From a bacterium (GTDB taxonomy: Bacteria > Planctomycetota > Planctomycetia > Pirellulales > Pirellulaceae), in the NCBI GenBank assembly GCA_024743355.1, contig JANSWS010000035.1:1-32881 (forward strand): a stretch of DNA of 32,881 nucleotides. Direction: 5' to 3'. Both the position numbers and the translations under genes were made by a program. The notes under the pieces are model-generated. The model made no database searches. It worked only from the letters and a program-made list of their open reading frames with translations, and was not told the origin of the DNA. Shown here piece by piece: positions 1 to 32,881 of this stretch; the first letter of the stretch is position 1, and each line of letters starts with the position of its first letter.

Positions 1-1110
1 CAGAATCCAATCGCCCACGTGGACGCGGTCTTCCACGTATTGGTTCGACAATAAGCGGACACGCCCTCCATTGCCTCCCCGGAAATCTCCGGACAATGGT
101 TGAACCCAAACTAAACGCTCACCCTGAGGCTTGCTTTCCGCTTGTCCGGGAGGTGGGGAAGTCCCCGGGGCAAGATACTGTCGGTCACGTCGCTGGAGAA
201 TGACTAGCGACAATACGTAATCCGTGGTGGTGTCCGTCAGCGAAGGCGTTGGAACTGGCTCCGGCGTTAGGGTGGCCATCCAGGTGTAATCGCCGGTCGT
301 CAGCGATTTGACGGCCCCCTGAGAAAACAATCGCGAGGCCGGAATGGTTTTATCGTCGTCGCTGATAAAGGTGGCCACGTCGTCACGCGAAACGAAGAGA
401 TCCTTGACCAGCTTATTAGGAATCTGGCCGGCGTTACCGCCGAGTGTTACCCGCAGCATTCTGGGTTGGTCCGGCCAAGCATTGGTGGCCGGCGCAAAGC
501 CATCTTCGATGGGATTATGACCGTCCTCATAGTAGGGGAACACACTGGCGCGATAGCCGTTGTACCGAGCGGCACCCGTATTGAACGAGCGAATGACGTC
601 CGGATCGGACATGAATACCGGATCGATGCACACCGATTGCTGAGCCCAGATCCGTGCCCCTGCCAACGAGGTTACCGCGGAATTGGTGGGCGTCAGGAAC
701 GAATTAGGAATTACATTACCAGGAGTGTTTTGGATGCCGCGCTTGCTGAAGTTGTAGAAGCCGATTGGAACTGGCACGTTGTTACCAGTGGTGAACGCCG
801 TGTCGTTGTACCACTGCCAGTTAAAACCCGAGCCGCGACGGGTGAAGGAATTGGGGCGGTTCAATCCGCGGGCCAGAAAATCGTTGAGCCAAATCTGACC
901 TTGAGCCAGGGATTGGTTATAGGCATTGCTCTGCTCGGCATTGCGGGCTGCCAGCGGAATCAGCGAAGCGATGCCCATCAAGCCCACGATCACCACGAAG
1001 ATGGCGAACATGACTTCCAACACCGTCGCTCCGGCACGCCGCAAGCGACACATGTCCCGAGGTCGGGTCAGAATCAATTCCCGAGAGTGGCGGCTACTTC
1101 TGCACATCAT
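1..1110 (-). CDS. Prepilin-like protein (PilV/GspI-type minor pseudopilin), C-terminus cut by the window edge
   Basis: An open reading frame of 370 codons runs off the left edge of the window, so the C-terminus is missing. The N-terminus has a basic leader (RLRRAG) and a type IV prepilin signal: cleavage is expected after Gly27, the mature protein would start ATVLEVMF, and Glu32 is the conserved +5 glutamate. A hydrophobic helix follows at about residues 33-52. After it comes a long soluble domain with no recognised motif. The start at 1110 (ATGATG) overlaps the end of the upstream prepilin gene by 17 bp, which suggests translational coupling; Met20 (1053) is a possible later start. As the last of four prepilin-like genes behind the secretion ATPases and GspF, it is probably a minor pseudopilin at the tip or in the shaft of the pseudopilus. 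Prepilin class is confident; the PilV/GspI assignment is only by gene position. Confidence 0.8.
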   Translation of the reverse strand, partial: MMCRSSRHSRELILTRPRDMCRLRRAGATVLEVMFAIFVVIVGLMGIASLIPLAARNAEQSNAYNQSLAQGQIWLNDFLARGLNRPNSFTRRGSGFNWQWYNDTAFTTGNNVPVPIGFYNFSKRGIQNTPGNVIPNSFLTPTNSAVTSLAGARIWAQQSVCIDPVFMSDPDVIRSFNTGAARYNGYRASVFPYYEDGHNPIEDGFAPATNAWPDQPRMLRVTLGGNAGQIPNKLVKDLFVSRDDVATFISDDDKTIPASRLFSQGAVKSLTTGDYTWMATLTPEPVPTPSLTDTTTDYVLSLVILQRRDRQYLAPGTSPPPGQAESKPQGERLVWVQPLSGDFRGGNGGRVRLLSNQYVEDRVHVGDWIL

Positions 1111-2509
1111 TCACTCCCACGGAAGCAAAGGTTCGAGCCGAATTCACGATGTCGGCGTAAGTGGCGTTGTTCGACTGAAAATCGGCAACCAACGCGTCAG
1201 GCACCGAGTAGACCGGCGAGGAAGACACTAAGCCAGTCAGTGGATTGATGGAGATCCATGAATTGGACGCGTCGAGAATATTCGACAGCACGGTCTCGCG
1301 ATCACTTTCCGCCGGTCGCGAGGCTGTGTTGTTAACTTGATCGGTGCGTCCCACCAGCAAATACAACTTGGATTCCAGCGGCAGTCCGGCAAAGTCGTCC
1401 AGGGCCACCCGTGTGCCCGTGCCGTCTTGCACCACCACCCGATTGTCCTGGAAAATTCCGTTGGGCTTGCCGGTGGGATCAAACACGATCGCAATCCGAC
1501 TGTAACTGGCCGGCGTCACTGTTTCGTTGGCTTGCAGCACGGGTGTCGGAGCATCCAGAAGTCCCGCGCCGCTGCGACCGGTTCCAGAAGCCCATAGATC
1601 AATGCAGGTTCCTCGCGGCAGCGTGATCGCGCCGACGAGTGACTTGGTAGGCCGACGGAAAATGCGAAACTTCACGCGACGAGGCGAAGCAACTGAGGGT
1701 GTGTCAGCCCCTGGACCCATTAGTGATGGTGTAGAGCCAAAAATCGGCAAGGCCGGTGGTTTGGTGGAGTAATTACCGGATGCAATGCAATTGTTGTATA
1801 CGTCGGGGCGGGGCGGATTGAAAAACGTCAGCGCAAATTCGCTATTGCCGCCGCTGCCCGTGACCGTTTCCGCCACGTACTCGGGTGTATTGGGAGTCAG
1901 GTCCTCGATCAGAAAATACTCCGGTGAACCCTCGAATTGAATCAGGTCGCCGGCCCGCACGAATCCAGGCTCTCCGGTTTGCGTTCCCAAGCCTGAGAAT
2001 ACATCCTCAGGAGCAAAGCGAATTTGATCCGCATGGCGATCCGCCATGCGACACGGGTTGCCGGAGGAGGTGAAATCCACGTCCCACAGGGTGCCTGTGG
2101 CGTCGATGATGTCTCCCGCATAGGCTGGAAAGACCTCACCCATGCTCAGTCGTGTGGCGGTGAAATTGGCTGGATCAAAAGTGCCATCGCTGGTCTTGCC
2201 AACCCGTTCCACAAAAACAGCCACCGGTCGCCGCGAGGTAATAGCGCGAATCTTGGCGGTTTCTATGTATTGCTGAACCAGACGCGAGGCCTGCGTTACC
2301 TTTTGGTCCTTCAGCAAGTTCTTGACGGTTGATAACGACAGCGTTGCCAGCAGCGTTAGCACACCGATGACCACCAGCAACTCAATCAGCGTTACGCCGG
2401 AACGTAAGCCACGTCGGCTACTTTCGATTTCGGTTGCTGCATTTCCAGCAACGTTTCTATCTCGACAAGCGGCCAAGGTCGGGCCGCATTGCTTGATTGG
2501 CAAATGCAT
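1094..2509 (-). CDS. Prepilin-like protein (GspH-type pseudopilin), 471 aa
   Basis: The N-terminus carries a clear prepilin motif: RSG at residues 36-38, then VTLIELLVVIGVLTLLATL, with cleavage after Gly38 and Glu43 at +5. The helix is followed by sequence typical of GspH-like pseudopilins (KVTQASRLVQQYIETAKIRA). At 471 aa it is more than twice the length of a normal GspH (about 170 aa), and the extra length is a large soluble C-terminal domain without a recognised motif. It should be processed by a prepilin peptidase, which is not in this window, and assemble in the inner membrane platform. The start is 3 nt after the stop of the upstream prepilin gene and the end overlaps the next gene by 17 bp, so the three genes are almost certainly one transcript. 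The leader of 38 residues is long, so the true start could be further in. Confidence 0.85.
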   Translation of the reverse strand: MHLPIKQCGPTLAACRDRNVAGNAATEIESSRRGLRSGVTLIELLVVIGVLTLLATLSLSTVKNLLKDQKVTQASRLVQQYIETAKIRAITSRRPVAVFVERVGKTSDGTFDPANFTATRLSMGEVFPAYAGDIIDATGTLWDVDFTSSGNPCRMADRHADQIRFAPEDVFSGLGTQTGEPGFVRAGDLIQFEGSPEYFLIEDLTPNTPEYVAETVTGSGGNSEFALTFFNPPRPDVYNNCIASGNYSTKPPALPIFGSTPSLMGPGADTPSVASPRRVKFRIFRRPTKSLVGAITLPRGTCIDLWASGTGRSGAGLLDAPTPVLQANETVTPASYSRIAIVFDPTGKPNGIFQDNRVVVQDGTGTRVALDDFAGLPLESKLYLLVGRTDQVNNTASRPAESDRETVLSNILDASNSWISINPLTGLVSSSPVYSVPDALVADFQSNNATYADIVNSARTFASVGVNDVQK

Positions 2510-2512
2510 GGA

Positions 2513-3850
2513 CTATGGCTCCAGGATAATGTCGTGATTGGTGATGTTGTCCGACCATACATCGTTGGGTGTGCCATTGGCATCGAGCACGTTGGGTATC
2601 GCTCCCAACTGGTTGGCCCGAAAACCGAGTGCGATGCCGCAGGGTTCCGAACCATCGAAGGGCTTCTCACTCCCCGGACCATTTGGCAGACCGTATTCGC
2701 AATTGCCGGAAGCAACTTCCCAAGTGAAATTGGGATCCGGATAGTAGTAAGGCCCGCCAGCATAATACGGGTTGGGGGCGCCGTAGGCCGTGCCCGCCGA
2801 CGCCGTGGGCCATCGCATGGTGGCGTAAGCCAGCGGAGGAATGTTGCGAGCGGGATCAAAGCGATCGCGAATGACTCCCAGTTGTCCGTCTTGGCCGGGC
2901 GAAAGGATCAGCGGAACCAAGGTCCGCGGCTTCCAGTCTTCTTCCACGTTGTAATTACCCACCGTGGTGCGGAATCGCCAGTCGGTCCGCAGTGGATCCA
3001 TGGCATCGCTGTCGGCGTAGCGAACCAGATCACCCCGGTATCCTGCAGGCCAGCGGATCCACTGAATCGGCTGTCGCCAGGCATCAATGAATTCCAGCAA
3101 TCCATCATTATCTGTATCACCCACTTCGCTCGGACGGAAAAACTCCAGACCGGACGAGCCGTTGTAGTTGCTGGATGCCACAATCAGATACAGTAGCTCT
3201 GCGCTGCTGACCATCTCATTCCACTCGTAGGGGTCGCCGCCGACGCCGACCCAAGCAGGTGCTGCGTTGGATCCTGGAAGCGGGCCTCCGGCGTAAGTCG
3301 GCGGCAATGAGAGTCCCAGACTGGCAAAGGCTGGACTGTTGTTGACGCGACTGCGAAGGGCGTCGTAGATCACCGACCAACCCGTGGGCACAGGGCGATT
3401 GAGATAGGCGGCACCGTACACATTCGAAACCATCTTGTACTGAGTCGGCTCGTACAGCAGATCGCTGATGCGGTCGGGCATTTCCATCCGCATCGTGTCC
3501 CGCAACATGATCATCTTCAGCCGAGCCAATTCGCGCGGCGAGTAGGGAAGCCGTGTGTCCGTTGCATTCGGATTGTTGGCGGGTGCTACCGGAATCTTCC
3601 AGCCGGGAGGAAGTTGAACATTGATCGGGCGGTAGCGATATTCTTCCCATCGCTGTAGCACGATTTCGTTCAGCTTCTGAATGGTGCCTCGCGTGCGGGC
3701 TACCCGGGCGTCGGTCTGAGCTCCCAGCAAGGAGAACAGAGCCAGACCGGCCAGCGTGCCGAGGATGGCGATGGCCACCAACAACTCCACCAGAGTGAAG
3801 CTCGGCCGGTTGGGCCAGCGGCAGCGCGGTCTGTGGGGGCTCGGGTTCAT
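2513..3850 (-). CDS. Prepilin-like protein with Ser at the cleavage site, 445 aa
   Basis: A basic, proline-rich leader (MNPSPHRPRCRWPNRPS) is followed by FTLVELLVAIAILGTLAGLA, a standard type IV pilin helix with Glu22 at +5. Residue -1 is Ser17 instead of the usual Gly, which is uncommon. I chose the ATG at 3850. A longer in-frame ORF begins at 3958, but its additional 36 residues translate a tandem DNA repeat (3907-4086) that is not coding in appearance. A GGAG lies about 14 nt upstream of 3850. The rest is a soluble domain of about 400 residues rich in Tyr, Pro and Asn with no motif that I recognise. It is the second of four prepilin genes and ends 3 nt before the next one. It is probably a pseudopilin of the same machine; its exact class (GspI, J or K-like) cannot be set from the sequence. 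Confidence 0.8.
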   Translation of the reverse strand: MNPSPHRPRCRWPNRPSFTLVELLVAIAILGTLAGLALFSLLGAQTDARVARTRGTIQKLNEIVLQRWEEYRYRPINVQLPPGWKIPVAPANNPNATDTRLPYSPRELARLKMIMLRDTMRMEMPDRISDLLYEPTQYKMVSNVYGAAYLNRPVPTGWSVIYDALRSRVNNSPAFASLGLSLPPTYAGGPLPGSNAAPAWVGVGGDPYEWNEMVSSAELLYLIVASSNYNGSSGLEFFRPSEVGDTDNDGLLEFIDAWRQPIQWIRWPAGYRGDLVRYADSDAMDPLRTDWRFRTTVGNYNVEEDWKPRTLVPLILSPGQDGQLGVIRDRFDPARNIPPLAYATMRWPTASAGTAYGAPNPYYAGGPYYYPDPNFTWEVASGNCEYGLPNGPGSEKPFDGSEPCGIALGFRANQLGAIPNVLDANGTPNDVWSDNITNHDIILEP

Positions 3851-3906
3851 GGAACTGTTGTGGATCTCCAAGGTGTTTCCGTTGAGTTGGACTCGGGAGT
3901 GGGGCA

Positions 3907-4086
3907 CACTCGCTGGCGCGTCGTGCTCGTATGCGAATGGGACTCGTATGAGACACACTCGCTGGCGCTTCGTGCTTGTATGTGAATGAGCCCAATGGGA
4001 CCCACTCGCTAGCGCGTCGTGCTTGTATGCGAATGGGACTCTTGATTGAGACTCACTTGCTTGCGCTTCGTGCTTGTATTCCGATG
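3907..4086. repeat. Degenerate tandem repeat, four copies with about 48-bp spacing
   Basis: Four copies of a unit containing CACTCGCTGGCGCGTCGTGC followed by TTGTATGCGAATG start at about 3907, 3956, 4003 and 4052. Copies differ at several positions; the fourth is the most diverged. The array fills the gap between two prepilin genes and extends to just upstream of the start at 3850. Read on the minus strand, it gives apparent peptides such as YEHDAPASV in more than one frame, which is why ORFs extending through it should not be trusted. Confidence 0.85.
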
Positions 4087-4104
4087 CAGGGGGATGTTTT
4101 GGGT

Positions 4105-4119
4105 GTCTCAGTCTGAGAC
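4105..4119. terminator. Short perfect palindrome GTCTCAG-T-CTGAGAC downstream of a prepilin gene
   Basis: A 7-bp perfect stem with a 1-nt centre lies about 205 bp past the stop of the gene at 4325-5440. It has no T-run on the minus strand, so a role as terminator is weak. The rest of 4087-4324 holds no gene or repeat that I can see. Confidence 0.2.
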
Positions 4120-4324
4120 GCTGTTCTCAGTTCGGAGCAGTAATTTCCGGGGTTTAAGCTCTATTTCAATTTGGTTGCAAAGGTCGTGCCTTGATCGAAA
4201 AACTTTGCTTCGATGAATTTGATTTTCAAAGACAAACGTAAAAACATTGGCCATGTAGAAGCTATCCGAACACCGAAGAGAACCGCAGTTAACGCCAAGG
4301 CGGCTCACGTTTTTCGGTCGTTTC

Positions 4325-5440
4325 TTAGTTCTCCATGGCGTCTTCCAAAATGCCATCCGCAAAATTGGTGACGTTATCCAATTGGGCGCTGGGAATTCCT
4401 GGAACCTCGGTATATCTGGAAAAACTGGAGCCGTTCGGGCTGCGTATGTCGACCGCATCACCACTGGGAAATTTGTAGAGCAACGGCGGTTCATTAGCTG
4501 CTTGAGCAACGCCGCCGTAATCGTCGTCCAGGCCCGCGGAAATTATTTGAAAGGAATTGTCATTTGCATATCTGACAAATGCATCGTTCGTCTTCCAGTC
4601 GTTTTGATTCGGAATCACATTCGTATTCAAGTTGTCTGACTTATAGGGACGTGCAAAACCACGCAGGAGTGTCCCGTAGTAGACATTAAAAAACAGTTGA
4701 CCCGGCGAACTGGCATTGGAAAAGCTGTAAGTTCTGCTATCGAAATAAACGAACGGGGCCAATCGTCCAGTTCCAGGAGAATAAACCGGCATGAGATCAT
4801 TTCGTGAGGGTGTGTCCGCAAGTATGCCTTCGTCAACGGAAATGGTACGAAAGCCACTGCCGGTTTCTTCAACCTCCAGCGAAAGTTGCTCCTGCTTAAA
4901 TTCAAACATCGCATTATCACGGGTTACGTTGTATTGGAATGGCGGAGAGAAGCCTGCGGGGGCGGCGGTGATCGGTCCGCCAGGACCTGTAAAGGGATGC
5001 GTTGGATCAGAGCTGAACCCGCCAAGACAGAAAACCAACGCTTCTGCTGCGTCCATCACGGTCTCCTGACCACTTCCGGACCCGCCAACTGCACGTAGCC
5101 CCGAGCTTTCACCACTTAGGTTATTGGCGACCTGATACAGAATCGTGAACTCTGTGGCCGCCATGTTCGGAAACGCTTTGCGAAAGTGCCGCTCGAATAC
5201 CGCGCGATTGGAGCCATCGGGCGGATAATCGCCGTACTTGTTCTTGTACTGCTCTACGGCATTCGCAATTGTCTGTGCCTCGAAGAGAATCGCCGAGTTG
5301 GCGACGTAGCGCCGCGCGGCGCCGATGGCTGGGATCAATAGCCCGACCAATATGCCGATGATGGCGATGACCGTCAGGATCTCAATCAAGGTAAAACCCT
5401 GGCGTCTATTCGTTCGGCGTCTCGTTCTTGCTGCTCTCAT
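4325..5440 (-). CDS. Prepilin-like protein (GspG-type major pseudopilin candidate), 371 aa
   Basis: A highly basic leader (MRAARTRRRTNRRQG) precedes FTLIEILTVIAIIGILVGLL, with cleavage after Gly15 and Glu20 at +5. The following region, with AANAVEQ-like spacing and YKNKYGDYPPDGSN at about residues 65-78, resembles the GspG major pseudopilin, where a helix leads into a YxxxxGxYP segment. Length is 371 aa against about 140 for a normal GspG, so it has a large C-terminal extension. I chose ATG 5440, which has AGGGG about 11-15 nt upstream and gives the usual short leader; a longer frame from 5569 runs into the repeat region. It is the first prepilin after gspF and is separated from the other three by a 474-bp repeat-containing gap. 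It is the best candidate for the main shaft subunit, but this rests on one motif and on gene order. Confidence 0.85.
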   Translation of the reverse strand: MRAARTRRRTNRRQGFTLIEILTVIAIIGILVGLLIPAIGAARRYVANSAILFEAQTIANAVEQYKNKYGDYPPDGSNRAVFERHFRKAFPNMAATEFTILYQVANNLSGESSGLRAVGGSGSGQETVMDAAEALVFCLGGFSSDPTHPFTGPGGPITAAPAGFSPPFQYNVTRDNAMFEFKQEQLSLEVEETGSGFRTISVDEGILADTPSRNDLMPVYSPGTGRLAPFVYFDSRTYSFSNASSPGQLFFNVYYGTLLRGFARPYKSDNLNTNVIPNQNDWKTNDAFVRYANDNSFQIISAGLDDDYGGVAQAANEPPLLYKFPSGDAVDIRSPNGSSFSRYTEVPGIPSAQLDNVTNFADGILEDAMEN

Positions 5441-5486
5441 GACACCCAGACCCCTGTGTTTGAAAAGTTGGTTGTACAGTTCGCTA

Positions 5487-6001
5487 TTTGTGTGGCACTG
5501 GCTCGCCAGTGTTGGCTTCGTGTTGCCAGCTTGCACTTTCCTAACTCGATTACATTCGCCGAAGCTCAAGAGCCAGCGATGTTGTTGTTTGTTTTTGTGT
5601 CAGCTGGGCAGCTTTGCGTTCTATTCTGCTTGCTGACGTTCTGCTTTCTGTTCGTTCGATTCTCTTGGTGTCATTTTTGGTGTGATGCACGTGCAAGCTG
5701 CTAACTTGGCTGCAACACGGGCAAGCCCGTGCCACACTCAGTTCTTTGTGTGGCACTGGCTCGCCGGTGTTGGCTTCGTGTTGCCAGCTTGCACTTTCTT
5801 AAATCGTTTGCATTCGCCGAAGCTCAAGAGCCAGCGATGCTGTTGTTTGCTTTTATGTCAGCTGAGCAGCTTTGCGTTCTGTTCTGCTTACTGACGTTAT
5901 GGTTTCTGTTCGATCGATTCTCTTGGTGTCGTTTCTGGTGATGCACGTGCAAGCTGCCAACTTGGCTGCAACACGGGCAAGCCCGTGCCACACTCAGTTC
6001 T
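5487..6001. repeat. Tandem duplication of a 257-bp MITE-like unit with hairpin ends
   Basis: Two copies (about 5487-5744 and 5745-6001) are mostly identical, with scattered substitutions and small indels. Each begins GTGTGGCACTGGCTCGCC and ends GGGCAAGCCCGTGCCACAC, so the termini are imperfect inverted repeats of about 25 bp (22 of 25 match in copy 1). Each terminus is itself a hairpin: CACTGGC-TC-GCCAGTG on the left and CACGGGC-AA-GCCCGTG on the right. No coding capacity in the 205-bp interior is convincing. The array occupies the gap between gspF and the first prepilin gene. Confidence 0.85.
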
Positions 6002-6040
6002 AGCTTCTAGCCACTAGCTTCTAGCCACTAGCTTCTCTCT
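6001..6040. repeat. 14-bp tandem repeat TAGCTTCTAGCCAC, about 2.5 copies
   Basis: Units start at 6001, 6015 and 6029 and then run into a CT-rich stretch that ends at the stop codon of gspF (6047). This is a simple-sequence tract. Confidence 0.8.
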
Positions 6041-6046
6041 TCTCTC

Positions 6047-7477
6047 TTACGCCAAGGACGAAATCATGGTTACCAGAGGCATGAACAACGAAATTACAAT
6101 GAAGCCTACCGAAACACCCAGGAAGCAAATCAGCAAGGGCTCGATCAAACGCGTCAAGCCTTCCGTCATCACGTTAACTTCGTCGTCGTAAGTATCCGCT
6201 ACCTTGTACAGCATGGTGTCCAATTCACCCGTCTCTTCGCCGACGTCCACCATGTTCACGACCAATTCGTCAATCACGCGATTGCGCATCTTGACCAAGT
6301 AGAACAAGCCACACAGGATGGCACCCAAGCCGCACATCGCGCCGCCGACCAGCGTCAGGGTTTCCATCGAGTTTTCCGCGGCATCCCGTCCAGCCGTCAA
6401 GGCAACCGACAGAACCATCACACCTGGAAAGCTGCCCATCAGCATCCAGAAAAACAACGCCAGGGGATGGAAGCCGGGTACCGAATGGTCACGCATCGGC
6501 TTGCAAATCACCTCGCCCTCACGAATCGCTTCAATCACTTTCGTGAAGATCCGCTCGAAGAGTGCGTTCCCGGCGGTTTCACGAGTAATGTTCAAGGCCT
6601 CCAAAATCGGCACACCGGAGGAGATCAAGGTGCCCAGCGTACGCGTGGTTCGAGCCAAAATGTTCTTCTCCACCAGAGCCCCAAACACGGGCAGCTTGAG
6701 GATATACATGTCGAAGCCCATGCGGCCGTGTTTGAACTTGCGGATCAGTTTGGAGAGCAGCCAGTAGCAGAACGGGATTAACAACATCAAGAACCAGTAC
6801 TTGACGATGTAATCGCTCATCGCGATCAACAGCAGCGTCGGTGCTGGCAGCTCTAGACCGAACTCTTCGAACATTTCCTTAAAGGTGGGAACGATAAAGG
6901 TCATGATCAATGCCAGAATCAAGCCGGCGATAATTACCACCGCGATCGGATAGATCAAGGCTCCTTTGACCTTCCGCTTCAAAGCTTCGGCGCTTTCTAA
7001 GAAGTCCGCCAAGCGTTTGAGGATGGTTTCCAACGCACCACCGGCCTCACCCGCCTTGATCATGTTGACGTACAAGCGGCTGAAGACCTTGGGGCATTTG
7101 CTCATCGCCTCGGACAGCGTGGCACCCGTTTCAATCTCATCGCACACGTCCATGAGCGCGTTCTTGAGCTTGCCTGGCTTGCTGTTGTTTTCCAGGATCT
7201 TCAAGCTGCGAAGGATCGGCAGACCGGCGTCCTGCAGAATGGACAGCTGTCGTGTGAAGGCGCAGATGTGCTTGGTCTTGGCACCGCCAATGGCAAAGGG
7301 ACGCTTCTTCTTTTGTCCAGCCGCCGTCTTGGCTTGACCCTTCTTGACTTGGATCTTGGTGACGAAGTAGCCCATCTGCCGGATGGTAGTTTGCGCTTCT
7401 TCTTCGCTTTCCGCCTCAATGATGTCTTTGATTTCCTGGCCCGTTGCGTCCATCGCTTCGAATTGGAAGGTGGGCAT
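6047..7477 (-). CDS. gspF: Type II secretion / type IV pilus inner-membrane platform protein GspF/PilC, with a central insertion
   Basis: The protein (476 aa) starts with the typical MPTFQFEAMDATGQEI segment and has two T2SSF repeats, at about residues 70-195 and 270-470. The first contains FTRQLSILQDAGLPILRSL and a membrane helix at about 175-197; the second contains LARTTRTLGTLISSGVPILE and ends with a helix at about 445-470. GspF anchors the cytoplasmic ATPase and transmits its motion to the pseudopilus. Family members are usually about 400 aa. The extra length here is an insertion of roughly 70 residues (about 330-402), placed between IREGEVICKPM and VVNMVDVGEETGELD, with two extra hydrophobic stretches (about 338-360 and 373-395). 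The start at 7477 has GAGGA 8 nt upstream. It follows gspE on the same strand after a REP-containing gap. Family identification is very secure. Confidence 0.95.
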   Translation of the reverse strand: MPTFQFEAMDATGQEIKDIIEAESEEEAQTTIRQMGYFVTKIQVKKGQAKTAAGQKKKRPFAIGGAKTKHICAFTRQLSILQDAGLPILRSLKILENNSKPGKLKNALMDVCDEIETGATLSEAMSKCPKVFSRLYVNMIKAGEAGGALETILKRLADFLESAEALKRKVKGALIYPIAVVIIAGLILALIMTFIVPTFKEMFEEFGLELPAPTLLLIAMSDYIVKYWFLMLLIPFCYWLLSKLIRKFKHGRMGFDMYILKLPVFGALVEKNILARTTRTLGTLISSGVPILEALNITRETAGNALFERIFTKVIEAIREGEVICKPMRDHSVPGFHPLALFFWMLMGSFPGVMVLSVALTAGRDAAENSMETLTLVGGAMCGLGAILCGLFYLVKMRNRVIDELVVNMVDVGEETGELDTMLYKVADTYDDEVNVMTEGLTRLIEPLLICFLGVSVGFIVISLFMPLVTMISSLA

Positions 7478-7556
7478 GGCAATCGTCCTCGTGTTTGGAA
7501 ACGCTTAGTGATCTAAGTTGAAGGAAGTCAGTCTGTCAGTAACTGGTTTATGTTCG

Positions 7557-7622
7557 ATAGTCGCCTTTCGCTCCGCGAAAGTAGCGTTTTTCCGCAGCTT
7601 TCGCGGAGCGAAAGGCGACTAT
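7557..7622. repeat. REP pair (BIME-like): perfect 25-bp inverted repeat, same family as the repeats around the RAYT gene
   Basis: The left arm (7557-7581) and right arm (7598-7622) are perfect reverse complements across a 16-nt centre. Each arm holds its own hairpin, CTTTCGC-TCC-GCGAAAG, next to an ATAGTCGC foot. The same arms occur at 29912-29979, where the centre is nearly the reverse complement of this one, so the two units are in opposite orientation. It lies between gspE (stop 7637) and gspF (start 7477). Confidence 0.9.
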
Positions 7623-7636
7623 TTCATACTCAATTT

Positions 7637-9352
7637 CTAGTCTGCGATGGTTTCTCGCAGCACCTCGTCGGCCGTGGTAACACCTTGGAAAACATAGTTG
7701 ATTCCATACAGCCGCAATGGAATCATGCCGTAGGTCTGCGCTTTGTCGCGGAGATCGTCCGTGGTGGCATTGTTCATGATCATCTCTCGCAAGTCGTCAT
7801 TCAGGACCATCAACTCGAATAGTCCGACACGGCCCTTGTAGCCGGTGTTGTTGCATTTTTCACAGCCTCCGCCGCGGTAGAACTTTTTATCGGCGACGCT
7901 GTCCGGGTCGATACCCAAGTCGATCAGGATCTCGCGACTGACTTCGGTTTCTTCACGGCAGTTCGAGCAAATACGACGAACCAGCCGCTGCGCGAGAATG
8001 GCTTCCACGCAGGCGGTGATCAAAAAGGTCGGGATCCCCATGTCCTTCATGCGGGTGATGGTGCTGGGGGCGTCATTGGTGTGCAGCGTGCTGAACACCA
8101 AGTGACCGGTGAGCGATGCCTGGACGGCGATTTCGGCGGTTTCAACATCGCGGATCTCGCCCACCAGAATCGTATCCGGATCCTGCCGCAAAATGGCTCG
8201 CAGGCAGGAAGCGAAGGTCACGCCAATTCCGTGGTCGATCGGGATTTGGACGATTCCATCGATGTCGTATTCCACCGGATCCTCGGTGGTGATCAACTTG
8301 TCCTTGATGTCGTTCATCTCGCTCAAGGCGGAGTATAGAGTCGTGGTCTTGCCGGAGCCGGTGGGGCCGGTAACCAGGATAATTCCGTTGGGACGATCGA
8401 TGATCTTGCGGAACTTGGTCAGCGTGTCCTCGTCCATGCCGACGTTTTCCAAGCTGAGCGAGACTACGGAACGGTCCAGAATCCGCATGACCGTGCTCTC
8501 GCCAAACATGGTTGGCAGAACGCTAACCCGCAAGTCGACCGGGTGCCCACCGACCATCAGCTCGATACGTCCGTCCTGCGGCAAGCGACGTTCGGCAATA
8601 TCCAGATTGGCCATAACCTTAATGCGGGTGGTAATCGCAAAAGCCAAGTGTCGGGGCGGAGGCACCATTTCGTACAGCACGCCTTCGGCTTTGATGCGGA
8701 TGCGAAACTCATCTTCGAAGGGTTCGAAGTGAATGTCGCTGGCATGATCCTTGATGGCTAGCAGCAGCACCATATTGAGCAGCTTGCGAACCGGAGCGCT
8801 ATCGGCCAGCGCCTCGGCGTCCGTCAGGTTAAAGGGACCGTCGCCGGTTAAGGCGCTAGCCGCCTGGAACAATTCCTCGTCTTCATTCAACTCGGCGATA
8901 ATTTTCTCTACCGAATCCACATCCGAAGAATAGTAACGCTCGATGCAGGTTTGAATGTCGCGTTCGGTGGCGACAACCATCTGGATGTCGAAGCCCAGAA
9001 AAGTTCGCAACTCGTCTTGAACCGTCAGGTTCTGGGGATCGCAGGTGGCCACGGTCAGCGTGTTGCCGTCGAATTTCAATGGCACAATGCGATACATCTG
9101 AGCCATGGTTTCCGTGACTTTCTCCAGCACATCCGGAGGCAAACTCACGTCGGACAGCTGAACCGTTTGCATGTTCAGCTGCTCGGCCAGTGCCTGGGCC
9201 AGCTGATCATCGGTGATCAGACCCATGTCTTCGGCGATCTTGCCCAGCAAGGCTCCCGGACGCTGCTGCTGCTCGTCCAGAATGACTTCCAGCTGCTCGT
9301 CGGTGATAAAGCCCAGGTCGACCAGGATTTGACCGATTCTACGAACTACCAT
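7637..9352 (-). CDS. gspE: Type II secretion / type IV pilus assembly ATPase GspE/PilB
   Basis: This 571-aa protein has the full layout of a GspE/PilB hexameric motor ATPase. The N-terminal part (about 1-140) resembles the MshEN/T2SSE N-terminal domain and has a repeated helical motif (LVDLGFITDEQLEVIL, then MGLITDDQLAQAL). The C-terminal ATPase has an Asp box (TTEDPVEY, 355-362), Walker A GPTGSGKT (329-336), Walker B ILVGEIRD (395-402) and a His box (HLVFSTLHTNDA, 417-428). A tetracysteine zinc site is formed by C462, C465, C497 and C500, as in GspE/PilB and unlike PilT. It would power pseudopilus or pilus extension from the cytoplasmic face. GAGGG lies 7 nt before the start. A second GspE/PilB-type gene lies 2 kb upstream on the same strand; the two are paralogues and not a recent duplication. 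Which one works with which pilin set cannot be told from the sequence. Confidence 0.95.
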   Translation of the reverse strand: MVVRRIGQILVDLGFITDEQLEVILDEQQQRPGALLGKIAEDMGLITDDQLAQALAEQLNMQTVQLSDVSLPPDVLEKVTETMAQMYRIVPLKFDGNTLTVATCDPQNLTVQDELRTFLGFDIQMVVATERDIQTCIERYYSSDVDSVEKIIAELNEDEELFQAASALTGDGPFNLTDAEALADSAPVRKLLNMVLLLAIKDHASDIHFEPFEDEFRIRIKAEGVLYEMVPPPRHLAFAITTRIKVMANLDIAERRLPQDGRIELMVGGHPVDLRVSVLPTMFGESTVMRILDRSVVSLSLENVGMDEDTLTKFRKIIDRPNGIILVTGPTGSGKTTTLYSALSEMNDIKDKLITTEDPVEYDIDGIVQIPIDHGIGVTFASCLRAILRQDPDTILVGEIRDVETAEIAVQASLTGHLVFSTLHTNDAPSTITRMKDMGIPTFLITACVEAILAQRLVRRICSNCREETEVSREILIDLGIDPDSVADKKFYRGGGCEKCNNTGYKGRVGLFELMVLNDDLREMIMNNATTDDLRDKAQTYGMIPLRLYGINYVFQGVTTADEVLRETIAD

Positions 9353-9431
9353 CTGTGGCCCTCAGTAGGCGTTTGGCCGACCGCCTTCAACGTGAAAGCG
9401 ATCGGTGGCTGTTGTTTAATGTTCGTACACC

Positions 9432-9652
9432 TGGTTACCGGGCTCTGCCTGGTAACCGAATATCTTGCAGGCTCTGCCTGCGGTAACCGTGATCCCAGCC
9501 ATCTTACACCTGGTTACCAGGCTCTGCCTGGTAACCCAATTTCTTGCAGGCTCTGCCTGCCGTATTCGTCATCCCGGCGATGCAGTCGCTTGGCCTGTCG
9601 CCCGAGGCGGAGCCTCGAAGACAGCGCGTTCCAAGGCAGAGCCTTGGAACGA
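9432..9652. repeat. Cluster of six hairpins, most with a GGC-TCT-GCC core
   Basis: Hairpins are at about 9432-9457 (GGTTACC outer arms), 9466-9482 (GCAGGC arms), 9511-9535 (GGTTACC), 9545-9560 (GCAGGC), 9603-9616 (CGAGGC, centre differs) and 9627-9652 (CGTTCCAAGGC). The 11-bp arm forms have a 3-nt TCT/AGA loop. They fill the gap between pilT and the second gspE. The same hairpins recur at 23239-23710. The remaining parts of 9353-9731 contain no gene. Confidence 0.9.
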
Positions 9653-9731
9653 GGGTTGTGCAAGGTGGTGATCAGCGATAAGTGTCCTGTTTTTTGAGGT
9701 TTCAATATGCGTTTGTAAACTCAAGGAAAAC

Positions 9732-10847
9732 CTATAGCTCGTCGTCATCGTCTTCGTTGTTGTCATCCGTGATACCGCGGCGGACATTGACGATTCGCTT
9801 CGCCAAGTCATCGGGGCGGTGGCTCTTGGACAGACAATCCTCGACGGTGCACAAGCCTTCCTTCCAGAGTTTGAACAAGGCATCGTCCATCAGATTCATG
9901 CCAAACTTGGCGCCCGTCTGAATGGCCGAATTAATACGGAACGTTTTGTTTTCGCGTATCAGGTTGGCGATACCTGGCGTGACGACTAGCACTTCATAGG
10001 CCGCAACCCGCCCGCCCCCGATTTTGGGCAGCAGCGTTTGGGCCACTACGCCGATCAAGGCCGTGCTCAGCTGCGTGCGAATCTGATCTTGCAGGTTGCC
10101 GGGGAAGGCATCGATGATGCGGTTGACCGTGCCTTGAGCGCTGTTGGTGTGCAGTGTGCCAAACACGACGTGACCGGTCTCGGCCGCGGTAATGGCCGCG
10201 CCGATGGTTTCCAAGTCACGCAATTCGCCCACCAGAATCACATCCGGGTCCTGCCGCAAAGCCCGCTTGATGGCCTCGGCAAAGCTGGGCACATCGACTC
10301 CCACTTCCCGCTGATTGATCGTCGATTTCTTGTGATCGTGGTAGAACTCGATCGGGTCCTCGATGGTGATGATGTGGTGGTCATGCGTCTCATTGAGGAA
10401 ATTGACCAGGCTGGCCAAGGTTGTACTCTTGCCCGAGCCCGTCGGCCCTGTAACCAACACTAGTCCTCGAGGCCGCTGCACCATCTCGACTACCGACTGT
10501 GCCAATCCCAGTTGCTCGGGCGTCAGCTTGTCGTTCGGAATCTGCCGCAGCACCATGGAAATGAAGCCACGCTGCTTGAAGACCGAGACGCGAAAACGGG
10601 CCGCGTCACCAAAGGCAAATCCAAAGTCCGAGCTGCCCGCTTCCTGCAGCTCGCGTTGACAGCGTTCCGGCGTGATACTCTTCATCAACGCCACGGTATC
10701 GTCCGGCTCCAAAACCTTGGTTTCCAGCTTCCGCATCCGTCCGTGCAGCCGAAATACGGGCGGCTGTCCAACGACGATATGCACGTCGCTCGCGCCCTGC
10801 TTCACACACGCCTGAAGAAGTTTGTCAATTAAAACCTGTTGGGCCAT
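9732..10847 (-). CDS. pilT: PilT-type twitching / retraction ATPase
   Basis: The protein is 371 aa from the chosen start (387 aa from an in-frame ATG at 10895). MAQQVLIDKLLQACVKQGAS matches the usual PilT N-terminus, which is why I prefer 10847; neither start has a convincing Shine-Dalgarno sequence. Numbered from 10847, Walker A is GPTGSGKS (134-141), Walker B ILVGELRD (204-211), the Asp box TIEDPIEF lies between them, and the His box GHVVFGTLHTNSA follows. The C-terminal half has IANLIREN, equivalent to the AIRNLIRE retraction motif of PilT. There is no tetracysteine site, which separates it from GspE/PilB. The C-terminus ends in an acidic run (DDNNEDDDDEL). PilT hexamers depolymerise type IV pili. 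Its presence suggests that the cluster builds a retractable pilus, or that the secretion pseudopilus has a dedicated disassembly motor. Confidence 0.93.
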   Translation of the reverse strand: MAQQVLIDKLLQACVKQGASDVHIVVGQPPVFRLHGRMRKLETKVLEPDDTVALMKSITPERCQRELQEAGSSDFGFAFGDAARFRVSVFKQRGFISMVLRQIPNDKLTPEQLGLAQSVVEMVQRPRGLVLVTGPTGSGKSTTLASLVNFLNETHDHHIITIEDPIEFYHDHKKSTINQREVGVDVPSFAEAIKRALRQDPDVILVGELRDLETIGAAITAAETGHVVFGTLHTNSAQGTVNRIIDAFPGNLQDQIRTQLSTALIGVVAQTLLPKIGGGRVAAYEVLVVTPGIANLIRENKTFRINSAIQTGAKFGMNLMDDALFKLWKEGLCTVEDCLSKSHRPDDLAKRIVNVRRGITDDNNEDDDDEL

Positions 10848-11134
10848 ACCGTTCGGGGTCGCTCGCGAAATGGGAATCGCAATCGCAGTCGGCATGTCCG
10901 CGTGCTTGTCTTCGAATATTCAAGAGCGTCCAACCCTGCCCTGTTGCCACGCTCGGACGATGCGTGAGCGTAGCTGCGGGTACTGGATCGCCCAGGGCGT
11001 CCAAGCGACGCCATCGCGACATGTGCTACAGACAAACGGCGCTAAGGCCGCGAGCCGTGGGAATTGCGGGAAGCTAATAAGTTGAAAGGAATGGGAGAAA
11101 AGTAATCGATGAACCGTGGTGGAGCCACTAAGTC

Positions 11135-11575
11135 CTATGGTAAAAGGCCAATCTTTTTCGAGATCTCGGCTGGCGAGTCCCGCTCGGCCTGTTCAATCGC
11201 TTGTAGGGTGCGCAAACCAAGGCATTCGCAATCGCGATGCAGATCTGCGTTGGCGGTCTCCGAGGTAAGTGCCCATTCGAAAACCGAGGAGAACCGCAGC
11301 TTCGATTCTGTTCTCGGATCGATTCTAAGTGTCGGCAACGCCGCCGTTCTCGGGATTCTATGATCGCTCGCGGGCCTATGTCCAAATTCCATGTGATCTC
11401 CGACCCGTAACTCCACCCGGATTGGGGTATACGCCATCCCGCGACCCAGCTTTGACTCGATACCCATCCGAAAACCGACGAGAGCCGCGGCGACAGCGTC
11501 GAGCGGCTGATGGTTCGCGGCAAGGTTCTGCATGGGGGCATTCTGGATCTTGGGTTTGGCGCCAGGCTGGCCCAT
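11135..11575 (-). CDS. Hypothetical protein (146 aa) directly after gspE, possibly translationally coupled
   Basis: The reading frame starts 7 nt after the TAA of the upstream gspE, and the sequence TAAGGACGCGATG supplies an AAGGA ribosome site that overlaps the stop codon. Codon third positions in the first third are GC-rich, as in the neighbours. No domain is recognised; there is no signal peptide or membrane segment, and the C-terminal part (LQAIEQAERDSPAEISKKIG) is plausibly helical. If real, it would be co-translated with the ATPase and could be an accessory factor. The alternative is that it is a chance frame and the gap between gspE and pilT (10848-11582) is non-coding; an overlapping longer frame on the same strand (11128-11874) runs through gspE and is a shadow. 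The 287 bp from 10848 to 11134 hold no other feature that I can see. Confidence 0.45.
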   Translation of the reverse strand: MGQPGAKPKIQNAPMQNLAANHQPLDAVAAALVGFRMGIESKLGRGMAYTPIRVELRVGDHMEFGHRPASDHRIPRTAALPTLRIDPRTESKLRFSSVFEWALTSETANADLHRDCECLGLRTLQAIEQAERDSPAEISKKIGLLP

Positions 11576-11582
11576 CGCGTCC

Positions 11583-13355
11583 TTAGGTGGAGGCTGCCTC
11601 TGCGGTGAATTCGTCGAATATCAGTTTCAGTGCGAGTTGATCTTGCTCGGTCGTTTTTGCGACTCGATACACCTCTTCCAGCGTAGTCAAGCCTTTCATG
11701 GTCTTGCGGATTCCATCGCAGTACAGGGTAGTCATGCCTTCTTTGATGGCCTGCTCTGCGATCTGAATCGTCGATTTTCCTTGAAACATCATTTCGCGAA
11801 TGCGGCTGGACACGACCATCAGCTCGTAGATCCCCATCCGCCCGCGATACCCGGACTTCTGGCAATACCCGCATCCCTTACCTTTGGCGAAGGTCGCTCG
11901 CTCGGCGACTTCCGGCGGAATGCCCGCCTCGCGGAGTACCGCCTCCGAGGGCTTGTACTGGGTCTTGCAGCGCTTGCAAATCGTCCGCACCAAACGCTGT
12001 CCCAGCACCGCCACCACGGAGCTTGCCACCAGATAGCCGGGTACGCCCATGTCCACCATGCGTGTAACAGCACTGGGCGCATCGTTCGTATGTAGTGTAC
12101 TGAAAACCAAGTGTCCAGTCAAAGAAGCCTGGATTCCCATGGATGCGGTCTCGGTATCTCGCATCTCTCCGACCAGGATGATGTTGGGAGCTTGTCGCAG
12201 CATGGAGCGAATGATGCGGGCAAAGTCGAGGCCGATATTGTGTCGGACCTCTACCTGGTTGATCCCCGGAAGGTAGTACTCGACGGGGTCCTCGGCGGTG
12301 ATGATTTTGCGGTCTGGGCGGTTCATCGCGTTGAGGGCCGCATAGAGCGTGGTGGTCTTCCCGGAGCCGGTTGGTCCGGTTACCAGCATGATGCCGTTGG
12401 GGCGTTTGATGGTCTGGGTAAAGATTTTGTAATCGCGTTCCGAGAGTCCCAGCTGCCGGACGCCCACTTTGATGTTGTCTTTGTCCAGCAGTCGCATCAC
12501 GGCCGACTGTCCGTGGTTGGTGGGGATGATGCTGACTCGCAGGTCCAGCTCTTTTTCTCCCACGGTAATTTTGATTCGACCGTCCTGGGGCCGGCGGCGC
12601 TCGGCGATGTCCATGCTGGCCAGGATCTTGATGCGGGACAGGATGGCCCCCAGCATCCTTCGGGGTGGGCAATCGCGTTCTACCAGGATGCCGTCGATGC
12701 GATATCGGATGCGAACGCGATCTTCGAAGGGCTCGACGTGGATGTCCGAGGCCCGCAGTTGAACTGCCTCCTGAATCATCAGCCCCACCAGGCGCACGAT
12801 GGGAGCGCTGGCTTCATCGGCGAATTCGTCCTCGCCCCCCACGCCGTCTTCGGCCGTTTCGGTGAAGTCGATCTGCGTGTCCGTGAACTCCTGCAGAATC
12901 GAGTCGGCGGATTCGCCTTCCACCTGACCGTAGTAGCGGTTGATGGCTTCTTGGATGGCCTCGCGAGGAGCAAGTGCGGTCTCGACGCGGCGGTTCAGGA
13001 TAAATCGCAGTTTTTCGATGGTTTCCAGATCGAAGGGATCGCTGACTAGCACGTGCAGTACATCGTTCTCGTCCTTGTAGGGGATGATGCTGTTCTCGCG
13101 TGCGACCGATTCCGGGACAAGCTGGATGACCTCATCTTCTATGCGGACGTCGTTCAGGTCCACGAATTGCAGTTTGTGGAACTTGGCTAAAGCCGCGTAC
13201 ACGGCGTTGGGTTCCGCGTAGCCCAGTTGAATTAAGGCATCTGCGAGCGACGAGTCGCTATCGCGAGCGACATTGGTCGCCTCAGAGATCTGGTCCAGGC
13301 TGACGACTCCGTTCCGCAGCAGCAGGTCGGTAAAGTCGCGCATTGGCTGATCCAT
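11583..13355 (-). CDS. gspE: Type II secretion / type IV pilus assembly ATPase GspE/PilB, first copy
   Basis: The 590-aa protein has an N-terminal MshEN-like domain (about 1-145), an acidic linker (150-182, many Glu and Asp), and the C-terminal AAA+-like secretion ATPase. Key motifs are ASDIHVEPFEDR (202-213), Walker A GPTGSGKT (327-334), Asp box TAEDPVEY, Walker B ILVGEMRD (393-400) and His box HLVFSTLHTNDA. The zinc tetracysteine site is C460, C463, C495 and C498. The start at 13355 has GGGAGA about 8 nt upstream. It is the first gene of the minus-strand secretion cluster and faces rpoB across a 1.4-kb divergent gap, so the promoter for the cluster should be in that gap. It is well diverged from the second GspE at 7637-9352, especially in the N-terminal half. 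Family assignment is secure; the split of labour between the two copies is unknown. Confidence 0.95.
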   Translation of the reverse strand: MDQPMRDFTDLLLRNGVVSLDQISEATNVARDSDSSLADALIQLGYAEPNAVYAALAKFHKLQFVDLNDVRIEDEVIQLVPESVARENSIIPYKDENDVLHVLVSDPFDLETIEKLRFILNRRVETALAPREAIQEAINRYYGQVEGESADSILQEFTDTQIDFTETAEDGVGGEDEFADEASAPIVRLVGLMIQEAVQLRASDIHVEPFEDRVRIRYRIDGILVERDCPPRRMLGAILSRIKILASMDIAERRRPQDGRIKITVGEKELDLRVSIIPTNHGQSAVMRLLDKDNIKVGVRQLGLSERDYKIFTQTIKRPNGIMLVTGPTGSGKTTTLYAALNAMNRPDRKIITAEDPVEYYLPGINQVEVRHNIGLDFARIIRSMLRQAPNIILVGEMRDTETASMGIQASLTGHLVFSTLHTNDAPSAVTRMVDMGVPGYLVASSVVAVLGQRLVRTICKRCKTQYKPSEAVLREAGIPPEVAERATFAKGKGCGYCQKSGYRGRMGIYELMVVSSRIREMMFQGKSTIQIAEQAIKEGMTTLYCDGIRKTMKGLTTLEEVYRVAKTTEQDQLALKLIFDEFTAEAAST

Positions 13356-13757
13356 TCAGGTTCTCCCGGAGAGAGCAGTTTCTTTTTGGTGAATCTTAAG
13401 AGTCTTGTTGTTTCGCTGAATTCGAAGCCCGGAACTCTCGGCGTTGAATTCTAAACGTTGGGCCCACGTTCCGCAGCTATGCTCGGATTTTCGTTGCTGC
13501 GAGGCAGCGAGTCCCGCATGGGACGGCCGTGTTGAGGAGAGCCGTTTCCCTATGCAGGATGGTTCGGGGCGGCGTGCCGCCATGCTGGAGGCATAGCTTT
13601 GTGCTGTCGCGTTCTGTTGATAAGGATTTTCTTGTGTACTGGCAATAACGCCTGGCTTGCGACTATCTCCGAGTGTTGGAGGGGGCGGCCCTTGTTGCGT
13701 TCGGATGGCCGCGCGATTGCTGGTTGCAGGTTTCAAGCTGCCGCGGAGCTCCGGCTC

Positions 13758-13869
13758 GTAGCCACGCTCGCCAGAGCGTGGTCGACTTGCCGTAGCCGCG
13801 CTCACTAGAGCGTGGTCGGCGTTGTCCACCGGCGACGCTGTCCACCGTCTGGCGACGGTGGCTACGGTA
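13758..13869. repeat. REP-like hairpins with GTAG foot (island A)
   Basis: GTAG followed by CCACGCTC-GCCA-GAGCGTGG lies at 13758-13781. A degenerate copy follows at 13792-13815, and CCACCGTC-TGGC-GACGGTGG followed by CTACG at 13842-13866. The last hairpin, read on the other strand, is again GTAG plus an 8-bp stem with a GCCA loop. The same family occurs at 14072-14252 and 32633-32881. The part from 13356 to 13757 contains no convincing gene. Confidence 0.85.
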
Positions 13870-14071
13870 AATGTTCATCTGCCGCTCGCCTTAGTCGAAG
13901 CGATGGGAAGCAGCCCTCGTCCCCCGCACCTTCGAGGTCGCATGTTGGCGTGGGGGTGTTCTGCGGCGCTCGATAGAAACATCTTGACTGGTGTTGATTT
14001 GGTTTGTCAACGATTTCTGCAAGTTTCAAGCGATCTGACATCCAGCAGTCAGTCGGCCTTTCGGCTTTGCC

Positions 14072-14252
14072 CGTAGCCACGCTCGCCAGAGCGTGGCGGG
14101 CGTCGTCCACCGTCTGGCGGCGTTGTCCGTCTGGCAATGCCTTCCACCGTCTGGCGACGGTAGCTAACGTTTGGCCATACTGTCCACCGTCTGGCGACGG
14201 TAGCTACGGCTGGCGATGCTGGCCACCGTCTGGCGACGGTAGCTACGGCTAT
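14072..14252. repeat. REP-like hairpins with GTAG foot (island B)
   Basis: One CCACGCTC-type hairpin (14072-14095) is followed by several CACCGTC-TGGC-GACGG hairpins at about 14107, 14145, 14184 and 14223, most followed by GTAGCTACG or TAGCTAACG. Two partial or mutated copies lie between them (about 14107-14137). The stretch from 13870 to 14071 shows no feature. Between 14253 and 14470 I see no gene. Confidence 0.85.
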
Positions 14253-14470
14253 CGGCGCAGCACTTTCGGGGGCCTGTAAGCAGGGCCTGGACGGGTGAGT
14301 TAAGGGTTTTGTTGCGGATCGGAAAAAAATGTTGGATGGAGGGGTATGGCCGCCTCAAGGCTGTGGTAGGGCACAAACTGTGCCAAAAGAGGCCTGTAAA
14401 GGCACGTGTCGGCCTGTTGGGGTGGGTTAGGCGGGCCTAAAATTCTCCTAAACTGCTATTGCACTTGGGT

Positions 14471-14499
14471 TTGTCAGCCTCTTGAAGGTCGGATATATT
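14471..14499 (+). promoter_or_regulatory. Sigma70-like promoter for rpoB(-rpoC)
   Basis: TTGTCA (14471-14476) and TATATT (14494-14499) are separated by exactly 17 bp, close to the consensus for the housekeeping sigma factor. Transcription would begin near 14506 and leave a leader of about 280-290 nt before rpoB. It is the best promoter-like match that I found in the divergent gap, and it points to rpoB. The leader from 14506 to 14778 has no evident coding gene. Confidence 0.55.
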
Positions 14500-14778
14500 A
14501 ACGCGACGCATGTTGGCACGCTCGCATCTCACCCCGCAAATTTCTTTCTCCGGCCCGGATTGTGTCTGGAACACGTTCTTTGCTGCGCATTCAGGCTGGC
14601 TTTCTGCGCCCAGCGTATATTCCGAGTTTCATTCCGTTTCCAGTTTCCAGGCGGTTGCTTGGCTTGCCCGTAATGGCTTGTGGTTCGTAGGCGGATTGAG
14701 CGGACAGGGTGGATTGAGGGGACGGGGTGAGTGAGTGTTAGCCGGTCGGCGAGCCTGTCGTGTAGAAGAAGATCTTTT

Positions 14779-14783
14779 AGGAG
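14779..14783 (+). promoter_or_regulatory. Shine-Dalgarno AGGAG that bears on the rpoB start
   Basis: AGGAG lies 3 nt before an in-frame GTG (14787) and 12 nt before ATG (14796). Three nucleotides is too close for normal use, and twelve is at the long end, so I favour the ATG. Confidence 0.6.
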
Positions 14784-14795
14784 AACGTGACGTCT

Positions 14796-17700
14796 ATGGC
14801 CACACCATCGAAGCGTCGATTAGAACCCACAAGCATTCGCAAGTTCGGCTCCGGCATGGATGCTTTGGATATACCGAGCTTGACCGACCTGCAGACGAAG
14901 AGCTATGCGGCTTTCTTGCAGGAAGATGCAGCTTCGGATAAGCGGAAGGATGTCGGCTTGGAGTCCGTCTTCCAAGAGATTTTTCCGATCGAGAGCTACG
15001 ACAAAACCGTCACGCTGGAGTACCTGCGGTATGAGTTGGGCAAGCCTCGCTATACGCCAGCTGAATGTCGGCAGTTGCGCCTGACCTATGGCAAGCCGAT
15101 GAAGGTTTGGCTGCGGCTGAACCGTGAGCAGCCCATCGAGGAAGAGGTTTACCTGGGTGACATTCCGATCATGCTGGGCGGTGGTGAGTTCATCATCAAT
15201 GGTGCCGAGCGGGTAGTTGTCAGTCAGTTGCACCGCAGTCCGGGAGTTGATTTCGTCGAGGAGATCGAGGCCACGACGGACCGCAAGCTGCCTAGTTGCC
15301 GGGTGATCCCCGAGCGTGGTAGTTGGATTGAAATCAACATTACCAAGAAAGACAGCCTAAGCGTTCGTATCGATCAGAGCGGTAAATTCTCCGTGATGAC
15401 GTTGCTGCGAGCTATGAGTCCTGAACTGAGTACGGACACGGACTTGCTGAAGGTCTTTTACGAGGTCAAATCGGAGAAGGTTGTTGACGGCCGCAGCGTG
15501 GCCAAGCTGGAAGGCAAGGTGGCTGCGGACGATATTGTTTATCCCAGTGATTCCGAGCGTGCCGGCGAGGTGATCATTGAGGCGGGCAACAAAATCTCCA
15601 AGGATACGGCCGAATTGATCTGCACCTCGGGTGTTGGCAAGGTCGAGGTCATGGATGCGCCGCGGACGATGCTGATTGTCAACGCTCTAGCCGAGGATAA
15701 TACGAGCAGCCACGAAGAGGCTTTGCTGCGAATCTATCAGCGATTGCGACCGGGTAATCCACCGCAGCTTGAAAAGGCTCGCACTCTGTTCCATGAGAAG
15801 TTTTTCGACGTCAATCGCTACCGATTGGGGCGGGTTGGTCGTTTCCGTTTGAATCGCAAGCTGGGCTTGGACGTCAATGAGGACGAGATGACGTTGCGTC
15901 CGGACGACTTGGTCGCGGCAATCAAGTACATGATTGCTCTGTTCGACCCGGATTCCGAGGCTCAGTTTGATGACATCGACCACCTGGGGAATCGCAGGCT
16001 GCGGACGATTGATGAGTTGGCCAGCGAAGAGTTGCGAAAGGGCTTCTTGAAGCTGCGGCGAACGGTTCAGGAGCGTATGAGCCTGAAGGAAGCCGACGAA
16101 ATGTCACCCCGCAGTCTGGTGAATCCGAAGAGTATCAGCGCGGCTATTGAGTATTTCTTTGGCCGGGGTGAGCTGTCGCAAGTTGTGGACCAGACCAATC
16201 CGCTGAGCCAGTTGACGCACGAGCGGCGTCTATCTGCCTTGGGGCCAGGTGGTTTGAATCGTAAGCGAGCCGGCTTCGAAGTGCGGGATGTGCATATTTC
16301 GCACTACGGTCGTATTTGTCCGATCGAAACACCGGAAGGTACGAACATCGGTTTGATCAGTTCATTGGCGATCTACGCTGGTGTGGATGATTATGGCTTC
16401 CTGGTGACGCCCTATCGCACGATCAAGAATGGCAAGGTGACCGAAGAGGTGCAGTGGTTGCGAGCCGATCAAGAGGCGGACGCGCATATCTGTCCCGCGG
16501 ATACCGAGGTGAAGGATGGTGCCTTGGTGGCCGGGCCAAATTTGATTGCTCGCTATCACGCGGACTTCCAAATCGTGCAGCCGGAAGAAGTGCAGTACAT
16601 GGACATTGCTCCCAGCCAGATGGTGGGAGTGTCTGCCGGGTTGATTCCCTTCCTTGAGCATGACGATGCGAACCGTGCCTTGATGGGTTCCAACATGCAA
16701 CGTCAGGCGGTGCCGCTGCTGGTTGCCGAGCCGCCGATTGTGGGCACGGGTCTGGAGCGTGAGGTTGCCAAGAACAGCGCCATGGTCGTGCGTGCTCATC
16801 GGGCGGGTACGGTCAAGTACTGTGACTCATCCCGTATTGAAATCGGCACGGATGTTTATGAGTTGCAAAAGTATCAGGGCCTGAACGAGCGAACCTGTCT
16901 CAACCAGAAACCGATCATTCAGGTGGGTGACAAGGTGGAAAAGGGGCAGATCATTGCCGACGGTGCGGCCACTTATCTGGGTGAACTGGCTCTAGGGCGA
17001 AATGTGCTGGTCGGCTTCATGTCCTATGATGGCTACAACTACGAAGACGCGATCATTATCAGCGAAGAGCTGGTGCGAGCCGATACCTACACTTCGATCC
17101 ACATCGAAGACTTTGATGTCGAGATTCGGGAAACCAAGCTGGGTCGCGAAGAGTTCACTCGGGATATTCCCAACGTATCCGAGAAAGCATTGGCCAACCT
17201 GGACGAAACCGGGGTGGTTCAGGTCGGCACCTACGTGCGTCCTGGGGACATTCTGGTCGGTAAGGTGTCTCCAAAGAGCAAGACGGAGCTGACTCCGGAA
17301 GAGAAGTTGTTGCACGCAATTTTCGGTCGGGCCGGCGAAGACGTGAAGAACGATTCGCTGGAAGTGCCCTCGGGAATTGAAGGCATCGTCATCGATACGC
17401 AGAAGTTCAGCCGGCGGATGAGTTTGTCGGATGACGAGCGGAAAGTGTTCGAGAAGGAACTTAAGGAGATCGAGGGCGAGGGCAATGCGGAAATTACCAC
17501 TGCCTTCACTGCCTTTGTGGGCGAGTTGGAGAGCGTGATCGGTTCGAAGTTGACCGATGACGACGGTACTCCACTGGCCGGAGATCAAGATCCGAAGTTC
17601 GTGGCCGAGAATGCTCAGACATTCAATCTGTCGCGATTGATCAACAAGCTGGATGAAAAGCATCACGCCGAGGTGCGCAAGGTTTATCGGCAGCATTGGG

Positions 17701-18515
17701 CGGCGGTTGAGGATGCCATTGATGCTCGCGATCGTCGCTTGAACAGCATGAAGCGGGGTGATGAGCTGCGGAGCGGCGTGTTGCAGATGGTCAAGGTTTA
17801 CATTGCCACCAAGCGGACCATCAGCGTGGGTGACAAGATGGCGGGGCGCCACGGAAACAAGGGTGTGATCTCGAAGGTCTTACCGATCGCGGACATGCCG
17901 CATCTGCCGGACGGCACTCCCCTGCAGATCATGTTGAACCCTCTGGGGGTTCCCAGTCGAATGAACGTGGGGCAGATCTTGGAGACGCACCTGGGTTGGG
18001 CCGGAGCCAAGTTGGGCTTTCAATCGATTACTCCGGTATTCGATGGGGCCAAAGAGGAGGATATCAACAACTGTTTGGAAGAGGCGGGCTTGCCCAGGCA
18101 CGGCAAGGTGCGATTGATCGACGGTCGCACCGGCGAGCCGATGGAGCAAGAGACCACGGTGGGCTACATCTACATGTTGAAGTTGCACCATCTGGTGGAT
18201 GACAAGGTTCACGCGCGTAGCACGGGACCGTACTCGCTTATCACACAGCAGCCTCTGGGTGGCAAAGCTCGCTTCGGTGGACAGCGTTTCGGAGAGATGG
18301 AGGTATGGGCTCTCGAAGCCTATGGAGCGGCCTACATTCTGCAGGAGCTGTTGACCGTGAAGAGTGATGACGTCGAAGGTCGAACCAAGATCTACGAGTC
18401 GATGGTTAAGGGTGAAAACACGTTGGAAGCGGGCACGCCAGCCAGTTTTGACGTGTTGACGAATGAGATTCGTGGGCTGGGACTGAACATGCGGTTGGAG
18501 AAACGCAAGCTCTAG
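14796..18515 (+). CDS. rpoB: DNA-directed RNA polymerase subunit beta
   Basis: The 1239-aa product is a complete beta subunit of the core RNA polymerase. Hallmarks include [20 protein letters not shown] near residues 125-145, the rifampicin-region segment starting at Gly456, [35 protein letters not shown] at about 1012-1026, and the C-terminal [20 protein letters not shown] from about residue 1155. It ends with the usual conserved tail NMRLEKRKL. Length is close to that of other compact bacterial beta subunits (E. coli 1342 aa), with fewer lineage insertions. In the rifampicin pocket (E. coli numbering) Ser512, Gln513, Asp516, His526, Arg529 and Ser531 are kept, but Phe514 is Val and Gln510 is Glu. 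rpoC follows after 207 bp. No rplJ or rplL gene lies within the 1.4 kb upstream; in many bacteria those genes come directly before rpoB. Confidence 0.99.
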
Positions 18516-18533
18516 TCGCTCGTCGTGTCACAG

Positions 18534-18559
18534 GCGTGGTCGGGCCGCCCTGGCCACGC
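18534..18559 (+). promoter_or_regulatory. Hairpin in the rpoB-rpoC gap
   Basis: GCGTGG and CCACGC (18534-18539 and 18554-18559) pair, and the inner part can extend the stem through GGGC and GCCC with wobble pairs. It begins 18 nt after the rpoB stop. No T-run follows, so it is more likely an RNA processing, stability or pausing element than an intrinsic terminator. Confidence 0.4.
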
Positions 18560-18722
18560 AGCCATTGCTCAGTTCTGGCTGAGAAAGCGGATGCCGGGCA
18601 ATTTGAAATCGCAGCTATTCCGAAATTAATTGAAACACAGATAAATCGGTTGGGTCCATCGGTTGGTGAGCCGAGCGCAAGCTTGCCTTCCGTATCGATC
18701 GAGAACTTAGGAGCCGCAGTTC

Positions 18723-21700
18723 ATGTCGACAGCTGAAACCACCAGTTACGATCGCGTTAACGACTTTACCTCCGTCAAGATCAGCCTGGCTCGCCCTCAG
18801 GACATCCGCAGCTGGTCGTTTGGAGAGGTCAAGAAGCCAGAGACGATCAATTATCGAACTTACCGACCGGAGAAGGACGGTTTGTTCTGCGAACGTATCT
18901 TCGGCCCTGAGAAGGACTGGGAGTGCGCCTGCGGTAAGTACCGCGGCATGAAATACAAGGGCATGATCTGCGATCGCTGCGGGGTCAAGGTCACACATTC
19001 CCGGGTTCGCCGCAAGCGGATGGGCCACATTGAGCTGGCCGCACCTATCGTGCACATCTGGTTCTTCAAGGCCATGCCCAGCCGCTTGGGGGCCTTGCTG
19101 GGAATGAAGACTTCCAGCCTGGAAAAGATCATCTACTTCCAGGACTACGTGGTTCTGGACCCTAAGGAAACGGAACTCGAGAAATTGCAACTGCTCAGCG
19201 AGGCTGAGTACCGCGAAGCCCGTACGCAATATGGCGATGGGGCTTTCGATGCGGCCATGGGTGCGGAGGCGATCCGTACCTTGCTGACCAATCTCGACCT
19301 GACGGCGCTCGGCGAAGAACTGCGCAAAGAGCTGTCGGAGACGAATAGCAAGCAGAAGAAAAAGGACCTCAGCACGCGGCTCAAATTGGTTGAGTCCATT
19401 CGCGACAGCGATAATCGGCCCGAGTGGATGGTGCTCGATGTCATTCCGGTCATTCCACCGGATCTGCGGCCGCTGGTTCTGCTGGACAGTGGAAACTTTG
19501 CCACCAGTGATTTGAACGACTTGTACCGCCGGATCATCAACCGTAACAACCGTTTGCGCAAACTGGTGGATCTAAATGCTCCGGAAGTCATCATCCGCAA
19601 CGAAAAGCGTATGTTGCAACAGTCGGTGGACGCCCTGTTTGACAACAATCGTTGCAAGCGACCGGTGTTGGGCAGCAGTAACCGTCCGCTGAAGTCCTTG
19701 ACCGACATGATCAAGGGTAAGCAAGGTCGCTTCCGCGAAAACCTGTTGGGTAAGCGGGTCGACTACTCCGCCCGCAGTGTGATCGTGGTTGGGCCGCGAT
19801 TGAAGCTGCACCAGTGCGGCTTGCCGAAGAAGATCGCTCTGGAACTCTATCAGCCCTTCATCATTCGCAAATTGAAGGACTTAGGGCACGCTGACACGAT
19901 CAAGTCAGCCAAGAAGATGTTGGAGCGCAAGGACGAAGAAGTTTGGGATATTCTCGAACAGGTCATTCGCAATCATCCGGTCTTGCTCAATCGTGCTCCG
20001 ACTTTGCACCGAATGGGTATCCAAGCCTTTGAGCCGATCTTGGTAGAAGGTAACGCCATCCATCTGCACCCCTTGGTCTGCAAGGGTTTTAACGCGGACT
20101 TTGACGGTGACCAGATGGCGGTCCACTTGCCGCTTTCCTTGGAGGCACAGGTGGAAGCTCACACGCTGATGATGAGTACCCACAACATCTTTGCACCGAG
20201 CAACGGTCGTCCGATCATGAGCCCGTCGCAAGATACGGTGATGGGCTGCTATTTCATCACCATTGACAAGCCCGGCATGCCAGGTGAAGGCATGGTGTTC
20301 TCGTCCATGGAAGAAGCGGATTTGGCCTTCAATCAGGGTGTGATTCACATGCACGCCCGGATCAAGGTCCGCTTGCCCAAACACCGGCGGCTGAAGACAG
20401 AAGACAACAACGCCAAGTTCGGCGATTTGATCAGCACCACTTATGGTCGCGTGTTGTTCAACATGATGCTGCCCGATGGTTTGGATTTCTATAACTTCCC
20501 GCTTCGGGGTGGCGATCTGGCTTCGGTCATCAGTGACTGCTACCAGCGTCTGGGGCGACGAGCCACCATCAAATTGCTGGACGACATGAACCAACTTGGA
20601 TTCCGTGAGTCGACCCGCAGCGGTTTGTCCTTCGGTACGGATGACCTGGTGACGCCGGATTCGAAGTTCACCTTCATTTCCGAAACGGAAAAGCAGGTCA
20701 TGAAGCTCAAGAAGAGCCATGACCGTGGATTGATGACGGCCCAGGAACGCTATCGATCGGTGCTCGACCTGTGGACCCACGCCCGCGAAAATATCACCAA
20801 GGATATGATGCAGGCGATGGAACATGATGAGCACTTGGGTGCCTGGTACGTGAATCCGGTGTTCTTAATGGCTCACTCCGGTGCACGAGGTGGTATCGAG
20901 CAGATTCGCCAATTGGCAGGCATGCGAGGTTTGATGGCCAAGCCAACCGGCGAGATTATCGAAACGCCCATCAAAGCCAACTTCCGCGAGGGGCTGAGCG
21001 TTTTGGAGTACTTCTCGAGTACGCACGGTGCCCGCAAGGGATTGGCGGATACGGCACTCAAAACAGCCGACTCCGGTTACCTGACGCGAAAGCTCGCGGA
21101 CGTGGCCCAAAACGTGGTCATCACTCTGGATGACTGTGGCACAACCCAAGGCATCACCAAGGGGGTCGTCTACCGTGGTGAGAAGGTCGAAGTGCGGTTG
21201 ATTGAAGCCATCAACGGCCGCGTGTCACGGCAGAATATCGTGAACCCGGTAACGGATGAGGTAATCGTCCGTGAAAACCAGATGATCACCCGCGAGATCG
21301 CTCGCAAGATTGAAGAGATGGGGCTGGAGAAGATTCAGGTGCGGAGCCCGATGACCTGCGATGCCTCTCTCGGCGTGTGCCGCAAGTGTTACGGCATGGA
21401 TATGTCGACGGGAGCCGAGGTCGAAGAAGGCATGGCCGTCGGTATCATAGCCGCACAATCCATCGGTGAGCCGGGTACCCAGTTGACGATGCGTACCTTC
21501 CACATCGGTGGTGCGGTGAGCACGACCGTGGAAGAGAATGAGATCAAAGCCAAGACGGGCGGTGTGGTCAAATTCGCCAAGATGCGGAGCGTGACCAATG
21601 AAGAGGGCGTCGAGATTGTTCTCACTCGAAACAGTGAGATCATCCTGATGGATCCCAAGGGTCGGGAAATCGAGAAGTACGATATTCCCGCCGCGGCGAC

Positions 21701-23183
21701 GCTCAAGGTAAAGGAAGACGAACAGGTTCAGCCCGATCAAGTGCTGTGCGAGTGGAATCCACACAAGATTCCGATCATCTGCGAAGTCGGCGGACGCGTG
21801 CGATTCGACGATGTGGTCGAAGGCGAAACCATGCGATTGGAGCGTGATCCGGGCGGTGGATTGAGGCAGCAGATCGTCGATCACAAGGGTGAATTGCACC
21901 CGCAAATCGTGATCGAAGATGCCGATGGCAAGCCACAAGATGTTTATTACCTGCCCGAGCGAGCGGAGATTTCCGTTCAAGAGGGCAAGATGGTGGCCGC
22001 CGGTACCGAACTGGCGCAGATGCCTCGTGAATCCAAGGGCGTGGCCGACATTACCGGTGGTCTGCCTCGAGTGACCGAGATCTTTGAGGCTCGCAAGCCG
22101 AAGGATCCCGCCGTTATCGCTGAGGTCGATGGGATCGTGGAACTGCAGCAGACCAAGCGTCGCGGAAAGCGAACGATCATCGTTCGCACCGAAAGCGGTA
22201 CGGAACACGAGCATCTGGTGCCACACGGAAAACGCTTCCTGGTGCACACCGGTGACGAAGTCAAGGCAGGTCAAGCTCTGGTCGACGGTCCCCTGGTACC
22301 GCATGACATTCTGCGGGTCAGTGGCGAAGAGGCTGTTCAGCAATACCTGACGCACGAAATTCAGCAGGTCTATCGCAGTCAGCGGGTTGAGATCAACGAC
22401 AAGCACGTGGAAGTCATCATTGCCCGCATGTTGCGGAAGGTGAAGATCGAAGGCCCCGGCGACACCTCACTGCTGCCAGGCTTGGTGATGGACAAGTTCG
22501 AGTTCCGAAGAGTCAACGATGAGATTGGCAAGTGCTTGAAGATTACCGATCCTGGCGATAGCGATTTTTCCGAAGGATCTTTGGTACCCAAGGAAACCAT
22601 CGAACAGACGAATCTTCAAATCGAAGGTCTGGGCGGTAATCCTGCCAAGGGTAAGAAGCCGAAGCCGGCAACAGCCAGCACTCAGTTGTTGGGAATTACC
22701 AAGGCGTCGGTGCAAAGTAGCAGCTTTATCTCGGCGGCAAGCTTCCAAGAAACCACCAAGGTATTGACTGAGGCGGCTCTGGCCGGAAAGGTCGATAAGT
22801 TGGTCGGATTGAAGGAAAATGTGATTCTCGGGCACCTGATTCCTGCGGGTACCGGCTTCCGCACCTTCCAAGAGTCGGAAGTTTCCTACCGACGTGAAGC
22901 GTTGGAAGACTTGGTCAATCGAGGTTCGGCGGCCATTGATGAAGAGTTCTCGCTGCTGCAGCAGAGCCCGCCGGCCACCGCCGCGGAAGCAGCGGGAGCG
23001 GTTTCGGAATCCGGCTATGCGGCTACCCCCGCCCCTGTTGACTCGGGAGCCATGGACTTGAACGCTCTGGTAGGCGGCGCGGAGGCTTCGTCTCAGCCGG
23101 CATCGGAGTCATCCTCTGGCGGCGATGTGAGCGATGAATCGGCCGTAGATTCCACTCCAGCGGACGAGAATCCCAACGCCTAG
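18723..23183 (+). CDS. rpoC: DNA-directed RNA polymerase subunit beta'
   Basis: The 1486-aa product is a complete beta' subunit, the catalytic subunit of RNA polymerase. The N-terminal zinc site is formed by C68, C70, C83 and C86. The absolutely conserved [16 protein letters not shown] begins at residue 457, so D459, D461 and D463 bind the catalytic magnesium. The second zinc site is around [10 protein letters not shown], and the bridge and trigger region has [20 protein letters not shown] and [17 protein letters not shown]. Near the C-terminus, [20 protein letters not shown] and [16 protein letters not shown] are conserved. It is longer than the E. coli protein (1407 aa). After SLLQQSPP the last ~75 residues are a low-complexity tail rich in Ala, Ser, Pro, Glu and Asp with no family counterpart that I know. 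AGGAG lies 9 nt before the start. It is probably co-transcribed with rpoB. Confidence 0.99.
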
Positions 23184-23199
23184 GATCGTTCGATCAAGA

Positions 23200-23562
23200 A
23201 ACCCAGTGGGACTCACTCTCCTGCCGAAAGTTAACCCTCGTTCCAAGGCTCTGCCTTGGAACGCGATTTCTTTCAGGCTTCGCCTGGGTGTGCAGGCCAA
23301 GTGACTTCATTGCTTGGATGAGGAGCACGGCAGGCAGAGCCTGCAAGCACTGGGTTACCAGGCAGAGCCTGGTAACCAGTGAACCCAGTGGGACTCACTC
23401 TCCCGCCGAAAGTTAACCCTCGTTCCAAGGCTCTGCCTTGGAACGCGATTTCTTTCAGGCTCTGCCTGGGTGTGCAGGCCAAGTGACTTCATTGCTTGGA
23501 TGAGGAGCACGGCAGGCAGAGCCTGCAAGCACTGGGTTACCAGGCAGAGCCTGGTAACCAGT
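23200..23562. repeat. 182-bp tandem duplication containing GGC-TCT-GCC hairpins
   Basis: Copy 1 (23200-23381) and copy 2 (23382-23562) differ at only a few positions, for example CCTGCCG versus CCCGCCG near the left end. Each copy holds a CGTTCCAAGGC-TCT-GCCTTGG... hairpin with an 11-bp stem (23239-23263 in copy 1), a GGCAGGC-AGA-GCCTGC hairpin and a GGTTACCAGGC-AGA-GCC... hairpin (23353-23377). The near-identity suggests a recent duplication. The block lies between the convergent ends of rpoC and the SDR gene. Confidence 0.92.
23239..23263 (+). terminator. Strong hairpin downstream of rpoC, possible bidirectional terminator
   Basis: An 11-bp perfect stem with a 3-nt loop begins 55 nt after the rpoC stop and is followed by CGATTTCTTTC. 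It belongs to a repeat family, so any terminator role would be borrowed. No uninterrupted T-run is present. Confidence 0.35.
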
Positions 23563-23715
23563 TGGTCGCTGGGAGAATGAGCATGGCAGGCAGAGCCTGC
23601 AAAGACTGGGTTACCAGGCAGAGCCTGGTAAGTGACTTCATCGCTGTGAGGACGAGCACGGCAGGCAGAGCCTGAAGCCATTGGGTTACCAGGCAGAGCC
23701 TGGTAACCAGTGGTT
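23563..23715. repeat. Two further partial copies of the same hairpin block
   Basis: After the 182-bp duplication, two shorter copies keep only the GGCAGGC-AGA-GCCTG hairpin and the GGTTACC-armed hairpin (near 23585/23610 and 23661/23685). They lack the CGTTCC hairpin. Confidence 0.85.
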
Positions 23716-23759
23716 GTTTCCCGTTCCACGTCGAGCGACGAAGCCCAAGCAGCTTGCTG

Positions 23760-24533
23760 CTATTCGTAGGGCCATTCGTTTTTGGTCCAGAGTCCGCCGT
23801 CAACAAAGAGTGTTTGACCGGAAATGAAGCTGGCCTGGGGACTGACCAAAAAGGCTACGGCATCCGCGATATCTTGTTCCGTGCCTACCCGTCGCAGCGG
23901 TGTAATCGAGCCCCAAGTCTCCCCGTAATTCGGGCTTTCCGCTTTCGTACGCTCGTTTTCGATGGCCCCGGGCGCGATACAGTTGACTCGAATGCCCTGA
24001 GGCCCCAGTTCCACGGCGGCGACTTTGGTGAGCATCTCGATGCCCCCTTTACTGGCGCAGTAGTCTCCCAGTTTTGGGAATGGAATCTGGTTGGCGCCGG
24101 AACCAATGTTCACAATCGCTCCCCCTCCCGTACCGGCCATGAGTCTTGCGGCTCGTTGCGTGCACAGGAAGCTACCTTTCAGATTGGTTCGAATCGTGCG
24201 ATCCCAGTCCTCTTCTTTGAGTTCCATCAGCGAAGCAAAGGTTTGAACGGCAGCATTGTTCACTAATACGGCCAGCTTGCCGCGATTTTCAATGGCCGTG
24301 AAGAGCCCGTCGACTTCGCTCGCATTGCCAACATCGGCTTCGTAGGTCCAGCCGTCACCATCCACTTCGCGAATTCTGTCCAGCGTCGTTGCGGCCCCCT
24401 CAGGATCACGGTAATGATCAATAACGATACTGAACTTCCTTTTCGCCAGTTCGATGGCGATACAGCGGCCAATTCCTGAGCTGGCACCTGTCACCAGAGC
24501 CATGTGCGGGGAAGCTTCGGAGGGTATTGTCAT
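23760..24533 (-). CDS. SDR-family oxidoreductase (3-oxoacyl-ACP reductase / glucose 1-dehydrogenase-like)
   Basis: The 257-aa protein is a classical short-chain dehydrogenase/reductase with a Rossmann fold. The cofactor motif TGASSGIG is at residues 15-22, NNAA at 92-95, and the catalytic tetrad is N117, S145, Y158 and K162 (YCASK). The C-terminus has GQTLFVDGG, which is usual in the FabG/glucose dehydrogenase subgroup. Length is typical for the family. Asp39, at the end of the second beta strand (SIVIDHYRD), could favour NAD, but cofactor choice cannot be settled by eye. The start at 24533 has AGGAAA 5-6 nt upstream. The gene converges with rpoC across a repeat-filled gap and diverges from the cytochrome gene. 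Nothing nearby suggests a pathway, so the substrate is unknown. Confidence 0.93.
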   Translation of the reverse strand: MTIPSEASPHMALVTGASSGIGRCIAIELAKRKFSIVIDHYRDPEGAATTLDRIREVDGDGWTYEADVGNASEVDGLFTAIENRGKLAVLVNNAAVQTFASLMELKEEDWDRTIRTNLKGSFLCTQRAARLMAGTGGGAIVNIGSGANQIPFPKLGDYCASKGGIEMLTKVAAVELGPQGIRVNCIAPGAIENERTKAESPNYGETWGSITPLRRVGTEQDIADAVAFLVSPQASFISGQTLFVDGGLWTKNEWPYE

Positions 24534-24876
24534 CGTGCTTTCCTGAGTCGTTTGGTTACCTGTTGTCGAATGCGCCCGTTACGGCTGCTACATCGCTCCA
24601 TGCTTGGAGCCCCGGCATTGGGCAGGAAAATATCCCTCTCCGCTCGCCTCACTGGCGAATATGAACTTGCGGATGGCAGAGGAAATATCCAACATTAGCA
24701 TTAGGGCGATGTGATCTGGAGATCCGGCTAGCCTAACTTGACAGCGTCACACTCGGTTAGCCGCATGGGCGTTAGCTCCGGTTTTCGAAAGGCTTAGGCA
24801 CCACTTAGCCAGAAATCGTGTTTACACGGTTAACCAAGGAATAGCCGGAAGCTTTATCGAATGTGGCGTTGTCCAG

Positions 24877-24964
24877 CTAAGAACCTATCCGAAAACGACT
24901 AGCTCTGACAAAGTACCAGCCGCTATGACCCGAGGTTCAACTCGGTTTTCCGATAAGTTCTAAG
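24877..24964. repeat. Imperfect inverted repeat of about 20 bp enclosing a small hairpin
   Basis: CTAAGAACCTATCCGAAAAC (24877-24896) and GTTTTCCGATAAGTTCTAAG (24945-24964) are imperfect reverse complements. The interior contains CCGAG-GTTCAA-CTCGG. The 88-bp unit resembles a very small MITE or a structured leader upstream of the cytochrome gene. The rest of 24534-25001 holds no gene; an isolated TTGACA at 24738 has no good -10 partner. Confidence 0.6.
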
Positions 24965-25007
24965 TCTGTCCTGCAACACTGTAAACATTTGTTAACCCAG
25001 GTTGAGA

Positions 25008-26408
25008 GTGATCTTGGCAGCGAACTCGGATTCGAAACGGCGGTTGTGGATTTTAATACCGATCTTGGTCGGTCTGACCTTGCTCGGATTGTGGTTGCGC
25101 AGCACGCAATCGTCATCGCGCAGCGGCGTGGACGAAGGTAATGCAGCCATTCATTACCTGGGTCCGGATGAATATTATCTGAATCGAGGGGCCTACATCC
25201 AGCAGGCATCCGGCGAGACACGCATGGACACGGTGTTGTTGCCTCTGATTCCAGATCCTGTGTCCGGTGCACAAGCTGCAACGGACGGAGGATATGTGGG
25301 CCCCGATGTGTGTGCTGAGTGCCATCGCGAAAATTATGAAGGACAGATGCAAACTGCTCACGCGAGAACCACCACTCTACCCTCCAGGGAAACGGTCCTG
25401 GGTTCATTTGCGGATGGCGAGAATGTGCTGCAGACCGCCAGCCCCAATCTGCGGATCGAAATGATTGAAGACCAGGGGAAGTTGTTTCAGCGGATGGTGC
25501 TGATGTCGGATGGTCAGCCTCAGGGAGGTGACTTTCCCTTTGACATCGTGACCGGATCGGGACGGGTCGGGCAAACCTATCTGTACTTCCAGGGTGAGCA
25601 TCTCTATCAATTGCATGCGTCGTACTTGAGCGGCCAGGACTCGTGGATGAACAGTCCGGGGTATTTGGACGGGGTGGCCGATTTTGCTCGACCAGTTTTA
25701 GCGGCATGTCTTGAATGTCATACAACTTACTATCAGCCCTATGAAGGGGCCGCTAATCAGTATCATCGCGAGCATTTTGTTTTGGGGGTGACCTGCGAAA
25801 AGTGTCACGGCCCCGGCGCTGAGCATGTTGAGTATCATCGACGCAATCCGGAGCAGAAGAGTGCTCATGCGATTGTGAATCCGGCCAATCTGTCAGTCGA
25901 GAGATCGCTCGAATTATGCCAGCTCTGCCACGGAGGAGATCCACTCCGCGAACTTCAGCCGCCATTTTCCTACCGTCCCGGCGAACGACTGTCTGAATAC
26001 TATGAGTTTCCTCAGTCGGATGGCAGTCAGTTGAGCACGGGTGTGCATACCAATACACAGCTGCCGAGGCTCAAACGCAGTGCATGCTTTCAACAAAGTG
26101 AGAGCATGACCTGCATCGATTGCCATAACCCGCATCAGCATGAGAGAGGCGATTTAAAGTTGTTTTCGGAACGCTGTATCCGCTGTCATGAGCCGCAGGC
26201 TTGCGGCAAATTCGAGCTGTTGGGGGAGCAGCGAATTCGCGAGAATTGCATTGACTGTCACATGCTGGAAGTCGATATGAGCGATATCAAGCTCAATAGC
26301 GGTGGTCAACGTCTGATGCCAACGATGCGTGATCATTACATTCGCGTGTGGGACGAGGCCACGGAGGAGTACCTGCAGCAGCTCGACCGGGTTACTCAAG
26401 GATTTTGA
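25008..26408 (+). CDS. Membrane-anchored heptahaem cytochrome c
   Basis: Seven CXXCH haem-binding motifs are present in a protein of 466 aa: CAECH, CLECH, CEKCH, CQLCH, CIDCH, CIRCH and CIDCH, at about residues 102, 234, 263, 304, 369, 390 and 414. An N-terminal helix (LWILIPILVGLTLLGLWL, about 13-30) with basic residues before it should anchor it to the cytoplasmic membrane with the haem domain outside. The spacing and the GPDVCAECHRENYEG segment resemble the cytochrome c554/c' (multihaem) group. A gap of about 125 residues without haem motifs lies between the first and second sites. I chose GTG 25008 because AGG sits 6 nt upstream; TTG 25002 is also in frame. It would carry electrons outside the membrane, but no donor or acceptor gene is nearby. 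The stop overlaps the end of the convergent TraB-like gene by 17 bp. Confidence 0.92.
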   Translation: MILAANSDSKRRLWILIPILVGLTLLGLWLRSTQSSSRSGVDEGNAAIHYLGPDEYYLNRGAYIQQASGETRMDTVLLPLIPDPVSGAQAATDGGYVGPDVCAECHRENYEGQMQTAHARTTTLPSRETVLGSFADGENVLQTASPNLRIEMIEDQGKLFQRMVLMSDGQPQGGDFPFDIVTGSGRVGQTYLYFQGEHLYQLHASYLSGQDSWMNSPGYLDGVADFARPVLAACLECHTTYYQPYEGAANQYHREHFVLGVTCEKCHGPGAEHVEYHRRNPEQKSAHAIVNPANLSVERSLELCQLCHGGDPLRELQPPFSYRPGERLSEYYEFPQSDGSQLSTGVHTNTQLPRLKRSACFQQSESMTCIDCHNPHQHERGDLKLFSERCIRCHEPQACGKFELLGEQRIRENCIDCHMLEVDMSDIKLNSGGQRLMPTMRDHYIRVWDEATEEYLQQLDRVTQGF

Positions 26409-27555
26409 GTAGATTGAGCATCAGATTGGCGGATTCACTCAACTGCGTTGGTTTGGCGCGGGTCAGATCCCAGGCCGGCAACCAGGCGACTTCCGAGCGA
26501 ACAAACCCAAAGTCTTGCATCAGACGTGTTTCCATATCAGGCAAATGGGCTGCGCCATAAAAGATGCCGATCTTCTTTTTGCCCGCAACGATTTGCTTTT
26601 GTAGTCCACGCAAGGCTTCTGCATTGCGGTCGACGATGAGCAACTGGTTCAGCGATTCACCCATGGCCATATCCAAGGAACCGGTAGTGGCGAACTGCTG
26701 GGCCAAGAGACGCTTCATCTTCAAGGGGTTGCCGATCATGTCTGCCAGAGTCAGCTCGTCGCCGGACAGGAGCAAGTTGTTCGCTTGCGGATTGGAGCTA
26801 GCCAGATTCTGCTGACGCATCACATCCGCCAGCGTGTCCAAGACCAGCGTGATTGCGGTGTCGCCCCGTTCGGCCATCTTTTCCGCAATTTGATTGGGGG
26901 ACATGTCGGCACGTACCAAGTGTGATTTGGTGTAGTCAATTTGTTCCAGCTGCGATTCCAAACCCAGCATGTTCTTTATTCCGTCTTGCATCATGCCCAC
27001 GGGATTAAAGCCTGCTTCCGGGCGTTTGCCTCCCAGCGGAATCTGGGTGCCCTCGGGCGCTACCAATTCGTAGAGCAGTACATCGTAGCTGTCGAACAGC
27101 TGGTTGAGGGCTGCGTAATACTCCAATTCACCGACATGTACGGCACCAATCAAATCGACTTGAATATCACCCTGGTTGGGAGATCGATAACTCGCCACGG
27201 CAGTATCTAAAGATCGTGGCTCGCCCTGTTCCGATCGCAGCCTGAGGAACTCAAATTGAGTGCTATTGCTCTGTTCCTTGGCTTGCCCAGTTGGGGACGA
27301 AGACCCGGAAATGGATTCTCCGGAAGCTGCATTCGTATCGTCGGCCGGCCTGGGAGAATTCTGGTCCAGGAAAGCCTGCACCTCGGCTTTGAAGCTCTCG
27401 TTATCCAGATTGGATGTTGGCTTGTACGGCTGAGGCGGTTTGCCGTCTTGGGACCAGCACAAGGTCGTGGCACCAGTCAATAGCATGCCCATGACGAGTG
27501 GCGAGAGGGTCGTTAGCCGCCAGCTGGAGCGGACATACGTGGTGCTTTGAAACAT
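26392..27555 (-). CDS. Secreted TraB/TIKI-like protein (GX2H putative metalloprotease superfamily)
   Basis: The protein is 387 aa. An N-terminal signal peptide (LSPLVMGMLLTGATTLCWSQ, about 17-36) is followed by a linker rich in Ser, Asn and Gln (about 40-100). The folded domain has the two GX2H motifs that define the TraB/TIKI/EreA-like superfamily: GAVH at 137-140, followed by the conserved Glu in YELV (163), and GAAH at 334-337, with VDRN at 308-311 between them. In the TIKI branch these His and Glu residues bind metal for proteolysis; activity here is inferred from conserved residues only. The start at 27555 has AGGG 8 nt upstream. It is convergent with, and overlaps by 17 bp, the heptahaem cytochrome gene, which might allow antisense interference between the two transcripts. 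The substrate is unknown. Confidence 0.8.
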   Translation of the reverse strand: MFQSTTYVRSSWRLTTLSPLVMGMLLTGATTLCWSQDGKPPQPYKPTSNLDNESFKAEVQAFLDQNSPRPADDTNAASGESISGSSSPTGQAKEQSNSTQFEFLRLRSEQGEPRSLDTAVASYRSPNQGDIQVDLIGAVHVGELEYYAALNQLFDSYDVLLYELVAPEGTQIPLGGKRPEAGFNPVGMMQDGIKNMLGLESQLEQIDYTKSHLVRADMSPNQIAEKMAERGDTAITLVLDTLADVMRQQNLASSNPQANNLLLSGDELTLADMIGNPLKMKRLLAQQFATTGSLDMAMGESLNQLLIVDRNAEALRGLQKQIVAGKKKIGIFYGAAHLPDMETRLMQDFGFVRSEVAWLPAWDLTRAKPTQLSESANLMLNLLKILE

Positions 27556-27702
27556 GTTGTTTCCCTGAACGAAATACGGGAGATTTTCGACCTAGGCTTG
27601 GGGGCCTTGTCTTGGCCCGACAGAACAGGCCCGAAGTGCCATTCGCTTAGCCGGTGCGTATATTGTAGCGCTAACCCAGTTTTCGAACACTTTATTCGGC
27701 AG

Positions 27703-27777
27703 GTAGGATCCGCTTGCCGAGCGGTTCCTTGCGACGTTTGATTTTGGCCGGAGGGTCGTTTGTGGTCGGACGCTCGA
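27703..27777. repeat. 75-bp direct repeat, copy 1
   Basis: This copy pairs with 28159-28233. The first 31 bp of both are identical, starting GTAGGATCCGCTTGCCGAGC, and the rest is diverged but ends GGTCGGACG-TCGA in both. The core can form CCGCT-TGCCG-AGCGG. The two copies frame the gap between the TraB-like and sulfatase genes. Confidence 0.85.
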
Positions 27778-27982
27778 CTGCCGCCGCCCCTGGGTAAACG
27801 GCCTCACCCTATTCACGACGGCCTGAAAGGCCATAACATACGGCGACGTAAGATAAACGACGCGAACAGGATGGGATCGCAATAGTCGGAATCGCCGCGA
27901 TGAAATCCCATCACAATCGGTTGGCATTCGCACGGCGGATGTTGCGTCCTCGCAGGGCTTCTTGCTGGAAAATCACACTTAA

Positions 27983-28027
27983 CCCAGGGCGACGCTCTGC
28001 GGCTACGCCGCGGCGCTCTGCCCTGGG
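27983..28027. repeat. Nested hairpin CCCAGGGC ... GCCCTGGG with inner GCGGC-TAC-GCCGC
   Basis: The outer 8-bp arms (27983-27990 and 28020-28027) are perfect and enclose an inner 5-bp hairpin (27999-28011). Other short hairpins nearby are GGCC-TGAAA-GGCC (about 27823) and GGCCC-TTC-GGGCC (about 28040). Together with the 75-bp direct repeats they account for most of 27556-28293, where I see no gene. Confidence 0.75.
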
Positions 28028-28158
28028 CTGGTATGTCGTTGGCCCTTCGGGCCGTTCTTTTGCACTATTAGGTGGACATTGCTCGGGCGCCTAAGCCTTG
28101 CGGTCAAGCCAACTGCCACCGCGCAGCCACGCTCCTGTTCGGCAACCGGGAGGTACAA

Positions 28159-28233
28159 GTAGGATCCGCTTGCCGAGCGGTTCCTTGCGAAGTTTGCTCT
28201 CTGCCAGACGATCGTTCGCGGTCGGACGTTCGA
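28159..28233. repeat. 75-bp direct repeat, copy 2
   Basis: This is the partner of 27703-27777 in the same orientation, about 60 bp upstream of the sulfatase start. Confidence 0.85.
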
Positions 28234-28305
28234 TGGTCTAATATATCGATAAACTGATTGCTGCTGGTTGTTTGCCCTGCCCCCTCTCAAGACATGGTTG
28301 GATCA

Positions 28306-29904
28306 ATGCAAAAGCAATTTCGCACGATCTTTGTGGTGTTTTTCGGGACCGCTTGGACGGCTTTGGGACTTTTGCCCCAGGCGGAGTGGACGCCGGCCCA
28401 GGAGAGACCAAACATCCTGTTTGCGATCGCCGACGATTGGTCTTACGGCCATGCAACAGCTTATGGATGTGCATGGGTTGAAACTCCCAGTTTCGACCGC
28501 TTGGCACGCGAGGGGTTGTTGTTTCAGAACGCGTATACACCCAATGCGAAGTGTGCTCCTTCGCGAGCAACAATTCTCACCGGGCGCTATTCCTGGCAAT
28601 TGGAGCAGGCGGGCAATCACATGGCCATCTTCCCTGCCAAGTTCGGAGGATTTGTCGAGCGTCTGGCGAGCGACGGTTATTTTGCAGGATACACGGGTAA
28701 GGGCTGGGGGCCCGGTATTGCCAACGATGTGAATGGCGCGGCAAGAGAGATTACGGGTAAGCGCTACAGCGGACGTCAAGCTCAGCCTCCGGCCAAGGAC
28801 ATTTCTCGCATCGATTACGCGGCGAACTTCGGTGACTTTCTCCAGGACGTGCCGGATGGGCAGCCGTGGGTTTTCTGGTATGGAGCCCTTGAGCCACATC
28901 GCAGTTACGAATTCCAATCGGGGGTCAAAGCCGGTAAACAATTGAGCGATATTGACCGAGTTCCCTCCTATTGGCCGGATACGGAAACGGTTCGGCACGA
29001 TATGCTGGATTATGCCGTTGAAGTCGAGCACTTTGATGCCCACCTCGGAAAGATTCTAGAACAATTAGAAGCATCTGGGCAGCTGGATAATACGCTGATC
29101 GTGGCGACCTCCGACCATGGAATGCCTTTTCCCAGGGTCAAGGGGCAGGCTTACTCGCACTCGAACCACATTCCTCTGGCGATACGCTGGCCGCGAGGCG
29201 TTCAAGGAACTGGACGTGTCATTGATGATTTCGTGAATTTCACGGATTTGGCCCCCACATTTCTCGAGGTCGCCGGTGTTACCGAACCTGGACCGATCAT
29301 GCAATCGCTCAGCGGAAGAAGCCTGACGGATATCTTTGAATCCGAAGCCTCTGGGCAAGTCAATCCCGAGCGAGACCACGTTCTGGTTGGTAAGGAACGA
29401 CATGATATTGGGCGGCCGAACAACGGCGGGTATCCGATTCGCGGCATTGCCAATGGTGATTTCTTGCTCGTTCGGAATTATGCCGTCGATCGCTGGCCAG
29501 CCGGAGACCCGGTTACTGGCTATTTGAACTGTGACGGCAGCCCAACCAAGAGCCTGGTTTTAGAGCTCAGACGCAGCGGTGAGAACCGGAGTTGGTGGGA
29601 CTTGTGCTTTGGCAAGCGGCCCGAGTTAGAGTTGTACAACCTCAGGACCGATCCGGATTGCGTGACGAATCTGGCCACGCTGGATCGTTACGCGGACGTA
29701 CTCAGCCGCCTGGATCAGCAGATGCAACAAGAACTCAAGCAACAGGGCGACCCACGTATGTTTGGCCAGGGAGATGTATTTGATCGCTATGAATATTCGG
29801 CCAGTGAAACCAATAATTTCTACGAGCGATTCCTGAGTGGGGAGGCCTTGAGGGCCGGCTGGGTCAATCGCAGCGACTTTGAGCCGGAGCCAATCGACGA
29901 CTGA
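28306..29904 (+). CDS. Secreted sulfatase, S1 family (heparan N-sulfatase / SGSH-like type)
   Basis: This 532-aa protein has an N-terminal hydrophobic signal (about 6-23) and then the S1 sulfatase fold. D43 and D44 (IADDW) bind calcium. CAPSR at 83-87 is the sulfatase signature in which Cys83 is oxidised to formylglycine. The segment around it ([26 protein letters not shown]) resembles the SGSH-like S1_8 group, and SDHGMP plus a later [10 protein letters not shown] supply further active-site residues. Sulfatases release sulfate from polysaccharides or small esters, and marine planctomycetes are rich in them. I chose ATG 28306; ATG 28294 is in frame, and a TTG at 28258 would give a poor leader. 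No anaerobic or aerobic sulfatase-maturating enzyme is in the window, so one is needed from elsewhere. Family is secure; the subtype is by resemblance only. Confidence 0.92.
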
Positions 29905-29911
29905 TTGTCCG

Positions 29912-29979
29912 ATAGTCGCCTTTCGCTCCGCGAAAGCTGCGGAGAAGAACGCTACTTTCGCGGAGCGAAAGGCGACTAT
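29912..29979. repeat. REP pair (BIME-like) at the 3' end of the RAYT gene
   Basis: Perfect 25-bp arms (29912-29936 and 29955-29979) flank an 18-nt centre. Each arm contains CTTTCGC-TCC-GCGAAAG. The stop codon of the transposase gene (29976-29978) is inside the right arm. The centre is close to the reverse complement of the centre of the unit at 7557-7622. Confidence 0.95.
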
Positions 29980-30620
29980 GGTTCGTGTTTGCGATAGTAG
30001 AATTCGCCTGGCTTGAGTCCGGCTTTGTGGGGATTGTCCGCGATGTATCGTTTCAGATAAGCGTATTGCTCCGGGCTGCGGACAAGATGGTCGAAAGGTT
30101 CCTGTTGCCAGAACTTGCCTTTCTCACCGATCGCTTGATGGATTCGGAATGCGGTGTAGTGAAGCCACGAATCACACTGGTCTCTCATGCTGTGCTCCGT
30201 TGCGAACGCCGCCAGCAGGTGAACGTGATTCGGCATCACGACAAAGTCGCCCATCCGGTAGCGGTGCCCATCGAAGTACATCAGAGCATTAGCCACGATT
30301 GTTGCCAGTTCGGGACGGCGAAGCAGACAACGCCCGTGACAGGTGTCCAAAAAGTCCTCTCGAACGCGGTTGAACTCCATTTTGAATTGTTGCTGCTCCT
30401 TGACATCCAAATTTGGCACCACTTCCGACCAATGACCTGGATGGCCGCGTCGATAAATCCACTCTTGCTTCTCACGTTCCCATCGTTCCAAGACGTTGCG
30501 TGGAATGGAATCTTGCGTCCGAAAAGTGATGAAGACGATCGCGCCGGCTTGCGACCAGTGAGGTCGATAGTGCTCGCTGATGGACAATTCCGCTTTCGGA
30601 TCGAACAGTTCGCCAAGCAT
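29976..30620 (-). CDS. REP-associated tyrosine transposase (RAYT / TnpA_REP, Y1_Tnp domain)
   Basis: The 214-aa protein has the HUH motif of Y1 single-strand transposases in VVMPNHVHLL, with His132 and His134. The C-terminal part has YAYLKRYIADNPHKAGL, which holds the candidate nucleophile tyrosine (Y186, Y188 or Y192) and the NP-KAG ending seen in RAYTs. N-terminal residues about 20-36 (HWSQAGAIVFITFRTQD) match the start of the Y1_Tnp fold. RAYTs bind and cut REP hairpins as single-stranded DNA. They are usually single-copy and domesticated, and lack their own flanking IS ends. The gene fits this: a REP arm ends upstream within a few bases of the ATG (30625-30647) and a REP pair overlaps the stop. 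It lies between two sulfatase genes. Length and motifs are complete, so activity is possible. Family is secure; function on these repeats is inferred. Confidence 0.93.
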   Translation of the reverse strand: MLGELFDPKAELSISEHYRPHWSQAGAIVFITFRTQDSIPRNVLERWEREKQEWIYRRGHPGHWSEVVPNLDVKEQQQFKMEFNRVREDFLDTCHGRCLLRRPELATIVANALMYFDGHRYRMGDFVVMPNHVHLLAAFATEHSMRDQCDSWLHYTAFRIHQAIGEKGKFWQQEPFDHLVRSPEQYAYLKRYIADNPHKAGLKPGEFYYRKHEP

Positions 30621-30624
30621 AAAA

Positions 30625-30647
30625 AGTCGCCATTCGCTCCGCGAAAG
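30625..30647. repeat. Single REP arm just upstream of the RAYT start
   Basis: AGTCGCCATTCGCTCCGCG continues to AAAG. One T-to-A change leaves a mismatch in the stem relative to the other copies. It lies 4 nt from the ATG and would be part of the transcript leader. Confidence 0.85.
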
Positions 30648-30720
30648 AAGCGGGTGAGGTGAGTGTAGCTGTTGCGAAGGCTAGTGTCCGAATCCTATGC
30701 AATAAAGCTGCGTTTCGCTA

Positions 30721-30743
30721 CTTTCGCGGAGCGAAAGGCGACT
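30721..30743. repeat. REP arm, opposite orientation to the arm at 30625
   Basis: CTTTCGCGGAGCGAAAGGCG followed by ACT matches the right arm of the REP pairs. With the arm at 30625 it forms an inverted pair 73 bp apart. Confidence 0.88.
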
Positions 30744-30775
30744 GTCTAGCGTCAATTGATCGGATGCTCTCGCTA

Positions 30776-30800
30776 CTTTCGCGGAGCGAAAGGCGACTAT
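30776..30800. repeat. REP arm, complete 25-nt right-arm copy
   Basis: This arm is identical to the right arms at 7598-7622 and 29955-29979 and lies 18 bp from the stop of the second sulfatase gene. Confidence 0.9.
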
Positions 30801-30818
30801 AAGGAGCCGAAATGGGAG

Positions 30819-32351
30819 TCAGAGGGCTTCCGCGGGAATGGCTGCCCGCATTTCTTCGATCACTCTTTGAAATTGTGTCTGACGAATCAGGTTGGTCCAT
30901 TCGTGAGGATCTTTTGTCAGGTCATACAGCTCTTCACTGCCATCGCGGTAACGGATGTATCTCCAGCCTTGGGATCGTAGGCTGACATTGCCAGCGTCGA
31001 AACTGGTGACAATCCGGCGATTCGCAGCGGGTGTCGTGTCGGGGTGGGTTTGGCCATGCAGTAGCGGAACCAAGCTCAAGCCATCCAAATCATCCGGGGC
31101 TGGCAGCTGGCACAGTTCTGTCAAGGTTGGATACAGATCGATCAGGCTAACGGGCTGATCAATCGTGATTCCCCGCGCGTAAGCCTGGCCGGCCTGAAGC
31201 GGCGGGACAACGATCAAGGGGACACGCGTCGAGCGTTCCCAGCCGGTCCATTTTCCCCAGTGCTGTTTTTCACCCAGATGCCAGCCATGGTCGCTCCACA
31301 GTACGATCCAGGTGTTGTCGCGATAGCTGCTCTGCTGGAGCGCCTCGATCAGACGCCCAATTTGCGCGTCCACGAAGCTGGTGCAAGCCAGATAAGATTT
31401 GACCGCTTCTTTCCACTGGTCGTGCGCGATGACCGTTTGGTGAGAGCCGGCAGTGATCGCTTCTAAAGCCCAACGTTTTCCGCTGGGGCTGAGATCTTCC
31501 AAGTCGTCCGCCAAATGCGTCGGAAGTTGGATCTCAGTTCCCTGGAAGCGTTCAAAATATTTTTTGGGTGCCCAGAGCGGAATATGCGGACGGTAGTAGC
31601 CCACGCATAAGAGAGTGGGTTGCTCCGAGGGTGCTTTTAGCTGCTCCATGGCCCAATCGGTGATTTGGGTGTCGCCCATATCAGCATCGGCAACGTCGAA
31701 AGGCCCCCAGTCAAAGGATTCTCCGTCTCTGGACTGAGGGTTGCGATCCGAGGGCATGCGATTGAGAGGAAGAACGATCTCGGTGCCCTGGAGTTGGAGC
31801 GTATGAATCGGGTTTTGCGTTCCCTTGGTGGGCAATTCTTCCTCGGTGTAGGCGACCGACTGTTTGGTAAGCGGACTCCAACGTTGTTCGACGTTGAAAT
31901 GCGCATCAAACATTTGGCGGTTGGCTGCCTCTCCGGAGTGCATCAACTTGCCGGTCCCGAATGTGCGGTAGCCTGCTTCGTGAAAGGCTCTTGGAATCAC
32001 CTTTACAGCAGGCTCCAGCTGGAAGAGTTTCTTGCTGTCGTTCGACCACACCCCGGTTTTCCACGGCATGCGTCCTGAAAAGATTGCTGCGCGAGAAGGA
32101 TTGCATGCGGGCGAAGCGCAATGCGCATTTGCAAATAAGACCCCGCGGCTCGCCAATTGATCGATGTTGGGTGTCAAGGCCTGGGGATGTCCACCCAAGC
32201 ATCCGATCCAGTCGTTGAGATCATCGATGGCGATCATGAGCACGTTGGGCTGACCAGCGGTCGGTTCCGCGTGGAGCTTGGTAAGCCCACCCAGCCCGGC
32301 CAGCAGCATCGCGAAGTAAATCCACGGCATCACGGAACGTTGCGTTCGCAT
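30819..32351 (-). CDS. Secreted sulfatase, S1 family (iduronate-2-sulfatase-like type)
   Basis: The 510-aa protein has a signal peptide (PWIYFAMLLAGLGGLTKLHA, about 9-28). Calcium ligands D43 and D44 are in AIDDLNDW. CNPSR at 83-87 is the formylglycine signature, inside ACNPSRAAIFSGRMPWKTGV, which resembles the IDS-like S1_7 group. A second active-site segment is WSDHGWHLGEKQHWGKWTGW, with Asp, His and Lys. Substrates are probably sulfated polysaccharides, acted on outside the cytoplasm. The ATG at 32351 has a weak GAGAG 5 nt upstream; Met8 is an alternative. It reads towards the RAYT gene and its stop is 18 bp from a REP arm. The other sulfatase in the window is of a different S1 type, so the two are not a recent duplicate pair. 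Family is secure; specificity is not. Confidence 0.93.
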   Translation of the reverse strand: MRTQRSVMPWIYFAMLLAGLGGLTKLHAEPTAGQPNVLMIAIDDLNDWIGCLGGHPQALTPNIDQLASRGVLFANAHCASPACNPSRAAIFSGRMPWKTGVWSNDSKKLFQLEPAVKVIPRAFHEAGYRTFGTGKLMHSGEAANRQMFDAHFNVEQRWSPLTKQSVAYTEEELPTKGTQNPIHTLQLQGTEIVLPLNRMPSDRNPQSRDGESFDWGPFDVADADMGDTQITDWAMEQLKAPSEQPTLLCVGYYRPHIPLWAPKKYFERFQGTEIQLPTHLADDLEDLSPSGKRWALEAITAGSHQTVIAHDQWKEAVKSYLACTSFVDAQIGRLIEALQQSSYRDNTWIVLWSDHGWHLGEKQHWGKWTGWERSTRVPLIVVPPLQAGQAYARGITIDQPVSLIDLYPTLTELCQLPAPDDLDGLSLVPLLHGQTHPDTTPAANRRIVTSFDAGNVSLRSQGWRYIRYRDGSEELYDLTKDPHEWTNLIRQTQFQRVIEEMRAAIPAEAL

Positions 32352-32632
32352 AGGTCTCTCGCTTCTTCAGTGCAAAGGTCGTCCAAGGGGTGGTCTGATT
32401 CTATGCTTTCGGAATGACGACTGCATGGTAATAGTGGCAATCACGACGTGACTTGCCCATATTCCACGTATCCATCACGATCGCGCGCGATCTTGTAGGC
32501 TCGTAACCAACGCAGCCCACCGACAATTCGGCAGCGTGACAAGCCGTGATAAACATACGAGGAGGAGTGCAGTTACGGCCAGAGTGGACGCATTTCTGCT
32601 GATGGCTCGAAGTGAATGGGAAAGCCCAGGTG

Positions 32633-32881
32633 CAATCCACCGTCTGGCGACGGTAGCTACGCTCACCAGAGCGTGGGGCTTGATTCTCTCAGGCAATCCA
32701 CCGTCTGGCGACGGTAGCTACGCTCACCAGAGCGTGGATGGGAAAGCCCAGGTGCAATCCACCATCTGTCGACGGTAGCTACGCTCACCAGAGCGTGGAT
32801 GGGAAAGCCCAGGTGCAATCCACCGTCTGTCGACGGTAGCTACGCTTGCCAAAGCGTGGGGCTTGATTCTCTCAGGCAATC
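32633..32881. repeat. REP-like array with exact 61-bp period (44-bp repeat plus 17-bp spacer)
   Basis: Units start at 32633, 32694, 32755, 32816 and 32877 (cut by the window edge), always 61 bp apart. Each repeat has two hairpins, CCGTC-TGGC-GACGG and CGCTC-ACCA-GAGCG, joined through a GTAGCTAC core. Only two 17-nt spacers occur: GGCTTGATTCTCTCAGG after units 1 and 4, and ATGGGAAAGCCCAGGTG before unit 1 and after units 2 and 3. The hairpins belong to the family at 13758-14252. The region 32352-32632 before the array has no well-supported gene. Confidence 0.92.

Follow-up and report, generated by a model that had tools for sequence, protein, structure and literature searches.

A small gene enclosed by inverted hairpin repeats lies between the convergent genes 28258-29904 and 30819-32351 of the window, which is the whole stretch of DNA analysed (32,881 nucleotides from a Pirellulaceae genome). 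The two neighbours look like sulfatases, a class of genes that is common in Pirellulaceae. The locus raises the question of what the enclosed gene encodes and whether the hairpins around it belong to it. RAYT (REP-associated tyrosine transposase), REP and REPIN are already known elements, and it is likewise known that the foot serves as a guide (PMC2817692, PMC3116915, PMC6006769, PMC8266576). We believe, with a probability of roughly 85%, that the locus is a REPtron, in which a RAYT gene stands between two REPINs formed by its own REP hairpins (Table 1).

Table 1. Coordinates of the RAYT gene, its stop codon and the repeats of its family in the window.
Feature	Position	Strand	Basis
RAYT gene, predicted product 214 aa	29976-30620	-	motifs, profile matches, model
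TAG stop of RAYT, contributed by the opening bases of the extended repeat (A-TAG-TCGC)	29976-29978	-	sequence
REP arm 1, partner of arm 2	29912-29936 (core 29914-29936)	+	repeat match
REP arm 2, on the RAYT strand, GTCG foot overlaps the stop	29955-29979 (core 29955-29977)	-	repeat match
3' REPIN, arms 1 and 2, feet outward	29912-29979	.	pairing, fold
REP arm 3, one mismatch, strand opposite to RAYT	30625-30647	+	repeat match
REP arm 4	30721-30743	-	repeat match
REP arm 5, single, in tandem with arm 4	30776-30798	-	repeat match
Second, isolated REPIN of the CTTTCGC family, elsewhere in the window	7559-7620	.	repeat match

The first-pass annotation had taken the frame for a RAYT and pointed to an HUH motif (NHVHLL) and to YIADNP, both of which are present. 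The HUH motif is NHVH at residues 131-134, and the predicted catalytic residue is Tyr192 within YIADNP, which makes the protein of the Y...NP type and not of the Y...Q type. N131, H132, H134 and Tyr192 were invariant in an alignment of 40 relatives. W171, Q172, D177, H178 and R181, a set resembling guide contacts, were invariant or nearly so among the relatives; they were paired with the GTAG-contacting W94, Q95, E/D100, H101 and R104 of E. coli via the motif WQQEPFDHLVR. The sole matches in NCBIfam and Pfam were REP_Tyr_transpos (NCBIfam) at 1.4e-14, below the cut-off of that profile, and Y1_Tnp (Pfam) at 4.4e-4, just below cut-off. A PDB sequence search with the protein gave no match. The structure model, for which the 40 relatives served as input, had a mean pLDDT of 87.9. 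Its top PDB match was 4ER8, the E. coli RAYT in complex with a REP hairpin (E 1.3e-5, 14% identity in the Foldseek alignment), and IS608-type transposases ranked after it. The TM-score against 4ER8 was moderate (0.40 by query, 0.51 by target) because the window protein is longer than the 4ER8 protein. The profile matches, the structural match and the motif residues bear out the earlier assignment, and the frame, as judged from sequence and model, encodes a RAYT.

Each arm around the gene consists of a 7-bp stem with the loop TCC, in agreement with the 17-nt hairpin and 3-nt loop described before. The perfect 25-nt inverted repeat ATAGTCGCCTTTCGCTCCGCGAAAG, made up of arms 1 and 2, had correctly been placed over the 3' end of the gene. 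The arm said to end 4 nt before the ATG was also recovered (arm 3, whose foot sits at that distance outside the gene), as were the two arms further upstream. Arms 3 and 4 make up the 5' REPIN, with a start-to-start distance of 95 nt and feet outward. In both flanking REPINs, one foot touches or almost touches the gene. The 3' REPIN folds end to end into one hairpin on either strand, at about -36 kcal/mol with DNA parameters, and a single arm and a whole REPIN each fold well as single-stranded DNA. The window holds seven matches to the 22-mer, compared with none in 100 dinucleotide shuffles, and the arms around the RAYT are not due to chance. An Rfam search gave no match.

The stop codon of the RAYT lies within a repeat arm, as had been claimed, and is the TAG of ATAGTCGC on the minus strand. 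Among the 39 RAYTs with a downstream foot detected within 80 nt, the foot makes the TAG stop in 15, and only two registers occur (TA-G|TCG and G|TAG). Such a stop is expected where a REP abuts the end of a gene, because the repeat itself carries TAG. Di Nocera et al. 2013 (PMC3733652) state that REP termini often supply the TAG stop to flanking ORFs, and REPs immediately downstream of rayt stops have been noted (PMC2817692). A stop codon supplied by a REP is thus not new and has been known since 2013.

Pattern searches of the 8.31 Mb draft genome, from which all copy counts come, found the 23-mer 68 times (up to 3 mismatches) and the reversed-pattern control 0 times. In an alignment of 74 copies from this genome (up to 4 mismatches), GTCGC was conserved at 92-100% and the third base of the foot was C in 99%. 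The base preceding GTCGC was variable, with A in about 70% of the copies (68% of the 74). Of the AGTCGC foot proposed earlier, GTCGC therefore holds, but the leading A is not conserved and the foot is not a different motif. It is better read as GTCG followed by a 1-nt spacer C, a third-base variant of GT[A/G]G; the canonical 5' foot GTAG or GTGG is not what these copies carry. We also considered the CGTC REP superfamily, which has a CGTC tag, a stem of 8-9 bp, a loop of 4-5 nt and no transposase. It was rejected, since the repeat here has a 7-bp stem opening with a C-G pair, a loop of 3 nt, a link to a RAYT and a variable base before GTC.

When neighbouring copies in the genome were paired, 26 of 29 pairs proved to be inverted with feet outward, which together with the count answers the earlier suggestion to look for paired copies genome-wide. 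The spacings of the inverted pairs were 38-41 nt in 21 cases and 71 nt in four. In many copies a further inverted repeat, GTTCGATCAAT / ATTGATCGAAC, adjoins the pair on its outer side, and the whole unit then measures about 115-120 nt; most copies adjoining the RAYT are without this outer repeat. This longer unit occurs at 30721-30768 of the window and at the own-genome loci L001-L030 and L135-L161. Three REPINs (L005, L018 and L021, on C189, C576 and C729 of the window genome, G000) have related flanks beyond the repeat, e.g. CGCGGTCGCAGCC.AAAG.GACC, as if a larger segment containing them had been duplicated. The window also has another REP-like sequence, GTAGGATCCGCTTGCCGAGCGGTTCC, which is GTAG-tagged and lies at 27703-27728 and 28159-28184 in the same orientation. 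The two copies are part of a 78-nt repeat (85% identity; by chance, 0 would be expected), and pairing as GGATCCGCT-TGCCG-AGCGGTTCC is possible with a single mismatch. A canonical GTAG-type family thus seems to coexist in this genome.

The copies are dispersed in the genome without the RAYT gene. Other RAYTs of the same genome were relatives at 66% and 46% identity, plus fragments, and there was no second copy of the gene; low copy number and low identity among copies are in line with a RAYT/TnpA-REP. These data also bear on an IS200/IS605-type insertion sequence, which would move as a unit of gene and both ends. Such an element would share the HUH/Y1 fold and the inverted hairpins enclosing the gene, but it would not account for Y...NP in place of Y...Q, for a gene present once, for the different repeats flanking both full-length relatives, or for repeats scattered without a gene. 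We consider it highly improbable.

To relate the repeats to the RAYT across the family, 241 genomes were surveyed, and a close RAYT (E <= 2.1e-75) was present in 38 and absent from 203. At least 10 CTTTCGC copies were found in 23 of the 38 genomes with a close RAYT and in 24 of the 203 without (Fisher p 6e-10, overstated because the genomes are not independent). Where CTTTCGC arms flank the RAYT (17 genomes), every genome carried at least 11 copies (range 11-327, median 55), counts that include the few copies adjoining the RAYT itself. The 19 genomes whose RAYT has another stem had a median of 5 CTTTCGC copies (p 2.5e-5 against the CTTTCGC-flanked group, overstated for the same reason). As a stem control, the TGGATCGC pattern was found in the three congeners G001, G007 and G010 (22, 12 and 3 copies) and was absent from the other twelve genomes of the genus, that is, the window genome and 11 congeners. 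The cognate repeat named at the outset, CTTTCGC-TCC-GCGAAAG, is very likely the right one, in view of its flanking position, its dispersal and the stem-matched copy numbers. It had been argued that an arm equally abundant in genomes without such a RAYT would speak against this pairing. This holds in part, as the 24 genomes with at least 10 copies and no close RAYT show, and the association between RAYT and repeat is strong without being absolute.

Five genomes that lack a close RAYT had high copy numbers, with many exact copies: G065 (619), G171 (239), G163 (202), G168 (95) and also G162 (range 95-619). The likeliest explanation of these exceptions is that the RAYT was lost or was missed by the assembly; loss is more likely in G162, G166 and G168 because these are single-contig assemblies. 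The exceptions could also mean that a different RAYT in the genome, or RAYTs in general, and not this one, spread the CTTTCGC repeats, and the window genome does have further RAYTs. However, its two other full-length RAYTs are flanked by CGACCGCTCCGCCGGTCG and CCTCACG repeats, and the other RAYTs examined in the exception genomes have different repeats or none recognised, with no CTTTCGC arms. Spreading by other RAYTs is therefore unlikely in our opinion.

G166, G167 and G168, which are 85-96% identical across most aligned stretches, allow a view of REPIN persistence or decay with and without the RAYT. G167, with the RAYT, has 120 copies; G166, without a close RAYT, has 26 and G168 has 95. At the RAYT site of G167, G168 has matching flanking DNA and no recognisable RAYT. 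Four G167 REPIN loci were aligned to both genomes. In G166, all four had lost their hairpins wholly or partly, with pieces of arms or foot remaining, while in G168 three were intact or nearly so and one was replaced by other sequence. Near position 2700 of L211 in G168, an unrelated palindromic repeat, ATACTAGCACGAAGCGCAAGCGAGTG ... CACTCGCTTGCGCTTCGTGCTAGTAT, stands at a G167 REPIN locus. Two of the G166 breaks carry 3-nt direct repeats (GAA and GCG). The G166 loci were considered as empty insertion sites, and this was rejected because the remnants of arms and foot at the junctions point to deletions. There was no clean new insertion among the loci compared between G166 or G168 and G167. The four loci fit old, vertically kept REPINs that erode.

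The repeats might instead have been retained for a role as RNA elements, for example as terminators or mRNA 3' ends, with the RAYT merely located among them. Repeats adjoin the ends of the gene here, the DNA hairpin is strong and the RNA hairpin is expected to be strong too, and roles of this kind have been suggested for REPs (PMC3733652). Against this, the repeats form outward-footed inverted pairs with few fixed spacings, repeat decay appears to follow RAYT loss at the four G166 loci, and foot and stem track both RAYT presence and the RAYT tree. We hold an RNA role to be an improbable explanation and retain the REPtron reading.

About 40 RAYTs from Pirellulaceae genomes, down to about 40% identity, were compared; they were sampled by similarity to the window protein, and other RAYT groups are under-represented. 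Most are flanked by their own hairpins. GTNG is kept in their feet and most have GTCG; GTGG is found in three, GTAG in one close and several distant relatives, GTTG in one and a mixture in one. The stems beside them are CTTTCGC, TCTTTCGC, CGTTCGC, TGGATCGC, TGGTTCGC, CGATCGC, CCGTCGC, CGACCGC and CAAATTGC. Stem pairing is kept despite the sequence changes, the apex is usually GC-TCC-GC and the loop mostly TCC. In the RAYT tree, which comes from a quick search and has a very long branch leading to the E. coli outgroup, CTTTCGC-like and GATCGC/GACCGC-like stems fall largely in two different clades, the three GTGG-footed RAYTs form one clade (starred), and the third base of the foot needs only 6 changes. 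The GTCG foot marks a Pirellulaceae RAYT clade (30 rows, SH-aLRT 97), and GTGG and GTAG feet also occur inside it. The clade supports, in modified form, the distinct RAYT subgroup suspected in the first-pass annotation, its usual foot being a variant of GT[A/G]G. A search for residue swaps found no single alignment column that separates GTCG rows from GTAG/GTGG rows; WQGD was specific to the three GTGG rows, and the foot changes are too few for interpretation. A 68% identical RAYT whose arms are of the GTCG-CTTTCGC type occurs in R. baltica strain BR-MGV. The RAYT loci L083 and L120 have alternating arrays of different hairpins, e.g. CCATTTGC and CAAATTGC, mostly GTCG-footed.

From the biochemistry of the E. 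coli, Stenotrophomonas and Marinomonas TnpA-REP proteins, the window RAYT would be expected to bind the REP as single-stranded DNA, with GTCGC-CTTTCGCTCCGCGAAAG as the putative substrate. It would read the hairpin, probably via the conserved GC-TCC-GC apex, together with the 5' foot. Tyr192 would cut beside the REP, and the foot would select the dinucleotide that is cut. Under the cross-complementarity rule, A3-G4 selects CT and T2-G4 selects CA (PMC8266576). A GTCG foot is accordingly predicted to direct cutting at C|G (C3 and G4) or C|A (T2 and G4), not at C|T. CG stands upstream of the foot in 70-91% of the copies, a raw figure without background correction that is not evidence for the cleavage dinucleotide. 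Cutting and rejoining of paired REPs at replication may copy REPINs around the genome, and once the RAYT is lost the copies would decay.

RAYT and REP are thought to co-evolve. To our knowledge, the foot has so far been regarded as almost invariable (GT[A/G]G), with no substitution tolerated in E. coli. We tentatively suggest, with less than even confidence, that in this Pirellulaceae clade the guide tetranucleotide (GTAG, GTGG or GTCG) switched together with its RAYT, re-programming the cleavage and insertion dinucleotide (C|G or C|A for C|T). If true, the switch would be a natural version of laboratory guide-swap experiments. The large GTCG clade, in which some members have GTGG or GTAG feet and the stems covary, provides a natural series in which to study guide reading and cut-site choice by HUH proteins.

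The repeat sequence itself was not found in the literature searched, nor was a description of a RAYT clade with mostly GTCG feet in which foot and stem track the protein, the R. baltica families being compared by the available text. According to that text, R. baltica, a member of the same bacterial family, has several families of REPs and numerous tyrosine transposases; its repeats are filed under the GTAG superfamily, and the GTAG tag is described as degenerate to GTMG in some unnamed families (Di Nocera 2013, PMC3733652). The E. coli RayT/TnpA-REP with its REP/BIME (PDB 4ER8; Quentin subclass 2.2, Bertels group 2) shares the HUH/Y1 fold, Y...NP, the guide-contact residues W, Q, D/E, H and R, and flanking inverted REPs. 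At 14% identity it differs in having EHMH, where the 214-aa window protein has NHVH, and the window REP, a short hairpin with a perfect 7-bp stem, has no bulge and carries the foot GTCG for GTAG. The Group 3 REPtrons of Stenotrophomonas (Sm) and Marinomonas (Mb) (Corneloup 2021, PMC8266576) share short perfect palindromes with a loop of 3-4 nt. The Marinomonas foot, 2 nt from the stem, is a further likeness, and foot substitutions are partly tolerated in Group 3 (PMC8266576); the protein motif there is DH[LF]H (PMC6006769), in contrast to NHVH, and the foot is GTAG. Subclass 2.7 of Quentin 2018 (213 aa, [ND]HVH, WQ, YI[LR][NQ]NP; PMC6006769), compared by its published signature only, shares the length, NHVH, WQ, Y...NP and REP flanks. 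It differs in its reported GT[AG]G feet, where the window has GTCG, and in YI[LR][NQ]NP, where the window protein has YIADNP and its relatives YIRDN and others. Set beside these systems and judged by its sequence, the locus is a genuine RAYT/REPIN system that belongs to a known kind as a variant with GTCG feet, with cleavage and mobility predicted.
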